NCBI GenBank assembly: GCA_026390775.1
Contig: JAPLFF010000007.1
Coordinates: 620,001-684,000 of the forward strand
DNA from: Ignavibacteriales bacterium
GTDB taxonomy: Bacteria > Bacteroidota > Ignavibacteria > Ignavibacteriales > Melioribacteraceae
Length of the DNA: 64,000 bases
Direction of reading: 5' to 3'
The notes beneath the pieces were generated by a model. The model made no database searches. It had not been told where the DNA came from and saw nothing but the letters and a program-made list of their open reading frames with translations. A program made the position numbers and the translations under genes. Shown piece by piece: positions 1 to 64,000 of the stretch (its first letter is position 1; each line of letters begins with the position of its first letter).

Positions 1-242
1 TTATCAACCCATGATAATCTGGTAGTGCTGGTTCCTAATAGTTTTGCTAATTTTTCTTTTGCACTAAAATTCCATTTTACAAAAGATTCAAAGTTCATCA
101 CGTTAAGTCCGCTTCTTTCATCCATATATTCTTTAATACGATCGAGGACAAGAGTGGACCATGGACCGAGCGCCGCATGATTGAAATAAATTTGATCGGT
201 TTGCAAATGCGGGAATAGTTTTCTTACTTCTTCAATTTCCAA
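1..242 (-). CDS. Class V aminotransferase family protein, N-terminal part
   Basis: The reverse strand from 242 to the window edge is open for 80 codons and reads like the N-terminus of a fold-type I, class V PLP aminotransferase (cysteine desulfurase/kynureninase-like group), with the segment IYFNHAALGPWST near residues 19-31. That FNHAALGP-type motif is typical of the first strand of this family. The start is a TTG at 242-240, preceded by GGAG at a 6-base spacing; no ATG is available in frame nearby. The catalytic lysine and the rest of the protein lie outside the window, so the substrate cannot be told. Family assignment is fairly safe, the specific reaction is not. Confidence 0.7.
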   Translation of the reverse strand, partial: MEIEEVRKLFPHLQTDQIYFNHAALGPWSTLVLDRIKEYMDERSGLNVMNFESFVKWNFSAKEKLAKLLGTSTTRLSWVD

Positions 243-314
243 AATAATCTCCGAATAATTTCTTCGGTTAAATTAAGAAAGATTTTTTTAAGAATGCGAA
301 ACGAACCATTGTGT

Positions 315-376
315 CGTCAAGGACCATTCCTTGACGTAAAGAGAAGTAATGCGGTCAAGGTATAGACCTTGACCGC
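315..376. repeat. Two consecutive hairpins sharing the GTCAAGG/CCTTGAC word
   Basis: CGTCAAGG at 315-322 pairs with CCTTGACG at 329-336 (6-base loop), and GCGGTCAAGG at 351-360 pairs perfectly with CCTTGACCGC at 367-376 (6-base loop). They lie downstream of the pepF-like stop codon. There is no clear T-run, so an intrinsic terminator is possible but not shown. The same core word recurs in the hairpin at 2334-2364, which suggests a dispersed hairpin family. Confidence 0.55.
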
Positions 377-396
377 CGAGAAAGGATTCAATTAAA

Positions 397-2280
397 TTAT
401 TTCTTCTTGCTAATTATCTCTTCAATCTGATCCATAACTTTATTCATTTTAGCAATCGTCAAATCGAATGCTTCGGAAGATAACGGATCTATCCCGGCTT
501 TCTTGATAAGCTCAATCGGATAATCAGAACTACCGCCTTTTAAGATATTGTAAAACTTATCAACTGCGGGCTGTCCTTCTTTAACAATCTTCTCTGCAAA
601 TGCAGTTGCATAAATAAGCGAAGTTGAATATTGATACACGTAATAAGTATAATTAACAAAATGAGGTATGTAAGCCCACTCGTAAGCGATATAAGGATCA
701 ACAACACATGCACCAAGATCATTTCCGTAATAATTTTTTACAATATCAAAATAGATCTTGCTTATGCTTTCCCCGGTGAGCGGTTCTCCGTTTTCAATTT
801 TTTTATGAAGCTCTAATTCAAATTCCGCGAATTGTGTCTGACGGAAGATTGTTCCTTTCAGTAAATCCAAATAAGAACCGAGCAAGTATAATTTTTCATC
901 ATCTGTTTTTACTTTCTTCACCATATAATTATTCAGCAAAGTTTCGTTGATTGTAGAAGCAATCTCCGCAACAAACGTTGCATACTGAGCATCAACAAAA
1001 GGTTGGCTCTTATTGGAAAAATAACTGTGCATTGTGTGCCCAAGTTCGTGAGCAAGTGTAGAAACAGATTCATAATCATCGGTCCAATTCATCAGGATGT
1101 AAGGATGATAATCATAAGCGGAACCGGATGAATAAGCTCCGCTTCTTTTTCCAACTGTTGAAGCGTAATCAATCCATCTTTCATTAAAAGCTCTCTTAAC
1201 TGTTGAAACGTATTCTTCTCCCATCGGTTTGAAAACATCCAGAATAAGATTCTGTCCTTCATCAACTGTAAACTTAAAATCAACCGACTTAACGAGAGGC
1301 GGATATAAATCATAATAATGAAGCTGATCAACGCCTAACATTTTAGCTTTTAGTTTTAGAAATCTATGAAGTGTCGGCAGATTTTTGTGAATCTGAGAAA
1401 CAAGATTTTCATAAACCGAAACTGGAATTTTGTTTGCATTGAGAGAAGCTTCTAGAACAGTATTGTACTTTCTGTTCTTTGAGAAAAAATAATCTGCCCT
1501 TATTTTACCTGCCAGATTTGAACCAATTGTATTTTGAAATTTCTGATAATTTTCAAATACTGCTTTCATAACTTTTTCGCGGTCTTCTCTTACCTGTGAC
1601 GCTCTATATTTAGTATATGCCGCAGAACTCAATTCAACTTCCTCTCCGGTTGATAGCTTGATTTTAGGATTTGGTTTTTCTGCATTATCAAAAATTCCGT
1701 AAACTTCTCCGGGGGTTGTAGTAATTAATCCCGCACTTGCAAGAATTTGTTCTTCGCTTGCATTTAAAGTATGCTCTCGTAGTCTTAGAATATCATCAAC
1801 AAAGAATTTAAATTCTTTTAACTCTTTCTTCTCATTAAAAAAGTTTTTGATTTTATCCTGCGGTAAGCTTAATAGTTCAGGACTTAAATACGAAGAAGCT
1901 TCACCAAATTGTGTTCCCAAAGTATTTGTTATTTGAGTTAATGATTGATTCCCGCTATTGCGAAGGTCTTCATCACTAACTCTGTTTGCATAATCTGACA
2001 ATTTGTAAAAGCTTTTGTACACATCAAAGTAAAGACGGAGAGCGTTGTAAAAAGTATTAGCGTTGTCTCCAAGCTTACCTTTATACTCGGATATTTTTTT
2101 TATTTGTGTCACGATGGCTTGTTTATCTTTCTGCCATTCACCAATATTTTTATATAAAACTGAATTATCCCACTTCAATTTTTCCGGAACATCTTTACGT
2201 TCCAGATTCTGAGCAAATGTAGATTCTGATGCCATTGTAACCGCCAATAAAATTGTTAAAAAAATAAAAAATAGTTTCAT
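397..2280 (-). CDS. pepF: Secreted oligoendopeptidase F (M3 family metallopeptidase)
   Basis: A 627-residue M3B zinc metallopeptidase that should cleave short peptides. The zinc site HELGH is at residues 411-415 (His411, Glu412, His415), followed by the conserved FVAEIAS segment near residue 440 that supplies the third ligand glutamate. An N-terminal oligoendopeptidase F domain precedes the catalytic domain, and the length fits the family (about 600). Unlike the classical cytoplasmic PepF, the first 24 residues form a hydrophobic signal peptide ending in TFAQ, so the enzyme is probably exported to the periplasm. It is followed on the same strand side by an OPT transporter and a secreted subtilase, consistent with peptide use. 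Family call is firm; location is inferred. Confidence 0.92.
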   Translation of the reverse strand: MKLFFIFLTILLAVTMASESTFAQNLERKDVPEKLKWDNSVLYKNIGEWQKDKQAIVTQIKKISEYKGKLGDNANTFYNALRLYFDVYKSFYKLSDYANRVSDEDLRNSGNQSLTQITNTLGTQFGEASSYLSPELLSLPQDKIKNFFNEKKELKEFKFFVDDILRLREHTLNASEEQILASAGLITTTPGEVYGIFDNAEKPNPKIKLSTGEEVELSSAAYTKYRASQVREDREKVMKAVFENYQKFQNTIGSNLAGKIRADYFFSKNRKYNTVLEASLNANKIPVSVYENLVSQIHKNLPTLHRFLKLKAKMLGVDQLHYYDLYPPLVKSVDFKFTVDEGQNLILDVFKPMGEEYVSTVKRAFNERWIDYASTVGKRSGAYSSGSAYDYHPYILMNWTDDYESVSTLAHELGHTMHSYFSNKSQPFVDAQYATFVAEIASTINETLLNNYMVKKVKTDDEKLYLLGSYLDLLKGTIFRQTQFAEFELELHKKIENGEPLTGESISKIYFDIVKNYYGNDLGACVVDPYIAYEWAYIPHFVNYTYYVYQYSTSLIYATAFAEKIVKEGQPAVDKFYNILKGGSSDYPIELIKKAGIDPLSSEAFDLTIAKMNKVMDQIEEIISKKK

Positions 2281-2333
2281 GGTTTTCTCTCAATTTAATT
2301 CGTAAATGATCTTGAGGGTTTTCAATTAGAAAG

Positions 2334-2364
2334 ACCTTGAGGATTAAACGAAAATCCTCAAGGT
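2334..2364 (-). terminator. Putative terminator hairpin after the OPT transporter gene
   Basis: ACCTTGAGGATT at 2334-2345 and AATCCTCAAGGT at 2353-2364 form a perfect 12-bp stem with a 7-base loop, eight bases past the OPT stop codon on the minus strand. Only a weak T-rich stretch follows. It shares the CCTTGAGG word with hairpins at 315-376, so it may be a repeat family member as well as a terminator. Confidence 0.5.
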
Positions 2365-2371
2365 TAATTAA

Positions 2372-4348
2372 TTATTCTTTCTTTGCTCTCATCGAATCCC
2401 AAATTGTGTAAAGACATAACAAGCAGAACATAACAAAAGATAAAACTTCCGCAGAATTTGATTCGAACCATTCTTTCATTAACCAATTAGCTCCGAATGA
2501 TCTGATAATTACAGAAACAACACCCATCAATGCCCCGCCGGCTATAAATCCGGATGCAATTAGTGTTCCTCTTTCTCTGCGTGAATTGTTTAATGCTTCA
2601 TCTTTACTTCTTGTTGAAACGTAATAGGAAATTAATCCGCCGACTAATAACGGAGTATTTATTTCTTGCGGCAAATACATTCCTAAAGCAAATGCAAGAA
2701 CAGGAACTTTGATCACTGCTAAGATTAAAGCAATGCAGGCACCTGCAATGTATAACATCCATGGCGCCGGTTGATTTGACATCAACGGTTGTATTATGGC
2801 TGCCATAGCATTTGCTTGCGGTGCAGGTAATCCGCCGCTGGCAAATCCATAAATTCTATCCAACAAAGAAATTATCCAAACTACAGTTGCAGCAGAAACA
2901 ATAACACCGACAAATTTCCATCTTTCCTGTTTATGCGGTGATGAACCAAGCCAGTAACCAATTTTCAAATCTGTAACGAATGACCCTGCAACTGATAACG
3001 CCGTGCAAACAACTCCGCCAATGATCAGCGCCGAGACCATTCCGGTTGGTCCGGAAAGTCCGACTGAAACTAAAATTATTGATGAGAGAACTAATGTCAT
3101 CAATGTCATTCCGGAGACAGGATTATTTCCTGTAATTGCAATAGCATTAGCAGCAACAGTTGTAAATAGGAATGACATAATCATTACAATCAATAATCCA
3201 ATAAATGCGTGAAGCAAATTGCTAACAACACCAAATAAGAAAAAGATAAATATTGCAATTGCGGTAACGATTGTTCCGATAACAATTATTTTCATTGACA
3301 AATCGCGTTGTGTGCGGATTGTTGTACTTTCAATTACTTTACCGCCAAAAATTTCTTTAACAGCTAAAGAAAACGCAGAACGAATTACTTTGGATGACCG
3401 CACAATTCCAATAAAACCAGCCATAGCAATAGCGCCAATACCAATATGACGGACATAATTTTTAAAAATCAATTCTGCCGACATATCTTTTACAAGAAGA
3501 GTTACACCAGAGCCGATAGTTACTGTGAGGTCATTGCCGAAATAAGAAATTAGCGGAACAAAAACGAAGTATGATAAGAAAGAACCCGCAACAATTATTG
3601 TTGAATACTTCAGACCAATTACATATCCCAAACCAACAACTGCCGCACTCGTATTCAATCTAAAAACCATTTTATATTTATCGGCTATCATTTCTCCAAC
3701 GCCAACGACACGGGAAGTAAATACTTCCGCCCAGGAACCGAATGTTGCAACAAGAAAATCATAAATACCGCCAATCAAACCGGCAGAAACTAAAACGAGA
3801 GCTTGATTTCCGCCTTTTTCACCCGCAACTAAAATTTCTGTTGTAGCGGTTCCTTCCGGGAATGGAAGTTTGCCGTGCATTTCGGAAACAAAATATTTTC
3901 TGAACGGAACTAAAAATAAAATTCCTAAAAATCCGCCGAAGAGCGACGCAAAAAACATTTGAAAAAATGTTGCCTGCAATCCAAGAATATAAATTCCGGG
4001 TAATGTAAAAATTGCGCCTGCTACAACCGCGCCGGAAGAAGAACCGATAGATTGAATAATTACATTCTGTCCCATGCCGTTTTTCTTTCCGAGTATATTT
4101 GTTAACCCGACTGCAAGTATCGCAATTGGAATTGCTGCTTCAAATACTTGTCCGACTTTTAAGCCAAGATAGGCTGCAGCGGCAGAAAATAGAACTGCCA
4201 TTACCAATCCGGTGAAAAGCGAATATGATGTAACCTCTGGAAAATCAATATGCGGTGACATTATTGGTTTGTAATCTTCACCTGGTTTAAGTTCAGTATA
4301 AGCGTTTGTTGGAAGACCATTTGTTTGGGGAGTTTCTTGTGTAGACAT
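2372..4348 (-). CDS. OPT family oligopeptide transporter
   Basis: A 658-residue integral membrane protein of the OPT (oligopeptide transporter) family, bacterial TIGR00733-like type, which couples peptide or metal-chelate uptake to the ion gradient. After a short soluble N-terminus (about 45 residues) it shows many hydrophobic segments from SLFTGLVMAVLFSAAAAYLG onward, a glycine-rich AYLGLKVGQVFEAAIPIAI motif typical of the first helices, and the NNPVSGMT loop in the middle. Length and topology fit the family. It lies between pepF-like and TPPII-like secreted peptidase genes on the same strand, which supports oligopeptide uptake rather than siderophore transport. Substrate is inferred from context only. 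Confidence 0.92.
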   Translation of the reverse strand: MSTQETPQTNGLPTNAYTELKPGEDYKPIMSPHIDFPEVTSYSLFTGLVMAVLFSAAAAYLGLKVGQVFEAAIPIAILAVGLTNILGKKNGMGQNVIIQSIGSSSGAVVAGAIFTLPGIYILGLQATFFQMFFASLFGGFLGILFLVPFRKYFVSEMHGKLPFPEGTATTEILVAGEKGGNQALVLVSAGLIGGIYDFLVATFGSWAEVFTSRVVGVGEMIADKYKMVFRLNTSAAVVGLGYVIGLKYSTIIVAGSFLSYFVFVPLISYFGNDLTVTIGSGVTLLVKDMSAELIFKNYVRHIGIGAIAMAGFIGIVRSSKVIRSAFSLAVKEIFGGKVIESTTIRTQRDLSMKIIVIGTIVTAIAIFIFFLFGVVSNLLHAFIGLLIVMIMSFLFTTVAANAIAITGNNPVSGMTLMTLVLSSIILVSVGLSGPTGMVSALIIGGVVCTALSVAGSFVTDLKIGYWLGSSPHKQERWKFVGVIVSAATVVWIISLLDRIYGFASGGLPAPQANAMAAIIQPLMSNQPAPWMLYIAGACIALILAVIKVPVLAFALGMYLPQEINTPLLVGGLISYYVSTRSKDEALNNSRRERGTLIASGFIAGGALMGVVSVIIRSFGANWLMKEWFESNSAEVLSFVMFCLLCLYTIWDSMRAKKE

Positions 4349-4417
4349 TCAATTATCTCCTATTAGACAATTCGAGATTTATTTGTTGTTCTTAATCTTA
4401 CTCTAACTTAAACTGTA

Positions 4418-7222
4418 TCAGAACGCAAACAACAGAGGCATTTCAAATTCTGTTTTGTCCGTTCGTGTCGATTTGAATTCAATCTTTCCGCTGAACTTTG
4501 AATCAGCCGGTATTACGCAATCCGGTTTCTTAAAATCCAAGGAGACGGTTTGATTTACCATCGGGTAAAATGTTAACGAACCGCTTTTGAATTTTACTGG
4601 AGAATGATTTTCCAGTTTTGTTACCTCGCTAATTTTCACGTCCATTTTCCCCGCAGCGTTAGCATAAGCAGGAATAAGAACTAGTCTTAGTTTTGTTAAA
4701 TCACTTTTAAAATTATTATCGATTGAGATCTCGCCGGTGCGGTTGCTCAATCCTCCGGCAGACAAAGTTTTTCCGGATGAATCGGAAACAACATAAGTAA
4801 AATCCGTAACCTTGTTAAAATCTTCTTTACTTATTTCGACATTAAATGTTTTCGATGTCTCTCCTTTTTTAAGCACGAACGGAATATCATAAGTCTTAAC
4901 ACTATCCATGTGAACTTCGTATTCTTTCTGGTAACCCGAAATCTCTCCGCTTACATTATAAGTGCAAACTTTATCAAAAATGTTCTCTAGTTGTATTGAA
5001 TGATTCTTTTCGCCGAGCAAATCTTCATCCATGCGTTTAATACCGTCAACTTCCGCTAGTAAGTTAAAAATTGAATTCGCTTTCGAATTGAAATTCCCAA
5101 GTACAACAAGTTCATAAACTCCGGACTCAAGATTTGTTAAATAACGGTCAACAAAATCTTCCGTTCCTTGAGCATTAAAAATTCCAAACATCTGCGCGGT
5201 TCCGTTGGGATCGTGAACGATAAAGCGGGCTGAAGCGAATTTATTTTCTTCAGCAGAAAATCTTAAATGAAGAACCGATGAGCCGTAAGGAACTTCAAGA
5301 AAATATCTTTTGAGAATTCCAGGTGCGAGTTCTTGATCTTCGCCAATTATCGAATAATCATTTTGACTATTGAACTGGTACGGGATTACAACAGTCGCCA
5401 TCATCTCGAACTCTGGATAGTTGGATTGATCCGCGCGTGTGGCGTAAATCATTCCATTGTAAAGACCGGGCTCAGTCATTTTTGACCGATCAAGTTTAAC
5501 ATTAACAAATCCGTTTTGATCGTTTCTCAGATGAAGTTTTCTCTGTGTCGGAATCAGCCAATCGCTGTCGCTCTTGATGCTGTAGATTCTGTAAAATTTA
5601 TCTTGCTTCAAAAAATTGTTTCGTTTGATTGTAAAAGTGAAACTATCCGTGCTTTTTATATACGCTCCGTTACGGATATATAAATTTTGCGCTTGCTGTT
5701 TCGGCATGTTCGGAGCGAAGGATGTGGTTGTGTAAGTTTCAAATTTTCCGATCTCTCCAGCTTTGATATACTTAGCCAACAATTCATATGCCTTTGCTGC
5801 ATTGATGTACCCGCCGCCTTGGTCTAGATGAGTATAGCCTGAAAGTTTTGTAGCGCTTTCCCTAATCACCTTAAATAGGAACGGAGCTGGAATTTTAACA
5901 TCCGGGAAATCAACTTTCGCTGCGCTTAACAACAACGATACAACTCCGGCTGAATACGGAGAAGCCATACTTGTTCCCCAAGACACATCACCGCCTGCAT
6001 AATTAGGAATAGTTGAAACAGCTGCACCCGGAGAAATGATATCGGGTTTTCTAACTTCGCCCCCGCGAGAACTGAAATGAAGTATGATATCTTTTCCTGT
6101 CATTGCACCGTAAAGATCATTTCCAACTTCTTCAGCCAGCGCAGCACCCGAAGAGAGAACGGCGTAAGAAGATGCAGGCAATCCCGCAGTTGAAATTCCG
6201 GGTCCGTCGTTACCGTTGGAAGTGCAAATGTAGAGATAAGGATTCTTCGCGGTTAAATCCTCAAGGAATTTTTCCATATCAGCTTGGTCTTCGATCTCAG
6301 AACCGATACCAAAACTCATCGTAACGATGCACGGTTCTTTTTTCTCTTTGGAAATTTTATCTGCATAGAGATAAGCGTTCTTCATACTCTCGGTTACAGT
6401 AGCGCCGCCGGGATAATTATTATTGCCAATTTTCAAACCGATTAGATTAGCGCCCGGTGCAACACCGTTAAGTTGTTGCTCTCCAATTTTAAATCCAGCT
6501 GTAATTCCGCTGCAGTGAGTTCCGTGCCCGCCGTCATCAAAAAAGAATGAAACTCTCTTCTCCTCTGGGAAAATATTCACACCCATCGTAAAGCGCGGTA
6601 AACCTTTTGCGTTTGGAATTACAAACGAATCGAAATTTTCTTTGTAGTTCCTAAACGGTTTTTCATCTGAGAGATCGCCGTTCAAATTTGTATCAAGGTA
6701 CAAAACCCAAAATTCTTTTCCATCTGTTTTAGTTTTGAATGTGACAAAATAAAATTGATCGTTCTCGGTACCGTTTCCGTTCACGTCTCTAACACCGGAA
6801 TATGAGTTGAGCCATAATTTTTCCGGCAGCACACCGATGAAATATTTGTCGTCTTCCGGTTTATAAGAGAGTTTATCTACACCGGCAACCTTATATACGC
6901 CTTTTTCATCAACAAAATATTTTACGTTGTTCTCTTCCTTTATTTCTGCAGGAACAAAATTGATATCACCTTCACCGGTGAAATCCTGAACGTCGATAAC
7001 TTTTACCTGATCAGTTGAGGTTCTCTTTAATCCGTCTATTCCCATATCAAGACCGGTATCCAAAACAAAAATTATCGTTCCTCTTCCATCATACTGCGGA
7101 TATTTCTTTAAGAAATCTTCAACGCCGGTATTCTTTAATGATAAGAACGTTTGTGTGTAATCTTGTGCCAATGCAAGACTGAAGGAACATAGTAGGACGA
7201 ATAGAAATATTTTTATTTTCAT
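4418..7222 (-). CDS. Secreted S8 subtilisin-like serine peptidase, tripeptidyl-peptidase II-like
   Basis: A 934-residue subtilase with an N-terminal signal peptide (residues 1-20, ending LALAQ). The catalytic triad is visible as Asp55 in FVLDTGLD, His233 in GGHGTHCSG and Ser418 in GTSMASP, with the oxyanion asparagine in SNGNDGPG near 336-338. The insertion of nearly 180 residues between Asp and His is the hallmark of the tripeptidyl-peptidase II branch of S8. About 500 residues of beta-rich C-terminal region follow the catalytic domain, as in TPPII. Inference: an exported peptidase that trims peptides to small pieces for the neighbouring OPT transporter. A cytosolic TPPII role is unlikely because of the signal peptide. 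Confidence 0.9.
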   Translation of the reverse strand: MKIKIFLFVLLCSFSLALAQDYTQTFLSLKNTGVEDFLKKYPQYDGRGTIIFVLDTGLDMGIDGLKRTSTDQVKVIDVQDFTGEGDINFVPAEIKEENNVKYFVDEKGVYKVAGVDKLSYKPEDDKYFIGVLPEKLWLNSYSGVRDVNGNGTENDQFYFVTFKTKTDGKEFWVLYLDTNLNGDLSDEKPFRNYKENFDSFVIPNAKGLPRFTMGVNIFPEEKRVSFFFDDGGHGTHCSGITAGFKIGEQQLNGVAPGANLIGLKIGNNNYPGGATVTESMKNAYLYADKISKEKKEPCIVTMSFGIGSEIEDQADMEKFLEDLTAKNPYLYICTSNGNDGPGISTAGLPASSYAVLSSGAALAEEVGNDLYGAMTGKDIILHFSSRGGEVRKPDIISPGAAVSTIPNYAGGDVSWGTSMASPYSAGVVSLLLSAAKVDFPDVKIPAPFLFKVIRESATKLSGYTHLDQGGGYINAAKAYELLAKYIKAGEIGKFETYTTTSFAPNMPKQQAQNLYIRNGAYIKSTDSFTFTIKRNNFLKQDKFYRIYSIKSDSDWLIPTQRKLHLRNDQNGFVNVKLDRSKMTEPGLYNGMIYATRADQSNYPEFEMMATVVIPYQFNSQNDYSIIGEDQELAPGILKRYFLEVPYGSSVLHLRFSAEENKFASARFIVHDPNGTAQMFGIFNAQGTEDFVDRYLTNLESGVYELVVLGNFNSKANSIFNLLAEVDGIKRMDEDLLGEKNHSIQLENIFDKVCTYNVSGEISGYQKEYEVHMDSVKTYDIPFVLKKGETSKTFNVEISKEDFNKVTDFTYVVSDSSGKTLSAGGLSNRTGEISIDNNFKSDLTKLRLVLIPAYANAAGKMDVKISEVTKLENHSPVKFKSGSLTFYPMVNQTVSLDFKKPDCVIPADSKFSGKIEFKSTRTDKTEFEMPLLFAF

Positions 7223-7294
7223 GAATCACCTTTTAATTTTCATAAAGTTGTCCGTACAAAATTCGAATTATATTTTAATCGTTTCGGCATAAGC

Positions 7295-8059
7295 TCACAC
7301 GCTATGCGGAATCATATAAACAGCAATCATAATTATTGCAGCAAGCAGAGCTGCGAGTTTTGCATTTTTGTTTTTCTTTATAAAATAAAAAGCGATCAGC
7401 CATGCAATAAAGGCAATCTGAGTTTTGTTGTCAGTTACATCAAGCCCAAATGGCCAGCCGCCCCAAACTTCTCCAAATGCAAATCCATTCATTGCAAAAC
7501 CAAGAAGAAATCCGCCTATGAAAAGAAATACGACCGTCCATAATGCAAGTTTGTCAAGTTTAGGTTCTTTGTTGAAAAATTCCAACCCGGTGCGAGTTGA
7601 GAGCATCATTGCAAAAAACATTGCGAAGATATGAGGGATCAAAATCCAAATTGGTACATCATCTTTGAAACGAATAACTGCATGATTATCAGCCGGTATT
7701 TGAGCTGAGATTTGATCTTTGAAAAGTCTTATAAAATATTCAAGTTTGTGCAAACGCGGTTGTGCCGGCATTTCTGCTTTTAAAGTTCCTGTCCCCGTCA
7801 TTTCAACTTCTGTAAATCCATTATTGAAATTTAATTTTTTAATGTATAAGACTCCATGAATGGAAGGATCACCGGTATTTATTTCCAACGCATAATTGGA
7901 AGATGAACTGTGACTTCGTTCCAGTTTGTAAGAAATTTCTTTACCATCAAAATTAATTTTTCCTGAGATTGGATACGAAGGACCGGTAACACGTTGATAG
8001 AATGCTGATATTAATGTTATAACTATTGCAAGGATCCAAAATAGAATTGTTCTTTTCAT
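7295..8059 (-). CDS. Uncharacterised membrane protein with beta-rich exported domain
   Basis: A 254-residue protein I do not recognise. It has an N-terminal hydrophobic anchor (about residues 5-22), a polar, probably beta-rich stretch (about 30-130), and then four likely membrane helices near 137-155, 170-195, 210-226 and 231-250, with Lys-rich turns (KKNKNAKLA). The layout suggests a periplasmic domain held by a five-helix membrane protein. It follows the TPPII-like gene on the same strand after a gap of about 70 bases, but nothing in the sequence ties it to peptide metabolism. It is complete and the codon use matches its neighbours, so a real gene is likely. Confidence 0.75.
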   Translation of the reverse strand: MKRTILFWILAIVITLISAFYQRVTGPSYPISGKINFDGKEISYKLERSHSSSSNYALEINTGDPSIHGVLYIKKLNFNNGFTEVEMTGTGTLKAEMPAQPRLHKLEYFIRLFKDQISAQIPADNHAVIRFKDDVPIWILIPHIFAMFFAMMLSTRTGLEFFNKEPKLDKLALWTVVFLFIGGFLLGFAMNGFAFGEVWGGWPFGLDVTDNKTQIAFIAWLIAFYFIKKNKNAKLAALLAAIIMIAVYMIPHSV

Positions 8060-8108
8060 ATGTTTTTCCTAGAATAATTTTTGAAAAGTTTAGTGCAACT
8101 TAGGAAAT

Positions 8109-8126
8109 GTTGTCCTATTGGACAAC
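8109..8126. promoter_or_regulatory. Small inverted repeat in the divergent intergenic region
   Basis: GTTGTCC at 8109-8115 pairs with GGACAAC at 8120-8126 across TATT. It lies between the start of the minus-strand membrane protein gene (8059) and the plus-strand gmhA gene (8246). It could be an operator for either gene or a by-chance hairpin; there is no T-run. Function unknown. Confidence 0.3.
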
Positions 8127-8134
8127 GGAATTTT

Positions 8135-8176
8135 GATTCTAGATTTTAGATGCCAGATTCTAAATAACGGATCCTT
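8135..8176. repeat. Degenerate heptanucleotide tandem repeat
   Basis: The run reads in 7-base steps: GATTCTA, GATTTTA, GATGCCA, GATTCTA, AATAACG, GATCCTT. The first four units share GATNNNA. It sits in the gmhA upstream region and is one of several 7-base-periodic arrays in this window (menC, menE, acnA 3' end, arms at 46341 and 46741). Origin and role are unknown. Confidence 0.6.
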
Positions 8177-8245
8177 TATGAACAAAGAACTTAGAGAATT
8201 ACACCAAACTTTGTTATTTTTACTAATAAATGAACTGAGGAAATC

Positions 8246-8827
8246 TTGAACAAAGAAAAATTTATCGTGGATTCTCTAAAAGAGAGCTCAGAAGTAAAAC
8301 TAAAGATGGAAAGTACATGCAAAGCTGAAATTCTTCTTGCTGTGCAAACACTTTCTCAAGCATACAAAAACAAGAAAAAATTATTGTTATGCGGTAACGG
8401 AGGAAGCGCGGCAGATTGCCAGCACATCGCTACTGAACTTATGATCAGATTAAATCATAATATTAATCGCCCCGCTCTTGCAGCAATTGCACTTACTACT
8501 GATACATCAAATCTAACAGCCGGTAGTAATGATATTGGATTCGAAAACGTTTTTGCTCGTAATGTTGAGGGGTTAGGAAACGAAGGAGATGTTTTGCTTG
8601 CAATATCAACAAGTGGAAATTCTCCCAACATTATTAGAGCAGTAGAAAAAGCTCACCAGAAAAAAATGTTCGTAATTGGTTTCCTCGGCGGTACCGGAGG
8701 AAAATTAAAAAGTTTGGTTGATTTACCCATAGTTATTCCATCCTCAAATATCCAACGCATTCAAGAAGGACACATTACACTTGCGCATATAATTTGTGAG
8801 TTGGTTGAGGTAGAATTATATAGTTAA
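8246..8827 (+). CDS. gmhA: Phosphoheptose isomerase (sedoheptulose 7-phosphate isomerase)
   Basis: A 193-residue SIS-domain protein matching GmhA in length and motifs: LCGNGGSAADCQH near residues 49-61, the loop with TSGNSPN near 127-133, and the C-terminal QEGHITLAH segment with the catalytic histidine. GmhA converts sedoheptulose 7-phosphate into D-glycero-D-manno-heptose 7-phosphate, the first step towards ADP-heptose for the lipopolysaccharide inner core. The start is TTG at 8246, chosen because GAGGAAA lies just upstream at 8237 and no better ATG exists. The only other heptose or sugar enzymes nearby are in the 43-51 kb cluster, whose transketolase could in principle share substrates. 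Confidence 0.92.
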   Translation: MNKEKFIVDSLKESSEVKLKMESTCKAEILLAVQTLSQAYKNKKKLLLCGNGGSAADCQHIATELMIRLNHNINRPALAAIALTTDTSNLTAGSNDIGFENVFARNVEGLGNEGDVLLAISTSGNSPNIIRAVEKAHQKKMFVIGFLGGTGGKLKSLVDLPIVIPSSNIQRIQEGHITLAHIICELVEVELYS

Positions 8828-8872
8828 AATTATTTTATTTTTTATTCAAAAAAATTATTAGCGGATTGTAAA

Positions 8873-11356
8873 ATGACAGCAAATTTTGACATGATTCAAA
8901 AAAATTACGCGGGTTTCAAAGATAAAGTTGAAAATGCACGCCGAGTGGTTGGACGACCATTGACCTACGCAGAAAAAATTCTTTATGCACATCTTTGGGA
9001 TCCTGCAATACGCGAACTGCAGCGCGGGAAAGAATTTGCAGATTTCGGACCCGATCGCGTAGCGATGCAGGATGCAACAGCTCAGATGGCGCTTCTTCAA
9101 TTCATGCATGCAGGAAGAAAATCTACAGCGGTTCCGGCTACTGCTCACTGCGATCATTTAATCGTTGCTCAGACCGGTTCAAAGGAAGATCTTGAAAGAG
9201 CAATTGATGAGAACAAAGAAGTTTATGATTTCATTGAAAGTATTTCCAGAAAATACGGAGTGGGATTTTGGAAACCGGGTGCGGGAATAATTCATCAAGT
9301 GATTTTAGAAAATTATGCTTTCCCCGGCGGAATGATGATCGGTTCGGATTCCCATACACCAAATGCCGGCGGACTTGGAATGATTGCCATTGGTGTCGGT
9401 GGTGCCGATGTTGTTGATGTTATGGCTGGAATGCCGTGGGAATTAAAATGGCCAAAACTAATTGGCATTAAACTTACCGGAAGACTTTCGGGTTGGACTT
9501 CGCCTAAAGATGTAATTCTTAAAGTTGCAGGAATCCTTACCGTTAAAGGCGGAACGGGTTCGATCATAGAATATTTTGGTGAAGGAGCCGATTCAATTTC
9601 ATGCACAGGAAAAGCAACGATATGCAACATGGGTGCAGAAGTTGGTGCAACTACTTCTCTTTTTGCTTATGATGAAAAAATGGCTGCTTACTTACGCAAA
9701 AGCGATCGTAGAGATGTTGCAGGTCTTTCAAAATATCTTGCCGATGAATTGAAAGCCGATGATGAAGTTTACGAGAATCCTGAAAAATACTTCGATCAAG
9801 TTATTGAAATCAATCTGAGCGAATTAGAAATGCATATTAACGGTCCGTTCACTCCGGATCTAGCATGGCCTATTTCAAAAATGAAAGATGCAGTAAAACA
9901 AAATAATTATCCTGATAACATCAGCGTTGCTCTAATCGGTAGTTGCACTAATTCAAGCTACGAAGATATTGACCGTTCAGCAAACATTGCAAGACAAGCT
10001 TTAGCAAAAGGATTGAAAGCTAAAGTACAATTCACAATTACACCCGGATCAGAACAAGTGCGTGCAACAATTCAACGGGACGGACAACTTCAATCATTAA
10101 CTGCGATTGGCGGAATGGTTCTAGCAAATGCATGCGGACCATGTATTGGAATGTGGAAAAGATTGGATACAAAAACCGGAGAGCGCAATACAATTGTTAC
10201 ATCCTTCAACAGAAATTTTGCGAAGAGAAATGATAACAATCCGGAAACACTTGCGTTTGTTGCAAGTCCGGAATTAGTTACAGCTCTTGCAATTTCCGGA
10301 AGTCTTTCATTCAATCCGGTAACAGATTATTTAGTAAACGGGAGCGGCGAACAAGTAAAACTCGATCCTCCATTCGGTGATGAACTTCCTTCTCACGGTT
10401 TTGAAAAAGATACTGAAGGATTTATCGCTCCATCAGATGACGGATATAAAACAAAAATTATAATTGATCCGAAGAGTGAACGTCTGCAATTTATGGAACA
10501 ATTCAAACCATGGGATAAAAAAGATTTTGTAGATCTTCCTTTACTGTTAAAAGTAAAAGGTAAGTGCACTACAGACCATATTTCACCGGCAGGTGCATGG
10601 CTCCGCTTCCGTGGTCATCTTGATAACATTTCAAGAAATATGTTCATTGGTGCAATCAATGCTTTTACAAATAAACCGGGCGAAGCTAAAAATCAATTCA
10701 CCGGAGAATATAAACAAGTGCATGAAGTTGCGCGTGACTACAAAGCAACCGGTAACGGCTGGATTGTAGTTGGTGATGAAAATTACGGTGAAGGTTCATC
10801 ACGTGAACACGCAGCGATGGAACCAAGATTCCTCGGCGGAAAAGCAATCATAACAAAAAGCTTTGCACGTATTCATGAAACTAATTTAAAGAAACAAGGA
10901 ATGCTTCCACTTACTTTTGCAAATCCGGGCGATTACGATAAGATTCAAGAAGATGATAAATTAAGTTTAGTCGGATTAAACGAGTTCGCTCCGGAAAAAC
11001 AATTGAAACTAATTGTTAAACACAGCGATGGTTCTGCTGATGAGATCATGCTAAATCATTCATTCAACACTGGACAAATAGAATGGTTCAAAGCGGGCGG
11101 CGCGTTGAATTTGATAGCTAAGAGTTTTCAGCGGTCAGCAGTCAGCAAGAAAAAAGTTAGTGAGAAGAAAAGAATAGTTGAGAAGCCAATTGCTAAGAAG
11201 AAACCGGTTGTGAAAAAATCTGTTGCTAAGAAAAAAGTAGTTAAGAAGAAAACGAAAAATGTGAAAGGTCAAAAAGCAAAGGTGAAAAGTAAAAGTTCGA
11301 AGAAAACAAAATTGGTTGTAAAGAAAAAAGTAGTTAAGAAAAAGTTAAAAAAATAA
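8873..11356 (+). CDS. acnA: Aconitate hydratase with lysine-rich C-terminal extension
   Basis: An aconitase of the mitochondrial type, interconverting citrate and isocitrate in the TCA cycle. The three 4Fe-4S cysteines are Cys358 (IGSCTNSS), Cys421 and Cys424 (ACGPCIGM). The swivel domain with [15 protein letters not shown] is present, and the normal family end is reached around residue 750 ([13 protein letters not shown]). A further 76 residues (about 752-827) follow, of which about 34 are lysine, in a KKxVVKK-like pattern resembling histone H1-like tails. The DNA at the junction (11126-11149) contains heptanucleotide repeats with CAGCGGT, CAGCAGT, CAGCAAG units. The catalytic call is firm; a role for the tail in nucleic-acid or acid-polymer binding is speculation. 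I use acnA loosely for this family. Confidence 0.93.
11126..11149 (+). repeat. Heptad repeat at the acnA core/tail junction
   Basis: TTTTCAG is followed by CGGTCAG and CAGTCAG, equivalent to CAGCGGT, CAGCAGT, CAGCAAG in 7-base steps. It encodes the residues joining the normal aconitase C-terminus to the lysine-rich tail. The 13-mer AGCGGTCAGCAGT occurs again at the end of dnaJ (minus strand, about 22997-23011). Confidence 0.55.
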
Positions 11357-11366
11357 TTATTACAAG

Positions 11367-11398
11367 ATAGAAGCTAGAAATTCTAGCTTCTATTTTTT
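11367..11398 (+). terminator. Intrinsic terminator of acnA
   Basis: ATAGAAGCTAGAA at 11367-11379 pairs with TTCTAGCTTCTAT at 11381-11393, followed directly by a run of six T. It begins 10 bases past the acnA stop. Because the arms are nearly mirror-perfect it might also serve the converging DUF192 gene, but the T-run favours the plus strand. Confidence 0.8.
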
Positions 11399-11415
11399 CA
11401 CCTTTCACATTAAAA

Positions 11416-11982
11416 TCAATTTCTTCTCCACACAATTTTGTCCCCATCTTTAATTCCAATTTTATCACAGTATCCGGCATTAACTTCTACAACATATTGA
11501 GCAGGCTTAACGGAAGGAAGTGATTTGTCATCATACGGTTTAGCGTTTTTTGCGATGTGAACAATTTCCATCTTTGAATTAACATAAATAATATCGAGCG
11601 GAAGAACTGTATTATGCATCCAAAATGCTTGCGGTGCCTCACTGTCAAAAATAAATAACATCCCTTGATTCTCACCCATCTTATCGCGGAACATTAATCC
11701 TGTTTGTCTTTGCTGTTCATCATCTGCAATTTCAATTTCTATCTGAGCGATTGAATCACCGTTGGGATTTGTGAATGAAAGATCACCTTCTTTTACAAAT
11801 GAGTATGCTGTATTTTTGCCCACTGCTTTTTCCAGATCATTATTTTTAGATTCATTATTAACTAGTACGTTCGATAAGATGAAATATGCAATAAATGATA
11901 TTAATACAACGACAACGGTAATCTGCATCCATAAATTTTTTCTGGATTGTTTTTTCGACAATTGAGTTTTGTTCTTCGACAT
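11416..11982 (-). CDS. Membrane-anchored DUF192 family protein
   Basis: A 188-residue protein: a short basic N-terminus, one membrane anchor near residues 17-38, a linker, and a DUF192 domain over roughly residues 75-185. Family marks are GLMFRDKMGENQGMLF, the FWMHNTVLPLDIIYV segment and the closing VEVNAGYCDKIGIKDGD. DUF192 proteins are small exported or anchored proteins of unknown biochemical role. The gene is read away from the GHL10 gene upstream (12064-13806) with about 80 bases between, so they may be co-transcribed. Family call is firm, function unknown. Confidence 0.88.
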   Translation of the reverse strand: MSKNKTQLSKKQSRKNLWMQITVVVVLISFIAYFILSNVLVNNESKNNDLEKAVGKNTAYSFVKEGDLSFTNPNGDSIAQIEIEIADDEQQRQTGLMFRDKMGENQGMLFIFDSEAPQAFWMHNTVLPLDIIYVNSKMEIVHIAKNAKPYDDKSLPSVKPAQYVVEVNAGYCDKIGIKDGDKIVWRRN

Positions 11983-12063
11983 TTGATTTGATCTATTAGT
12001 TAGTGGTTAAACTAATCAATGATTTTTAATGTTCCCGATTAATTATATATAACCGATTTAATT

Positions 12064-13806
12064 TTACAACTTCAACTCAACTTCTCTATTGGATGATCTA
12101 AAATTTATTTTTAATGATTGGTAGCCGGACAAATTTTTCCTGAGCGATAAAATATTTTTACCGGGTAAAACATTTTCAGCTAAAATAATTTCATTCTCTT
12201 TTCCTTTCGTTCCAAAGATTTCAATTTTTTCTTTTTCTTTTGTGAAGAGAAGAATCTTTGAGTTACCGTATTGATCTTTAAGTAATACCGGTTTTGCCAG
12301 AGTATCATCAAGTTGAGCAAGCGAATTTAACTCCGGAAATTTTATTTCTATTACGTTGGATGATTCAATACTCTCATTCCATAATTTACTAACCGATTTT
12401 AACGTGTAGTAATAATTAACTCGTCGCGGTCTATCTATTGCAAGTGTAACAGATGTTCTATCAGCCGGAATAACATCGAACAGATAATCCGGTAGAAGTT
12501 CTGAATTAGAATTTGGCAGACTGTACAAAGCAAAATAGCGGACGCTATCGCTTTGAGATTTCATTAATTGAAAATTCCAGCTTAGAGAAAATAAATTTTT
12601 ATTTGTTTCGCTTTTTTTGAAATTCAATTCTGTTGGCGGATCCGGATATATTCCATCAAGCCACGTCATAGCAGCGGGATAAGTTTTGTACTGAAACGAA
12701 TCGAATTCAACATCCTTAATATTTTGATAACGGAAAAATGCTACACCGCCGGCATTGATCGTGCGGGCGTATTGTATCATTGCATTAATTTCAGATTTTA
12801 CGTTTGGTTTGTATGCTCCAATTCCAAGTATGATGCTTCTGCCAAAAGAATTTTCAGTCCATTCTTTTGCAACTAATCCGAAGCGCGGATTATCATCGAA
12901 TCCCCAATAGATTTGCGGTGCTAAATAATCAACCAATCCGCGTTTAAGCCATTCACGGGAATCTTGATAAACTTCCGAATAGCCTTCCCAGCCAGCTATT
13001 CCATTTTCATTTTTAAAAATTCCGATCGGCGCTACACCAAGTTTTACAAAATGTTTTACTGCTTTGATTTTTTTATTAATAAGTTCAACAAGATTGGTTA
13101 TGTTTTTTCTTCTATATTCATCGCGCGATAATCCTGTTCCGTGAACACTGTAAGAAAACTCATCTTCAAAATTTTTCCCCGGATAACGGATGAAATCAAG
13201 GTGAACTCCGTCCACATCATATTTCTCAACCATTTCTGCGATCATATCAGAAAGATATTCGCGAACTTCGGGAAGTCCGGGATCGAGCCAATAAGATTTT
13301 TGTCCGTCACGTACGTCTCCAATAACCCACTCCGGTTTACGTTTAGAAATATGATTTGGATTATTCAAAATATTTAATTCAGTTCCGCTGAAACATTTTA
13401 TGCAATTGATCCAAGCATGAATTTCCAGTCCGCGTTTATGCGCCTGCTCGATTGCGAACTGAAGAGGATCGTAAGTTCCCTCCTGATCAACTTCGCCGGT
13501 TATGTATGGAGAGTAAGGGTCAAATGACGACTGGAACAAAACAGTTCCGTTAAAACCGGCTTGGAAAAAAACTGTGTTGAGATTTTTCGATTTGATATCA
13601 TCGAGGATCTCCATGAGAGCTTGTTTTTGTTTTTCCTGGTCGAAAGTAGGAGGAGGCCAATCCAATCTGAAATTTGTTGCAACCCAAACGGCACGAGTTT
13701 CTCTTTCAGTTTGAGCAGTAATGCTTTGGAATGTAATTAACAAGAATATGAGAGGCAGTAGAAATGAAGAAAGGAATTTTATTTCTTTTAATTTATTTAT
13801 ACACAT
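12064..13806 (-). CDS. Secreted glycosyl hydrolase-like 10 (GHL10/YngK-type) protein
   Basis: A 580-residue exported protein with a hydrophobic signal segment (about residues 10-31). The GHL10 (DUF187-like) TIM-barrel domain covers roughly residues 35-380, starting with TRAVWVATNFRLDWPP and containing GVHLDFIRYPG, DYLAPQIYWGF and GGVAFFRYQN, all typical of this family. A fibronectin-like C-terminal portion follows. Members are thought to act on cell-wall or surface glycans, but the substrate is not defined. The gene starts 12 bases after the aroB stop on the same strand, so co-transcription with aroK-aroB is likely even though the functions differ. Confidence 0.85.
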   Translation of the reverse strand: MCINKLKEIKFLSSFLLPLIFLLITFQSITAQTERETRAVWVATNFRLDWPPPTFDQEKQKQALMEILDDIKSKNLNTVFFQAGFNGTVLFQSSFDPYSPYITGEVDQEGTYDPLQFAIEQAHKRGLEIHAWINCIKCFSGTELNILNNPNHISKRKPEWVIGDVRDGQKSYWLDPGLPEVREYLSDMIAEMVEKYDVDGVHLDFIRYPGKNFEDEFSYSVHGTGLSRDEYRRKNITNLVELINKKIKAVKHFVKLGVAPIGIFKNENGIAGWEGYSEVYQDSREWLKRGLVDYLAPQIYWGFDDNPRFGLVAKEWTENSFGRSIILGIGAYKPNVKSEINAMIQYARTINAGGVAFFRYQNIKDVEFDSFQYKTYPAAMTWLDGIYPDPPTELNFKKSETNKNLFSLSWNFQLMKSQSDSVRYFALYSLPNSNSELLPDYLFDVIPADRTSVTLAIDRPRRVNYYYTLKSVSKLWNESIESSNVIEIKFPELNSLAQLDDTLAKPVLLKDQYGNSKILLFTKEKEKIEIFGTKGKENEIILAENVLPGKNILSLRKNLSGYQSLKINFRSSNREVELKL

Positions 13807-13818
13807 AGGAAGATTATG

Positions 13819-14913
13819 CTACTTTTTGAAATAACCGATTCCCTGTTGAATTGATTGAAGCACTTCACTTTCTTCAGCTTCAACGTCAACTAAAATTTCT
13901 CCGATCGAATTTACCAAAACAAATTTAATTTTATTATTGAGACTTTTTTTATCACGTTTCATAATTTCATAAATATGATCTGTATCAAAATTATTTATTG
14001 AAATATAATTTCTCAATAAAAGAGGAAGCTGTAAATATTCTTCAAATAGTTTTTTATCTAAGATCTCCATTCTCCGGGAAAGATCTAACGCGCAAACTAA
14101 CCCGACTATAACAGCTTGTCCGTGTTTGATCCGGTAATTTTGTTCAATCTCAATGGCATGGGCAAATGTATGACCTAGATTTAAAATCTTTCGTAAGCTG
14201 CCCTCTCTTTCATCGGCAGCAACAATATCTCCCTTAAATGCGATACACGATTCAATAATTTTTGATGTGAATGAGGAATCAAGTTTGATCAGCTTAAATA
14301 AATTATTTCTCATTGCAACAAAAAATTTCTGATCTATTAAAAAAGCATATTTTAATATCTCCCCGATTCCGCAAATGATCTCTTCTTCCGGTAGGGTTTT
14401 CAAAAATCCAGTATCAATTAAAACAATTTCGGGCTGATAAAACGTTCCTATAATATTTTTTGTGTCGCTAAAATTAATCCCGGTTTTACCACCGATAGAA
14501 CTATCAACAGCGGCAAGAAGGGTTGTAGGAATTTGTATGAACTGAATTCCTCTTGCAAATGTTGAAGCAACAAAACCGGCAATATCACCCGTTATTCCGC
14601 CGCCAATAGAAAGCATAAGAGTATCGCGCCCAAATTTTTGTGATATTAAATCGCTATACATTTTATCGGCAGACGAAAAACTTTTATTAGATTCATCAGA
14701 TATAAATTCATGGATGAAGTACTTCCCGGGGAAATTTGAAACGAATCGGATTATTTTGGTCCTGTGTAACTCCAGAACTTTCCGGTCTATTACAATGAAT
14801 AAATTCTTATTCGATTTCTTTGATAGAATAATTTTTTCCAACCGGTCGAATAAATGCTGTTCAATCAAGACGGAATATTCTTTGCCGGGTATATTAACTT
14901 CAACTTTTTTCAT
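13819..14913 (-). CDS. aroB: 3-dehydroquinate synthase
   Basis: A 364-residue AroB, the second enzyme of the shikimate pathway: it turns DAHP into 3-dehydroquinate using NAD and a divalent metal. Visible motifs are the NAD-binding GGGITGDIAGFVAST segment near residue 105, PTTLLAAVDSSIGGKTGIN near 131, and the metal-binding NLGHTFAHAIE with the ligand histidines near 246-255. Its first bases overlap the 3' end of aroK by 14 bases, so the two are translationally coupled. Chorismate made by this pathway also feeds menF at 31.5 kb. Length and motifs are normal. Confidence 0.95.
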   Translation of the reverse strand: MKKVEVNIPGKEYSVLIEQHLFDRLEKIILSKKSNKNLFIVIDRKVLELHRTKIIRFVSNFPGKYFIHEFISDESNKSFSSADKMYSDLISQKFGRDTLMLSIGGGITGDIAGFVASTFARGIQFIQIPTTLLAAVDSSIGGKTGINFSDTKNIIGTFYQPEIVLIDTGFLKTLPEEEIICGIGEILKYAFLIDQKFFVAMRNNLFKLIKLDSSFTSKIIESCIAFKGDIVAADEREGSLRKILNLGHTFAHAIEIEQNYRIKHGQAVIVGLVCALDLSRRMEILDKKLFEEYLQLPLLLRNYISINNFDTDHIYEIMKRDKKSLNNKIKFVLVNSIGEILVDVEAEESEVLQSIQQGIGYFKK

Positions 14914-15451
14914 TAAAGAGAGCCATTATTTTATTTGCGGTTTTATCAACTGTTCTTCCGATCGGCTGCATATCTGTTTCAATGATAAGATCGGCTTTTT
15001 CATAATATTCTCTTCTCTTTTCCAAGAGTTCTTTTATCTTTTCCAGAAAATCTTCTTCGGATTTTTCGCCCAATACAAGATCTCTAAACAATGGGCGATC
15101 AATTTTATTTTTCAATCTTTTATATAAAGTATTTGCTGATACTTTTAAGTAAATAATCTTTCCTGTAGATTGCAAAAGATCAAAATTAATTTTATTTGTC
15201 ATTGTACCGCCGCCAAGTGAAATTACAACACAATCTTTTTTTGAAAGATCTTCCAAAATTCCGTGTTCAACCTCGCGGAAGTATGATTCCCCTTCCTTTT
15301 CAAAGATCTCAACTATTGTCTGTTTTTCTTTTTCTTCAATTTCCTTATCTAGATCAAAAAACTCCATGCCAAGTACATTTGCAAGAATGGGACCAAGCGT
15401 ACTTTTCCCGCTCGTCATAAATCCGGTAAGATAAATTCTCTTTTCGTTCAT
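14900..15451 (-). CDS. aroK: Shikimate kinase
   Basis: A 183-residue shikimate kinase that phosphorylates shikimate with ATP. The P-loop is GFMTSGKSTLG near residues 10-20, the shikimate-binding DxD-like stretch FFDLDKEIEE is near 31-40, the FREVEH arginine region near 58-63, and the SLGGGT Walker B-like motif near 78-83. A lid RPLFRD segment is near 118-123. The gene is slightly longer than E. coli AroK because of a longer C-terminus. It overlaps aroB by 14 bases and begins the aroK-aroB-GHL10 run. Confidence 0.94.
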   Translation of the reverse strand: MNEKRIYLTGFMTSGKSTLGPILANVLGMEFFDLDKEIEEKEKQTIVEIFEKEGESYFREVEHGILEDLSKKDCVVISLGGGTMTNKINFDLLQSTGKIIYLKVSANTLYKRLKNKIDRPLFRDLVLGEKSEEDFLEKIKELLEKRREYYEKADLIIETDMQPIGRTVDKTANKIMALFNEKS

Positions 15452-15543
15452 ATAAATTGTTAATTACTAACATTTGATATATAATATAAAGAATACGGAT
15501 GGATAATTTTAAAGAATGTTTTAGGAGAGGATAGAACAGATAA

Positions 15544-16245
15544 CTATAAATTGATTACAGCGCCTATAGCAAATGTAATTCCATCAATATTAACTTTTGA
15601 AGTAAACTTTTCTGCCGGTAAAATAAATGATCTTCCATTATAGTTAACTGTTGTGCCGGAATATTTACTTTCCATTCCAAACTCCGGATCTCGAAACCGC
15701 ATCTGTGTCCGGACTGATAAGAACTGATTAACTAAATAATCCATTCCGACAGACACCTGAATTCCATAGCCGATTTTTTTACTTTCGTTTGAAATAGACA
15801 CATCTCCCAATTCACGAATCTGTTCGCCGATATATAACCCAAAACCTCCGCCCATATAAAATTTAAATCGTTCAGTTGAAAATGGAATTAAATAATATAC
15901 CGATAATTCAATCGGAATCATTTTATAACCATCTTTCATTGATGCTCTAATTCCGCCAAGATTAATACTGTTATCGAAAGTTTTTTTTATTGATTCCGAA
16001 CCTAAACCAAGAATAATAGATTCTGAAATTTGATAGCGGACATCTATAGAATAACTATAAATATCATCAAGAGTCTGATGTACTCCTCTCAATATCAGAT
16101 CGGGAGAATCAGGCTGTAAAAAAAGTTGGGAAGTAGTTGTATAATTTAGATTAAATGAAATTCCAAAATCTTTTCCGTTTGCCTGTGCGGAAGAAATGAT
16201 CGGTAGAATGGAAATGAGAAATAATATTTTTATCAATTTTGTCAT
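15544..16245 (-). CDS. Outer-membrane beta-barrel protein (porin-like family)
   Basis: A 233-residue protein with a signal peptide over about residues 1-20 (ISSAQA). The remainder alternates short amphipathic strands and turns, with aromatic strand ends, and closes with FAIGAVINL, a hydrophobic C-terminal strand of the sort found in outer-membrane barrels. The pattern resembles the Bacteroidota outer membrane beta-barrel (OmpA/PorT-like) families of about 200 residues with eight strands. No enzymatic motif is seen. Function, whether structural or adhesive, is unknown. It lies between aroK and the ppiD-like gene. Confidence 0.7.
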   Translation of the reverse strand: MTKLIKILFLISILPIISSAQANGKDFGISFNLNYTTTSQLFLQPDSPDLILRGVHQTLDDIYSYSIDVRYQISESIILGLGSESIKKTFDNSINLGGIRASMKDGYKMIPIELSVYYLIPFSTERFKFYMGGGFGLYIGEQIRELGDVSISNESKKIGYGIQVSVGMDYLVNQFLSVRTQMRFRDPEFGMESKYSGTTVNYNGRSFILPAEKFTSKVNIDGITFAIGAVINL

Positions 16246-16290
16246 AAAACTAAAGGGAAATTCAGAAATTACGGATTGAATTTAAAGTGT

Positions 16291-16322
16291 AAAAAAAAGC
16301 CGTGAACTAAGTCACGGCTTTT
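16291..16322 (-). terminator. Intrinsic terminator of the ppiD-like gene
   Basis: AAAGCCGTGA at 16296-16305 pairs perfectly with TCACGGCTTT at 16312-16321 around a 6-base loop, just past the minus-strand stop at 16328. On the minus strand the stem is followed by a T-run (the A8 stretch at 16291-16298). A classical rho-independent terminator. Confidence 0.88.
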
Positions 16323-16327
16323 AATTT

Positions 16328-18412
16328 TTATCTGTAGAAGTGATATCTATTATCAACAATTTTCGATTCTTTCTTTAAGTCCTGAACCCACTGCCCAAAA
16401 TAACTGCTCTTCTTAGTCTGAAGCATTTGTTTCTTGATCGTTGGTTTTTCGATCTCAAATGTTCCCTGATCAAATTTAACTCTATAATTTACTTTGATCA
16501 GATACGAACCTAGACTGCCTTTAACTGGTTGAGACCATTTATTCAATTCAGCTTCTAATGAATAATCAGAGAATGCAAATTCACGACCGATTCCGGGAAT
16601 ATTTCCGACAGATGTAAATTCTGCAGTTGTATCAACTTTAGCCGCTGCCCAAATTGATTTTGCAACTGACGCATCTCCTACATCACTCATTTTTAAACGA
16701 ATGTCTTTAGCGACTGATAATGATTTTTCAAGTTTCTTTTCTTTTAAGACCAAATTTTTGATTTGTGCTTTTACATCATCAAACTTTTTCAATCCGGGTT
16801 TTATAACATCGGAAACCATAGCTGCAACATATCCTGCTTGAACTCTGAAAACATCGCTTATCTCACCGACACTGTTTTCAAAAGCAAATTTAACAAGCGC
16901 TTGATTAACTCCTATACCAGGCAAAGCTTGTGATTCTTCATTGAATGACGGAGTTTCAATAACGCTATACTTCATTAACTTTGCTTCGGATTCAAATCCG
17001 TCTTTCTTAGCTATGAATGCAAAATCTTGAGCATCTGTATAAAGTTTATCAGAGGTTGAAGCTGAAATTTGAATTTTGTTTACGATCTTTTCCAAAACCA
17101 AATCTTCGTTAGAACGATCAATTACTTTTATAATATGATAACCGAACTGAGATTTAATTGGTTTTTGAATTACACCAATCTTGCCGTTGAATGAAGCGTC
17201 TTCAAACGGTTTAACCATTTGACCCCGTCCAAACCATCCAAGATCTCCGCCTTGAAACTTACTTCCGTCATCTGATTTTTCTTTAGCAACTGTTGCAAAG
17301 TCCGCACCTTTCATTAACTGATTATAAATATCATTTGCTTTTTGAAGATCGGCTTTATCATTTCCGGTTGTTTTAATTAAAATATGCGAAGCCCTAACTT
17401 GTTCTTTCTTCGATTTCACTTTACCAATAACTTTGTAAACAACATAACCTTCAAATGTATTATAGGGACCAAGAACAGAACCCGTTTTAGCTTTTACCAA
17501 AACATCTCTTACTTGCGGTACAAGAGTTGAAAGTTGAACTGTATCTTTTGAGTATGGCCGTTCGGAATAGAGCTCAACATATTTCTTAAATGATGCAGTG
17601 TCGTTCTTTAGTTTAGTAACGATTGATTCGAGATTTTTTTTGATACTTAAAGAATCATCTTTAGAAGCAAGTTTATTGAATAGAACATATTTTATTTTTC
17701 TTTCGGCTACTTGTTTAAAATCTTCTGCATGCTCATCATAATATTTTTTCAATTCATCATCGCTTACTTTAACATCAGTATCCGGTATTGCATTTAGATC
17801 AATCCAAACATAATTAGCTTTCATTTTAATATTCTGTTTGATGAATTGATCTTTAGCTTCCCCATCACTTACAAAAACAGAAGCGGAAACATAATTTTGT
17901 AATTTTTGCTGGATCAATTGTTCTTTGATCTGTTCTTCAACAGTAATTACAATTTGTTTATTACGGGGATCTCTTAACGCTGTCTCATAAAGTTGACGAT
18001 TAAAGTTACCTGTAGAATCGGTAAATTGTTGTCTGAGTTGAGCAGGTGGATTTGGACCAAGAAGCGTTTCTCTAACTTCATTATCAGTAACGACAATTCC
18101 AAATTCCTGAACTTTTTTATTTATTAATTTCAGAGTTACAAGTCTATCCCAAACCTGATCTCTAAAATAATCCATTTGAGATTCATCAATGGTTTGGCCG
18201 CCTTGTTCTTGTTGTTTTTTAAAATTATCTACCGTAGCGGAATATTCTTGATAAGTAATATCCTCACCATCAACAGAGCCTACATTTTGCTTTGATGAAC
18301 GCAAAAAATCTGTAACTTTTGAATCAGATAGAACCATGAATAGAACAAAAATACCACCTACCGTAAGCATAAACCAAGGAGCTAAACTTCTCATCCGTGC
18401 CATCATCGGCAT
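16328..18412 (-). CDS. ppiD: PpiD/SurA-like periplasmic peptidyl-prolyl isomerase chaperone
   Basis: A 694-residue membrane-anchored folding factor. One N-terminal helix (about residues 11-27) anchors it, then a SurA_N-type chaperone region extends to about 330, then a parvulin (rotamase) domain at about 340-435, recognisable by RASHILIKT, FATVAKEKSDDGSKFQGGDLG and the FGYHIIKV end. A second, more divergent C-terminal region follows, as in PpiD. It should assist outer-membrane and periplasmic protein folding at the inner membrane. The start is ATG at 18412 with GGAGG eight bases upstream. The symbol is by similarity of architecture only. Confidence 0.85.
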   Translation of the reverse strand: MPMMARMRSLAPWFMLTVGGIFVLFMVLSDSKVTDFLRSSKQNVGSVDGEDITYQEYSATVDNFKKQQEQGGQTIDESQMDYFRDQVWDRLVTLKLINKKVQEFGIVVTDNEVRETLLGPNPPAQLRQQFTDSTGNFNRQLYETALRDPRNKQIVITVEEQIKEQLIQQKLQNYVSASVFVSDGEAKDQFIKQNIKMKANYVWIDLNAIPDTDVKVSDDELKKYYDEHAEDFKQVAERKIKYVLFNKLASKDDSLSIKKNLESIVTKLKNDTASFKKYVELYSERPYSKDTVQLSTLVPQVRDVLVKAKTGSVLGPYNTFEGYVVYKVIGKVKSKKEQVRASHILIKTTGNDKADLQKANDIYNQLMKGADFATVAKEKSDDGSKFQGGDLGWFGRGQMVKPFEDASFNGKIGVIQKPIKSQFGYHIIKVIDRSNEDLVLEKIVNKIQISASTSDKLYTDAQDFAFIAKKDGFESEAKLMKYSVIETPSFNEESQALPGIGVNQALVKFAFENSVGEISDVFRVQAGYVAAMVSDVIKPGLKKFDDVKAQIKNLVLKEKKLEKSLSVAKDIRLKMSDVGDASVAKSIWAAAKVDTTAEFTSVGNIPGIGREFAFSDYSLEAELNKWSQPVKGSLGSYLIKVNYRVKFDQGTFEIEKPTIKKQMLQTKKSSYFGQWVQDLKKESKIVDNRYHFYR

Positions 18413-18695
18413 AAAAACAACCTCCGCTTTAGAAATAGTAAAATTTTAGGCGGTTAATTTAGAAACACAGCGTCTCAAATGCAATTTTTGTTTATCGAAC
18501 AAATTTCTGGCTAAATAATTGAAAATTCATTTGCGTCTACGGCGAGTGCCTACTAATTTGTCCAGCGACTTTTGAAAATTTATTTTTTAGTTACATTTTA
18601 CTTTCATAAAAGATGAAAAATTTTGAAATACTAAAAGTTATAACGTCTTCTTATTTGAAAGTTCAACATCACAATAAATAATAACCTGGATTATT

Positions 18696-20039
18696 ATGAT
18701 TAAGAAATTAATCAACTTCTTTCAGCCCGATTTGCCAATACCCAGAGAAACTGGCAAAACAAAAATTGATAAAAACTATAAAAAATATCGCTGGTCAGTT
18801 TTTTTATCTTCAACAATAGGGTATTCAATTTATTACATCTGTCGTCTGAGTATCAACGTCATAAAAAAACCGATTATTGATGAAGGTCTTTTGACGGAAA
18901 CTCAACTCGGCATAATAGGTTCAGCATTGTTTTTTTCTTATGCAGCGGGAAAATTAGTGAATGGATTTATTGCTGATCACATTAACATACGGCGTTTCAT
19001 GGCAATAGGATTATTTGTCTCCGCAATTGTTAACCTAATTCTTGGCTTTCAATCATTGTTTTTTATCTTTATAATTTTATGGGGTATCAACGGGTGGTTC
19101 CAATCAATTGGTTCTACTACAAGTGTGGTTGGTTTAGTTAGATGGTTCAGCAAAAAAGAAAGAGGAACATATTACGGATTAGGTAGTTCGGGCTTGAGCA
19201 TAGGAGAAGTATTTACATTTATTGTTACATCCTTAATAGTTACGGCGGCAGGTTGGAGATTTGGTTTTTGGAGTTCCGGAATTATTGGATTATTTGGAGC
19301 TTTCCTGGTATTTAAATTTTTCCATGACACCCCCGAAAGCAAAGGATTAATGCCGATAGCTGAATATAAAAATGACTACGAAGAAAAACCTACAAAAGAA
19401 AATTCCGTTACTTCACTTCAGTTTGGATTATTGAAAAATCCGGCGATCTGGATTTTAGCTTTATCAAGTTTGTTCATTTATGTTGTGCGGTATTCAATTA
19501 ACAGCTGGGGAATGTTGTTTCTTCAAACACAAAAAAGTTATTCCTCTTTAGAAGCAAGTTCTATTATCTCCGTCAGTTCTATTTTCGGTTTGGTTGGTAC
19601 AATGTCTTCCGGTTTGATTTCAGATAAATTATTTAAGGCAAGAAGAAATATTCCGGCATTGATTTTTGGAATTTTGAATGCAGCAGCTTTAACAGTTTTT
19701 TTATTAAATCCTAAAAGCCATCCGTGGATTGATATTGTCAGTATGGTTTTTTTCGGATTGTCGATCGGCGTGCTGGTCTGTTACCTGGGCGGATTGATGG
19801 CAATTGATATCTCACCGAAAAAAGCATCTGGTGCAGTAATGGGATTAATGGGCGTTGCCAGTTATGTAGGTGCCGGTATTCAGGACATTGTCAGCGGGTA
19901 TTTGATGGGACATAACAAAATTGTTGTTAATGGAATCAGCACTTATGATTTCACACTTATAAATCTTTTCTGGATTGGTTCCTCTATTTTATCTTGCTTG
20001 TTGGTCTTATTTGTTTGGAATGCAAAAACAAACAAATAA
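18696..20039 (+). CDS. MFS transporter of the organophosphate:phosphate antiporter (OPA) type
   Basis: A 447-residue twelve-helix transporter. The opening YYICRLSINVIKKPI and the downstream LGIIGSALFFSYAAGKLVNGFIAD segment (the MFS A-motif region), as well as NGWFQSIGSTTSVVGLVRWF, match the GlpT/UhpT/UhpC family. These exchange phosphate for glycerol 3-phosphate or hexose phosphates; UhpC-type members can be sensors. The FHDTPESKGL sequence after helix 6 is family-typical. The gene stands alone with a 283-base divergent region upstream and a small minus-strand gene downstream. Substrate cannot be deduced from sequence. Confidence 0.85.
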   Translation: MIKKLINFFQPDLPIPRETGKTKIDKNYKKYRWSVFLSSTIGYSIYYICRLSINVIKKPIIDEGLLTETQLGIIGSALFFSYAAGKLVNGFIADHINIRRFMAIGLFVSAIVNLILGFQSLFFIFIILWGINGWFQSIGSTTSVVGLVRWFSKKERGTYYGLGSSGLSIGEVFTFIVTSLIVTAAGWRFGFWSSGIIGLFGAFLVFKFFHDTPESKGLMPIAEYKNDYEEKPTKENSVTSLQFGLLKNPAIWILALSSLFIYVVRYSINSWGMLFLQTQKSYSSLEASSIISVSSIFGLVGTMSSGLISDKLFKARRNIPALIFGILNAAALTVFLLNPKSHPWIDIVSMVFFGLSIGVLVCYLGGLMAIDISPKKASGAVMGLMGVASYVGAGIQDIVSGYLMGHNKIVVNGISTYDFTLINLFWIGSSILSCLLVLFVWNAKTNK

Positions 20040-20044
20040 AATAA

Positions 20045-20242
20045 TTAAGAGCTTAACTGTTTCCCGTTCGTCCAGAGTTTGTTTACTGCTCTTATTAATA
20101 TTATTCCGCTAACAATAAAAACTGCAAGAAGTATTAATGCATAATTAATTCTTCCGTACAGAAAATTACCAATTGTAAAAAGTGCAGACCAGATTACAAT
20201 ACATCCGGAAAACCAATATGTAAATATGTAGAGACGTTGCAC
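20045..20242 (-). CDS. Small two-helix membrane protein, start inside a palindromic repeat
   Basis: A 65-residue open frame with two clear hydrophobic helices (about residues 9-28 and 33-52) and a short polar tail. I do not recognise the family. The only possible start is a GTG at 20242, which lies within the perfect palindrome at 20228-20255; an in-frame TAG is just upstream inside the same repeat. The repeat may therefore have replaced the original 5' end, and the gene could be a truncated remnant. It runs convergently to the OPA transporter gene with five bases between stops. Confidence 0.45.
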
Positions 20243-20255
20243 GCAACGTCTCTAC
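20228..20255. repeat. Perfect 13-bp palindromic repeat element
   Basis: GTAGAGACGTTGC at 20228-20240 and its exact complement GCAACGTCTCTAC at 20243-20255 flank the two bases AC. The 28-bp unit looks like a dispersed intergenic palindrome; I have seen similar GTAGAGACGTTGC words in other bacterial genomes but cannot run the search. It supplies the start region of the small gene at 20045-20242. Confidence 0.75.
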
Positions 20256-20345
20256 CAAGCGGAACTTATTTTTATCAGTTACGTACTGGGAGTTTTGTTG
20301 ACACCAAAAAATTTGTGTTGATTAAGTGACAAAAGAATATATTAA

Positions 20346-20374
20346 GAAAAAAAGTCCCAAAGTAAGTTGGACTT
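20346..20374 (-). terminator. Putative terminator of coaD
   Basis: AAGTCC at 20352-20357 pairs with GGACTT at 20369-20374, immediately after the coaD stop at 20376 on the minus strand. The stem is followed by a T-rich run (complement of 20346-20353). The loop is long, 11 bases with partial internal pairing. Confidence 0.65.
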
Positions 20375-20375
20375 A

Positions 20376-20858
20376 TTATTTATGCGGAAATTTCAATTTA
20401 AGTTTTTCGACAACAATCGGCGGAACGAATTCGGAAATATCGCCGTGAAATTGTGCAAGGTTACGCACTATTGTTGAATTTAGATAAGTATATTTTGCAT
20501 GCGGCATCAAAAGAATTGTTGTAATCTCTCCGGCAAGTTTACGGTTCATCAATGCCATTTGGAATTCATATTCGAAATCACTTATAGCACGAAGTCCGCG
20601 AATAATTCCTATGGCATTTAATTTTCTTGCATGATCAACAACCAAACCGTCAAATGAATCAACAACAACTTTTTTCAAATCCTTAAAACTTTCCTTCAGC
20701 ATTTCTACTCGTTCGTCAACAGTAAAGAGAACTGTCTTGCCGGGATTCTTGGCTACTGTTACAATTACCTGATCAAACAGTTCTACAGCACGACTAACAA
20801 TATCAATATGACCATTGGTTACGGGGTCGAATGTTCCGGGATAAATTACTTTAGCCAT
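20376..20858 (-). CDS. coaD: Pantetheine-phosphate adenylyltransferase
   Basis: A 160-residue CoaD, which adenylylates 4'-phosphopantetheine to dephospho-CoA, the penultimate step of coenzyme A synthesis. The nucleotidyltransferase motif YPGTFDPVTNGHIDI is at residues 6-20 with the TNGH form of (H/T)xGH, the GLRAISDFEYEFQMALMNR stretch is in the middle, and YTYLNSTIVRNLA near the end corresponds to the ISSTxVR motif. Length is exactly normal. It is on the same strand as rsmD, with 80 bases between, the common coaD-rsmD order. Confidence 0.96.
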   Translation of the reverse strand: MAKVIYPGTFDPVTNGHIDIVSRAVELFDQVIVTVAKNPGKTVLFTVDERVEMLKESFKDLKKVVVDSFDGLVVDHARKLNAIGIIRGLRAISDFEYEFQMALMNRKLAGEITTILLMPHAKYTYLNSTIVRNLAQFHGDISEFVPPIVVEKLKLKFPHK

Positions 20859-20938
20859 GATAATTCTCTGATTTTGTTGTTGATAAAATATAATTCTTTA
20901 GATTCAATAAAAAATCATTTGATATAAGTAATTTTGCA

Positions 20939-21481
20939 TTAACAGAATTGATAGATCAAACTATCGCCCAATCGTTTGAACGGTTCAATATTAAAAGCTT
21001 CTTGATCCTCTTTCTTAGTTTGAACCGATCTTTCTACAATCATTAATCCATCTTCATTAAGAAATTTTTTTTCTAAAATATTTTTAACCACAGAATAAAT
21101 ATCGTTCTTAAAAAACGGCGGATCGGCAAGTATCAGATCATATTGTTCGTGATCAGTTATTTTTGAAAACCGAACTGCATCCATCCGAAATATTTTACAT
21201 GAATCACCCGCATCAAGAGAATCAATATTTTCATTCAGCATTTTAGAAACATGAAAATCCTTTTCAACAAAATGGACAACCTCAGCACCGCGGCTTAATG
21301 CTTCTAATCCAAGCGAACCTGATCCGGCGTAGATATCGCAAACTTTAATTCCGTCAAAATCTATTGAGTGAACTAAATAATTAAATATTGATTCTTTTAT
21401 CTTATCAGTTGTAGGACGAACCAATTTTGAATTTGGGAATTTAATTGTTCTTCCTTTGAACTTGCCGGCTATGATTCTCAT
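20939..21481 (-). CDS. rsmD: 16S rRNA (guanine966-N2)-methyltransferase
   Basis: A 180-residue class I SAM methyltransferase of the RsmD family that methylates G966 of 16S rRNA. The opening MRIIAGKFKGRTI and RPTTDKIKESIFNYL are family hallmarks, the SAM-binding DIYAGSGSLGLEALSRGA is near residues 49-66, and the catalytic ADPPF motif is near 120. The start codon overlaps the stop of the PilM-like gene (TGATG), so translation is coupled. Gene is complete and of usual length. Confidence 0.94.
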   Translation of the reverse strand: MRIIAGKFKGRTIKFPNSKLVRPTTDKIKESIFNYLVHSIDFDGIKVCDIYAGSGSLGLEALSRGAEVVHFVEKDFHVSKMLNENIDSLDAGDSCKIFRMDAVRFSKITDHEQYDLILADPPFFKNDIYSVVKNILEKKFLNEDGLMIVERSVQTKKEDQEAFNIEPFKRLGDSLIYQFC

Positions 21482-22395
21482 CAGACAATTCTAATTGCTA
21501 TGCCCGTAGCGGCGGTGAATGAATTGTTTTTGAATTTATAGAGCGGATTGTTTAGCAAACTTTCTTCCGCTTTTAATCTTTCAAACGGATTAACTTTATG
21601 CAGCGGAAGGCCAAAGAAATTTTTTAGTTTGCTCTCAAACTCTCCGGTCACATCTTGTCCGTAAAGCAGTATTTTTTTGAAATCACCCAATGATAAATTG
21701 AACTCATTCAATTTATTTACTGCTGATGTTAATTCATCGAACATATTCGGTGCTTCGGGATCCAAAACCTTAAAATAGAACGGAAACACTCCGTCTAATG
21801 CTGATAAGGAAGAATATTTCGAATCAATATAAATACTGAGAGAAATTTCATTTGCAGTTTTAGGTTTATCTAAATATAAAAAAGCGTTCGATGCAAGATG
21901 AACGTTATCAATATATTTTAGTTCGAGAGAATTTTGAATACAAAATTTATTGATGGCAGTTATTAAGTTCTTATCAATTGCAAAAATGATTGCTCTTTTT
22001 TCAGTACGAATCGTACTTTTATCAACTTCGACGTGCTGAATATAAAAATTGTCTTTATCGCATTGGGGAAAGAGTACGGATATTTCCCAACGGAAGTGTT
22101 CGTTCAAATCTTTTTTTACAAGCGATTCTTCGTAGGGGATTTCAAAAATTTTGAAAAAATTATTCGGGAGTGCAAATGATATATTTTTTGAACTTAATTT
22201 TTTTTTCTTTGTAATCTTAATATATGATTCATTCAAAATCGTAATAATCTTGCTTTCGTTCAGATCGGGAGTTAAACTTTCGAAGTGAACCGCCTGTTCA
22301 ACGTTCTCTAAAAAAAATGAATCCTCTTTATAGCAGATTTCAACAAGCTGCAGTTTTGATTCCGTTAAATTTATTCCTGCATGATTATTAAACAT
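21481..22395 (-). CDS. PilM-like actin-fold ATPase family protein
   Basis: A 304-residue protein resembling PilM/ComM-type actin-fold proteins: N-terminal AGINLTESKLQLVEI (phosphate-1-like strand pair), then PYEESLVKKDLNEHFRWEI, similar to the conserved PilM segment that precedes the 1C subdomain, and a late ILLYGQDV (adenosine-loop-like). In type IV pili, PilM is a cytoplasmic partner of PilN/O. No PilN, PilO or PilQ is adjacent; instead rsmD overlaps its end and a comEA-like gene lies upstream. It may belong to a DNA-uptake or pilus system with other parts elsewhere. The fold call is moderately certain, the role inferred. Confidence 0.6.
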   Translation of the reverse strand: MFNNHAGINLTESKLQLVEICYKEDSFFLENVEQAVHFESLTPDLNESKIITILNESYIKITKKKKLSSKNISFALPNNFFKIFEIPYEESLVKKDLNEHFRWEISVLFPQCDKDNFYIQHVEVDKSTIRTEKRAIIFAIDKNLITAINKFCIQNSLELKYIDNVHLASNAFLYLDKPKTANEISLSIYIDSKYSSLSALDGVFPFYFKVLDPEAPNMFDELTSAVNKLNEFNLSLGDFKKILLYGQDVTGEFESKLKNFFGLPLHKVNPFERLKAEESLLNNPLYKFKNNSFTAATGIAIRIV

Positions 22396-22433
22396 TGATC
22401 TCTTTTTCTTTTAAAATTATTAATCCCGCAAAA

Positions 22434-22946
22434 CTATTCGATTGATATTCTGTCTTTGATCTTGCTCAGCTTTGCTTTACCGATTCCTTTTACTTTTAAT
22501 AGTTCGCTTATATTCTTAATTCTACCGTGTTTCTCGCGATACTCAATTATTCCTTTTGCTGTTTTTTCGCCTATGCCGGGTAATGAACTCAATTCCGAAA
22601 TTGTCGCGGTATTGATATTTATAATCTTCGATGATGAAGTTGATTTTCCAGCTTTAGGATTAGTTAATTTCTCTTTAGTAAAATCCAAAAGTTCACGGTG
22701 AGAATCAATCTTTTTTTCTTCTTTATTCTTAATTGAATCGCCATTTAATGGTTCATTCGAAACAGCATTGAAAAGACTGTCTTGCTTTTTATAATCAAAC
22801 TCAAGATAAAGTTGATCATTTTTGATGTTTTTAAAAATGTTTACAGCAAGACCGATTAAACAAGCAGACAAGATGAAAATAATTACGTTTGTTTCTGTGC
22901 GGGTAAAACCGAATTTCTTTGAAATCTTCTCTAATGCTTTCATCAA
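22434..22946 (-). CDS. ComEA-like helix-hairpin-helix DNA-binding protein
   Basis: A 170-residue protein with one N-terminal membrane anchor (about residues 22-38), a polar, charged linker, and two tandem helix-hairpin-helix motifs over about 107-169: NINTATISELSSLPGIGEKTA and ISELLKVKGIGKAKLSKI. That is the ComEA layout, an anchored periplasmic receptor which binds incoming DNA during competence. It precedes the PilM-like gene by 38 bases on the same strand, a pairing that fits a DNA-uptake system. ComEA-like domains also occur in other exported proteins, so competence is an inference. Confidence 0.82.
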   Translation of the reverse strand: MMKALEKISKKFGFTRTETNVIIFILSACLIGLAVNIFKNIKNDQLYLEFDYKKQDSLFNAVSNEPLNGDSIKNKEEKKIDSHRELLDFTKEKLTNPKAGKSTSSSKIININTATISELSSLPGIGEKTAKGIIEYREKHGRIKNISELLKVKGIGKAKLSKIKDRISIE

Positions 22947-22994
22947 CCCCCCGTTTAATTAATTGGCTGAATAAAGAAAAATAGGAGATATTTT

Positions 22995-24119
22995 TTACTG
23001 CTGACCGCTAATTTTTATGTTAGGCAGCTTCTGAAGTTCTTTCAACATTTCTTTTTCTTTTGCAGTAACATTTTTAGGAACGTGAATGTTGATCTTTACC
23101 AATTGATCACCTGCACCATGACTGTTAAGATGTTGAATTCCTTTTTCCCGCATCTTTAGAAATTTTCCTGGCAAAGTCCCGGGCTCGATTTTTAATTTAG
23201 CTCTTCCATTTAATGTCGGTACTTCAACTTCAGTTCCTAACACTGCTTCCGGAAAACTTATGAACAATTCATAAATTACGTTATCACCATCGCGGGCAAA
23301 AAATTCATGATGTAACTCTTCGAAAATTACAATTATGTCGCCCGCAGGTCCGCCGTTTTTTCCGGCATTTCCTTCACTGCGTAACGTCATGTAATTTCCA
23401 TCGAACACACCTGCCGGGACATTTATCTTAATTGTAGATTCATCTTGAACTCTTCCGTCTCCGGAACAAGTAGAGCATGGTTCTGAAATTATTTTTCCCG
23501 TACCGCCGCAATTGTTGCACGGGGCTATGTTAACGAACTGACCGAATATTGATCTTGATACTTGACGAACTTCTCCGGTACCGTTGCAGACCGAACATGT
23601 TTTGAATGCCGAAGAACTTTTTGCACCTGTACCGTTACATGTTGTACACTTATTATATTTTTTGATCTTAACTTTTTTTGTAGTGCCTGCAGCAATTTCT
23701 TCGAGTGTTAATTTAAGAGTGATTTTTAAATCAGAGCCGGGCTGCCCCGAAGAACGCTGACGCGATCTCTGTTGCGAAGAACCGCCAAAGAAATCATCAA
23801 AGATAGATGAACCGCCGAAAGCTCCGCCAAAAATATCCGAGAAGTGTGAGAAGATATCATTCACATTTGTGTAACTGTGAAAATCTTGCCCGCCTCGTAA
23901 TCCGCTGTGACCAAAACGATCATACTTTGTACGTTTCTCATCATTGCTTAGAACTTCGTAAGCTTCTGCTGCTTCTTTAAAATTTTCTTCTGATTCTTTA
24001 TTTCCGGGATTGCGATCCGGATGAAATTGCATAGCAAGTTTTCTATAAGCTTTTTTAATTTCATCTTGAGACGCACTCTTACCAACACCTAAGATTTCGT
24101 AATAATCTCTCTTTGCCAT
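22995..24119 (-). CDS. dnaJ: Chaperone protein DnaJ
   Basis: A 374-residue type I DnaJ, the Hsp40 partner that stimulates DnaK. It has the J domain (residues 1-70, with HPD in QFHPDRNPG), a Gly/Phe/Ser-rich linker, four zinc-binding CxxCxGxG repeats ([32 protein letters not shown]) around residues 150-225, and the C-terminal substrate-binding domains. It follows grpE by 7 bases in an hrcA-grpE-dnaJ operon. The final residues SGQQ and the stop are encoded by heptad-like DNA (AGCGGTCAGCAGT) that is also found in the acnA tail region. Confidence 0.97.
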
Positions 24120-24126
24120 TCTTTAC

Positions 24127-24783
24127 TTACCCTTCTTGATTATCATCTGATTGTTTTTCGGAATTCATTTCTTCATTGGAAGCAGTTTCCGAACTCACAA
24201 TTACTTTCGCATGTCTTAAGACTCGATCTTTATACATGTAACCCGGTTCAAGAACATCCAGTACTGTATGAGGAGCAACTCCTTCTGCCGGTTGCTGCAT
24301 TAAAGCCTCGTGAAGATGAACGTCAAACGGTTTACCTTTTGCATCTATTCTTTTCACTCCTTGATTTTCTAAAATTTTTCCAAATTTTTCAAAGACTAAC
24401 ATCAATCCTTTTTTTGTTGAATCAAAGTTATTAGCTTCATCTATGTGTAATAGTGATCGCTCGAGGTCATCATAAACCTGTAAAATATTGCGGATGAAAG
24501 ACTCTGCCGCATATTTCAAAATATTTAGTTGATCGTTTTCATTGCGTCTTTTATAGTTTTCAAACTCAGCAACTTTTCGAAGCAGAGTATCCTTCAATTC
24601 CAAATTTTGTTTTTCCTGCTCTACAATTTTTTGAATTGCCGATTCCAGTTCTGAAATTTTTAATGCAAGTTCAGTTTGCTGATTTTCTATTTTAGGTTCA
24701 GAAGAGTCTTCTCTCTCGATGGGAATATTATTTTCGTTCTCTTCCGGTATATTTTGTTCTTTATTCAATTCCTTCTCTTCCAT
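24127..24783 (-). CDS. grpE: Nucleotide exchange factor GrpE
   Basis: A 218-residue GrpE, which releases ADP from DnaK. It has a long acidic, disordered N-terminus (about 45 residues, many Glu and Asn), a coiled-coil helix (about 45-110) with AEFENYKRRNENDQ, and the C-terminal beta domain with GVKRIDAKGKPFDVHLHEA and GYMYKDRVLRHAKVIVS, the standard signature. It stands between hrcA (10-base gap) and dnaJ (7-base gap). Confidence 0.96.
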   Translation of the reverse strand: MEEKELNKEQNIPEENENNIPIEREDSSEPKIENQQTELALKISELESAIQKIVEQEKQNLELKDTLLRKVAEFENYKRRNENDQLNILKYAAESFIRNILQVYDDLERSLLHIDEANNFDSTKKGLMLVFEKFGKILENQGVKRIDAKGKPFDVHLHEALMQQPAEGVAPHTVLDVLEPGYMYKDRVLRHAKVIVSSETASNEEMNSEKQSDDNQEG

Positions 24784-24793
24784 AAATTAATTT

Positions 24794-25840
24794 CTATCTG
24801 TGTTTGGTTAATTCTTGAGTTAGTTGTTGAGCGATATAAACTACAGCGGCAACAATTTTTGAATAATCCATTCTCTTCGGTCCCATAATTCCAAGAGTTC
24901 CTGTCATATCGCCGATTTTATATTCTTTGGTGATCATGCTGTATTCAGATAACTTTTCATCACGATTCTCTTCGCCAATTGTAATGGTAAGATCTGTTAA
25001 TGGTATGGATTTATTCTTATCGAGAATGTGAATGATGATATCTCTATTTTCAACTAGTTCTATAACACTCTGAAAATTTTGTGAGTCTTCAAACTCCGGC
25101 TGCATCAAAATATTTTTTGTACCGGAGATAATTGCTTTCTCACTACTTAAGTCGGTAAATATTTTATCAACCGAATCCAGAAAAACGCGTATGATCGGTC
25201 TGTAAACTTCTGAATTAAAATCTTTAACTCTATCTTCAATAGTATTTCTAATTTCTGAAAATCGTAACCCAGAGAGGCGTTCATTTAAAAATTGTTGAAC
25301 AATTACTATCTGCTCTTCTTTTACTTCTGCATCTATTTCAAGCGTAATAGTTTTTATTAATCCCGATTGAACACTTACAACCACCAAAATCCTTGTTGAT
25401 GAAAGTTGAACAATTTGAATTTTTTCTAGAACCGCCTGTTCAAATTTGGGATACGTTACCATAGCAAGTTGATTTGTCAATTCACTTAAAATGCTTGAGG
25501 TAATCTTTAGAAGATCTTCCGTTTCAGACGCTGCAGAACCTAAATTAGCGTCAATAATTTGTTTTACTTTTTCTTCAAGTCTTGGAGGGTCCATAAGTGA
25601 ATCAACATAAACACGGTAACCTTTATCTGTGGGAACTCTGCCTGCTGAAGTGTGCGGATGATTTAGATATCCTAATTCTTCTAGATCAGCCATAACATTT
25701 CTAATTGATGCGGGAGATAGCCCAAGATCGTATCGTTTAGAAACATTACGTGATCCAACCGGATTTGCTGTTAGAATAAATTGATGGATAACAAACCGGA
25801 GAATCGCCTTTTCCCTATCTTTTAATAGATATTCTTCCAT
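24794..25840 (-). CDS. hrcA: Heat-inducible transcription repressor HrcA
   Basis: A 348-residue HrcA, repressor of class I heat-shock genes: N-terminal winged-helix DNA-binding domain (residues 1-80, with SKRYDLGLSPASIRNVMADLEELGYL) followed by the GAF-like HrcA domain, and the C-terminal GTLGIMGPKRMDYSKIVAAV signature. It leads the hrcA-grpE-dnaJ operon. HrcA normally binds CIRCE elements (TTAGCACTC-N9-GAGTGCTAA); none is visible upstream, only a different inverted repeat at 25888-25910. Confidence 0.95.
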   Translation of the reverse strand: MEEYLLKDREKAILRFVIHQFILTANPVGSRNVSKRYDLGLSPASIRNVMADLEELGYLNHPHTSAGRVPTDKGYRVYVDSLMDPPRLEEKVKQIIDANLGSAASETEDLLKITSSILSELTNQLAMVTYPKFEQAVLEKIQIVQLSSTRILVVVSVQSGLIKTITLEIDAEVKEEQIVIVQQFLNERLSGLRFSEIRNTIEDRVKDFNSEVYRPIIRVFLDSVDKIFTDLSSEKAIISGTKNILMQPEFEDSQNFQSVIELVENRDIIIHILDKNKSIPLTDLTITIGEENRDEKLSEYSMITKEYKIGDMTGTLGIMGPKRMDYSKIVAAVVYIAQQLTQELTKHR

Positions 25841-25887
25841 TGTAAATCAAACATACTCAATTTTCGCGGGTTCAAAGTTATTAAAAA

Positions 25888-25910
25888 TTAAGAAATTTTT
25901 CATTTCTTAA
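25888..25910. promoter_or_regulatory. Inverted repeat upstream of hrcA, not a canonical CIRCE
   Basis: TTAAGAAAT at 25888-25896 and ATTTCTTAA at 25902-25910 form a perfect 9-bp inverted repeat with a 5-base spacer, 48 bases upstream of the hrcA start and in the divergent region with purM. The arm length equals CIRCE's but the sequence and spacer (5 versus 9) differ. It may be an operator for either gene. Confidence 0.35.
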
Positions 25911-26012
25911 ACTTTTATATTATTGAATTTATGTCACAAAAAGCTGTGCATTTAAGTTTCGCAAAAGATTTTCCGTATATTTTGTATCGAAATGATTTTT
26001 TTTGGAGTTGTG

Positions 26013-27011
26013 TTGGATCCTACTTACAAATCTGCCGGTGTTAATATTCAAGCTGGCGATGAAACAGTTGAAAAAATAAAATCGCTTGCAAAATCAACTT
26101 TTAATAAAAATGTTCTTTCCGGAATTGGACACTTCGGCGCTTTCTATGAAATTGATCTTAACAAATGGAGAAATCCGGTTCTTGTTTCAAGTGTTGATGG
26201 TGTCGGCACAAAATTAAAAGTTGCTTTCGCAATGAATAAGCATGATACTGTTGGACAAGATTTAGTGAATCACTGCGTGAATGATATAGCAGTATGCGGA
26301 GCCGAACCACAATATTTTATGGATTACCTTGCCTTCGGAAAACTCTTTCCTGAAAAAGCCGAACAGATCATAAAAGGTTTTTCAATTGCATGTAAAGAAA
26401 ATAATGTTGCTTTGATCGGTGGCGAAACAGCAGAGATGCCCGGACTTTATGATGAGAACGAGTATGATATGTCGGGAACGATTGTTGGATTTGTAGAACG
26501 TGAAAAAATTATTGACGGACACAATGCGAAAAAAGGTGATGTATTAATTGGTTATAAATCTACCGGACTGCATACTAATGGTTATTCATTGGCAAGAAAA
26601 ATTCTGTTAGAAAAATTTTCCGTAAATGATAAACACGATCTACTTGAACTTTCCATCGGGGAAGAATTGTTAAAAATTCATAGATCGTATTTAAAACTAA
26701 TCTGGGAATTAAAGGAAAATATTTCTGTGAAAGCTTTTTCACACATAACCGGCGGAGGAATTATTGGAAACACAAAACGTGTTGTTCCAAAAAATTTACA
26801 ATTAAAAATTGATTGGAATGTTTGGGAAGTGCTACCGATTTTTAAGTTGATACAACAAATTGGAAAAGTTACAGATGAAGAAATGAGAGAGGTATTTAAT
26901 TTAGGAATTGGTTTGATTGCAATCGTGGATAAAAGTGATGTTGATAAAACTTTTTCTCTTTCAAATAAGATAAATGAAAACGGAATTGTGATTGGAGAAG
27001 TGACATCGTAG
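26013..27011 (+). CDS. purM: Phosphoribosylformylglycinamidine cyclo-ligase (AIR synthetase)
   Basis: PurM closes the imidazole ring, forming aminoimidazole ribotide from FGAM with ATP in purine synthesis. The family opening TYKSAGVNI, the SSVDGVGTKLKVAF motif, DIAVCGAEPQYFMDYLAFGK and ALIGGETAEMPGLY are all present and the length of about 330 residues is normal. The frame is also open upstream to an ATG at 25992, but that start has no ribosome binding site. I prefer TTG at 26013 because GGAG lies five bases before it and the protein then begins right at the family's first conserved residues. Divergent from hrcA. Confidence 0.95.
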   Translation: MDPTYKSAGVNIQAGDETVEKIKSLAKSTFNKNVLSGIGHFGAFYEIDLNKWRNPVLVSSVDGVGTKLKVAFAMNKHDTVGQDLVNHCVNDIAVCGAEPQYFMDYLAFGKLFPEKAEQIIKGFSIACKENNVALIGGETAEMPGLYDENEYDMSGTIVGFVEREKIIDGHNAKKGDVLIGYKSTGLHTNGYSLARKILLEKFSVNDKHDLLELSIGEELLKIHRSYLKLIWELKENISVKAFSHITGGGIIGNTKRVVPKNLQLKIDWNVWEVLPIFKLIQQIGKVTDEEMREVFNLGIGLIAIVDKSDVDKTFSLSNKINENGIVIGEVTS

Positions 27012-27012
27012 A

Positions 27013-27125
27013 TGTCATTCTGAATCCCGATTTATCGGGATGAAGGATCTCTCAGTTTACTTTATTTAGATTCTTCGTCTCGACCTGCCTGCGGTAGGCA
27101 GGCTTCGTCGAAACTCAGAATGACA
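27013..27125. repeat. Compound palindromic intergenic repeat element (about 113 bp)
   Basis: TGTCATTCTGA at 27013-27023 is matched by its exact complement TCAGAATGACA at 27115-27125, giving 11-bp terminal inverted repeats. Inside are two further hairpins: ATCCCGA/TCGGGAT (27024-27041) and CCTGCCT/AGGCAGG (27084-27102). There is no open frame. It fills the gap between purM and the TatD-radical SAM gene. The nested design suggests a non-autonomous dispersed repeat (MITE or REP-like); copy number elsewhere cannot be checked here. Confidence 0.75.
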
Positions 27126-27149
27126 AATATTTAAATTCGGTAAAAAATT

Positions 27150-28508
27150 ATGTTCACAGACACACACACACATCTTTTCTATCCAAACTTCGAAGATGAG
27201 GTTGATAAAGTAATTGAACGCGCTGTTCAAGCCGGTGTTGATTATATGATTGTCCCGGGAACTGATCTTGCAACTTCACTCCAAGCAATCGAACTTACGA
27301 TGATGTATGATAATATTTATGCTTCCGTCGGTGTTCATCCGCACGATTCAAAAGATTGGGATGATTCAATAATAGAGAAACTAGAAGCACTTGCTAAGAA
27401 TAAAAAAGTCGTTGCGATTGGTGAAATCGGTTTGGATTACTATTATGATTTTTCTCCGCGCGAAATTCAAATCAAAGCTTTCGAATCTCAGATTCAACTT
27501 GCACTAAAACTAAATCTACCCATCATAGTTCATAATCGGGAAGCTAACGAAGATATAATGAACATTGCACGCAAATACAAAGACTCCGGCTTGCGGGTGC
27601 AATATCACTGTTTCGCAGGATCAATTGCTGATGCACGCGAACTTATAGAGATGCATCATTATATTTCTTTTCCTGGAATTGTTACATTCAAGAATGCTGA
27701 AAAAGTACGCAAAGTTTTAAGCCGTGTTGCAATAGAAAATTTATTACTCGAAACCGATTCACCGTTTATGACGCCGGTACCTCACCGCGGAGAACGGAAT
27801 GAACCGGCATATATAAAATTGATCGCAGAAAAAATTGCGGAGGTTCATCACTTGACAACAGAAGATGTCGGCAAAGCTACATCGTACAATGCTCATAAAC
27901 TTTTTGGTGTTGGAGAAAAACCCAAATTGAGTTTTACATATCAAATTGGAGAAGCGCTTTACATTAACGTTACTAACCAGTGTAATGCAGATTGTGTTTT
28001 CTGCGATCGTAAAGGTGAAGCTGTTATCAACGGCTATAATTTAAAAATGTCGAAATCGGAAGAACCGAAAGCGGAAGTTTATATTAAAGAAATCAGCGAT
28101 CCGAAAAAGTATAAAGAAATTGTTTTTTGCGGATATGGAGAACCAACTATCAGATGGGAAGTTGTTAAGCAAGTTGCAAAGTATGTAAAAGAATTTGGCG
28201 GTAATACTCGAATGAATACAGATGGACATGGAAATTTTATCAATAAGAGAGATATCACATCAGAACTTAAAGGATTGATTGATACTGTTTCAATCAGTTT
28301 GAACTCAACTGATCCGGTTCAATATGGTAAGCTGATGCGCGTTGATTCTACCATGCATGAAGAGATGTTGGACTTTGCTAGAAAAGCAAAAAACTACACT
28401 CATGTTGTACTTTCTATTGTTGGACTTAGCGAAGTGGATTCCGAAGCAGCTAAAAAGTTTGTTGCCGAAGAAGTTGGTGTTGATTTCCGTGAGAGAGAAT
28501 ATTTCTAA
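27150..28508 (+). CDS. TatD-family metal hydrolase fused to a radical SAM domain
   Basis: A 452-residue two-domain protein. Residues 1-255 are a complete TatD nuclease/hydrolase with metal ligands His6, His8, Glu92, His128, His153 and Asp203 (LLLETDSPF). Residues about 263-452 form a short radical SAM domain with the CxxxCxxC cluster at Cys278, Cys282 and Cys285 and the GYGEPT SAM-binding segment. This corresponds to the TatD-linked radical SAM family (TIGR04038-like), usually a separate neighbouring gene; here both are one polypeptide. TatD enzymes are DNA/RNA 3'-exonucleases or deacylases; the job of the radical SAM part is unknown. It is followed by dacB after 16 bases. Confidence 0.88.
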   Translation: MFTDTHTHLFYPNFEDEVDKVIERAVQAGVDYMIVPGTDLATSLQAIELTMMYDNIYASVGVHPHDSKDWDDSIIEKLEALAKNKKVVAIGEIGLDYYYDFSPREIQIKAFESQIQLALKLNLPIIVHNREANEDIMNIARKYKDSGLRVQYHCFAGSIADARELIEMHHYISFPGIVTFKNAEKVRKVLSRVAIENLLLETDSPFMTPVPHRGERNEPAYIKLIAEKIAEVHHLTTEDVGKATSYNAHKLFGVGEKPKLSFTYQIGEALYINVTNQCNADCVFCDRKGEAVINGYNLKMSKSEEPKAEVYIKEISDPKKYKEIVFCGYGEPTIRWEVVKQVAKYVKEFGGNTRMNTDGHGNFINKRDITSELKGLIDTVSISLNSTDPVQYGKLMRVDSTMHEEMLDFARKAKNYTHVVLSIVGLSEVDSEAAKKFVAEEVGVDFREREYF

Positions 28509-28524
28509 TTTAATTTGAGATCTT

Positions 28525-29964
28525 ATGTACTTGCAAAAAAAAATCATTCTCTTTCTCTTTATTTTACTTTTGTTCGTACTCCAATCGTGCGCTTCGTTTC
28601 AACCTACTCCCCAATCTTTTCAAAATAGAATTGACAGCTTACTCTACACTGATTTTTTAAAAACTACTCAAGCCGGAATTTCCGTTTACGATCTAACTGA
28701 GAAAAAATCTTTATTCAAGCACAACGAAAAACTTTTACTTCGTCCGGCATCAAATCAAAAAATATTAACAACCGCTGCCGGATATTTATTTCTTGGAGAG
28801 GATTATAAATTCAAAACTTCTGTTTACTACACGGGAGAAGTGAAAGATTCTATCTGTAACGGTGATATTTATATTGTTGGCGGTTTCGATCCGGATTTTT
28901 CTTCACGCGATTTGGACTCTCTTGTTAGTGAAATCAAACATTACGGGATAAAAGAAATTAGAGGAAATCTTTACAGCGATGTTTCTGCAATGGATTCTTT
29001 ATTCTGGGGAGAAGGTTGGATGTGGGATGATGATCCAGAACCATTTGCCGCTTATCTTACTCCTCTGAACATAAATAAAAATAGTGTTCAAGTTGTTTAT
29101 GAGCCTGGTGAGATTGGTAAAGAAACTATCATCGAAATAATACCCAAAACAATTTTTTTTCAATTAAACAATTCATCATTAACAATTGATACTGGGAAAA
29201 CAACTATAAGAATAACTAGAGATTGGATAAACCGGAACAACACAATTTTTGTTAATGGAAATATTACAAGAACATCAAAACAGGATACGATTTCACTAAA
29301 CGTTTTTAATCCGACTTTTTATTTCCTAAATCTGATGAAAGAGAATATTGAACAAAATGGAATTTCTTTCAAAGGAAATGTTGATACACAATCTCTGCCG
29401 GATGGTGCAAAAAAAATATTTACTTATGAACGTAACATTGAACCGGTAATTATAAGTACAAACAAAATGAGCGATAACCTCAGCGCAGAAATGATCCTAC
29501 GTGCACTTGCTTTAAATTCTTCCAATAAACCTGCGACAGCCGCGAAAGGAATTCGGTTTATCGATAGTCTGATTACTCTTGCAGGATTAAATCCAAAAAA
29601 TTATAGACTTGTTGACGGGTCGGGTCTTTCTAATTATAATCTTCTTTCTGCAGAACTATTAACTGAAATACTAAAATATTATTATTTCAAGAAGCCTGAT
29701 CTTTTCTCAAAATTTTTAAGTTCATTTCCAATATCAGGCATAGACGGAACATTGAAGAATCGGATGAAAGATAGTAAAGTGTTCAAACGTGTTCATGGAA
29801 AAACCGGAAGTTTAAGCGGAGTAAGCAATCTTTCAGGATATCTCGAAAGCAAGAATGGACATATGATTGCCTTCTCAATATTAATCCAGAATTTTGTCGG
29901 CACATCAACTCAAGCACGTTCGATTCAAGATAAATTATGCGAAATTATTTTCGAGATGAATTGA
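28525..29964 (+). CDS. dacB: D-alanyl-D-alanine carboxypeptidase/endopeptidase (PBP4, S13 family), lipoprotein
   Basis: A 479-residue S13 penicillin-binding protein that trims or cuts peptidoglycan peptide cross-links. Residues 1-21 are a lipoprotein signal with lipobox LQSC and the lipidated cysteine at 22. The three active-site motifs are SNQK (Ser76 to Lys79), SDN within KMSDNLSAEM, and the KTG in HGKTGSLSG near the end. The insert between the first two motifs is as expected for PBP4. prmA follows with a tiny gap, so they probably share a transcript. Confidence 0.92.
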   Translation: MYLQKKIILFLFILLLFVLQSCASFQPTPQSFQNRIDSLLYTDFLKTTQAGISVYDLTEKKSLFKHNEKLLLRPASNQKILTTAAGYLFLGEDYKFKTSVYYTGEVKDSICNGDIYIVGGFDPDFSSRDLDSLVSEIKHYGIKEIRGNLYSDVSAMDSLFWGEGWMWDDDPEPFAAYLTPLNINKNSVQVVYEPGEIGKETIIEIIPKTIFFQLNNSSLTIDTGKTTIRITRDWINRNNTIFVNGNITRTSKQDTISLNVFNPTFYFLNLMKENIEQNGISFKGNVDTQSLPDGAKKIFTYERNIEPVIISTNKMSDNLSAEMILRALALNSSNKPATAAKGIRFIDSLITLAGLNPKNYRLVDGSGLSNYNLLSAELLTEILKYYYFKKPDLFSKFLSSFPISGIDGTLKNRMKDSKVFKRVHGKTGSLSGVSNLSGYLESKNGHMIAFSILIQNFVGTSTQARSIQDKLCEIIFEMN

Positions 29965-29966
29965 GA

Positions 29967-30821
29967 ATGCAATCAATGAAAACTTACAAGAAATTTTTAA
30001 TTACTTCTGAACCGCCTAACAATGAATTAGTCAGCGGATTATTATGGCAGTTGGATATTGATGGTATCAACGAAACAGATGAAGGAATTGTAGCCTTTGC
30101 TAGCTCTTCAAAAAATATTACCCGTGATGATATTGGAAATATTTTAAAAGAGATGATTTCCGAGAGACTTATTGAATCTTTTTATATCAGTGAAGAAACG
30201 CTTGAAGACAAGAACTGGAACGAGGAATACGAAAAAAATGTGCGCGTAATTGAAGTAACTGAAAAAATTGTTATTAAACCATCATTTAAGAAATATATTT
30301 CTAAACCTGATCAAATCATTATTACAATTGATCCTAAAATGTCTTTTGGCACCGGCGAACATGCTACTACTCGGCTAGTTCTTCAACTGATTGAAAAATA
30401 TATCCATGGTGGAGAAAAAGTGCTGGATGTTGGATCAGGAACAGCTGTCTTAGGTATCAGCACTGTTATGCTTGGTGCAGCTTCTGCTCTTTGTATAGAT
30501 AATGATGAATGGTGTTTACTTAATGGAAAAGAAAATGTTAAAGCAAATAATCTTGAAGAGAAAGTTGAAATTCGTTTAGCTGAAATTCAGCAGGTTGAAG
30601 AAAAAGAATTTGATTTAATTGCTGCGAACATTAATAAACATATTTTACTAGACATCGCTGAAGAACTAAAAATTAAGATTAAAAAAAGTGGTGTACTAAT
30701 TCTATCGGGACTTCTAATAATTGATGAAAATGATATTGTAGAAAAATATACTCGCCTTCAATTTAAGCTGATCGAAAAAAATACAATGGATGAGTGGTGT
30801 GCGCTGGTTTTTCAATTGTAA
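29967..30821 (+). CDS. prmA: Ribosomal protein L11 methyltransferase
   Basis: A PrmA-type class I methyltransferase that trimethylates ribosomal protein L11. It contains the DPKMSFGTGEHATTRL motif and VLDVGSGTAVLGI for SAM binding, then NINKHILLDIAEEL in place of the classical NI(L/N)A segment. An ATG at 29937 also lies in frame but would overlap dacB by 28 bases; starts at 29967 or 29976 (giving KTYKKFLITSEPP) fit better and I use the first. Somewhat divergent but complete. Confidence 0.88.
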   Translation: MQSMKTYKKFLITSEPPNNELVSGLLWQLDIDGINETDEGIVAFASSSKNITRDDIGNILKEMISERLIESFYISEETLEDKNWNEEYEKNVRVIEVTEKIVIKPSFKKYISKPDQIIITIDPKMSFGTGEHATTRLVLQLIEKYIHGGEKVLDVGSGTAVLGISTVMLGAASALCIDNDEWCLLNGKENVKANNLEEKVEIRLAEIQQVEEKEFDLIAANINKHILLDIAEELKIKIKKSGVLILSGLLIIDENDIVEKYTRLQFKLIEKNTMDEWCALVFQL

Positions 30822-30833
30822 TAGAAACTAAAA

Positions 30834-31253
30834 TTAAAACTTATCGAGCAAAATGATAATCTCTTTCTGTTCACTTTCACTTAGTGATGAAACCATTATA
30901 GAAATATTTTTATGATACTCAGGTAAAATTGATTCTATTTTATTCCTTCCGGACTCTGTTAAGTCGGCAAGAATCACACGCCGGTCCTCTTTGGAATGAA
31001 TTCTTTTTACAAATCCTTCTTTTTCAAGATTATCAACAACACAAGTAATATTAGCTCCGGTAACCATCATTTCATTACTGATTTTATTCAAGGATAACGG
31101 TCCGGATTTGTAAAGTATTTCGAGAACGCCGAATTGAGGAGAGGTTAATTTTTGTTCAAACATTTGTCTTGCTTGTACTTTTCGAAATTTATCATTTGCT
31201 CTAGAAATTTTTTCACATAATTCTAAAGCAAGATTTATATTATCGTTCAACAT
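30834..31253 (-). CDS. MarR family transcriptional regulator
   Basis: A winged-helix regulator of about 140 residues. The recognition region covers SPQFGVLEILYKSGPLSLNKI and TGANITCVVDNLEKEGFVKR, and the wing KEDRRVILADLTESG is typical of MarR. The start is ATG at 31253, chosen because GGAAGGG lies nine bases upstream; a TTG at 31262 touches that ribosome binding site and is unlikely. It is divergent from the menaquinone operon across a 280-base gap, so control of the men genes is a reasonable guess. The ligand is unknown. Confidence 0.9.
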   Translation of the reverse strand: MLNDNINLALELCEKISRANDKFRKVQARQMFEQKLTSPQFGVLEILYKSGPLSLNKISNEMMVTGANITCVVDNLEKEGFVKRIHSKEDRRVILADLTESGRNKIESILPEYHKNISIMVSSLSESEQKEIIILLDKF

Positions 31254-31426
31254 AACAAACAACCCTTCCCATTATATTCTTTATTATGATAATTCATGAA
31301 CTTAGAATATTTCATCGTAATTTTGTTAATTATAACCAGTTAACAATTTAACTAACCTTCCAGTCAAAATAAATTCGGATGAAGTTAAAAAGACATAATA
31401 TTTTTTAATTTGGATTTGAATGATAA

Positions 31427-31454
31427 AAAGTTTTATTGTTCAATAAAGTTTTAT
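31427..31454. promoter_or_regulatory. Direct repeat upstream of the menaquinone operon
   Basis: AAAGTTTTAT occurs at 31427-31436 and again at 31445-31454, 18 bases apart, between the MarR gene and menF. The spacing of nearly two helical turns is what a dimeric regulator site could use, but the sequence is AT-rich and this may be chance. Confidence 0.25.
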
Positions 31455-31533
31455 ATAATATGTATGAGTTTGAATCTATAAGCAGAAAAACTATATTATC
31501 GAAATAAAAAAATGTGATTCTAAACCAACTTAT

Positions 31534-32916
31534 ATGATAAATCGAAAAGAATTTATAGAGTTTATGGGCAATTTAAAATTGAAAGAATTATCACAAGAAT
31601 CTGTTATAAGTTATACACAACTAATTCTTGAACAAGATTACAAAAGTTTAATAACAGATCTTATCAACAATCATGAAATCTCGTTTTATTGGTCTCAGCC
31701 GAATGAAGTATTTTCATTTTTTGCCTATAAAGAAATATTCTCTTTCCCGTTAAATAATTCAGTGTCAAAAAATGAGTTCTTGAACGATTTCTCAACGCGG
31801 GTTTATTCAAATTCATCGCGGAAATTAAAGCATCCATTATTTGTTGGCGGAATTAAATTCCCTTCTTCAAAAAATGATTTAATGTGGAAAAATTTTAATA
31901 CCGAAAAATGGTTTATACCTAAGATTCTTCTTCTAAAAATGAATGATGAATTCTCGATTACTTTTAATTTCTTGGTAGACGTTTTTAGTTATGAGAATAC
32001 AGACGATATTATTGCTAGTCTAATGGCTGATCTAAAATATAAAACAGAGACTATGAATGATTCAGAACCCGTACCTTTTGGAAATAATTCTACGGATTCA
32101 GAAATTCATAACTGGTCCAATCAAATAAATTCTGCTTTAGGAAAGATTTCCGCGGGCAAATTAAACAAAGTTGTTCTTGCGCGATGCAAGGATTTGCAAT
32201 TTATCGAATCGCATAACATTTTTTTTCTTCTTCAAAGATTGGAAGAGAATTTTGAAAATTGTTATACCTTCGCTTATCGGAATGGCGATTCGGTGTTTTT
32301 CGGCGTTTCCCCGGAAAAACTTTTTAAAATATCTGATGGATTTATAGAGACTGATGCACTTGCCGGTTCAATCCCCCGCGGAACTACTAAAGACGAGGAC
32401 GATAATTACACACAAGAACTTCTTCAAAGCAAAAAAAATTTAGCAGAACATAAAAGTGTAATTGATTTTTATCTTGAACAGCTTACTCCCGTTACGGAAA
32501 AAATCCTTTTCGATTCACAGCCGTCAATAAAAAAATATCGAAATATTCAGCATCTCTATTCACAGATACGGGCAAAACTAAAACATGATACAAGTATTTT
32601 CTCTTTGTTAGAATTACTTCACCCTACACCTGCCGTTTGCGGAATGCCAAAGACCGAAGCTTTAAAAACTATTAACGAATTGGAAGATTTCGATCGCGGA
32701 ATGTATGCCGGAGTTTTAGGTTGGTTCAATCTTGAAAATGAAGGTGAATTTATTGTCGGATTAAGATCTGCTTTATTACACAAAAAATTCTTACGCGCTT
32801 TTGCAGGATGCGGAATTGTTGCAGGTTCAGAAAGTTTATCTGAGTTCAACGAAACAGAATTAAAACTAAGACCAATATTATCTCTATTCACAAATGAAAC
32901 TATCAATAAATCGTAA
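31534..32916 (+). CDS. menF: Isochorismate synthase (menaquinone pathway)
   Basis: A 460-residue chorismate-binding enzyme that converts chorismate to isochorismate, the entry step of menaquinone synthesis. The C-terminal chorismate-binding half (about 195-455) carries KVVLARCKDLQF, LAGSIPRGTTKDED, HPTPAVCGMPKTEAL and the closing YAGVLGWFNL and AGCGIVAGS motifs. The N-terminal half is poorly conserved, as usual. It heads the men operon and its 3' end overlaps menD by 23 bases. No obvious Shine-Dalgarno sequence precedes the ATG. Confidence 0.93.
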   Translation: MINRKEFIEFMGNLKLKELSQESVISYTQLILEQDYKSLITDLINNHEISFYWSQPNEVFSFFAYKEIFSFPLNNSVSKNEFLNDFSTRVYSNSSRKLKHPLFVGGIKFPSSKNDLMWKNFNTEKWFIPKILLLKMNDEFSITFNFLVDVFSYENTDDIIASLMADLKYKTETMNDSEPVPFGNNSTDSEIHNWSNQINSALGKISAGKLNKVVLARCKDLQFIESHNIFFLLQRLEENFENCYTFAYRNGDSVFFGVSPEKLFKISDGFIETDALAGSIPRGTTKDEDDNYTQELLQSKKNLAEHKSVIDFYLEQLTPVTEKILFDSQPSIKKYRNIQHLYSQIRAKLKHDTSIFSLLELLHPTPAVCGMPKTEALKTINELEDFDRGMYAGVLGWFNLENEGEFIVGLRSALLHKKFLRAFAGCGIVAGSESLSEFNETELKLRPILSLFTNETINKS

Positions 32917-34660
32917 TACTTTTTGGTGTGATGTATTTGTCCATAAACTTGCCGAGCTTGGCGTTCGCTATGCATGCATTTCACCCGGTTCAAGAAGTAC
33001 ACCGCTGACTCTTGCTTTTGCATCTAACAAATCAATTAATCTTTTTCCTATTGTTGATGAACGTTCATCTGCTTTTTTTGCACTTGGAATTGCGAAGAAT
33101 ACTCAATCGCCGGTTGCTGTTGTAACCACATCGGGTACTGCCGTTGCTGAATTGTACCCGGCAATCATCGAAGCATATTACCAGCGTGTTCCCTTGATAA
33201 TTTGTACTGCTGACCGCCCGCCTGCTCTTAGAAACAGCGGTGCGAACCAAACTATTAATCAGCAAAATATTTTTAAGAATCACATTCGTTATTTTGCCGA
33301 TGCCGGTTTGCCTAATCTTAAAAATCTAAATTATATTAGTGATTTAGCTGATAAACTGATTTTAAATTCAAGTCTATTGGATAAAGGTCCCGTTCATATA
33401 AATTTTTCATTCGAGAAACCTTTTGAGCCTAGAAGTTATACGGATAAGATTGAGATAACTAAAATCCAAAAAATATTTTCAAAATCTTCTTTAGTTCTTA
33501 ATGAAAAGAAAATTGTTGCAATAGATTTTGATTCGCTTATTAAAAAACTTAATAGTATTGAACGCGGAATCCTATTAGTCGGCTCAAATAATTATAACAA
33601 AGATTTTACAAAGAAACTTGTTCAGTTCTCAAAAACTTTCGGTTATCCAATATATGCTGACGGATCATCTTCATTAAGGTTTGGCAGTCACTCAAAAGAA
33701 TATTTCATTGATAATTTTACAGCATTTGCCCGAATTAAAAACTTTCAGAAATATTTTGATCCGAAATTAATCATTCAGTTCGGAGGAACTCCTACATCTA
33801 ATGTCCTGCTGGAATTTTTTAAAAACTCTAAAGCGGAGAAAATATTAGTTAACGAATTCGGAGATAGGAACGATCCATCCCATTCAGCAAAAAAAATCTT
33901 CGCAATTAATCCGACTGAATTTTGTTCTTCTATTCTAAAAAATATTGGAAGGAACATAAAGAGAGACAGTTGCTGGTTAATTGATCTTCAAGTAATGAAT
34001 AATAAAGCAGCGGAATTAAAAAATAAATTGCTCTTCAATGCAGAATTCCCGTTCGAGGGAAGAATAGCTAATGAATTGATCAAATCATTACCCAAAAAAT
34101 CCAATCTGATGATCTCAAACTCGTTACCGATTAGAGATATAGATTTTTTTGCTTCATCAAATAATAAGAACATAAATATATTTTCAAACCGCGGCGCCAG
34201 TGGTATAGACGGAATAAATTCTACTGCTCTTGGTATTGCAAAAACATCGAAAGAACCAACTTATCTTTTAATTGGAGATCTTGCATTCTATCACGATATG
34301 AACGGTCTTCATAATGCAATTAAATACAAAATTCCTCTTACTGTAGTTCTTATTAACAATAACGGAGGGGGAATTTTTGAATCATTACCAATATCGGATT
34401 ATAAAGAATTTCTTCTCGAAAATTTCTTAACCCCGTTGGAACTTGATCTTTCTAAATTGGTTAAAGCTTATGGAGGAAAATTTATCCGTATTAAAAATTG
34501 GAAGGAATTTAGCTCTACCATCAGTTCTTCGAAAAAGAATAAAAAGATCACTGTTCTTGAAATTCGTACTAACGCAAAAAAATCAAAGGGACTAAGAGAT
34601 AAATATTGGAAAGCTGTTTCAAACGAAGTAGATTTATATATAAATGAAATTAAAAGTTGA
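32894..34660 (+). CDS. menD: SEPHCHC synthase (2-succinyl-5-enolpyruvyl-6-hydroxy-3-cyclohexene-1-carboxylate synthase)
   Basis: A 588-residue ThDP enzyme that joins isochorismate and 2-oxoglutarate with loss of CO2. The N-terminal CISPGSRSTPLTLAFA and VDERSSAFFALG are MenD signatures; the ThDP/Mg binding region is LIGDLAFYHDMNGLHNA through the VVLINNNGGGIF segment. Length is normal. The start ATG lies inside menF (23-base overlap) and the 3' end overlaps menH by 17 bases, so the operon is tightly coupled. Confidence 0.96.
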   Translation: MKLSINRNTFWCDVFVHKLAELGVRYACISPGSRSTPLTLAFASNKSINLFPIVDERSSAFFALGIAKNTQSPVAVVTTSGTAVAELYPAIIEAYYQRVPLIICTADRPPALRNSGANQTINQQNIFKNHIRYFADAGLPNLKNLNYISDLADKLILNSSLLDKGPVHINFSFEKPFEPRSYTDKIEITKIQKIFSKSSLVLNEKKIVAIDFDSLIKKLNSIERGILLVGSNNYNKDFTKKLVQFSKTFGYPIYADGSSSLRFGSHSKEYFIDNFTAFARIKNFQKYFDPKLIIQFGGTPTSNVLLEFFKNSKAEKILVNEFGDRNDPSHSAKKIFAINPTEFCSSILKNIGRNIKRDSCWLIDLQVMNNKAAELKNKLLFNAEFPFEGRIANELIKSLPKKSNLMISNSLPIRDIDFFASSNNKNINIFSNRGASGIDGINSTALGIAKTSKEPTYLLIGDLAFYHDMNGLHNAIKYKIPLTVVLINNNGGGIFESLPISDYKEFLLENFLTPLELDLSKLVKAYGGKFIRIKNWKEFSSTISSSKKNKKITVLEIRTNAKKSKGLRDKYWKAVSNEVDLYINEIKS

Positions 34661-35468
34661 CGATATTCAATTTAATCTTCTTATCAATGAATCCGATTTT
34701 AGTAATGAAAAGACACCAATAGTTTTTCTGCACGGATTTACTGGAAGAGCCACCGATTGGCAATTTATTTTTGATAAAGTCCCAAAGAAATTTTTTCCGA
34801 TCGCAATTGATCTTGTCGGACATGGTGAAACTGATTCACCGGAAAATCAAGATTTCTATTCTTGTCACGCAATCGTTCGCCAAATTGATTCTATAATTAA
34901 TCAACTTAATATTAAAAAATTTATTATTGCGGGTTACTCGATGGGCGGAAGAGCTGCTCTCGCTTATAGTTTCAAAAATCCTCAAAAGATTAAAGCCGCT
35001 ATTTTAGAAAGCACATCGCCCGGAATTGAAGATTTCGGTCTAAAGAAAGAAAGAGTTGAATTTGATTTTCTTCTTTCAGATAAAATAAAAAACGAAGGTG
35101 TCGAATCATTTATCGAATACTGGTTCAGCATTCCACTTTTCGAATCTTTGAAGAAACTTCCACACTTTGAACATGAAAAAAAATTACGGAATCAAAATAA
35201 TGCAACAGGATTAGCAAATAGTCTCTCCAGTTTCAGCCCCGGATTGATGCCCAACTTGTGGGGAAAACTTCCGTTGCTCGAATTTCCCGTTCTACTATTA
35301 AGCGGCGAGCTAGATGAAAAATACACTGATATTAACAATGAGATGAAAAATAAACTGCTTAAAGCGATTCAAAAATCAATTCCTGGATGCGGTCATAATG
35401 TTCACTTAGAAAAGCCGGAGCTTTTTACTAAATTTGTTTTAGATTTTTTGAATTCAATTGAAAGGTGA
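34644..35468 (+). CDS. menH: SHCHC synthase (alpha/beta hydrolase)
   Basis: A 274-residue alpha/beta-hydrolase fold protein that eliminates pyruvate from SEPHCHC. The oxyanion-side [12 protein letters not shown] motif is near residues 28-39, the nucleophile elbow [10 protein letters not shown] has Ser99, and the catalytic histidine lies in [14 protein letters not shown] near the end. The acid is expected in the SGELDEKY loop. It overlaps menD by 17 bases and is followed by menB two bases after its stop. Confidence 0.93.
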
Positions 35469-35470
35469 AT

Positions 35471-36304
35471 ATGATTTACAAGTGGACTTCCGTTAAAAAA
35501 TATCAAGATATTATTTATGAAAAGATGGACGGAATTGCAAAAATTACAATCAACCGTCCTGAAAAACGAAACGCATTCAGACCTGAAACAACTCTTGAAC
35601 TTTATGATGCATTCGCTGAAGCGCGTGAAGATAACAGTATTGGTGTAATTCTCTTAACTGGAAAAGGTCCGGCAAAAGATGGTAAGTATGCATTCTGTTC
35701 CGGCGGAGACCAATCAATCCGCGGTAATAAAGGTTACGTTGGAAAAGATGGCGTGCCGCGTCTTAACATTCTTGATGTTCAAAAACAAATTCGAAGTATT
35801 CCCAAACCGGTGATTGCACTTGTCGCCGGATATGCAATCGGTGGCGGGCACGTACTTCAAGTTGTTTGCGATTTAACTATCGCGGCTGATAATGCAATCT
35901 TCGGACAGACCGGACCAAAGGTTGGAAGTTTCGACGGAGGTTTTGGCACTAGTTATCTTGCACGAATTGTTGGACAAAAGAAAGCGCGTGAAATTTGGTA
36001 TTTGTGCCGTCAGTATAATGCTCAAGAAGCGCTTGATATGGGTTTAGTTAACAAAGTTGTCCCGGTTAAAAAACTTGAAGAAGAAGGAATTAAATGGGCA
36101 AAAGAAATTTTAGAAAAAAGTCCGCTTGCAATTCGACTACTTAAGTCCGCATTCAATGCAGAACTTGACGGACAAGCGGGAATTCAGGAGCTTGCCGGCA
36201 ATGCAACTTTACTTTATTACATGAGCGATGAAGCGCAAGAAGGCAGAAACGCATACAACGAAAAACGCAAACCGGATTTCAAAAAATTTCCTAGAGTGCC
36301 ATAA
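35471..36304 (+). CDS. menB: 1,4-dihydroxy-2-naphthoyl-CoA synthase
   Basis: A crotonase-fold MenB that closes the second ring to give DHNA-CoA. Key parts are [17 protein letters not shown], the oxyanion segment [12 protein letters not shown], the family-specific [29 protein letters not shown] and the C-terminal [17 protein letters not shown] start at ATG 35471, preceded by AAAGG at a 5-base spacing; an in-frame GTG at 35465 would overlap menH. Length is as for other MenB proteins. Confidence 0.96.
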
Positions 36305-36309
36305 TTGTT

Positions 36310-37209
36310 ATGATCCAAACACAGACAAATACAATTTCAAAATTTGATGCATGGATTCTTGCAAGCCGTCCAAGAACATTAGCTGCAGCAGTTATGCCTG
36401 TAATAGTTGGTAGTTCTATAGCTCTCCGAGATGGCGTATTTCATCCAATAGCAGCCCTTGTTGCATTGTTATGTTCACTGTTAATTCAGATAGGAACGAA
36501 TTTGGTAAATGATCTTTTTGATTTTTTACACGGTACAGATAAAAAAGATAGAGTTGGTCCTCAACGCGCAACAGCTTCAGGTTTATTATCCAAGTATGAA
36601 ATGAAACTTGGAATTTATTTTACGTTTGGATTGAGTTTCATCCTTGGATTATATCTGGTTTATCTTGGCGGAATTTTCATTTTACTAATTGGAATTTTTT
36701 CTATTGTTGCCGGCATAGCTTACACCGCAGGACCGTTTCCGCTTGCTTATAACGGTCTTGGTGATATCGCAGTATTTATATTTTTTGGATTTGTCGGCAC
36801 GGTAGGAACATATTATGTTCAGGCAAATGAAATTACTGCAATGGTATTTTGGTCATCAATTCCAGTTGGTGCGCTTATAACAAATATTTTAGTTGTAAAT
36901 AATTACCGCGATCGCGAAGAAGATCACTCGAACGGAAAAAATACACTTGCTGTTATCTTTGGAGATAAATTCACCCGTATTCAATATGTTTTTTTTATGA
37001 TTGTCTCTTATACAATTCTGTTTATTGTTTATTTCACATTTAAGAAAAGTCTTTTGATATTTCTCCCTCTCCTTTCTCTTCCTCTATCAATCAAATTAGT
37101 TCGGATGATTTTTACTTTACGCGGCAGAGAATTGAATAAGACACTTGAATTAACGGCTAAATTATCTGCCTTGTACGGTTTGCTATTTGCAGCCGGGATT
37201 CTTTTATGA
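36310..37209 (+). CDS. menA: 1,4-dihydroxy-2-naphthoate polyprenyltransferase
   Basis: A 299-residue UbiA-family membrane prenyltransferase that attaches the isoprenoid tail to DHNA, forming demethylmenaquinone. It has about nine hydrophobic helices, the first aspartate-rich motif in NLVNDLFDFLHGTDKKDR (about residues 65-82), and the second in NNYRDREEDHSNGKNTLAV (about 197-215). It begins six bases after menB and overlaps menC by four bases. Its placement before menC rather than at the end of the operon is unremarkable for this group. Confidence 0.93.
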   Translation: MIQTQTNTISKFDAWILASRPRTLAAAVMPVIVGSSIALRDGVFHPIAALVALLCSLLIQIGTNLVNDLFDFLHGTDKKDRVGPQRATASGLLSKYEMKLGIYFTFGLSFILGLYLVYLGGIFILLIGIFSIVAGIAYTAGPFPLAYNGLGDIAVFIFFGFVGTVGTYYVQANEITAMVFWSSIPVGALITNILVVNNYRDREEDHSNGKNTLAVIFGDKFTRIQYVFFMIVSYTILFIVYFTFKKSLLIFLPLLSLPLSIKLVRMIFTLRGRELNKTLELTAKLSALYGLLFAAGILL

Positions 37210-38273
37210 TAATAAAAGATTTCAAATACTTCCCTTTTTCACTTCAACTCAAAATTCCTTTTCGATCTTCAGCTCAAATAATTAAACAAAGAAACGGATT
37301 TATTATTTCTCTACGTGATGAATTAGGAAATCAATCTTTCGGTGAAGCTTCTCCACTTTCCGGATTTAGTAAAGAAACTCAAAATGATCTAATCCAAAAT
37401 TTATCGGAAATAAAATCCAAATCTGCAAATCTATTTCTTAAGGAAGATCTTTCAATGATCAATGATCAACTCTCAACTTTCGAGTTGGTTCCGTCTGTTC
37501 GTTTTTCTCTTGAACAGGCACTAATAAGTCTCATAATAAAAAGAAATAAAAAATTTATTGAGGAATATTTTAGCGCTACTAAACAAGAAATCAATGTAAA
37601 TGCTGTGTTTGGATTTGGAGAAAGCAAAAATATTTTTACTGCGATTGAAAAAAAACTACAAATCGGTTATAACACTTTTAAGATTAAAATCGGCAGAGAA
37701 AATTTTGAAGATGATATTATATTAATAGATGAAGTCAGAAAACGATTCGGCAAGAGTATTACAATTCGTTTAGATGCTAATGGAAAGTGGAAATTTGAAG
37801 ATGCAAAAAATTATTTAGAACGGCTTTCTCCTTCCAACATTCAATACATTGAAGAACCGTGTACTAATTTGAACAAATTAATAAAGCTTGCTGAAGTTTC
37901 ACCAATTCCAATTGCAGTAGATGAATCGCTGATATCTATAGGTGAGGCTCTAGAAATTATAAATAACAGCAAGATCGAAATAATCATTATAAAACCGATG
38001 GTGTTAGGAGGATTAATTTCTTCATTTAGAATAATTAAAGAAGCTGAAAAGAAAAATAAAAAAGTAATTATCTCGTCCTCATTCGAAAGTGCAGTTGGGA
38101 AAAGCGGATTGGCTTTACTTGCCGCAATTACAAATCATAATTTTGCTCACGGACTTGATACATCAGAATTTTTCGAGAAAGATATTTGTGCAGATTCGTT
38201 CAAAGTAGAAAAAGGAAAGATTACTTTTACTCTCGAAAACTATCCGCCACAGTTTAATTTGAAGTTCACATGA
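37206..38273 (+). CDS. menC: o-Succinylbenzoate synthase
   Basis: A 355-residue enolase-superfamily MenC that dehydrates SHCHC to o-succinylbenzoate. The catalytic lysine motif is FKIKIGR near residues 158-164, metal ligands are in IRLDANGKW, YIEEPC and AVDESL, and the second lysine in IIIKPMVLGG. The stretch encoding about residues 82-93, between the N-terminal cap and the barrel, is built of five 7-base repeats (37451-37485); this is a variable part of the family. Overlaps menA and menE by four bases each. Confidence 0.92.
   Translation: MIIKDFKYFPFSLQLKIPFRSSAQIIKQRNGFIISLRDELGNQSFGEASPLSGFSKETQNDLIQNLSEIKSKSANLFLKEDLSMINDQLSTFELVPSVRFSLEQALISLIIKRNKKFIEEYFSATKQEINVNAVFGFGESKNIFTAIEKKLQIGYNTFKIKIGRENFEDDIILIDEVRKRFGKSITIRLDANGKWKFEDAKNYLERLSPSNIQYIEEPCTNLNKLIKLAEVSPIPIAVDESLISIGEALEIINNSKIEIIIIKPMVLGGLISSFRIIKEAEKKNKKVIISSSFESAVGKSGLALLAAITNHNFAHGLDTSEFFEKDICADSFKVEKGKITFTLENYPPQFNLKFT
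37451..37485 (+). repeat. Heptanucleotide repeat array inside menC
   Basis: Five successive 7-base units: TTCAATG, ATCAATG, ATCAACT, CTCAACT, TTCGAGT, with consensus NTCAANN. The unit length is not a multiple of three, so the peptide is not repetitive, yet the frame stays open. It lies in a variable linker of MenC and resembles the menE arrays. Confidence 0.7.
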
Positions 38274-39727
38274 TCACGATTAGCAATAAAGAACATTGGT
38301 TATACGAACAAGCAGCTAAACGCCCAAACGACAGAGCAATCCAAACAGAGCAAAGTTTTGTTTCATATCAAAAATTTTTTGAAGCGAGCAATTTGACAAC
38401 TAATTATCTGCTGACATTAGATATTAAAGAAAATGATCATGTTGGGATTTTATGCAGACACACTTATGATTTTTTTGTATTAGTAAATGCACTATGGTTT
38501 ATACGGGCTATTCCGGTTCCTCTAAATTCAAGAAAGACAACAAATGAAATTGAAAATGAAATCCGTCTTGCTGATATAAAATTTTTAATTATTGACGATG
38601 TTCTCAAATTACAATTCTCAACTTTGAATTTTCAGAACGTACTCAACATGAACATAATTATGAGACATGAAACACGAAATCATAATTTCATAATTCATAA
38701 CTCAAAATTCAAAATTCATAATTCTGCATTAATAATGTTTACTTCCGGCAGCACAGGAAACCCTAAAGCAGTTGTTCATTCATTTCAAAGTTTGTACGAA
38801 AGTGCTCAAGCATTAGATTCTTTCGCTCAATTATCATCAGGAGATATTTGGCTCGCCTCATTACCGTTATATCATATCGGCGGATTCATGATTCTTTGCC
38901 GGTCATTGCTATCTGGTAGTTTAGTTGTATTCCCTGCATCTCCAAAATTTGAAGACATCAATCAAACAATCAAACAGTCAGACCCTACACATATTTCATT
39001 AGTGCCCACAACTCTAGATCGTTTACTCAAAGAGAATATCTCCCCCAACAAAAATCTCAAATATGTTTTTCTTGGAGGTAGTCCTTCTCAAACCGAATTA
39101 ATTACGGAAGCTGTAAAAAAATCATGGCCGATAGTAAAAGTTTACGGCTCAACGGAAACGTGTTCTATGATAACAGCACTTCATCCGGATGAAATAAAAT
39201 CTAAATCGGATTCTTCAGGAAAACTTATCGGACAGAACAAGATCAAGATCATGAGCAAGAACAAGAATGATTTTGGCGAAGTTGTTGTTTTTTCAAAATC
39301 TCTTTTTAAGGAATATTACAACGATTCACTATCAACCAACAGCAAATTTAAAAACGGATGGTACTTCACTGGCGATTTTGGGCGAATAGATAATGAGGGT
39401 TATCTTTATATCGAATCTCGCCGGGACGATCTGATAATTTCAGGCGGAGAAAATATTACTTCATATGAAGTTGAATTAGCAATAAAAAAACATCCATTTG
39501 TTAAAGATGTATTTGTGTTCGCTCTTCAAGATAAAAAATGGGGACAAATCGTTTGCGCAGCAATTGTATCAGAAACTATTTCAGAAGATGTGATAAAAGA
39601 TTTTCTTAAAGAGAAAATTGCTTCGTATAAAATTCCCAAGCGTTTTTTTATTATTGATGAAATTCCAAGAAATGAAATGGGAAAAGCAAATAGAACTGAA
39701 CTATTAAAACAACTTAAGCTATGTTAG
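38270..39727 (+). CDS. menE: o-Succinylbenzoate-CoA ligase
   Basis: A 485-residue ANL-superfamily acyl-CoA synthetase that makes OSB-CoA for menB. The P-loop is MFTSGSTGNPKAV near residues 155-167, the A5 region is KVYGSTETCS, then WYFTGDFGRID, and the hinge/A8 ISGGENI. The C-terminal lysine sits in NEMGKANR. Most of the region between about residues 110 and 152, before the P-loop, is encoded by heptanucleotide arrays (38601-38635 and 38660-38725), giving a low-complexity Asn/His/Ile-rich linker. The gene is otherwise intact. Overlaps menC by four bases and converges with a thioesterase gene, 14-base overlap. Confidence 0.93.
   Translation: MITISNKEHWLYEQAAKRPNDRAIQTEQSFVSYQKFFEASNLTTNYLLTLDIKENDHVGILCRHTYDFFVLVNALWFIRAIPVPLNSRKTTNEIENEIRLADIKFLIIDDVLKLQFSTLNFQNVLNMNIIMRHETRNHNFIIHNSKFKIHNSALIMFTSGSTGNPKAVVHSFQSLYESAQALDSFAQLSSGDIWLASLPLYHIGGFMILCRSLLSGSLVVFPASPKFEDINQTIKQSDPTHISLVPTTLDRLLKENISPNKNLKYVFLGGSPSQTELITEAVKKSWPIVKVYGSTETCSMITALHPDEIKSKSDSSGKLIGQNKIKIMSKNKNDFGEVVVFSKSLFKEYYNDSLSTNSKFKNGWYFTGDFGRIDNEGYLYIESRRDDLIISGGENITSYEVELAIKKHPFVKDVFVFALQDKKWGQIVCAAIVSETISEDVIKDFLKEKIASYKIPKRFFIIDEIPRNEMGKANRTELLKQLKLC
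38601..38635 (+). repeat. Heptanucleotide repeat array 1 inside menE
   Basis: Units TTCTCAA, ATTACAA, TTCTCAA, CTTTGAA, TTTTCAG follow in exact 7-base steps, with two identical copies of TTCTCAA. The array is upstream of a second, longer array in the same linker of the gene. Confidence 0.65.
38660..38725 (+). repeat. Heptanucleotide repeat array 2 inside menE
   Basis: Units ATGAGAC, ATGAAAC, ACGAAAT, then CATAATTT (8 bases), CATAATT, CATAACT, CAAAATT, CAAAATT, CATAATT. Six consecutive CANAATT-like units are near-identical. The single 8-base step changes the phase against the reading frame. It encodes the segment just before the adenylation P-loop. Confidence 0.75.
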
Positions 39728-40115
39728 ATTTTAACTTATCGTAACATTCTTTTGGCAACTCAATCTTTTTAAATTGTTCTTTCAGCACACAAACATGAAC
39801 GGTTTTGGCAATTGCTGTAAATGTACCGTCATTTTTGTAAAATTTATAACTTATTTCAAAAGAAGAATTTTTTAGAAGACTAACAATAACATCAATTCGA
39901 AGTTCATCGCCAACTTTTATCGGTCTAACATAATCGGCTTCAGCATGAATGATCGGCAAGATGTATTCCTTATCAAAAAAATAATCTCTTTCGGTGTGGA
40001 AACTTCTCATAAGATCTTCGTATGCAGCGTGAACGTATTTAAATAAACTTGCATAAAAAATAATCCCTGCCGGATCGGCATCATAAAAATAGACTTTCAC
40101 TTTTGTCGTGAACAT
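39714..40115 (-). CDS. Hotdog-fold acyl-CoA thioesterase (YbgC/4HBT type), possible DHNA-CoA hydrolase
   Basis: A 133-residue single-domain hotdog thioesterase. The catalytic loop DADPAGIIFYASLFKYVHAAYEDL (quoted in part: DADPAGIIFYAS) matches the 4-hydroxybenzoyl-CoA thioesterase family, whose nucleophilic or general-base residue is the first aspartate. It converges on menE with a 14-base overlap. The men operon needs a DHNA-CoA hydrolase between MenB and MenA and no other candidate is seen in the window, so a MenI-like role is plausible. It could equally be a general housekeeping acyl-CoA thioesterase. Confidence 0.8.
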   Translation of the reverse strand: MFTTKVKVYFYDADPAGIIFYASLFKYVHAAYEDLMRSFHTERDYFFDKEYILPIIHAEADYVRPIKVGDELRIDVIVSLLKNSSFEISYKFYKNDGTFTAIAKTVHVCVLKEQFKKIELPKECYDKLKSNIA

Positions 40116-40209
40116 TGTTTTTCTCTTTTATTACTGTAAATTTAATCAACTCTTATCCATTTCACATTAACTTTTTTGTGATTAATTTGGTACAAAATTT
40201 TTACGCGAA

Positions 40210-41490
40210 ATGATGCAAATAAATAAAATCAAATATTTTATTGCAATAATATTCTTGATCGTCCCGTATTTATTATCTGCTCAGAGTGAGATCAAAAGAG
40301 GATATTATTCAAACGGTAAACTTAAATCCGAAGGCACAATTGATAACGGTGTAAGGAATGGTCTATATAAAGAATTTTATGAAAGCGGAAAACTTTGGAA
40401 GGAATGGAATTTTGAAAACGGAAAGGAAGAAGGACTTTCAGTTTGGTATTTCGAAGATGGTAAGAAAAGTATGGAATGGAATTACCGCAGCGGAAAGCTC
40501 GAAGGGAAATCCAAATGGTATTATGAGACAGGCGAGCTTTGGGCAGAACCGGTTTATGTGAATGATGTTCAAGACGGTTTTAGCAACACTTATTATAAAA
40601 GCGGTAAACTTCAGGCGGTCTGGAATTACAAGAATGGTAAACTCAACGGTGAATCAAAAATATTTTTTGAAAATGAAAAAGTTGAAGTAGAACGTAATTA
40701 TGTTAATGATAAACTTGAGGGGAAAAGCAAAGTCTATTATGATTTTGGAACAATTGCTTTAGATGCAAATTACAAGAACGATCAACTCGAAGGAATATCT
40801 TACCTCTATTATCCCGACGGTAAGATTAAAGTAATAGATACCTACGAAAACGGTCAAATCATTAAGCGCAAACGATTTGATTACGGCGCTAAGGTCAGTA
40901 AAGTGGAAGAGAATTTTGATGAATACTGGGATGAAGGTACATTGAAAAGACAAGTTACTTTCAGAGAAGGAAAACTTGACGGATTAATAAAAGAATATTA
41001 CGCCAGCGGATTTATCAAAGCTGAATTAAATTATAAGCACGGTTCTTTAGAAGGCGAAAGTAAATATTACAACGACGGTGGAACTCTTGCTGAGATTGCA
41101 CAATACATTAGCAATATGAAGAACGGGATGACGACAAAATTTGATAAAGATGGTGTTAAAACGTCAGAAGAAAACTACACAAATAATTTGCGCGAAGGTT
41201 CAGCAAAAACTTTTTATCTTAGCGGAGAAGTTGAATCCGAACAGATTTACCGAAACGACAAACTAAACGGAATTGTAAAATTCTATTCAAAGTCCGGATT
41301 GCTAAATGCTGAAGTAGAATATCATAACGGATTGAAAGACGGAATTACAAAATATTATTTCCCAAGCGGTAATCTTTCCGATTTCCGCATTTATAAAAAT
41401 AATTTGCTTGATGGAAAATGTTTTATGTATGATGAAAATGGAAAAATTATTTCCTCATCAGAATATAAAGAAGGAGAGCTTGTTAAATAA
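40210..41490 (+). CDS. Exported MORN-repeat (YwqK-like) protein
   Basis: A 426-residue protein made of a signal peptide (about residues 1-25, ending LLSAQ) and about sixteen MORN_2-type repeats of roughly 23 residues with the pattern Y-x-x-G-K-L-x-x-E-x-x-Y-x-N-G-x-x-x-G, for example YYSNGKLKSEGTIDNGVRNG. Such proteins are commonly annotated as YwqK-family antitoxins, but no toxin gene is adjacent and export argues against a cytoplasmic antitoxin. Likely a surface or periplasmic beta-repeat protein. Its 3' end overlaps the convergent gene at 41483 by eight bases. Family sure, function unknown. Confidence 0.85.
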   Translation: MMQINKIKYFIAIIFLIVPYLLSAQSEIKRGYYSNGKLKSEGTIDNGVRNGLYKEFYESGKLWKEWNFENGKEEGLSVWYFEDGKKSMEWNYRSGKLEGKSKWYYETGELWAEPVYVNDVQDGFSNTYYKSGKLQAVWNYKNGKLNGESKIFFENEKVEVERNYVNDKLEGKSKVYYDFGTIALDANYKNDQLEGISYLYYPDGKIKVIDTYENGQIIKRKRFDYGAKVSKVEENFDEYWDEGTLKRQVTFREGKLDGLIKEYYASGFIKAELNYKHGSLEGESKYYNDGGTLAEIAQYISNMKNGMTTKFDKDGVKTSEENYTNNLREGSAKTFYLSGEVESEQIYRNDKLNGIVKFYSKSGLLNAEVEYHNGLKDGITKYYFPSGNLSDFRIYKNNLLDGKCFMYDENGKIISSSEYKEGELVK

Positions 41491-42556
41491 TTCTTTCAAT
41501 AACAAACTGATCCATAAACTTACTTCCGAATGCAAGTGACGGAGTGTAGGTTCCGGGTTTAAGTGTATTTTTCAAAACTCTTTCTACACTCTCAGCGGCT
41601 CCAATTGCGGTTAGATTGTATCCTTCCATAACTTGATAAACTTCTTCAATCATTTTACCCTTTGAGTTTTCTACTCTGCCCCAGATATACGTTTTAGTCG
41701 AATCGCGTTTTGATTTATTAGGACCCGTTAAAGTTTTCTTCATAAATATTGCTACAATATTTTTCATTAAAGGCATCTTTAAAATTTTCAAAAAGAAAAG
41801 AACAAGTGATTTTGCTTTAACCATTAGTCGCGGCAAAGCAATATAAACTTCCACATTTGGGATTTTTGTTGATTGATACGATGAATAAACATCGCCCCAC
41901 GGAATTGAAAGTCCGCAAAACGAAAAATTTTTTATTTTAATATCAACCGTAAACTCGCCAATATTTGATTCTATCATTTTTCCATCGCGGCGTATTCTTC
42001 CGGTTCCGCCAAGAAATTCCAAAGTTGTTAACCAAGTTCCGCGAGAAATTTTTCCTCCCTTGTTTGAAAATCCTAATTTCAAATATGTTGCATCCGGCAT
42101 TTGTTCGCTTAATCGCTTGGCAAGACAATCAGAGGGAATAATATCGAATCCCACACTTGGTAAGAATACAACTCCCGCCTCTTTCGCTTTTTGAGATAAG
42201 AAAAATGCCAGATACATTGACGGAATCTCTCCGGTTATATCAAGATAGTTGCATTTGCATCGTAAGCATGCTTCCATTATTTCTTTTGCAGTGAACTTAA
42301 ACGGACCTGCACAATTTAAAATAGTATGTACTCCGTTTAATGCGGCATCTAATTTTTCATTATCATAAAGATCAACCGCTTTATATTCACAATCATATTT
42401 ACGAGAAAGTTCTTTCAATGCTGGTTCATTTCTTCCGGAAAGAATTGGTTTTATACCTCTAGAAATCAGTTCTTCAATAATTAATTTCGCAGAGTATCCA
42501 TTCGCTCCATAAACTAAAACAGATGGTGATGTAACTTTCATTATTAATGCTTTCAT
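41483..42556 (-). CDS. Saccharopine dehydrogenase-like NAD(P)-binding oxidoreductase (trans-acting enoyl reductase family)
   Basis: A 357-residue protein with an N-terminal Rossmann domain: VLVYGANGYSAKLIIEEL near residues 12-29 is the dinucleotide loop, followed by GPFKFTAKEIMEACLRCKCNYLDITGE, the signature of the saccharopine dehydrogenase-like/trans-acting enoyl reductase family. Such enzymes act on lipid or polyketide enoyl groups or unknown substrates. It may begin at ATG 42556 or the in-frame ATG at 42541; no ribosome binding site decides. It is not part of the downstream sugar cluster, which is transcribed the other way. Confidence 0.8.
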   Translation of the reverse strand: MKALIMKVTSPSVLVYGANGYSAKLIIEELISRGIKPILSGRNEPALKELSRKYDCEYKAVDLYDNEKLDAALNGVHTILNCAGPFKFTAKEIMEACLRCKCNYLDITGEIPSMYLAFFLSQKAKEAGVVFLPSVGFDIIPSDCLAKRLSEQMPDATYLKLGFSNKGGKISRGTWLTTLEFLGGTGRIRRDGKMIESNIGEFTVDIKIKNFSFCGLSIPWGDVYSSYQSTKIPNVEVYIALPRLMVKAKSLVLFFLKILKMPLMKNIVAIFMKKTLTGPNKSKRDSTKTYIWGRVENSKGKMIEEVYQVMEGYNLTAIGAAESVERVLKNTLKPGTYTPSLAFGSKFMDQFVIERII

Positions 42557-42744
42557 TTTTGATGTGACATAATAAATAAAGCTTTTGAATCTTTCAATTC
42601 GTTTACAAACTCAATATCCATCTTAGACAGGAAATAATTAAATTTATATTGAAAGAATGAGAAAAAATTGACTAAATCTTTGTAAAATTTCTCTTCTTAA
42701 CAATTTGTTAACCAATTTTTAACAATTTAGTAACAGTTAAATCC

Positions 42745-42752
42745 TAATTTTG
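42745..42752 (+). promoter_or_regulatory. Possible Bacteroidota-type -7 promoter element
   Basis: TAATTTTG at 42745-42752 matches the TAnnTTTG -7 consensus of Bacteroidota sigma factors and lies 26 bases before the first gene of the sugar cluster. The -33 TTTG partner is not clear in the AT-rich sequence upstream. Weak evidence. Confidence 0.25.
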
Positions 42753-42777
42753 CAGTGTTTTTACAAATAGCTATTGA

Positions 42778-43803
42778 ATGAACATGGATAAGAAGAAAAT
42801 TCTTTTCATTTGCGGATCACTTAATCAGACTTCGATGATGCACCAAATCTCGCAACACTTGCAAGATTTCAATTGTTTCTTTACACCATACTACACCGAT
42901 GGATTTATAAACTATCTTGTCAGCATTGGGTATATAAAATTTTCAATTCTCAACGGACAATTCCGGCTGAAAACAGAAGACTACCTTCGTAAAAATAATC
43001 TTAAACTTGATTACCGCGGAGTCAGCTATGATTATGATTTGATATATACATGCGCTGATTTGATCATGCCTAAAAACATCCGCAAGAAAAAAGTAATTCT
43101 TGTTCAGGAAGGTATGACCGATCCGGAAACATTAATTTTTCATATAGTTAAGTATCTCAAACTTCCGCGTTGGCTTGCAAGCACTTCAACAATGGGAATG
43201 TCGGATCAATATACTTTATTCTGCGTTGCTTCCGAAGGTTATAAAGATTTTTTTATCCGCCGGAAAAGTGTTAAGCCGGAGAAAATTATTGTAACCGGAA
43301 TTCCGAACTTTGATAACCTGCAGCAATTCACAAAGAGCGACTTCCCGCACAAAAATTTTGTCCTTGTAGCAACTTCCGATGCGCGCGAAACTTATAAAGT
43401 TGAGAACAGAAAAAAGTTGATCAACGATTGCGTAAAAATTGCAGCAGGGCGGCAGCTTATTTTCAAACTGCATCCAAACGAAAATATTGAACGCGCAACA
43501 CAAGAGATTAATAAATATGCACCCGGCGCCCTGATCTACACAAGCGGAAATATCAATTACATGATTGCCAACTGCGATGCATTGATCACTCAATTTTCTT
43601 CTACAGTTTATGTAGGCATTTTGTTCGGCAAAGAAGTTCATTCCGCTTTTAATATTGAAGACCTGAAACGAATGATGCCGATTCAAAACAACGGAACATC
43701 AGCAGAAAAAATTGCACGGATTGGAAAACATTTACTTAATTATCCGGACACTTCCTTAAATGAGATTCGCAAAAACTTTGAGTACAATTCTAATATAAGA
43801 TGA
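42778..43803 (+). CDS. GT-B-like glycosyltransferase or sugar epimerase-fold protein
   Basis: A 341-residue protein I cannot assign precisely. It opens with a Rossmann-like KKILFICGSLNQTSMMHQIS, and its C-terminal half has features of GT-B fold enzymes related to CDP-glycerol glycerophosphotransferases and UDP-GlcNAc 2-epimerases: KIIVTGIPNFDNL, IFKLHPNEN and CDALITQFSSTVYVGILFGK. The KLHPNEN and late QFSST positions are where nucleotide-sugar contacts lie in those families. It starts the sugar cluster and overlaps the SpsF gene by four bases. The likeliest roles are transfer of the cluster's sugar to a glycan, or an early sugar-nucleotide step. Confidence 0.6.
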   Translation: MNMDKKKILFICGSLNQTSMMHQISQHLQDFNCFFTPYYTDGFINYLVSIGYIKFSILNGQFRLKTEDYLRKNNLKLDYRGVSYDYDLIYTCADLIMPKNIRKKKVILVQEGMTDPETLIFHIVKYLKLPRWLASTSTMGMSDQYTLFCVASEGYKDFFIRRKSVKPEKIIVTGIPNFDNLQQFTKSDFPHKNFVLVATSDARETYKVENRKKLINDCVKIAAGRQLIFKLHPNENIERATQEINKYAPGALIYTSGNINYMIANCDALITQFSSTVYVGILFGKEVHSAFNIEDLKRMMPIQNNGTSAEKIARIGKHLLNYPDTSLNEIRKNFEYNSNIR

Positions 43804-44603
43804 AAATTATAACAGTCATACAAGCACGAATGTCATCAACCCGGTTGCCCGGTAAAGTGATGCTGCCGTTATTAGGTAAACCGCTTTTGATCCGTATGAT
43901 TGAACGTGTTAACGCAGCAAAACTTGTCGGTAATGTAATAGTTGCTACATCAACAAACGCCGATGATGACAAGATTGAAATTTTATGTAATCAAAATAAT
44001 TTAATTTGTTCACGCGGACATCTAACGGATCTTCTCGACCGGCATTACCAGGTTGCAAAACAATTTAATGCAGAAGCTGTTGTAAAAATTCCTTCCGATT
44101 GTCCTCTCATAGATCCTAAAGTGATTGATAAAGTTATTAAGCATTACATTAATTCCGATGAGTTTGATTTTGTTAGTAATCTACATCCGGCAACTTATCC
44201 TGATGGAAATGACGTTGAAATATTTTCTTTCGAATCACTTGAGTGTGCATGGAAAGATGCAACAAAAGATTACGAACGTGAGCATACAACCCCGTTTATT
44301 TGGGAACACCAAGATGTTTTTTGTGTTGGAAATGTTACTTGGGAAACCGGGTGTGATTTTTCTTCTACTCATAGATGGACGATTGATTTCCCGGAAGATT
44401 ACGAGTTCATAAGAAAAGTTTATGATGAACTCTATTCAAATAATCCCGCTTTTAGTCTGAACGATATATTAACTTTGCTGAAACAAAAACCGGAAATCGC
44501 AGAAATAAATCAGCAGTATCTCGGTAAATACTGGTATGAAAACCATCTTGATGAATTAACTCACATTGACGAATACAAAAATAAAATCAAGAAAAATGAA
44601 TAA
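43800..44603 (+). CDS. SpsF-type acylneuraminate cytidylyltransferase family protein
   Basis: A 267-residue nucleotidyltransferase of the SpsF/NeuA-related family. The opening TVIQARMSSTRLPGKVMLPL is diagnostic, and LDRHYQVAKQFNAEAVVKIPSDCPLIDP carries the metal-binding aspartates. Family members activate acidic sugars with CTP or act as nucleotidyl transfer partners in spore-coat and flagellar glycan pathways. In this cluster it would make the CMP-sugar from the product of the NeuB-type synthase at 50191. It overlaps the previous gene by four bases and the next by eight. Confidence 0.85.
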   Translation: MKIITVIQARMSSTRLPGKVMLPLLGKPLLIRMIERVNAAKLVGNVIVATSTNADDDKIEILCNQNNLICSRGHLTDLLDRHYQVAKQFNAEAVVKIPSDCPLIDPKVIDKVIKHYINSDEFDFVSNLHPATYPDGNDVEIFSFESLECAWKDATKDYEREHTTPFIWEHQDVFCVGNVTWETGCDFSSTHRWTIDFPEDYEFIRKVYDELYSNNPAFSLNDILTLLKQKPEIAEINQQYLGKYWYENHLDELTHIDEYKNKIKKNE

Positions 44604-45453
44604 GAAAAAATTAAAAGATCTTGAGCAGACGGCTTTACGTGTACGTGAGCATATTATTCGAATGAGCGGCAGCGGCGGATGTTTTATCGGCGCATCATTA
44701 TCATGTACCGATCTTATCGTTTATCTCTACAAAGAATTTTTAAATGTCTCACCAAAAAATTTTCAAGATCCGAAACGTGATTATTTTTTCCTTTCGAAAG
44801 GACACGATGTTCCTGCTCTTTACGGAACTTATGTTGAGCTTGGCTGGCTTGAAGAAGGAAGATTAAAGAATCATCTTAAGACAACCGACAACATTTACTG
44901 GCATCCTAACCGTAAAATTCCCGGCATTGAGTTTCATTCCGGTTCACTCGGACATAATCTTTCAGTTGCAATGGGTGTTGCAATTGATTGCAAGTTACGT
45001 AAACAGAAAAATAAAATTGTGGTTGTTGTTGGTGATGGAGAACTTAACGAAGGATCCATGTGGGAAGGCTTGCTTGTTGCCTCTGCATATAAACTTGATA
45101 ACCTTTATATAGTTGTTGACCGGAATCATTTTCAGGCTAACATGCAGACTGAAGATTTGATCCCACTTAAACCGTTAAATAAAAAATTGGAGTCGTTTGG
45201 ATGTAAAGTAAAAAAAATTAACGGACATAATTTTGAACAAATGAAGAAAACTTTTTCGAAAATCCCATTTGAGAAAAATAAAGTCTCGGTAGTAATTGCT
45301 GAGACTGTACGAGGTAAAGGTTTACCAAGTATTGAAAAGCGAGCTGACCGGTGGTTCGTAAATTTCAAAGAAGAAGAGATTGAACAACTGTTAAAAGAAC
45401 TTCACGGCAGTAAAAGAACAAAGTTAACTTCAAAAACTATTGTGGCGAGATAA
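44596..45453 (+). CDS. Transketolase, N-terminal (ThDP-binding) subunit
   Basis: The N-terminal half of a split transketolase. GHDVPALYG, FHSGSLGHNLSVAMGVA and the ThDP/Mg motif VVVVGDGELNEGSMWEG, followed by VDRNHFQ, are all present. ATG at 44596 is chosen over the longer frame at 44566 because it overlaps the SpsF stop by only eight bases and starts at the family's beginning. With the next gene it should form an alpha2beta2 enzyme moving two-carbon units between sugars. A copy within a surface-sugar cluster points to a dedicated sugar-building role, though the precise acceptor is unknown. Confidence 0.92.
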   Translation: MNKKKLKDLEQTALRVREHIIRMSGSGGCFIGASLSCTDLIVYLYKEFLNVSPKNFQDPKRDYFFLSKGHDVPALYGTYVELGWLEEGRLKNHLKTTDNIYWHPNRKIPGIEFHSGSLGHNLSVAMGVAIDCKLRKQKNKIVVVVGDGELNEGSMWEGLLVASAYKLDNLYIVVDRNHFQANMQTEDLIPLKPLNKKLESFGCKVKKINGHNFEQMKKTFSKIPFEKNKVSVVIAETVRGKGLPSIEKRADRWFVNFKEEEIEQLLKELHGSKRTKLTSKTIVAR

Positions 45454-45454
45454 G

Positions 45455-46360
45455 ATGACTTACGAAGATTTAATATTTGAACTGGTCAATAAAGATGATC
45501 GCTACATGATCATGACTTCCGAAAACAGAGCGGCAATGAGAAACATTACGGCTAAAATCAAAAATAATTTTATCGATACCGGAATAACGGAACAGACATT
45601 AATCGGAATGGCAGCAGGACTAGCATTACGCGGTAGAATTCCAATCGTTCATGCACTTGCAACATTCTTAACTATGCGCGCATTTGAGTTTATACGAACA
45701 GATATTGGAATCGGAAATCTGCCGGTTAAGATTGTCGGCGCTGTTCCAGGATTTTTATCAGACGGCAACGGACCAACTCACCAAGCAATAGAAGATGTTT
45801 CTATCATGCGCGGCATCCCGAATGTAAATGTATTTTGTCCGGCAGACGAAGATGACATGCTGAAATGTTTACCAAAAATTTTTGAATACTCTTCCCCATT
45901 TTACATACGTTATAACAATACAAAACCGGTTGTAGAGCACGGCAAATTTGAATTTGGTAAAGCAGAAATTTTTGGCGACGGAAAAGATGTAGCAATTCTT
46001 GTTTATGGATTTCTTTTCGGACAAGCATTCAAAGCAAAAGAGATTTTAGAATCAACGGGCGTTTCTGTTAGACTTATAAACATCCGCACACCAAAACCGA
46101 TTGATGAAGATGCAATTTTGAAAGCTGTCGATGAATGCAAACTTATTGTTACTATTGAAGATCATTTTATAACCGGCGGACTATATTCAATTCTAGCCGA
46201 AGTGCTTTTACGAAACAGAAAAACTGCTAATGTTCTTCCCTTTGCTTTCATGAACAAATGGTTCAAGCCGGGTTTATTAAATGACGTTCTGGAGTATGAG
46301 GGATTTACTGCAGAACAGATAACTCAAAAAATTATTAAGCAGTTAGCTTTTAGCCATTAG
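45455..46360 (+). CDS. Transketolase, C-terminal subunit
   Basis: The pyrimidine-binding and C-terminal half of the split transketolase: FIDTGITEQTLIGMAAGLALRG (with the catalytic Glu), ATFLTMRAFEFIRTDI, HQAIEDVSIMRGIPN, and the C-terminal lobe EDHFITGGLYS. ATG at 45455 follows the previous stop by one base, with GGCGAG ahead. The last residues AFSH and the TAG stop are encoded by the heptanucleotide array at 46341-46368, so the original 3' end may have been replaced when that element arrived. The rest is normal. Confidence 0.92.
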   Translation: MTYEDLIFELVNKDDRYMIMTSENRAAMRNITAKIKNNFIDTGITEQTLIGMAAGLALRGRIPIVHALATFLTMRAFEFIRTDIGIGNLPVKIVGAVPGFLSDGNGPTHQAIEDVSIMRGIPNVNVFCPADEDDMLKCLPKIFEYSSPFYIRYNNTKPVVEHGKFEFGKAEIFGDGKDVAILVYGFLFGQAFKAKEILESTGVSVRLINIRTPKPIDEDAILKAVDECKLIVTIEDHFITGGLYSILAEVLLRNRKTANVLPFAFMNKWFKPGLLNDVLEYEGFTAEQITQKIIKQLAFSH

Positions 46361-46368
46361 CTTTTAGC
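46341..46368 (+). repeat. Left heptanucleotide arm flanking the four-helix-bundle gene
   Basis: Four exact 7-base steps: AGTTAGC, TTTTAGC, CATTAGC, TTTTAGC (consensus NNTTAGC). It supplies the stop codon of the transketolase C subunit. Four complementary units in opposite orientation lie at 46741-46768 on the other side of the gene. Confidence 0.8.
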
Positions 46369-46395
46369 TTCTTAAAAATTAAATGGGAGGGTATT

Positions 46396-46752
46396 ATGAG
46401 AGATTTTAGAAAATTAAAAATTTGGGAAAGATCTCATGCGTTCACACTTAACATTTATAAGACAACTAAGTCTTTCCCAAAAGAGGAATTGTATGGAATC
46501 ACTTCTCAATTACGACGAGCTGCGGCTTCAATACCAACTAATATTGCTGAAGGCTGTGGTAAACAAACAGAGAAAGATTTCGCAAGGTATATAAGTATAT
46601 CAGCTGGATCAACTAGTGAAACGGAATACTTACTTACATTATCAACTGATTTAAAATATTTGAATGAATCTCATTCTAAAGAGCTGATAATCGAGATAAA
46701 CGAAATAAAAAAAATGTTAAATGGACTTTTAATAAAAATTGCTAATAGCTAA
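46396..46752 (+). CDS. Four-helix-bundle protein (S23/23S rRNA intervening-sequence protein family)
   Basis: A 118-residue protein with the family pattern: RDFRKLKIWERSHAF at the start, SQLRRAAASIPTNIAEG in the middle helix pair, FARYISISAGSTSETEYLL later. This is the S23 family of four-helix bundles first known from ORFs within 23S rRNA intervening sequences, and related in fold to the Avd accessory protein of diversity-generating retroelements. It binds nucleic acid in some cases. GGGAGGG lies four bases before the ATG. It interrupts an otherwise metabolic sugar cluster and is bounded by inverted heptad arrays, which encode its last residues and stop. Confidence 0.9.
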   Translation: MRDFRKLKIWERSHAFTLNIYKTTKSFPKEELYGITSQLRRAAASIPTNIAEGCGKQTEKDFARYISISAGSTSETEYLLTLSTDLKYLNESHSKELIIEINEIKKMLNGLLIKIANS

Positions 46753-46768
46753 ACGCTAACAGCTATTA
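46741..46768 (+). repeat. Right heptanucleotide arm flanking the four-helix-bundle gene
   Basis: Four exact 7-base steps GCTAATA, GCTAAAC, GCTAACA, GCTATTA; the reverse complement reads NNTTAGC-like units. It pairs imperfectly with the left arm at 46341-46368, with best alignment of 18 of 21 bases (46341-46361 against 46741-46761). It supplies the stop codon of the four-helix-bundle gene. Confidence 0.8.
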
Positions 46769-46782
46769 GCGGAGTTTTTTCA

Positions 46783-48117
46783 ATGGCTAATAAATTATCT
46801 CTAAACAACAATTTCCCTGAAATAAAAAAATCCAACGAGCTTTACAATCGTGCACTAGGATTAATTCCTTCCGTTACCCAAACACTTGCAAAAGGTCCGG
46901 GACAATGGATAAACGGAGTTGCACCGAAATATTTGGTAAGAGGAAAAGGCTCTCATGTTTGGGATGTTGATAGTAACGAATATATTGATTACATGATGGG
47001 TGTTGGTCCTCTATCTCTTGGTTATGCTTATACAAAAGTTGATGAAGCAATTAAAAAACAATTGGAAGACGGAATTACATTTTCAATGATGCACCCGCTC
47101 GAAGTTGAAGTTGCTGAAATGATTCGGGATATTATTCCGAATGCAGAAGCAGTCCGTTACAGTAAAACCGGGGCTGATGCAACAAGTGCTGCTGTCCGCC
47201 TTGCTCGTGCCTATACGGGAAAAAATAAAATATTATGCTGCGGTTACCACGGCTGGCATGATTGGTATATCGCAGTTACCGCACGCAATCATGGTATTCC
47301 CGAAGCAGTGCAGGCTCTTTCATTTACATTTAATTATAATGATATTGATTCTGTAAAGAATTCAATTGATGACGATGTTGCTGCAATAATTCTTGAGCCG
47401 GTTGTGTTCGCTGAACCGAAAGATAACTTTCTTCACAAGCTTGCAGAGTTATGCGAACAAAAAGGAATAGTTTTGATCTTCGATGAAATGTGGACGGGAT
47501 TTAGAATGGCTCTTGGAGGCGCTCAAGAATATTTTGGAATTACTCCCGATCTCGCAACATATTCTAAAGCAGTTGCTAATGGTATGCCGATTTCAATTCT
47601 AACTGGCAAAAGAAAAATAATGGATCTTGCAGATGAAGATATTTTCTTTTACACAACTTTCGGTGGTGAAGCTTTATCTCTTGCGGCAACTAAAGCGACA
47701 ATTAAGGAATTACGTGATAAGAATGTGCCAAAGTTTTTAAATGATCAAGGAAAAAAATTAAAAGACGGATATAATTCTATTGTTAATAAATTGGGATTGG
47801 ATTTCACAAAAACAATTGGCTACAATTGGCGTTCGATAGCAACGTTTGATGAAAAAGCCGGGGATCCGCTAATTCAAAAATCTTTGATGCAGCAGGAAAT
47901 GATCAAACGCGGAATTCTCTGGCAAGGATTTTTTAATATGTCATTCTCACACAGTGATACAGATGTTGATTACACACTTCAAGCTTTGGAAGAATCTCTT
48001 TTAATTCTGAAAAAAGCTGTTCAAGAAAATAAATTAAAAGAATCATTACACGGGATTCCTGTACAACCTGTGTTTAGGAAAGTTGATAATTTTAATATGA
48101 AGCCAATGAAGAAATAG
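46783..48117 (+). CDS. Class III PLP aminotransferase, glutamate-1-semialdehyde aminotransferase-like
   Basis: A 444-residue fold-type I PLP enzyme related to HemL. PLP contacts are in TGADATSAAVRLARAYTG (near 129-146), the LIFDEMWTGFR motif (Asp234), and the Schiff-base Lys262 in YSKAVANGMPIS. The C-terminus departs from true HemL and it sits in a sugar cluster, so it probably aminates a carbonyl sugar or a ketose intermediate rather than making tetrapyrrole precursor. An SDR gene follows, which could create that carbonyl. GGAG is 10 bases before the ATG, within the tail of the heptad arm region. Confidence 0.85.
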   Translation: MANKLSLNNNFPEIKKSNELYNRALGLIPSVTQTLAKGPGQWINGVAPKYLVRGKGSHVWDVDSNEYIDYMMGVGPLSLGYAYTKVDEAIKKQLEDGITFSMMHPLEVEVAEMIRDIIPNAEAVRYSKTGADATSAAVRLARAYTGKNKILCCGYHGWHDWYIAVTARNHGIPEAVQALSFTFNYNDIDSVKNSIDDDVAAIILEPVVFAEPKDNFLHKLAELCEQKGIVLIFDEMWTGFRMALGGAQEYFGITPDLATYSKAVANGMPISILTGKRKIMDLADEDIFFYTTFGGEALSLAATKATIKELRDKNVPKFLNDQGKKLKDGYNSIVNKLGLDFTKTIGYNWRSIATFDEKAGDPLIQKSLMQQEMIKRGILWQGFFNMSFSHSDTDVDYTLQALEESLLILKKAVQENKLKESLHGIPVQPVFRKVDNFNMKPMKK

Positions 48118-48164
48118 TCAGCGTGTAGAACGAAGAACGTTGAGTTAATTGAAGGATTTTATAA

Positions 48165-48968
48165 ATGGAATTGTTTTCACTCAAAAATAAAGTTGCAATT
48201 GTAACCGGTGCATTAGGATTAATCGGGAAAGAACATTGTAAAGCATTAAGCGAAGCCGGTGCAAATGTTATTGTTGCAGATCTTAATGAAGTCAAGTGCA
48301 TAGAATTTGCAAAGTCGCTTCAAACAAAATCGCTCTGTTTAGAACTTGATGTTACAAATTCGGATTCAATTAAAAATTTGCGGGATAAAGTGCTGAATCA
48401 GTTCGGACATATTGATATCCTCGTTAACAATGCAGCGATAAACGATATGTTCGAAAATCCAAAAGTTGCAACCGAGCAATCAAAGTTTGAAAATTATCCG
48501 CTTGAGCTTTGGCAAAAATCAATTGATGTTAACTTAACCGGAATATTTTTGTGTTCGCAAATTCTTGGAACTGAAATGGCAAAACAGAAAAGCGGAAGTA
48601 TTATTAATATAGCTTCTACATACGGCATTACGGCACCTGACCAATCGCTCTACATAAAAAAAGATGGGACTCAATCATTCTTCAAACCGCCTGCTTATTC
48701 TGCTACTAAAGGCGCAGTTATAATGTTTACTAAATATCTTGCTGCTTATTGGGGAAAAGACGGCGTTCGTGTAAATACTTTAACGCCGGGCGGAGTAGAA
48801 AATAATCAAGATGAATTCTTCATCGAAAAATATTCTTCTAAAACTCCTTTAGGAAGAATGGCAAAACCGACGGATTACAAAGGCGCATTAATTTTTCTTG
48901 CAAGCGACGCATCAAGTTATATGACGGGAGCTAATTTAATAGTAGATGGCGGTTGGACTTGCTGGTAA
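48165..48968 (+). CDS. Short-chain dehydrogenase/reductase
   Basis: A 267-residue classical SDR. The cofactor loop is TGALGLIGKEH near residues 14-24 (TGxxGxIG form), then NNAAIND, SIINIASTYG with the catalytic Ser, YSATKG with Tyr and Lys, and DGGWTCW at the end. A short insertion after the catalytic serine (YIKKDGTQSFFKPP) lengthens the substrate loop. In the cluster it could oxidise a hydroxyl to the keto group for the aminotransferase, or reduce a sugar intermediate. Substrate unknown. Confidence 0.88.
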   Translation: MELFSLKNKVAIVTGALGLIGKEHCKALSEAGANVIVADLNEVKCIEFAKSLQTKSLCLELDVTNSDSIKNLRDKVLNQFGHIDILVNNAAINDMFENPKVATEQSKFENYPLELWQKSIDVNLTGIFLCSQILGTEMAKQKSGSIINIASTYGITAPDQSLYIKKDGTQSFFKPPAYSATKGAVIMFTKYLAAYWGKDGVRVNTLTPGGVENNQDEFFIEKYSSKTPLGRMAKPTDYKGALIFLASDASSYMTGANLIVDGGWTCW

Positions 48969-49037
48969 ATAAATAAGGTTAATCATAATGAAGCGCACCT
49001 ATATCATGAATACCAAGCAGATATTTCTATCCATAAA

Positions 49038-49057
49038 CCCCACGCTTCAGCGTGGGG
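49038..49057. repeat. Left subterminal hairpin of the IS200-type element
   Basis: CCCCACGC at 49038-49045 pairs perfectly with GCGTGGGG at 49050-49057 around TTCA. In IS200/IS605 elements subterminal hairpins are recognised by TnpA as single-strand structures; the left one may also insulate against external transcription. Confidence 0.75.
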
Positions 49058-49103
49058 ATGGCAATACTAAAAACAACACATGGCTTTAGCCATAACAAAA
49101 ATT

Positions 49104-49535
49104 ATGTCAAACGTTAAAATATGGATACATGCAGTTTGGTGTACGAAGAACCATGAGCGCGTTCTCTCTAAAGATGTTAGAAAACAACTTTTTCAGCATG
49201 TGAGGGAGAACGCAAAAGAGAAGCAGATTTATATTGATTTCATTAATGGAGATTTAGATCACATACACTGCTTGTTAGCATTAAATGCAGATATGACGAT
49301 CGCAAAAGTTATGCAACTGATAAAAGGGGAAGCCGCATATTGGGCAAATAAAAACTCGTTGCTAAAATCGAAATTGGAATGGGCGGATGAGTACTTTGCG
49401 GTATCTGTCAGTGAATCAATGCTAAATAAAGTTCGGGACTACATCAAAAGTCAAGAAGAACATCATAAAAAAATAACATTCAAGAGTGAGTATGAGAAAT
49501 TTATAACAAAGTTCGGGTTTAATCATCATGGCTAA
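49104..49535 (+). CDS. tnpA: IS200/IS605-type Y1 transposase (TnpA)
   Basis: A transposase of about 143 residues of the HUH superfamily. The HUH pair is in DLDHIHCLLAL near the middle, and the catalytic tyrosine is in DYIKSQEEHHKK, the classic IS200 motif near the C-terminus. It cuts and rejoins single-stranded DNA. A longer frame begins at 49080, but that ATG is part of the inner inverted repeat; ATG at 49104 matches the usual start of the family (short N-terminus before the first strand VKIWIHAVW). No TnpB or IscB partner is present. The gene is intact and could be active. Confidence 0.9.
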   Translation: MSNVKIWIHAVWCTKNHERVLSKDVRKQLFQHVRENAKEKQIYIDFINGDLDHIHCLLALNADMTIAKVMQLIKGEAAYWANKNSLLKSKLEWADEYFAVSVSESMLNKVRDYIKSQEEHHKKITFKSEYEKFITKFGFNHHG

Positions 49536-49559
49536 AGCCCTAATCTAATTGTTGTGTTA

Positions 49560-49579
49560 CCCCACGATAAATCGTGGGG
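49560..49579. repeat. Right subterminal hairpin of the IS200-type element
   Basis: CCCCACGAT at 49560-49568 pairs perfectly with ATCGTGGGG at 49571-49579 around AA. It shares the CCCCACG base with the left hairpin but has a different apex. Confidence 0.75.
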
Positions 49580-49646
49580 TTAATTCATGAAGTACGCAGT
49601 ATTATGATGAACCTTAAATATATTCTCAGTTACTTAGGAACTTAAA

Positions 49647-50207
49647 ATGGCAAAGAAAAAACTTACAAAAAAACAGCTATTAAAACGTGCTTCAAAAATA
49701 AAATTAGTATTAGCAGATTGCGACGGCGTTTTAACCGATACAGGTGTTTACTACTCTTCTCAGGGAGAAATGATGAAACGTTTTTCTATTCGTGACGGAA
49801 TGGGTGTTGAACGTTTAAGAAAATATGCCAACGTTGAAACCGGAATAGTAACCGGTGAAGACACTGAAATTGTACGTGTGCGTGCTAACAAACTTCAAAT
49901 GAAAGAAATACATTTGGGAATCAATCGTAAAGATGAAGTATTCAATGAAATATTATCCAGAAGAAATTTAAAAGCGGAAGAAGTTGCTTACATTGGTGAT
50001 GACTCAAACGATGTTACCATAATGAAACTTGCCGGATTAACAGCCTGTCCCAAAGACGCAACTATGTTTGCTAAAAATATTGCCGACATTATTGTTGATA
50101 GTAAAGGCGGCAACGGAGCGTTCCGTGATTTTGCAGAATTAATCATCGAAGCTAAAACAAAAAAGAAAGTATTTAGAAAGGACGATAGTAATGCCAAACA
50201 AAGTTAA
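49647..50207 (+). CDS. KdsC-type HAD phosphatase
   Basis: A 186-residue C0-type HAD phosphatase of the KDO 8-phosphate phosphatase family. The nucleophile motif is LVLADCDGVLTDTG near residues 22-35, the second motif is VTGEDTE, and the Mg-binding end is YIGDDSNDVTIMKLAG. Such enzymes dephosphorylate ulosonate phosphates (KDO-8-P, KDN-9-P, NeuNAc-9-P). Its 3' end overlaps the NeuB-type gene by 17 bases, a coupling that suggests it acts on that enzyme's product. The overall order resembles known phosphorylated nonulosonate routes. Confidence 0.88.
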   Translation: MAKKKLTKKQLLKRASKIKLVLADCDGVLTDTGVYYSSQGEMMKRFSIRDGMGVERLRKYANVETGIVTGEDTEIVRVRANKLQMKEIHLGINRKDEVFNEILSRRNLKAEEVAYIGDDSNDVTIMKLAGLTACPKDATMFAKNIADIIVDSKGGNGAFRDFAELIIEAKTKKKVFRKDDSNAKQS

Positions 50208-51084
50208 GATCGGTAACAAATTCATAGGCGAAGATCAGCCCGTTTATGTTATTGCTGAGATTGGAATCAATCACAACGGCTCTTTGGAATTAGCAAAAAG
50301 ACTGATTGACGGAGCTGTATATGCCGGATGTGATGCTGTAAAATTTCAAAAACGAACACCTGAACTTTGTGTTCCTAAAGATCAATGGTATGTTGAGCGC
50401 GATACACCATGGGGAAGAATAACTTATATCGAATATCGTCACAAAGTTGAATTTGGATTTGAAGAATTTCTTGAGATAGACGGTTATTGTAGAGAAAAAG
50501 GAATTGATTGGTTCGCTTCACCGTGGGATGAAAACTCTGTAGATTTTTTAGAAAAGTTCAAACCTTTGATTTACAAGGTTCCGTCCGCATCTTTAACTGA
50601 TCATTCTCTTCTTCGAAAAATAAAAGCAACAGGCAGACCAGTTATCATATCAACCGGTATGTCAACTATTCAGGAAATTGAAGAAGCTGTTTTGATTCTC
50701 GGTACCGAAAATCTTTTGATCGCACAAGCAACATCTACATATCCGTGTCCTGTTGAGGAATTAAATTTACAGGTAATCGGGACTTACAAAGAAATTTTTC
50801 CTGAAGTTCCTATAGGTTATTCAGGGCATGAGACAGGTTTGTCGCCAACGCTTGCTGCCGTTGCAATTGGGGCAAGATTTGTTGAACGGCATATTACGCT
50901 CGATCGTGCAATGTGGGGAACCGATCAAGCAGCATCGGTGGAAGTATCGGGTATGCAGAAGCTTGTTCATGATATACGGGATATCGAAAAAGCTCTTGGT
51001 GACGGAATAAAAAAAGTTTATGAAAGTGAACAGAAAAATATTGAAAAACTTAGAAGAGTAAAACCAAATATTACCGTTTCCTAA
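50191..51084 (+). CDS. NeuB/SpsE-type N-acetylneuraminate synthase family protein without SAF domain
   Basis: A 297-residue PEP-condensing synthase of the NeuB TIM-barrel family: VIAEIGINHNGSLELAKRLIDGA, AVKFQKRTPE, VPSASLTDHSLL, STGMSTIQEIEEAV, and GYSGHETGLSPTLAAVAIGA with FVERHITLDRAMWGTDQ. It would join PEP to an aldose or acylamino aldose, perhaps as a phosphate, to give a 3-deoxy-ulosonic acid. NeuB proteins usually have a C-terminal SAF (antifreeze-like) domain giving about 340 residues; here the protein ends soon after the barrel, which suggests a variant branch. It ends the cluster. Confidence 0.88.
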   Translation: MPNKVKIGNKFIGEDQPVYVIAEIGINHNGSLELAKRLIDGAVYAGCDAVKFQKRTPELCVPKDQWYVERDTPWGRITYIEYRHKVEFGFEEFLEIDGYCREKGIDWFASPWDENSVDFLEKFKPLIYKVPSASLTDHSLLRKIKATGRPVIISTGMSTIQEIEEAVLILGTENLLIAQATSTYPCPVEELNLQVIGTYKEIFPEVPIGYSGHETGLSPTLAAVAIGARFVERHITLDRAMWGTDQAASVEVSGMQKLVHDIRDIEKALGDGIKKVYESEQKNIEKLRRVKPNITVS

Positions 51085-51154
51085 TTATGGTGGAAAAAAT
51101 CTCTAATATTTTTTTTCAGACAGTTTGTTTTTGTGTTTAGAAGTTTTAAAAGTA

Positions 51155-51176
51155 GGAGCTGAAAATATTCAGCCCC
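51155..51176 (-). terminator. Putative terminator after the MuiA-like gene
   Basis: GCTGAA at 51158-51163 pairs with TTCAGC at 51168-51173, extended by G/C pairs, with loop AATA. It lies 20 bases past the minus-strand stop at 51196, with moderate T content after. It may serve both convergent genes. Confidence 0.5.
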
Positions 51177-51195
51177 CAACTAGTTGAAATGAATT

Positions 51196-52800
51196 TTACA
51201 ATCCTTGGATTTGTTTATCTCCCGGGTACTTTACTGAATAAACCATCTTTTTAGAAATTGATTTCCCCGCTTCAATTTCAATCGCCCATTTTAATTTTCC
51301 GCTTTGCTGATCATAGACAGCACCGGATGAATCAATCATCTTCACAACGATATCTTCATTCTTGGAGATTGGGATTTGATCTTCTACAACAATTTTAACT
51401 GATGCTTTTTTGTTGTTCTTAATTTTAATATCGAACGCAAATGTTCTCTCAACATTACTGCTCAAAAATTTATCTTCCGAAAAATCTTTCAGCACATCGC
51501 GGGAGACAGAAATATTCTGATCTCTGCCGAGTGACAACGAAAGTGTATCTTTTGTAGTTGCCGGATTAATCAAAGATTGCCCGACATAAGAGTTTTCGAA
51601 ATAGATGTTGGCTTGCCCGGGTAATAAATTATAATCTGTCCAATCTGTTAAACGTGCGACAAGAAATGCGTTGTTGTCCAGTTTTGGAGAGGCATAATAT
51701 TCATACTTAACGGGGACGGAAAAATCCTGCAGTGCAACCGAATGCGGTTTGCTATCTGAAGGAATTGAATATTTTATTGTTGGAGTAAATTCAACCGAGA
51801 GTTGTGTTTCAACAACCTCAAAATAATTTGCCATTGTTTCTGCTTGAGATGCTTCGTCTTTAATTGGCATTTGTGCCTGTGAAACAACAGCGTTTGCAGC
51901 AACACCGGATTTCATCATTTCACGATATGCAACCGGACGCATAAAATCTATAAACCAAGGATAAAGTTCCGGCTTATTGTTATTTACATTTGGGTTTCTT
52001 GTGGAAAGAACGATCTCAATATTTTTCCAATCGAATCCGCTGTTCTGCCAAACATTTGCCTTGTAACTCAATTGTGCGGGGGAATTTATTTTATCAACTC
52101 TAACATCGTAAGCAGGTTGCCACCCGGCGTCATAAATCAAATATGATAGATCTATTTCAACCGTACCTGAAGTTTTACCTGAAACTGTAACTACAATTTC
52201 ATTAGTTGGTTTGTTTAATTGATTGTTCAGTTCATTCAATTGATTTTGTATCCGTTCAATATTCTTCTGGGTTTTTTTTGCATTCAATGTTAGATCGAAC
52301 ATTTTATTTTTTATTTCCGGAAGACGCTTCCGGTAGAACTCAGCCATTTTCTGTAACTCCGTAACAGAAACGCCGACTTTTTCATTTCCAATATTTTTAT
52401 TTGCGAGGATTAATTCAATTTCGGATTTCAAAACATCTATTTCATTTTGATTAAAAGCTAAAGATTTATTCTGTGATTCGAGAGAATCTTCCAGCATTTT
52501 TATCTGAGGAGTTTTTTCCGCAATGCGTAAATAGTCGAAGCGCTGGACAACCGACATAATGATTGCGTCTCCTTTTGCCGAAACATTAATGCTGTTTCTA
52601 TCAATGTTAGATGCCAATCCGGTAAAAACAATATCATTAAAACCTTTATCAACTTTAACGCTTGCAGAATAACTTAATTGAGCACCTCTCAAAAAAATCT
52701 TAACGTTCAAGAGAGACGGTTTAACTAAAATATTATCTGCGGCAAAAAAAGTCTGTGAAATAATTAAAGCGGTAATAAAAGTATAAATAACTTTTTTCAT
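51196..52800 (-). CDS. Mucoidy inhibitor MuiA-like exported protein (DUF4140/DUF4139)
   Basis: A 534-residue exported protein. After a signal peptide (about residues 1-20, TFFAAD) comes a DUF4140-like beta domain (VFLRGAQLSYSASVKVDKG-like, about 30-125), a long coiled coil (about 95-195, ELQKMAEF and ERIQNQLNELNNQLN), and a DUF4139 beta-rich domain (about 215-534) with SYLIYDAGWQPAYDVRVD and YSVKYPGDKQIQGL at the end. This is the MuiA architecture; E. coli-type members were named for reducing mucoid phenotype, mechanism unknown. Divergent from the sensor kinase at 53004 across a 203-base gap. Confidence 0.85.
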   Translation of the reverse strand: MKKVIYTFITALIISQTFFAADNILVKPSLLNVKIFLRGAQLSYSASVKVDKGFNDIVFTGLASNIDRNSINVSAKGDAIIMSVVQRFDYLRIAEKTPQIKMLEDSLESQNKSLAFNQNEIDVLKSEIELILANKNIGNEKVGVSVTELQKMAEFYRKRLPEIKNKMFDLTLNAKKTQKNIERIQNQLNELNNQLNKPTNEIVVTVSGKTSGTVEIDLSYLIYDAGWQPAYDVRVDKINSPAQLSYKANVWQNSGFDWKNIEIVLSTRNPNVNNNKPELYPWFIDFMRPVAYREMMKSGVAANAVVSQAQMPIKDEASQAETMANYFEVVETQLSVEFTPTIKYSIPSDSKPHSVALQDFSVPVKYEYYASPKLDNNAFLVARLTDWTDYNLLPGQANIYFENSYVGQSLINPATTKDTLSLSLGRDQNISVSRDVLKDFSEDKFLSSNVERTFAFDIKIKNNKKASVKIVVEDQIPISKNEDIVVKMIDSSGAVYDQQSGKLKWAIEIEAGKSISKKMVYSVKYPGDKQIQGL

Positions 52801-53003
52801 AATATACCTCTCTCTGTTTGTTCAAAGATAATCAAACTGTTTCTTATACATAAACTGATTTTTTCTGTTCCATAAAAATTGATGCGTGCTATTATATAAA
52901 CTAATCATCTTTCTTTATAGAGCCACTTTCATTATTTTTCATGCGATTTAATTGAGGGCTCACCTCATTTCATCTGATCTGTTAAGTATAATTTTTAGGA
53001 TAT

Positions 53004-54500
53004 ATGAAAAAATTATTAACCGAACTCATAAAAAAACATTTTATTGCCATAATTGAAAATTGGACGGCGCAGCTTATTCAAACCAACAGTAAGCTTACCG
53101 AAACACAAATTCACACTTTTGTTGAAAATAGTCTTAATACGATTTTAGATGTAATGGAAACCGGTGATTACAGTTCGGCAGATCAGTACTTGATTGATAT
53201 CTATACGCTATTCTCAAATTCCAATTTAAATCTTTTAGAAGTTAGTCAGCTCTTTAGCTGCGGAAGATTTGCCGTGCTTAATTGCATTGAAAAAGATAAA
53301 GCAGAAAACACCGATCCGGTAATTTTACTCGGCTTCTTTGATGAGTTGATTGAAAAGATCTATGCACGTTACGGTATGCTACATCAAGAGACAAAAATGA
53401 AAGAGTTGGAAGGCGACCGTGACCGTCTTGCATCCAAACTTGAACTAAGTAATCTATATTTAACTAATATATTATACACTTCGGACCAGGCTATAATGAT
53501 GGTTGATGATAATGAGATTTTTATTTCATGGAACAAAGGTGCTGAAAAAATATTTGGATTTTCAGATGCTGAAGTTATTGGAAAACCCTCTTCATTACTT
53601 TTACCTGTAGGAAATAAATATGTAGATGAACTCTATAGAATTCAAAATGATGTTAAAAGAAACGGACAATCTTTAATTCTTGAGACTGAAAGAAAAACCA
53701 AAAGCGGTGATATTATAAGTGTGCGATTAAGTGTATCAAGATTGCCAAATAAAAAAAATGAGTATGCCGGACGTTCTGTTATTATTAAAGATCATACTGA
53801 GTTCAAGCGTCTTCAAGCACAAATAGATCAATCGGAAAAATTAGCGGTTATAGGACAGATTGCCGCCGGTGTTGCTCACGAGATTGGAAATCCGTTAACT
53901 TCAATTTCTTCTCTTGTACAAATACTTCAGAGGAAAAGCCAAGATTCATTTATGAATGAACAGCTTGTTAATATAAAAGAAAACATTGACCGCATTACAA
54001 AAATTGTGCGAGAGCTTGTTGATTTCTCCCGCCCACCCAGTTATGAAACATCGGATCAAGATGTTACCGATGTTATTAAAACTGCTTTGGGAATTGTAAA
54101 ATATGACAAGCGGGTTCGTAAAGTTAATTTTGAAACAGATTTGAAAAAAAATCTTCCAAATATAAATATTGCAGCCGACCAGCTTCTCCAAGTGTTTGTA
54201 AACATTCTGATAAATGCACTTGATGCAATTAACGGTAACGGAATTATTGCGGTAAAATCGAATTTTGACTTAAAGAATATTTATATTGAATTAAGCGATG
54301 ACGGATGCGGTATGGACGAAGCAACATTAGAAAAAATATTTGATCCGTTCTTCACAACAAAAGAAGTTGGTAAAGGCACCGGGCTGGGTCTTTCCGTTAG
54401 TTACGGAATTATAAAAAAATTTAATGGCGAAATAAAAGTTAAAAGTAAATTAAACGAAGGAAGTACATTTACTATAGTTCTTCCCATTCATAACAACTGA
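53004..54500 (+). CDS. PAS-domain sensor histidine kinase (NtrB-like)
   Basis: A 498-residue cytoplasmic kinase with no evident membrane helix. It has an N-terminal helical region (1-145), one PAS domain (about 148-265, with [22 protein letters not shown]), the dimerisation domain with phospho-acceptor His292 in [14 protein letters not shown], and the HATPase_c domain with [20 protein letters not shown] and [12 protein letters not shown]. It precedes an NtrC-type regulator by ten bases, so they form a two-component pair. The signal is unknown; a PAS domain suggests an internal cue such as redox or nitrogen state. Confidence 0.92.
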
Positions 54501-54510
54501 CGGAGAAATA

Positions 54511-55878
54511 ATGCCGGCAAAAATTTTAATTGTTGATGACGAGAAACCAATACGCGATTCACTCAAATTAGTTTTAGATGATGAAGGATATTCTACAACA
54601 GTTGCAAGCGACGGCGAAGACGCACTTCAAAGACTTCAAGAAGATGTTTACGATGTTGTAATAACGGACATTAAAATGCCCCGAATGGACGGAATGCAGC
54701 TTTTAGAATCCGCTTCCAAAATATCACCCGAAACTTTTTTTATAATAATGACTGCTTATGCCTCGGTTAAAACTGCGATTGATTCCCTACGCCAAGGTGC
54801 GTATGATTATTTAATCAAACCGGTCGAGTTTGATGATGTGATTATACGTGTAAAACGGCTGATTGAGTTTAAGAAACTTGCTGCAGAAAATAAATCTTTA
54901 CGTCAAAGAATATCACTCGATACCGGGTTTACTAATTTAATCGGTAGAAGTGAGCCGATGAAAAAAGTTTTTGAATTAATTAAACGCGTAGCGCCGACAA
55001 ATTCTAATGTATTGATCTTTGGCAAAAGCGGTACCGGTAAAGAACTTGTTGCAAAGGCAATTCATCATAATAGTAGCAGAAAAGAAAAAATATTTCTTCC
55101 AATAAACTGTGGAGCCATTTCTGAAAACTTAATAGAGAGTGAACTCTTCGGGCATAAAAAAGGCGCGTTCACTGGAGCAACAGATGATAAACTTGGACTT
55201 TTTAAAGTTGCCGATGGCGGAACACTGTTCTTAGATGAGATTGGCGAACTTCCTCTTAATCTGCAAGTAAAACTTTTACGAGCTATTGAAGACAAAGAAT
55301 TTATTCCTGTTGGAGGAATCAAATCCGTTAGTACGGATGTTAGAATTATTGCTGCAACAAACCAAGATCTCTTTGAAAAAACAAAAGCCGGAGAGTTTAG
55401 AGAAGATCTTTTTTACCGATTGAATGTAGTTGAAATAAAACTCCCGACTCTCAACGACCGTAAAGAAGATATCCCGCTTCTTGTCAATCATTTTATTGAA
55501 AAATATTGTAATGAAATGGGTAAAAAAATTCTTGGTGTTGATAATGAAACAATGAAAGTGCTTTTGTATCATGACTGGCGCGGCGGTGTTCGTGAATTAG
55601 AAAATGTAATTGAACGGGCAATTATTTTTGCCGGGAAAGAATATCTAACAGTTAACGACCTAGCAGAACACATTAAAGGAAATACTCAGCTTGGATATCC
55701 GGATTCCTTAAAAGATGCACTAAGAGATTTTGAACACGAGCATATTCTTAAAACAATTAGAAAGTTCGACTACAATAAAGATGAAGCTGCTAAAGCTTTA
55801 GAGATCGGTCTTTCATCACTGTACAGAAAGATGGATGAGTTGAATATTCCAACCAAATCATCTAAAGAAGAAGAATAA
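54511..55878 (+). CDS. Sigma-54-dependent response regulator (NtrC/AtoC-like)
   Basis: A 455-residue regulator: receiver domain (1-120, phospho-acceptor Asp53 in VITDIKMPRMD), AAA+ domain (about 140-370) with Walker A FGKSGTGKE, the sigma-54 contact motif GAFTGA, Walker B GGTLFLDEIGELP, and a C-terminal Fis-type helix-turn-helix (about 415-450, DEAAKALEIGLSSLYRKMDEL). It activates sigma-54 promoters once phosphorylated by the kinase next to it. It follows that kinase by ten bases. Targets are not visible. Confidence 0.95.
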   Translation: MPAKILIVDDEKPIRDSLKLVLDDEGYSTTVASDGEDALQRLQEDVYDVVITDIKMPRMDGMQLLESASKISPETFFIIMTAYASVKTAIDSLRQGAYDYLIKPVEFDDVIIRVKRLIEFKKLAAENKSLRQRISLDTGFTNLIGRSEPMKKVFELIKRVAPTNSNVLIFGKSGTGKELVAKAIHHNSSRKEKIFLPINCGAISENLIESELFGHKKGAFTGATDDKLGLFKVADGGTLFLDEIGELPLNLQVKLLRAIEDKEFIPVGGIKSVSTDVRIIAATNQDLFEKTKAGEFREDLFYRLNVVEIKLPTLNDRKEDIPLLVNHFIEKYCNEMGKKILGVDNETMKVLLYHDWRGGVRELENVIERAIIFAGKEYLTVNDLAEHIKGNTQLGYPDSLKDALRDFEHEHILKTIRKFDYNKDEAAKALEIGLSSLYRKMDELNIPTKSSKEEE

Positions 55879-56008
55879 ATAGTAAATCCTTTTTATAAGT
55901 GTGATTTTCTTTATATCTACTTCATCAAATCTGCTGAATATATTCTCTAATAATTAAATTGAAATTATTTATTATATTTGATTTAGTACTCACCGAATTG
56001 CGAGAGGA

Positions 56009-57499
56009 ATGGAACCGAACAAGATTGATTTCAAAACCCTAGAGAACTTTAACAGAGGCCTTAACGGTATCTTCTTCACTGTCAAGTATTTCAACGGTTC
56101 TAATGAAAACTTTGTTTCCGATTCTGTACAACTTGTTACAGGATATTCCCCTTCAGAAATAAAAAAATTACCGGAAAGTCATTATTCATTAATTACCTCT
56201 GACGATAAGCCAAGAATAACTAAAGAGCTAGTGGAATTTTATGATAATGATAAACTCAACACACTTGATCTTATCTATAAAATCAAACATAAAGATGGTA
56301 GAGAAATTTGGTTAAAGGAATTAATCAATGTAGAGAGAGCAACAAAAAGTTCTACAATACTTGCAGTTAAAAGTGTTGTTCAAAATATCACTGACATAAG
56401 AATCAATGAGAACGAACTCCAGAAATCACACGATGCACTAAAAGAACTTAATACAACTAAAGATAAATTCATTTCCATTATTTCTCACGATTTGCGCGCT
56501 CCGTTTACTACTCTGCTGGGATTTTCAGAAATTCTTCTTAACGAACAAGATCTAACTGAAGACGAAAAGAATGAATATCTGCGTTATATTTATGATGCAT
56601 CGAAAAGTCAACTTGAATTAATCAACTGTTTACTTGATTGGTCGCGTTTGCAAACCGGAAGAATTAAAATTGATCCCGTTCGCTTAAATGTTAAAACTAT
56701 GGTCTCCAATGCGATCACTCCTTTAACAGGCGATGCTGTTCGAAAAAATATTGATGTAAAAATTGATATTCCTACCGACTTAAATATTAATGCTGATGAG
56801 CGTCTTATAAGCCAGGCTGTTTATAATTTAACAAGCAACGCAATCAAGTTTACACCCGAAGGTAAAGAAGTGTTGGTTTCTTCAAGCCGCTTTAAGGAAG
56901 GAATGATTGAAATAGTTATACGGGATGAAGGTTTAGGAATTGCCGAAGAGAATCAAACAAAACTTTTTAAGATAGATCAAAAATTTTCTCTTGTTGGTAC
57001 TACGGGCGAAAGAGGAAGCGGACTTGGTTTAACTCTTGTAAAAGAAATTATTGATAAACATGGCGGACAGATTTGGTTTTACACACAAATAGGTGAAGGA
57101 AGTGAATTCCATTTCACCGTAGCCGAATCTAAAAATATTATTCTTTTAGTTGAGGACGACAAAGAAGTACGTACACTTTATAAAAATATTATTGAGCAAG
57201 CGTTACCAAATTTTGAAGTTAAATTTGCCGATAACGGTTATCAAGCAATCGGATTATACCATGATATTATTCCTACAATTATTATTACCGATCACGATAT
57301 GCAGTTAATGAACGGAATACAATTAGTGGAAGCTATTCAGAAAAAAGAATCTAATAGAACAGTCCCGGTTATTGTTATATCGACAAAACTAAATGATGAT
57401 ATATCAAAAAAATATAATAAGCTGGGTGTTGATAGAATTATTACAAAGCCTGTAGATAATGATAAGTTCATCCAAATGATAAGAGAATGTTTATACTAA
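56009..57499 (+). CDS. Hybrid histidine kinase (PAS-HisKA-HATPase-REC)
   Basis: A 496-residue soluble hybrid kinase: PAS domain (about 20-130, FVSDSVQLVTGYSPSEI), HisKA with His160 in IISHDLRAPFTTLLGFSE, HATPase_c with NAIKFTPEGK and GSGLGLTLVKEIIDKHGG, and a C-terminal receiver (about 375-496) with phospho-acceptor Asp428 in IITDHDM. It starts 130 bases after the NtrC-type regulator, in the same direction, and may be in a wider signalling transcript. GAGAGG precedes its ATG. A small ORF overlaps its 3' end. Confidence 0.92.
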   Translation: MEPNKIDFKTLENFNRGLNGIFFTVKYFNGSNENFVSDSVQLVTGYSPSEIKKLPESHYSLITSDDKPRITKELVEFYDNDKLNTLDLIYKIKHKDGREIWLKELINVERATKSSTILAVKSVVQNITDIRINENELQKSHDALKELNTTKDKFISIISHDLRAPFTTLLGFSEILLNEQDLTEDEKNEYLRYIYDASKSQLELINCLLDWSRLQTGRIKIDPVRLNVKTMVSNAITPLTGDAVRKNIDVKIDIPTDLNINADERLISQAVYNLTSNAIKFTPEGKEVLVSSSRFKEGMIEIVIRDEGLGIAEENQTKLFKIDQKFSLVGTTGERGSGLGLTLVKEIIDKHGGQIWFYTQIGEGSEFHFTVAESKNIILLVEDDKEVRTLYKNIIEQALPNFEVKFADNGYQAIGLYHDIIPTIIITDHDMQLMNGIQLVEAIQKKESNRTVPVIVISTKLNDDISKKYNKLGVDRIITKPVDNDKFIQMIRECLY

Positions 57500-57645
57500 G
57501 AATTTTCTTATACTCGAATAGCGTTATTGGAGTTGTAACGGGAACACAAGAAGATAAATGGCTTGCAGTTTCTGTTGATCTAATACATCGCTCCATTATG
57601 GTACGACTGCCGAAAGAAAGTGGTTTCAAAATTCTTGAAAAGTAA
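57487..57645 (+). CDS. Small hypothetical ORF (52 residues) overlapping the hybrid kinase end
   Basis: An open frame from ATG 57487 to TAA 57643-57645, overlapping the kinase stop by 13 bases. The translation is protein-like, with the segment VTGTQEDKWLAVSV and a hydrophobic N-terminus (FILRIFLY), but I recognise no family. It occupies most of the otherwise empty gap before the yhaM-like gene. It may be a real small protein translated by coupling, or the broken remains of a longer gene. Confidence 0.3.
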   Translation: MFILRIFLYSNSVIGVVTGTQEDKWLAVSVDLIHRSIMVRLPKESGFKILEK

Positions 57646-57730
57646 TTCTTCCATCATTACATGCTTCAAGCAGATCAGATTATTTTTTAGTAAATTGAAT
57701 CATATTTACATACCCATTTTATGATGTATT

Positions 57731-58696
57731 ATGCTTGATCAAAAAGAACTTAATGATTTATCCATCGGTGATGAATTTACAATGTTTCTTATTGTCACCA
57801 AATGTGAAGTCAAAACTTCCATCAATGGAAAACAATTCCTTAATCTTGAATTGCGCGATAAGTCTTCGGCACTCCCATCAAAAGTTTGGGATAATGCAGA
57901 GGAGTATTCAAAAAAACTAAAAGAAGGAACTGTAGTTAAAGTCACGGGACAAATAGAAGATTTTAAAGGTGCTTTACAGATTAGGATCGGAAAAATTAGT
58001 CCGGCAAAAGAAAGCGATAATGTTAAGCCCGAAGATTTTCTTCCGAAATCTCAAAGATCACTTTCTGAAATGTTTAATGAATTAGATCAAGTTATAGCAT
58101 CAATTAAGAATCCGTTTCTCAATCAGTTGATAAAAGTAATATTAAAAGATGGCAAGCTTGAAAAATATTCAAAAGTTCCTGCCGGAAAAGGATGGCATCA
58201 TGCTTATATTCACGGATTATTAGAACACACTTTAGAAATAATTAGAATCTGCGAATTGATGTGTACTGTTCATCCGGAATTAAAAAGAGATCTCTTAATT
58301 ACAGGTGCACTTCTGCATGACTTTGGTAAAACAGAAGAACTTACATACGATTCTGTTTTTGATTATTCAGACAAAGGAAAATTGATCGGACATATTATGA
58401 TTGGTGCTTTAGAAGTTGAAAAAGCTGCTGCATTAATTCAAAATTTTCCTGAAGATTTGAAAGATCAATTAATACATTTGATTCTTAGTCATCAGGGTAA
58501 ATTGGAATTTGCTTCTCCGGTTGAACCGCGCACTCTTGAAGCAATTGTACTTTACCAGGCAGATGAATTAAGTGCTAAAACAAATGCATATAAGAAAGCA
58601 ATCGAAGCAGATAGAAACAAAGGCGGAAGATGGACTAGATTCCTTCCACTCGCCAATACTGCTTTATACATACCGAATGAAAATGATTATTCATAA
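57731..58696 (+). CDS. yhaM: 3'-5' exoribonuclease YhaM-like (OB-fold plus HD domain)
   Basis: A 321-residue protein combining an N-terminal OB-fold (about 1-100, nucleic acid binding, with KVTGQIEDFKGALQIRIGK) and an HD-domain hydrolase (about 150-310). HD metal ligands are seen in HGLLEHTLEI, LITGALLHDFGKTEEL and HLILSHQGKLEFASP. This is the YhaM/CBF1 family of 3'-to-5' exoribonucleases, with length as expected. Its last codons and stop are in 7-base-periodic DNA (58683-58710). Confidence 0.9.
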   Translation: MLDQKELNDLSIGDEFTMFLIVTKCEVKTSINGKQFLNLELRDKSSALPSKVWDNAEEYSKKLKEGTVVKVTGQIEDFKGALQIRIGKISPAKESDNVKPEDFLPKSQRSLSEMFNELDQVIASIKNPFLNQLIKVILKDGKLEKYSKVPAGKGWHHAYIHGLLEHTLEIIRICELMCTVHPELKRDLLITGALLHDFGKTEELTYDSVFDYSDKGKLIGHIMIGALEVEKAAALIQNFPEDLKDQLIHLILSHQGKLEFASPVEPRTLEAIVLYQADELSAKTNAYKKAIEADRNKGGRWTRFLPLANTALYIPNENDYS

Positions 58697-58710
58697 TTAC
58701 AAATTCTTAA
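58683..58710 (+). repeat. Heptad-periodic sequence at the yhaM-like 3' end
   Basis: ATGATTA, TTCATAA, TTACAAA, TTCTTAA in 7-base steps, similar to the CATAATT units in menE. Short and degenerate, so less certain than the other arrays. Confidence 0.4.
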
Positions 58711-58730
58711 ACCAACAGAGGAACAGCAAC

Positions 58731-59516
58731 ATGAAAAAACAAAACAAGCTTATTCTTTTTCTATTCCTCGCTTTATCAGTTGCATTTTCAAAAACAATCG
58801 CTCAATCAGTTGATCAAGCGATTGAAGATGCAGAAAAATATTATAAACAATTTAATAATGAAAAAGCCCTGGAAGTTCTGCAGAATGCAGAAAAAGCTGA
58901 TGCAAATAATTTTGATGTACTCTGGCGTCTTTCCCGCACATACGTAGACATTGCAGATAAGATGCCGAAAAGTACAGGCGAACAAGAAGATGCGCAGCTT
59001 GCTGTTTTTCAAAAGGCATTAGATTATGCGGAAAAAGCTATCAAACAAAAACCCGATCAGTCTGTTGGTTTCTTACGTAAATCAATCGCAAACGGAAAGA
59101 TCGCTTTGTTCAAGGGTGTCTTTTCTGTAGCTGGAGTTGTTAACAGCGTTAGAGCTGATGTTGAAAAAGCAATTCAGTTGGGCAATGACGGAAATTTTAT
59201 TCAAGGTGTTGCTCATTATGTTTTAGCAAGAACACACGCTAAGACAAGTGAAAAATGGAAACCGGCAAGAGCTATACTTGGTCTTGGCTGGGCTGATAAT
59301 GAAATCGCTATTGCAGAATACAAGAAAGCTATAGAGATTTATCCCGGTTATATGATGTTCTATGTTGATTATGCTAATTCATTAATCCGCGAAGATGATT
59401 ACAAAACTGCACGCGAGATGTTGAATAAGGCACTTACTTGTCAATTCCAGCATCAAGAAGATGAGAAGAGATTAGCCGAAGCAAAGAAAACTTTGAACGA
59501 TATTAAGAACGAATAA
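58731..59516 (+). CDS. Exported tetratricopeptide-repeat protein
   Basis: A 261-residue protein with a signal peptide (residues 1-24, TIAQS), followed by TPR-like helix pairs: DAEKYYKQFNNEKALEVLQNA, NNFDVLWRLSRTYVDIAD and YMMFYVDYANSLIREDDYKTAREMLNKA. The pattern resembles the RMD1-like TPR family found in Bacteroidota. Start ATG 58731 is preceded by AGAGGAAC; the longer frame from 58572 overlaps the yhaM gene and has no ribosome binding site. TPR domains mediate protein contacts; the partner is unknown. Confidence 0.85.
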   Translation: MKKQNKLILFLFLALSVAFSKTIAQSVDQAIEDAEKYYKQFNNEKALEVLQNAEKADANNFDVLWRLSRTYVDIADKMPKSTGEQEDAQLAVFQKALDYAEKAIKQKPDQSVGFLRKSIANGKIALFKGVFSVAGVVNSVRADVEKAIQLGNDGNFIQGVAHYVLARTHAKTSEKWKPARAILGLGWADNEIAIAEYKKAIEIYPGYMMFYVDYANSLIREDDYKTAREMLNKALTCQFQHQEDEKRLAEAKKTLNDIKNE

Positions 59517-59533
59517 ATTTTTATTGTCATTAT

Positions 59534-59568
59534 AACCTCGAGGGTCTTTCTTTATGACCTTCGAGGTT
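59534..59568 (+). terminator. Putative terminator after the TPR gene
   Basis: AACCTCGAGGGTC at 59534-59546 pairs with GACCTTCGAGGTT at 59556-59568 (one G-T wobble) around a 9-base loop, starting 18 bases past the TPR stop. No long T-run follows. It resembles the CCTTGAGG hairpins at 315-376 and 2334-2364. Confidence 0.5.
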
Positions 59569-59599
59569 ATTAGATTTGTAACCACAACATTTTTTTCGA

Positions 59600-60340
59600 A
59601 TGCATTTCAAAAAAGAATTTCTAGATAAACTCAAAGACGCAAAAAAAATTGTGTTCTTCACAGGTGCGGGAATCTCTGCAGAGAGCGGCATCTCAACATT
59701 CCGCGGTAAAGATGGAATCTGGAACAAGATGAAACCGGAAGAACTTGCTAACTTTGATGCATTCATTCGCAATCCCGATCTGGTTTGGGAATGGTATCAA
59801 CATAGAAGAAATATCGTTAACAATGCTCTGCCGAATGCAGGACATACTGCAATTGCAGAATTAGAAAAATTTTATGAAGTATCAGTCGTTACACAAAACA
59901 TAGATAATCTGCATAGACGTGCCGGTTCAACAAAAATATTTGAACTGCACGGAAACATTGAAAGAAATTTCTGTATTGAGTGCCACACTTTTTATAATTC
60001 TCCGGATCTTGAAACAACTAACACCGTACCAAAATGTAAAAAGTGCGGCGGACTTGTTCGTCCCGATGTAGTTTGGTTTGGCGAGATGTTACCTCAAGAT
60101 GAATTTAGCGGAGGAGAAAAAGCTGCCGAGTGGAGCGATATTTGTTTTGTTGTTGGAACCAGCGCAGTTGTTTATCCCGCAGCACACATTCCAATTAGCG
60201 CAAAGAGAGCCGGCTCTTATTTGGTTGAAATTAATATCGAACCAACTGAATTATCTCGATTTGCAGATTATTCTTTGTTTGGAAAAGCAGGAGAGATATT
60301 GCCAAAGGTTGTGGAAGAGATTAAAAAAATCAAAAACTAA
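59600..60340 (+). CDS. cobB: NAD-dependent protein deacylase (sirtuin)
   Basis: A 246-residue class III deacylase. NAD binding is by FTGAGISAESGISTFRG near residues 20-36, then TQNIDNLHRRAGS, the catalytic histidine in ELHGNIERN, and a zinc ribbon CIECHTF and CKKCGG. VVWFGEMLP and VGTSAVVYPAA are also family-typical. It removes acyl groups from protein lysines, yielding nicotinamide and O-acyl-ADP-ribose. It converges with queD, overlapping by four bases. Confidence 0.95.
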   Translation: MHFKKEFLDKLKDAKKIVFFTGAGISAESGISTFRGKDGIWNKMKPEELANFDAFIRNPDLVWEWYQHRRNIVNNALPNAGHTAIAELEKFYEVSVVTQNIDNLHRRAGSTKIFELHGNIERNFCIECHTFYNSPDLETTNTVPKCKKCGGLVRPDVVWFGEMLPQDEFSGGEKAAEWSDICFVVGTSAVVYPAAHIPISAKRAGSYLVEINIEPTELSRFADYSLFGKAGEILPKVVEEIKKIKN

Positions 60341-60750
60341 ATTTTTGTTTCTTCTTCAGCATAAGAATTTTCTGTTTCAAGCACACGTACTTTAATCGAA
60401 TGAATGTTTTGTGGAAGTTTTGCTGATTTAATTTTATTAAGCAGATAAACACAAATATTTTCTGCAGTTGTTTCGAAATCAACAACAACTTTACGTGAGT
60501 TTAGTTTCTCAAGGGCTTCAATCATTTCGATATCTTTCTTGCAAACCATAAAAGCATGATCTAACTCATCGAGAATCGGTTCAACTACTTTTTTCAAATC
60601 GTAATAATCCATTACCATTCCGTTTTTATCCGGATCGCCTGTTAATTCAACCATACATTTGTAGGAATGCCCGTGAAGATTTTTACACTTACCGGTATGA
60701 AAAGGAAGACGATGCCCCATCTCCCATGTAAACTCTTTAGCAATTTTCAT
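60337..60750 (-). CDS. queD: 6-carboxy-5,6,7,8-tetrahydropterin synthase
   Basis: A QueD/PTPS-type enzyme of 137 residues that makes 6-carboxy-tetrahydropterin for 7-deazaguanine (queuosine) synthesis. Zinc histidines are in MGHRLPFHTGKCKNLHGHSY, and the catalytic cysteine lies in HTGKCKN; the end region DYYDLKKVVEPILDELDHAF also fits. I place the start at ATG 60750 (MKIAKEF), which shares a base with the queE stop in TAATG; the longer frame to 60777 runs into queE. QueD-QueE order shows a short queuosine operon; QueC and FolE lie elsewhere. Confidence 0.94.
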   Translation of the reverse strand: MKIAKEFTWEMGHRLPFHTGKCKNLHGHSYKCMVELTGDPDKNGMVMDYYDLKKVVEPILDELDHAFMVCKKDIEMIEALEKLNSRKVVVDFETTAENICVYLLNKIKSAKLPQNIHSIKVRVLETENSYAEEETKI

Positions 60751-61388
60751 TAAACACCCTTTTTGCTTGGTTCCCAAATAAATTTATGCGCTTGTAATTG
60801 AAATCGTACTTCTAAATTATCTTTTAAAATCCATTCTACAAGTTTTACCGGTTCAAACAAGCCGAAAACTACAGAAAATAAAATTGAACATTTTTTAACC
60901 AAATTATATTTGCCAATGATTTCTTTTGCCCATTCATAATCTTCAAGCGTACCAATTACAAATTTTATTTCATCGGATTGTTTTATATAATCCAAATTTT
61001 CGTACAGATTTTTTTTCATCATTTTACTTGATGGACATTTCAAATCTAAAATTATCATTACGCGTTTATCTACATTTTGAATCGGTAAGCTTCCACCGGT
61101 TTCAAGCATAACATCAAATCTTTCATCACAAAGCTGTTTCATCAACTCAAAACATTCATCTTGGAATAAGGGTTCGCCGCCTGTAATCTCGACTAATTTG
61201 TAATTATATTTTTTTACTTGATCAATAATTGCATCAATAGTCATTTCATTCCCATCGTAGAATGCATATTCGGTATCGCAGTAAGAGCATCGAAGATTAC
61301 AGTAGGTTAATCTAACAAAGACGCACGGCAGTCCGGCTTTAGAACTTTCCCCTTGGATAGAATAATATATTTCGTTGATCTTGAGCAT
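60750..61388 (-). CDS. queE: 7-carboxy-7-deazaguanine synthase
   Basis: A 212-residue radical SAM enzyme that contracts the QueD product to 7-carboxy-7-deazaguanine. The CxxxCxxC cluster is CNLRCSYC near residues 31-38, preceded by SIQGESSKAGLPCVFVRL, a QueE hallmark, and followed by EITGGEPLFQDE. Length is normal. The stop overlaps the queD start codon by one base. It is the first gene of the pair. Confidence 0.95.
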   Translation of the reverse strand: MLKINEIYYSIQGESSKAGLPCVFVRLTYCNLRCSYCDTEYAFYDGNEMTIDAIIDQVKKYNYKLVEITGGEPLFQDECFELMKQLCDERFDVMLETGGSLPIQNVDKRVMIILDLKCPSSKMMKKNLYENLDYIKQSDEIKFVIGTLEDYEWAKEIIGKYNLVKKCSILFSVVFGLFEPVKLVEWILKDNLEVRFQLQAHKFIWEPSKKGV

Positions 61389-61464
61389 AAATGATCTAAT
61401 TCATCCTTAAAGTGGCGCAAAGATAATAACACTATGTTTGAGAAAAAAGTAAATCAACTCTAAG

Positions 61465-61496
61465 TTTGATTTGTTAACCCTTGAGTGCTATATTTA
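61465..61496 (+). promoter_or_regulatory. Possible rpsT promoter
   Basis: TTTG at 61465-61468 and TATATTTA at 61489-61496, 20 bases apart, resemble the -33 TTTG and -7 TAnnTTTG of Bacteroidota (last base differs). They lie 33 bases upstream of the rpsT start. Confidence 0.3.
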
Positions 61497-61528
61497 GACC
61501 CAATTTTCAACAAAATAAGGTTTTATTA

Positions 61529-61792
61529 ATGGCGCATCACAAATCAGCTAAAAAAAGAGTTAGATCAACTAAAAAACGAGCAGAGAGAAACAAAGCAGCT
61601 TTAACAAAAATTAAAACGCTTGTTAAAAAAGTATTCGACTTAAAAGACACGGCAAAAGCACAGGAATCTTTGAAAGAAGCAGTTGCATTTCTAGATAAAA
61701 CAGCTTCAAAAGGCAGAATGCATAAAAATACAGTTGCCAGAAAAAAATCTGCTCTTACAAAACACGTCAATAAATTATCTGCAGCTAAATAA
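61529..61792 (+). CDS. rpsT: 30S ribosomal protein S20
   Basis: An 87-residue, strongly basic S20 that binds 16S rRNA near the 5' domain and helps early assembly. The start MAHHKSAKKRVRSTKKRAERNK and the end TASKGRMHKNTVARKKSALTKHVN are typical. The ATG at 61529 follows AATAAGG; the longer frame from 61481 would add residues not found in S20. It is a single-gene transcript with its own terminator. Confidence 0.96.
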   Translation: MAHHKSAKKRVRSTKKRAERNKAALTKIKTLVKKVFDLKDTAKAQESLKEAVAFLDKTASKGRMHKNTVARKKSALTKHVNKLSAAK

Positions 61793-61816
61793 TTTTTGTA
61801 ATTAAGAATTATTCAG

Positions 61817-61845
61817 AAAGGCAATTCGGTTCCGGGTTGCCTTTT
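61817..61845 (+). terminator. Terminator of rpsT
   Basis: AAAGGCAA at 61817-61824 pairs with TTGCCTTT at 61837-61844, around a loop with TTCGG, followed by T-rich sequence. A near-copy (AAGGCAA/TTGCCTT) serves at 63529-63557. Confidence 0.85.
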
Positions 61846-62030
61846 CATTTTGCAAAAAAATGCCTCTAAACCTCTAAGATATTATTTCCAAGTAAATGTT
61901 AATAATCACTTGGTTTTAATTTACCAATAAATTAAATTCTCACAAGATAAAATAGTCACTCAAAGCAAACGGGGTATTTATGCTAGCGATCCGACAAAAA
62001 AGAAAAAATAACAGTCAAAAAGGAACATCT

Positions 62031-62225
62031 ATGTTTGAATTAAAAACCAAAGAGAAAATTATATATTCAAAAAGTGGTAGACCTAAAAGCGTGCTGGTGG
62101 ACTATAAAACTTATCAGGAGATGTTGGAATTGATCGAGGATAACGAGTGCATCAAGATTATCCAGAACAGAAAGAGTGATTCTAACATTTCGGAAGAAGA
62201 ATTTCAAAAAAGAGTTAAACTATAA
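62031..62225 (+). CDS. Antitoxin of a RelE-type toxin-antitoxin pair (Phd/YefM-like)
   Basis: A 64-residue small acidic/basic protein. SKSGRPKSVLVDYKTYQEMLELIED is a Phd/YefM-like or prevent-host-death-type segment: N-terminal DNA-binding and a C-terminal toxin-wrapping helix. ATG 62031 is preferred (AAGGAAC ahead) over a longer frame at 61980 whose first residues look random. The toxin gene begins two bases after its stop. Likely autoregulated; the palindrome is not obvious. Confidence 0.72.
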   Translation: MFELKTKEKIIYSKSGRPKSVLVDYKTYQEMLELIEDNECIKIIQNRKSDSNISEEEFQKRVKL

Positions 62226-62227
62226 TA

Positions 62228-62482
62228 ATGTATTCACTCGAATTAAAAGAGAGAGTAATAAAAGATTTTAACAAGATACCACAAAATGATAAAATTAAAA
62301 TTTGGGATAAGCTGCAGAAACTTAAAAACGAACCGCGAATGAAAAGCACAAGAAAATTAACCGGAAGAGATGATGAATATAGAATTAGATTCGGCAACTA
62401 CAGGGTTATTTACCAGATTGACGATCTATTACAGAAAGTTTTAATCATTCAAGTTGGACATAGAAAAGAAATTTATAAATAA
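62228..62482 (+). CDS. RelE/ParE-family toxin
   Basis: An 84-residue RelE/ParE-fold protein: YSLELKERVIKDFNKIPQNDK at the start, a helix pair, then KLTGRDDEYRIRFGNYRVIYQIDD and the end VLIIQVGHRKEIYK. Basic residues in the RIRFGNYRVIY strands match mRNA-cleaving RelE-type toxins. It pairs with the antitoxin two bases upstream. ParE-like gyrase inhibition cannot be excluded. Confidence 0.88.
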   Translation: MYSLELKERVIKDFNKIPQNDKIKIWDKLQKLKNEPRMKSTRKLTGRDDEYRIRFGNYRVIYQIDDLLQKVLIIQVGHRKEIYK

Positions 62483-62581
62483 CATTTTGGAGATGAACTA
62501 AACTTTATTAACGGCTATTGCCGAACTAAATAATTAACGCAGCTATTGCGTTGTTCTTAACAGAAAACTGCCAAGTTACAA

Positions 62582-62696
62582 GACTCAAGAACAAGCAAGA
62601 GAGATGCGTCCATGTTGGACGCGCTTTCTTATGTCTTTGAGTCGGGCACGGCAGTGCCTCTATTAAGGATGTAATGGAAGTTGCGTCCTTTTTTTG
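62582..62696 (+). ncRNA. Candidate structured RNA or attenuator with terminator
   Basis: GACTCAA (62582-62588) pairs with TTGAGTC (62637-62643); inside, GCGTCC (62606-62611) pairs with GGACGC (62617-62622). GGCAC/GTGCC follows. Then AAGGATG (62665-62671) pairs with CGTCCTT (62684-62690) with one G-T wobble and a T-run after: an intrinsic terminator. GGACGC at 62617-62622 can pair instead with GCGTCC at 62683-62688, in the terminator's 3' arm, so mutually exclusive structures are possible. No known riboswitch class is recognised. Confidence 0.4.
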
Positions 62697-62792
62697 TTTT
62701 AAAAAAAGACACATTAAAAAACGGAATTAATAAACATTAGCAGGGAAATTAATAGATAGGCATTTGGCTTTACGGCAATGCGCGGGTGTCTG

Positions 62793-62826
62793 ACTTTAAT
62801 TTGTTAAAGCGTTGCTAAATTAAAGT
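62793..62826 (+). promoter_or_regulatory. Hairpin directly upstream of the FISUMP gene ribosome binding site
   Basis: ACTTTAATTT at 62793-62802 is perfectly complementary to AAATTAAAGT at 62817-62826, with a 14-base loop, two bases before AAGGAGG at 62828-62834. Possible translational control or a repeat end; not tested. Confidence 0.4.
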
Positions 62827-62839
62827 AAGGAGGAATTAT

Positions 62840-63492
62840 ATGAAAACATTTATTCGTTTTTCAGTATTGTTATTTATTTTCATTAGCGGTTGTAAAAAAG
62901 ATGATAGCAATATCACCAACCCGCCAAATCAGCAAGGCACAGTAACCGACATTGACGGCAACATTTACCATACCGTAACAATTGGCACGCAAGTGTGGAT
63001 GGTAGAAAACTTAAAAGTTACCAAATACCGCAATGGTGACACAATACCCTATTTAACCGACGGCCATCAATGGATTAATATTCAGAGTGGAGCTTATTGT
63101 AATTATGATAATAGTGCAGGAAATAGTGCTACTTATGGTCATCTATATAATTATTCTGCTGTAACTGACAGTAGAAATATTGCTCCATCGGGTTGGCATA
63201 TACCACCAAAAACAGAGTTTCTAACATTAAAAACAGCGGTTACGGTTAATAGTGATGGCAAAGCATTAATAGCAATAGGGACCACAATACCAGCGGCTTT
63301 TCTGCGTTGCTTGCGGGCTCCAACGGCTATTCCAACGGCTATTCTACTCAATTCTACGGTTTAGGGGATATTGCTAAATTTTGGAGTTCTACATATAGCA
63401 CCATGAGCCTGAGCAACAGTAGTAGTTACATCGACTTAGACAACCATGGCAATGATGGGGACGGGTGTAGTGTTCGTTGCATAAAGGATTAG
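62840..63492 (+). pseudogene. FISUMP-domain lipoprotein with a frameshift
   Basis: A lipoprotein of the Fibrobacter succinogenes major paralogous (FISUMP) domain family. Residues 1-17 form a signal with lipobox ISGC, lipidated Cys18. The domain reads DIDGNIYHTVTIGTQVWMVENLKVTKYRNGD, quoted in part, then SGWHIPPKTEF. Near 63284-63289 the frame shifts: the initial frame ends at 63364 with an unrelated tail, while the typical end (TSGFSALLAGSNGY, WSSTYS and CSVRCIKD) continues one phase away to 63492. A single missing A in ACA(A)ATACC would restore it. Either decay, sequencing error or less likely a programmed shift. Confidence 0.75.
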
Positions 63493-63528
63493 AATATTTT
63501 TATTTATGCTTTGTCTAACAAATTATTC

Positions 63529-63557
63529 AAGGCAATTCATTTTCGAGTTGCCTTTTT
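63529..63557. terminator. Terminator between FISUMP gene and the beta-helix protein
   Basis: AAGGCAA at 63529-63535 pairs with TTGCCTT at 63548-63554, T-run after on the plus strand. It sits between two convergent genes and resembles the rpsT terminator. Confidence 0.75.
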
Positions 63558-63562
63558 CATTT

Positions 63563-64000
63563 TTATAAATCTTGTATTGCATCTAATCCTTCAGCTTCCG
63601 GTAAAATATATTTTACATGATAGATATCAGCTTTTATTCCTTCCGGTTTAATTAGTTTCTTTTTAGATATAACAGAATGTTCTATCATGATATTGTCGCT
63701 AACATATGAACCGAAAATATATGAGAGACCTTTTACCGTAACATTTGAACCAATGTGCGTCGGGAAATTATCACTACCCGAAATTCGAACGCCGGATTTT
63801 ATTTTTGAGTTTTTCCCAATGTGAACATTCCCTTTTATAATATTGCCTGAATAAATTTCAACGTTATCATCTATGCTTATGGTTTGTCCATAGAAACAAG
63901 AAATCTGGACATTATCCTTAACTACAATATTTTTCCCAAGTTTTATTTTTCCTTCTAAGAAAACATTTTTTGAGAGCTTTAATGCATAGTTTAATTTTAC
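63563..64000 (-). CDS. Left-handed beta-helix (hexapeptide-repeat) protein, C-terminal part
   Basis: The reverse strand is open for 145 codons from the right edge to a TAA at 63565-63563. The translation shows many hexapeptide-like turns: NVFLEGKIKLGKNIVVKDNV, IDDNVEIYSGNIIKGNVHIG, KIKSGVRISGSDNFPTHIGS, then a tail ending AEGLDAIQDL. This is a left-handed beta-helix of the LbH acyl- or nucleotidyl-transferase C-terminal type, as in sugar nucleotidyltransferases. The catalytic N-terminus lies beyond the window, so the activity is unknown. Confidence 0.75.
   Translation of the reverse strand, partial: VKLNYALKLSKNVFLEGKIKLGKNIVVKDNVQISCFYGQTISIDDNVEIYSGNIIKGNVHIGKNSKIKSGVRISGSDNFPTHIGSNVTVKGLSYIFGSYVSDNIMIEHSVISKKKLIKPEGIKADIYHVKYILPEAEGLDAIQDL

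Follow-up and report, generated by a model that had tools for sequence, protein, structure and literature searches.

A conserved gene cluster of environmental bacteria that places a dedicated transketolase beside enzymes of predicted CMP-ulosonate synthesis

We analyzed a 64,000-nucleotide stretch of an Ignavibacteriales genome (the window) and found in it one copy of a conserved, apparently undescribed set of eight to ten neighboring genes of environmental bacteria. Both the operon and its requirement for a specialized transketolase are secure. The computational analysis established the gene content and order, a transketolase that is dedicated and replaceable, the co-occurrence of the genes, changes in the active sites, and lipid-type neighbors in relatives. 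The explanation that we favor, with a probability of about 0.38, is that two branches, one leading to a CMP-ulosonate and one running through transketolase and aminotransferase, converge on an aminolipid that bears an ulosonate. If the pathway is as read here, transketolase would have a new role in surface-sugar or lipid synthesis. No description of the cluster was found in the open-access literature, and the accessible portions of PMC11766843 and PMC12342839 contain nothing on it.

Gene content of the cluster

The first-pass annotation had described eight genes in order on one strand. All eight reading frames are open on one strand between positions 42778 and 51084, and their order and family assignments were upheld, but two inserted ORFs interrupt the run. 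The features are as follows:

42778..43803, plus strand, GT-B fold protein, 341 aa (AlphaFold, Foldseek, VIA-align)
43800..44603, plus strand, SpsF-type CTP:sugar-acid cytidylyltransferase, 267 aa (PF02348, E = 1e-34)
44596..45453 (ATG at 44596), plus strand, TktN, N-terminal (ThDP-binding) split-transketolase subunit (PF00456, E = 7.8e-25)
45455..46360 (ATG at 45455), plus strand, TktC, C-terminal split-transketolase subunit (PF02779/PF02780)
46396..46752, plus strand, inserted 23S-rRNA-IVP/four-helix-bundle ORF (PF05635, E = 6.6e-41)
46783..48117, plus strand, AT3, class III aminotransferase of the PRK06209/GSA-aminomutase-like group (PF00202)
48165..48968, plus strand, SDR oxidoreductase, 267 aa (PF13561, E = 1.4e-51; best NCBIfam match, PRK09186)
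49038..49579, plus strand, inserted IS200-type element with Y1 transposase at 49080-49535 (profile matches, hairpins)
49647..50207, plus strand, KdsC-family HAD phosphatase (TIGR01670)
50191..51084, plus strand, short NeuB-type PEP-condensing synthase, 297 aa (PF03102, E = 1e-77)

The overlaps reported earlier were recovered as well: 4 bases between the GT-B and SpsF genes (43800-43803), 8 bases where the SpsF stop codon (44601-44603) runs over the TktN start, and 17 bases between the phosphatase and NeuB genes (50191-50207). The IVP ORF, between TktC and the aminotransferase, and the IS200-type element, whose transposase lies between the SDR and the phosphatase and is bordered by CCCCACG..CGTGGGG hairpins, are insertions outside the pathway; a same-genus relative (L038) has neither at the corresponding places. 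Compared with this relative, all eight genes gave dN/dS values of 0.01 to 0.14. Among the ten ORFs there is no NDP-sugar 4,6-dehydratase, DegT aminotransferase, isomerase, or DAHP-type synthase, no AHBA synthase beside the transketolase, no glutamate kinase/reductase or carrier gene, and none named OlsF or OlsB/OlsA.

Conservation of gene order and co-occurrence

An order not shared by relatives would have spoken against the proposed pathway, as the first-pass annotation had pointed out. Of 80 scan loci, several of them truncated at contig ends, 46 keep the eight-gene order (2 of these with an additional homologue upstream), as do 17 of 31 phylum loci. A chance neighborhood was thus ruled out, the order being conserved far beyond chance. 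From 112 loci, the 106 unique ones were taken for one comparison.

AT3 was present in 77 of 245 class genomes. The split pair accompanies it in 61 of these and TktF, a different, fused transketolase, in 14, so that 75 of the 77 have one or the other; the exceptions are G392 (67% complete) and G019. TktN was seen without AT3 in G301, G366, G373, and G388. NeuB occurs together with AT3 in 76 of the 77 genomes. Fisher P values for co-occurrence are blind to relatedness. TktF was found in 7 of 8 AT3 carriers that have no TktN in family f1 (noncarriers, 0 of 6) and in all 6 such carriers in family f2 (noncarriers, 0 of 8).

A dedicated and replaceable transketolase

A split pair that was the organism's sole transketolase, at work in central metabolism, would have contradicted the first-pass reading. 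The window genome also encodes a classical 672-aa transketolase, as do all 20 of the 20 genomes examined, which rules out a housekeeping role for the pair; low-scoring matches of ~900 and ~640 aa were set aside on length as E1- and DXS-like. That the cluster requires a specialized transketolase is supported by replacement, since TktF takes over from the split pair in 14 genomes, all AT3 carriers, and occurs in no noncarrier among the 245. In G343, TktF lies between SpsF and AT3, that is, at the place of the split pair. This natural swap of one transketolase for another offers an unusually clear way to tell which step is essential. In a tree of transketolase N parts, TktN formed one supported group and TktF another, with long branches that make their mutual relation unsure.

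The nearest solved structures are 6yak, a split transketolase, for TktN and 6yaj for TktC. The ThDP, pyrimidine, and C-terminal domains and the catalytic Glu (E411 in Escherichia coli) are all present in the split pair. TktN is devoid of both acceptor-site histidines (H30 and H263 in yeast), which act at the acceptor carbonyl, and has aromatic residues instead: F29 and W252/F253 in the nine aligned rows shown, within GGCF and RADRWF motifs found in 27 of 27 aligned sequences. Both histidines are kept in TktF (including that of L177) and in seven other split transketolases. The Arg/Lys of the R528 column is absent from TktC and TktF. TktC has also lost H469 and D477, but so have most of six further split C subunits in the alignment, which leaves the R528 column and the two TktN histidines as the distinctive changes.

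It had also been stated that no characterized route is known to use transketolase in this way. No description of the cluster as a whole was found in the open-access literature, but there are precedents for split transketolases that feed a PEP-condensing or an aminotransferase step, as far as the available text of three papers goes (PMC8788734, PMC4551226, PMC9570651). In the azinomycin/vazabitide DADH pathway, the split transketolase AziC5/C6 is followed by an aminotransferase (PMC9570651). The shared feature is that a transketolase lengthens an aldehyde other than a sugar phosphate by two carbons and a PLP aminotransferase acts next; unlike here, the accessible account describes an acetylated or carrier-bound glutamate as substrate and has no NeuB or SpsF. 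In the aminoshikimate (AHBA) pathway, transketolase leads to imino-erythrose-4-phosphate, which RifH condenses with PEP (PMC8788734, PMC4551226). There, too, a split transketolase (Rif15A/15B) stands upstream of a PEP-condensing synthase and an amino-ulosonate phosphate results, whereas the portions seen describe a synthase of a different family, an aromatic product, and no CMP activation; rifamycin synthesis persisted after deletion of rif15A/B (PMC4551226). No Rif15-type enzyme was identified among the three Streptomyces plasmid matches opened, of which one is without annotation (L190), one looks azinomycin/vazabitide-like, with a DegT-type aminotransferase in contrast to the class III AT3 (L191), and one is a sugar-degradation cluster (L192).

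The aminotransferase itself scored 400 bits against NF004856, under the cutoff of 486. AT3 adjoins the transketolase and is coinherited with it. Its nearest outside relatives (42 to 45% identity) lie beside sugar-catabolic genes in haloarchaea, a setting that favors a sugar substrate.

NeuB, phosphatase, and SpsF as a CMP-ulosonate module

A CMP-ulosonate module of NeuB, a KdsC-type phosphatase, and SpsF next to the transketolase, as read at first pass, is supported. In the 297 aa of NeuB, the TIM barrel (PF03102) was the sole domain matched and no C-terminal SAF/antifreeze-like domain was found; all 19 of the 19 aligned operon members are equally short. The score against the N-acetylneuraminate synthase equivalog TIGR03569 was 264 bits, under the cutoff of 399.65. 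The phosphatase exceeded the TIGR01670 cutoff (134 versus 107 bits) and stayed under that of NF058599, the KDN-9-phosphate phosphatase model (154 versus 180 bits). Its signature, TGExTEIVRxRAxKL, is of the KDN-9-phosphatase type. When TGEDTEIVRVRANKL of the phosphatase was aligned with TGEKTEIVRRRAEKL of 3e81, equivalents of E56, R64, and K67 were present, which we take to be the functional residues of KDN-9-phosphate phosphatase; 3e81/3e8m, labeled acylneuraminate cytidylyltransferase in the database, is presumably that enzyme. The Kdo8P enzyme 1j8d has SGRDS at the signature site, and Kdo synthesis is not favored, the signature being KDN-type and not Kdo8P-type. The signature of this HAD enzyme points to an ulosonate that carries a phosphate.

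In Bacteroides, KDN is made by KDN-9-phosphate synthase, the phosphatase BT1713, and CMP-KDN synthetase. The two systems share a NeuB-type synthase, a C0-type HAD phosphatase with the E56/R64/K67 equivalents, and a cytidylyltransferase. They differ in that the phosphatase here falls under the curated cutoff and in that, to our knowledge, neither a transketolase nor a class III aminotransferase nor an SDR belongs to the Bacteroides route.

GT-B protein and lipid-type neighbors in relatives

The call of a GT-B-like protein was borne out at the level of the modeled fold (AlphaFold pLDDT, 91), whereas its family assignment is weak, with mixed sequence matches. Among 36 family members at E <= 0.1, Glyphos_transf matched 18 and Epimerase_2 34, all weakly. 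The single weak PDB match was to TagF-like Cps3D (E = 0.0015). The top four Foldseek rows for the model comprised TarL, a CMP capsule enzyme, and TagF, and VIA-align placed UDP-GlcNAc 2-epimerases first. The protein is likely a transferase that uses the CMP-sugar; a NeuC-like epimerase is less likely.

Several genes found in relatives lay outside the view of the first-pass annotation, namely, a membrane hydroxylase of the di-iron type (F7), a protein of the SMR family (F9), and acyltransferases. F7 comes after NeuB in 63 of the 74 loci that could be tested, and it occurs together with AT3 in 67 of 77 genomes. Of six loci with a divided operon, five (L163, L164, L165, L171, and L172) keep F7 with NeuB; L162 is the exception. 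The window's own genome has no F7, so this step is dispensable there. F9 recurs in relatives. Acyltransferase matches were found near the operon in a minority of loci (15 of the 148 searched). They are OlsF-type in L043, L047/L097, L048/L151, L049, L080/L189, L091, L135, L182, and L160, where slash-paired loci are one genome seen twice, and separate GNAT and LPLAT proteins in L036, L044, and L061. Ornithine/glycine lipids are made by OlsF or by OlsB/OlsA. The operon resembles such systems in that some relatives have Acetyltransf_5 and acyltransferase genes next to it; the window's cluster differs in having no acyltransferase. A link to the Chlorobium aminoglycosphingolipid was dropped, as the literature available to us yielded a citation only and nothing that tied it to these genes.

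Proposed pathway and alternatives

Substrates, step order, and the lipid end product are all inferred in what follows. In one branch, NeuB would join PEP and a hexose phosphate to give a KDN-like nonulosonate-9-phosphate, the KdsC-family enzyme would strip the phosphate, and SpsF would form the CMP-ulosonate. In the other, the dedicated transketolase would lengthen an unusual aldehyde by a two-carbon ketol unit, and AT3 would turn the dihydroxyketone into an amine, as AziC5/C6 and then AziC1 or AziC7 do in azinomycin synthesis; the SDR would adjust the redox state. The GT-B protein would couple the ulosonate to the amine-bearing acceptor. In relatives, F7 and F9, joined in a minority of cases by OlsF-type N/O-acyltransferases, suggest that the product may be a membrane aminolipid with an ulosonic acid.

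This reading is supported by the conserved gene order, by the joint occurrence of transketolase and AT3, by the separability of NeuB from TktN and AT3, by the altered acceptor-site residues of TktN, TktC, and TktF, by the KDN-9-phosphate signature of the phosphatase, by F7 and the acyltransferases near the operon in relatives, and by the azinomycin precedent for a transketolase with an aminotransferase after it. The separability derives from eight genomes (f20) that keep NeuB (68 to 71% identity) and have no TktN or AT3 orthologues, which suggests that NeuB may use a substrate independent of both; seven of the eight are also without any SpsF match. The reading is weakened by another split transketolase (33 to 36%) in seven of these eight genomes, by both histidines being kept in TktF, and by AT3 lying on a different contig from TktN/TktC in two of four f33 genomes. 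It is weakened further by the missing F7 in the window genome and the missing acyltransferase in its cluster, by the small share of loci with acyltransferases, by the sugar-catabolic setting of the nearest outside relatives of AT3, by a GT-B protein that is perhaps epimerase-like, and by an SDR that travels with KdsC-NeuB in f18.

The serial route proposed at first pass, with NeuB acting on a product of transketolase, aminotransferase, and SDR, is put in doubt by the f20 genomes, which do without TktN and AT3 orthologues. Because AT3 and NeuB co-occur so consistently, we consider a single linear path only somewhat less probable than the favored explanation. Transketolase would supply a ketose, AT3 and SDR an amino-aldose, and NeuB with PEP, KdsC, and SpsF a new CMP-activated amino-ulosonate for a surface glycan. 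The fixed order of all the enzymes, the sugar genes beside AT3 relatives, and the aminoshikimate parallel, within the accessible text of PMC8788734 and PMC4551226, agree with it. However, the R528-column Arg/Lys is gone from TktC and TktF, yet the phosphatase signature points to a phosphorylated ulosonate; the cluster has no isomerase; and F7 and the acyltransferases would have no explanation.

The favored two-branch explanation could be extended, with a chance that we put at about one in five, to a ganglioside-like aminolipid of a new bacterial membrane lipid class, with a backbone from transketolase and aminotransferase, OlsF-type acylation, di-iron hydroxylation, a CMP-ulosonate-derived cap, and SMR-type transfer across the membrane. 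In its boldest form, which we regard as improbable, the second branch would turn a fatty aldehyde into a sphingoid-like aminodiol, and the product would be a ganglioside-like lipid. Ketol transfer plus transamination would give a 2-amino-1,3-diol, the aromatic residues of TktN replace both histidines to which we ascribe acceptor-carbonyl roles, and F7 and OlsF-type neighbors would fit; the sugar-catabolic setting of AT3 relatives and the histidines of TktF argue against it.

Slightly more improbable still is a route that starts with the finished ulosonate and lengthens it. Here the SDR would oxidize the free acid to an aldehyde, transketolase would add two carbons, and AT3 would aminate, to give a longer amino-ulosonate for activation by SpsF. 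A transketolase without the R528-column Arg/Lys would suit a dephosphorylated sugar acid, and the SDR is grouped with KdsC-NeuB in f18 (L171, L172). In f18, however, TktN/TktC and AT3 sit with SpsF, apart from that group, SpsF would have to accept an eleven-carbon acid, and we know of no precedent for such a route.

That this is a conventional cluster for a sialic-acid-like (nonulosonate) sugar of capsule or LPS, with a housekeeping or hitchhiking transketolase, is very unlikely: NeuB, SpsF, and the HAD or GT-B partners are standard parts of sialic, legionaminic, and pseudaminic acid clusters, but the classical transketolase, the exchange for TktF in carriers only, and the missing 4,6-dehydratase and DegT aminotransferase speak against it. 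NeuB here also differs from that of such clusters in its missing SAF domain.

Distribution

The cluster spans classes of Bacteroidota and occurs in records from other phyla. A gammaproteobacterial plasmid of Methylomagnum has all eight genes in the window's order, except that NeuB precedes the HAD gene at the end. Loci of Anaerolineae and Gemmatimonadetes come from metagenome bins and could reflect misbinning. When phages were searched with AT3, 14 records were returned, all below 60% identity and at most 37% in the ten listed. Named carriers belong to the culture-type genera Mucilaginibacter, Hymenobacter, Chitinophaga, Taibaiella, and Puia, so the product should be findable by gene deletion and mass spectrometry.

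Operon structure in the window

As the first-pass annotation had read them, the eight operon genes are all open and on one strand, with overlaps of 4, 8, and 17 bases, and Pfam and NCBIfam assignments agree with the families it had proposed. It had omitted two insertions, which are listed below with the operon. The window (G000:C7:620001-684000) belongs to a genome of 3.01 Mb.

42778-51084, + strand: operon, in the order GT-B protein, SpsF, split transketolase subunits TktN and TktC, class III aminotransferase (AT3), SDR, KdsC (HAD phosphatase), NeuB
46396-46752: insertion between TktC and the aminotransferase, 23S-rRNA-IVP four-helix-bundle ORF
49038-49579: insertion between SDR and KdsC, IS200-type Y1 transposase with flanking CCCCACG/CGTGGGG hairpins

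Neither insertion is found at the corresponding place in L038, the locus of a same-genus relative, and the hairpin pattern occurs only twice within the window. Across all eight genes, dN/dS relative to L038 was 0.01 to 0.14. The best matches to the window TktN among named records were Melioribacter/Ignavibacteria metagenome bins. IVP ORFs within or adjoining the operon were also seen at loci L046, L050, L074, and L108.

Conservation of gene order

TktN orthologues, at 56% identity or above (the next match was 41%), were detected in 32 of 198 genomes sampled from the phylum. The gene order, which the first-pass annotation had read from one genome, recurs with all eight genes at 17 of the 31 other phylum loci. 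Eight further loci keep the order but do not have KdsC in its place, one of them with a KdsC homologue upstream, and six have a partial or dispersed gene set. A scan of genome collections yielded at least 80 loci. Their hosts, among the matches listed, were Ignavibacteria, Kapabacteria, Chlorobi, Bacteroidetes (Hymenobacter, Mucilaginibacter, Chitinophaga, Puia, Taibaiella, and others), and metagenome bins labeled Anaerolineae and Gemmatimonadetes. All eight genes are in order in 46 of the 80 scan loci listed, including two that have one additional homologue ahead of the operon; many of the remaining loci end at a contig end.

The same eight genes, with NeuB ahead of the HAD gene, are present in the gammaproteobacterium Methylomagnum ishizawai. 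There the entire cluster (L036) is located on a 274-kb plasmid, adjoining lplT and lipid acyltransferase genes, and this location suggests acquisition by horizontal transfer. At L125 (UTCHB1), TktN and TktC are separated by two large ORFs of 689 and 779 aa, perhaps an insertion. A second copy of TktN, located elsewhere, was seen in some genomes of family f14 (G255, G298, G312, G334, and G373).

A dedicated and replaceable transketolase

The first-pass annotation had assigned the split transketolase to the cluster itself, and the pair is indeed not the genome's sole transketolase, a separate classical enzyme of 672 aa being present. All 20 genomes examined encode a classical transketolase; a second, nonclassical one was found in 16 of 16 operon carriers versus 0 of 4 noncarriers. 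Six relatives (L154 to L159) retain GT-B, SpsF, AT3, SDR, KdsC, NeuB, and the hydroxylase F7 (an FA_hydroxylase di-iron membrane protein) without TktN/TktC. Five of them encode a fused transketolase of approximately 656 aa, TktF, at another place. In the sixth, G019, only a split-type gene of another kind (L179) is present.

Among 245 genomes of the class, AT3 was present in 77, TktN in 65, and TktF in 14. The 77 AT3 genomes contained TktN in 61 cases, TktF in 14, and neither in two, G019 and the 67% complete G392. TktN without AT3 occurred in four genomes. Every TktF genome (14/14) has AT3 and lacks TktN, and among the 180 TktN-negative genomes TktF was found in 14 of 16 AT3 carriers versus 0 of 164 others, with p-values that ignore relatedness. 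In genome G343, TktF lies between SpsF and AT3, the exact position of the split pair elsewhere. From this distribution and placement, we read TktF as a natural replacement of the split pair, one transketolase apparently substituting for another. We also read the replacement pattern as evidence that the pathway requires a nonclassical transketolase.

A description of the cluster was not found in the open-access literature. Its parts are members of known families; to our knowledge, the novelty lies in how the genes are combined, in the conservation of this set, and in the replaceable dedicated transketolase. Another split transketolase lies near NeuB, PseF, PseB, PseC, and an SDR on a Solidesulfovibrio plasmid (L037:3537-16346), which is a different type of cluster with a transketolase among nonulosonate genes.

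Active sites of the operon enzymes

Transketolases were aligned with the classical enzyme of the window genome as reference. TktN has Phe29 at the position of yeast H30 and Trp252/Phe253 at that of H263, and the corresponding GGCF and RADRWF motifs were present in 27 of 27 TktN sequences. Both histidines are kept in TktF (6 sequences) and in seven other split transketolases. In the R528 column, Arg/Lys is missing from TktC and TktF and present in six other split C subunits. TktC has also lost H469 and carries Asn at D477 (18/18 sequences), changes that say little because most of the six other split C subunits vary at these positions too. We take the compared residues to act on the acceptor carbonyl, C2 hydroxyl, and phosphate, roles for which we found no source in the open-access literature. 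If they hold, the usual phosphorylated aldose would be an unlikely acceptor.

The HAD enzyme has the E56/R64/K67 signature of 3e81, presumably a KDN-9-P phosphatase, whereas the Kdo8P phosphatase 1j8d has SGRDS at this site; the score of the HAD enzyme is below the curated KDN cutoff. The barrel domain was the sole domain matched in NeuB. The closest families to AT3 are PRK06209 and the glutamate-1-semialdehyde (GSA) aminomutases. AT3 relatives (42 to 45%) on haloarchaeal plasmids (L193, L194, and L195) stand beside sulfatase, Gfo/Idh, ceramidase-like, and DegT aminotransferase genes, surroundings that look sugar catabolic.

Two apparent gene units and the proposed pathway

Eight genomes of family f20, at a guess Chlorobiaceae, carry an operon-type NeuB (68 to 71%). 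At three of the five loci retrieved (L166 to L168), this NeuB has the HAD gene as its neighbor. None of the eight has a TktN or AT3 orthologue (AT3 matches reached only 36 to 39%), and SpsF had no match in seven. Another split transketolase, perhaps a housekeeping enzyme, was found at 33 to 36% in seven of the eight. Six genomes, four of family f33 and two of f18, have a broken-up operon. NeuB and the hydroxylase remain together in five of the six (KdsC-NeuB-F7 at L163 and L164, NeuB-F7 at L165, and SDR-KdsC-NeuB-F7 at L171 and L172), the exception being L162. AT3 is near TktN-TktC in both f18 genomes and in two of the four f33 genomes (L051 and L054); in the other two, they are on separate contigs. 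From the f20 genomes and these groupings, NeuB with the phosphatase and the transketolase with AT3 look like two units.

The mechanism that we favor, with a probability of roughly 0.4, has two branches meeting in a lipid. NeuB, KdsC, and SpsF would produce a CMP-ulosonate, ketol transfer by the transketolase followed by AT3 transamination of predicted substrates would yield an amine, and the GT-B enzyme would join both into the lipid. If this is correct, a new lipid class is possible. An excerpt of PMC9570651 describes a precedent for the amine branch, AziC5/C6 followed by an aminotransferase. The linear route of the first-pass annotation, in which the transketolase product is carried through to NeuB condensation with PEP, is a somewhat less probable rival. 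The NeuB-only f20 genomes and the acceptor-site changes speak against it; the tight co-occurrence of AT3 and NeuB (76 of 77 AT3 genomes) and the apparently sugar-catabolic neighbors of the haloarchaeal AT3 relatives speak for it. Chemically, it parallels the aminoshikimate pathway, where PEP is condensed with a transketolase product according to excerpts of PMC8788734 and PMC4551226.

Lipid-related neighbors and the GT-B protein

Neighboring ORFs were clustered over 106 loci, and two more conserved genes emerged. Where 2.5 kb or more of sequence lay past NeuB (74 loci), F7 was present in 63 and the SMR-family protein F9 in 36. F7 was found in 67 of 77 AT3 carriers versus 2 of 168 other genomes. 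The window genome is an exception: F7 is missing after NeuB (window 51084-51196), where same-genus relatives have it, and a search of the whole genome found none. At 15 of the 148 loci examined, acyltransferase genes lie near the operon or a second NeuB copy. An OlsF-like protein (Acetyltransf_5 plus Acyltransf_2) is encoded near the operon at eight distinct loci (L043, L047/L097, L048/L151, L049, L080/L189, L091, L135, and L182), and separate GNAT and LPLAT genes are found at L036, L044, and L061. A second NeuB copy (71% identity) occurs away from the operon at L160 (G035) and L161 (G047), and at L160 an OlsF-like acyltransferase gene lies beside it.

The GT-B protein gave a confident model (pLDDT 91). 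Its top four Foldseek matches were CDP- or CMP-using enzymes with TM-scores below 0.5; VIA-align placed UDP-GlcNAc 2-epimerases first (Z up to 17.9), with TagF at 15.2 and polysialyltransferase at 14.3. At L155 and L183, an ORF of 647 to 650 aa lies between NeuB and F7.
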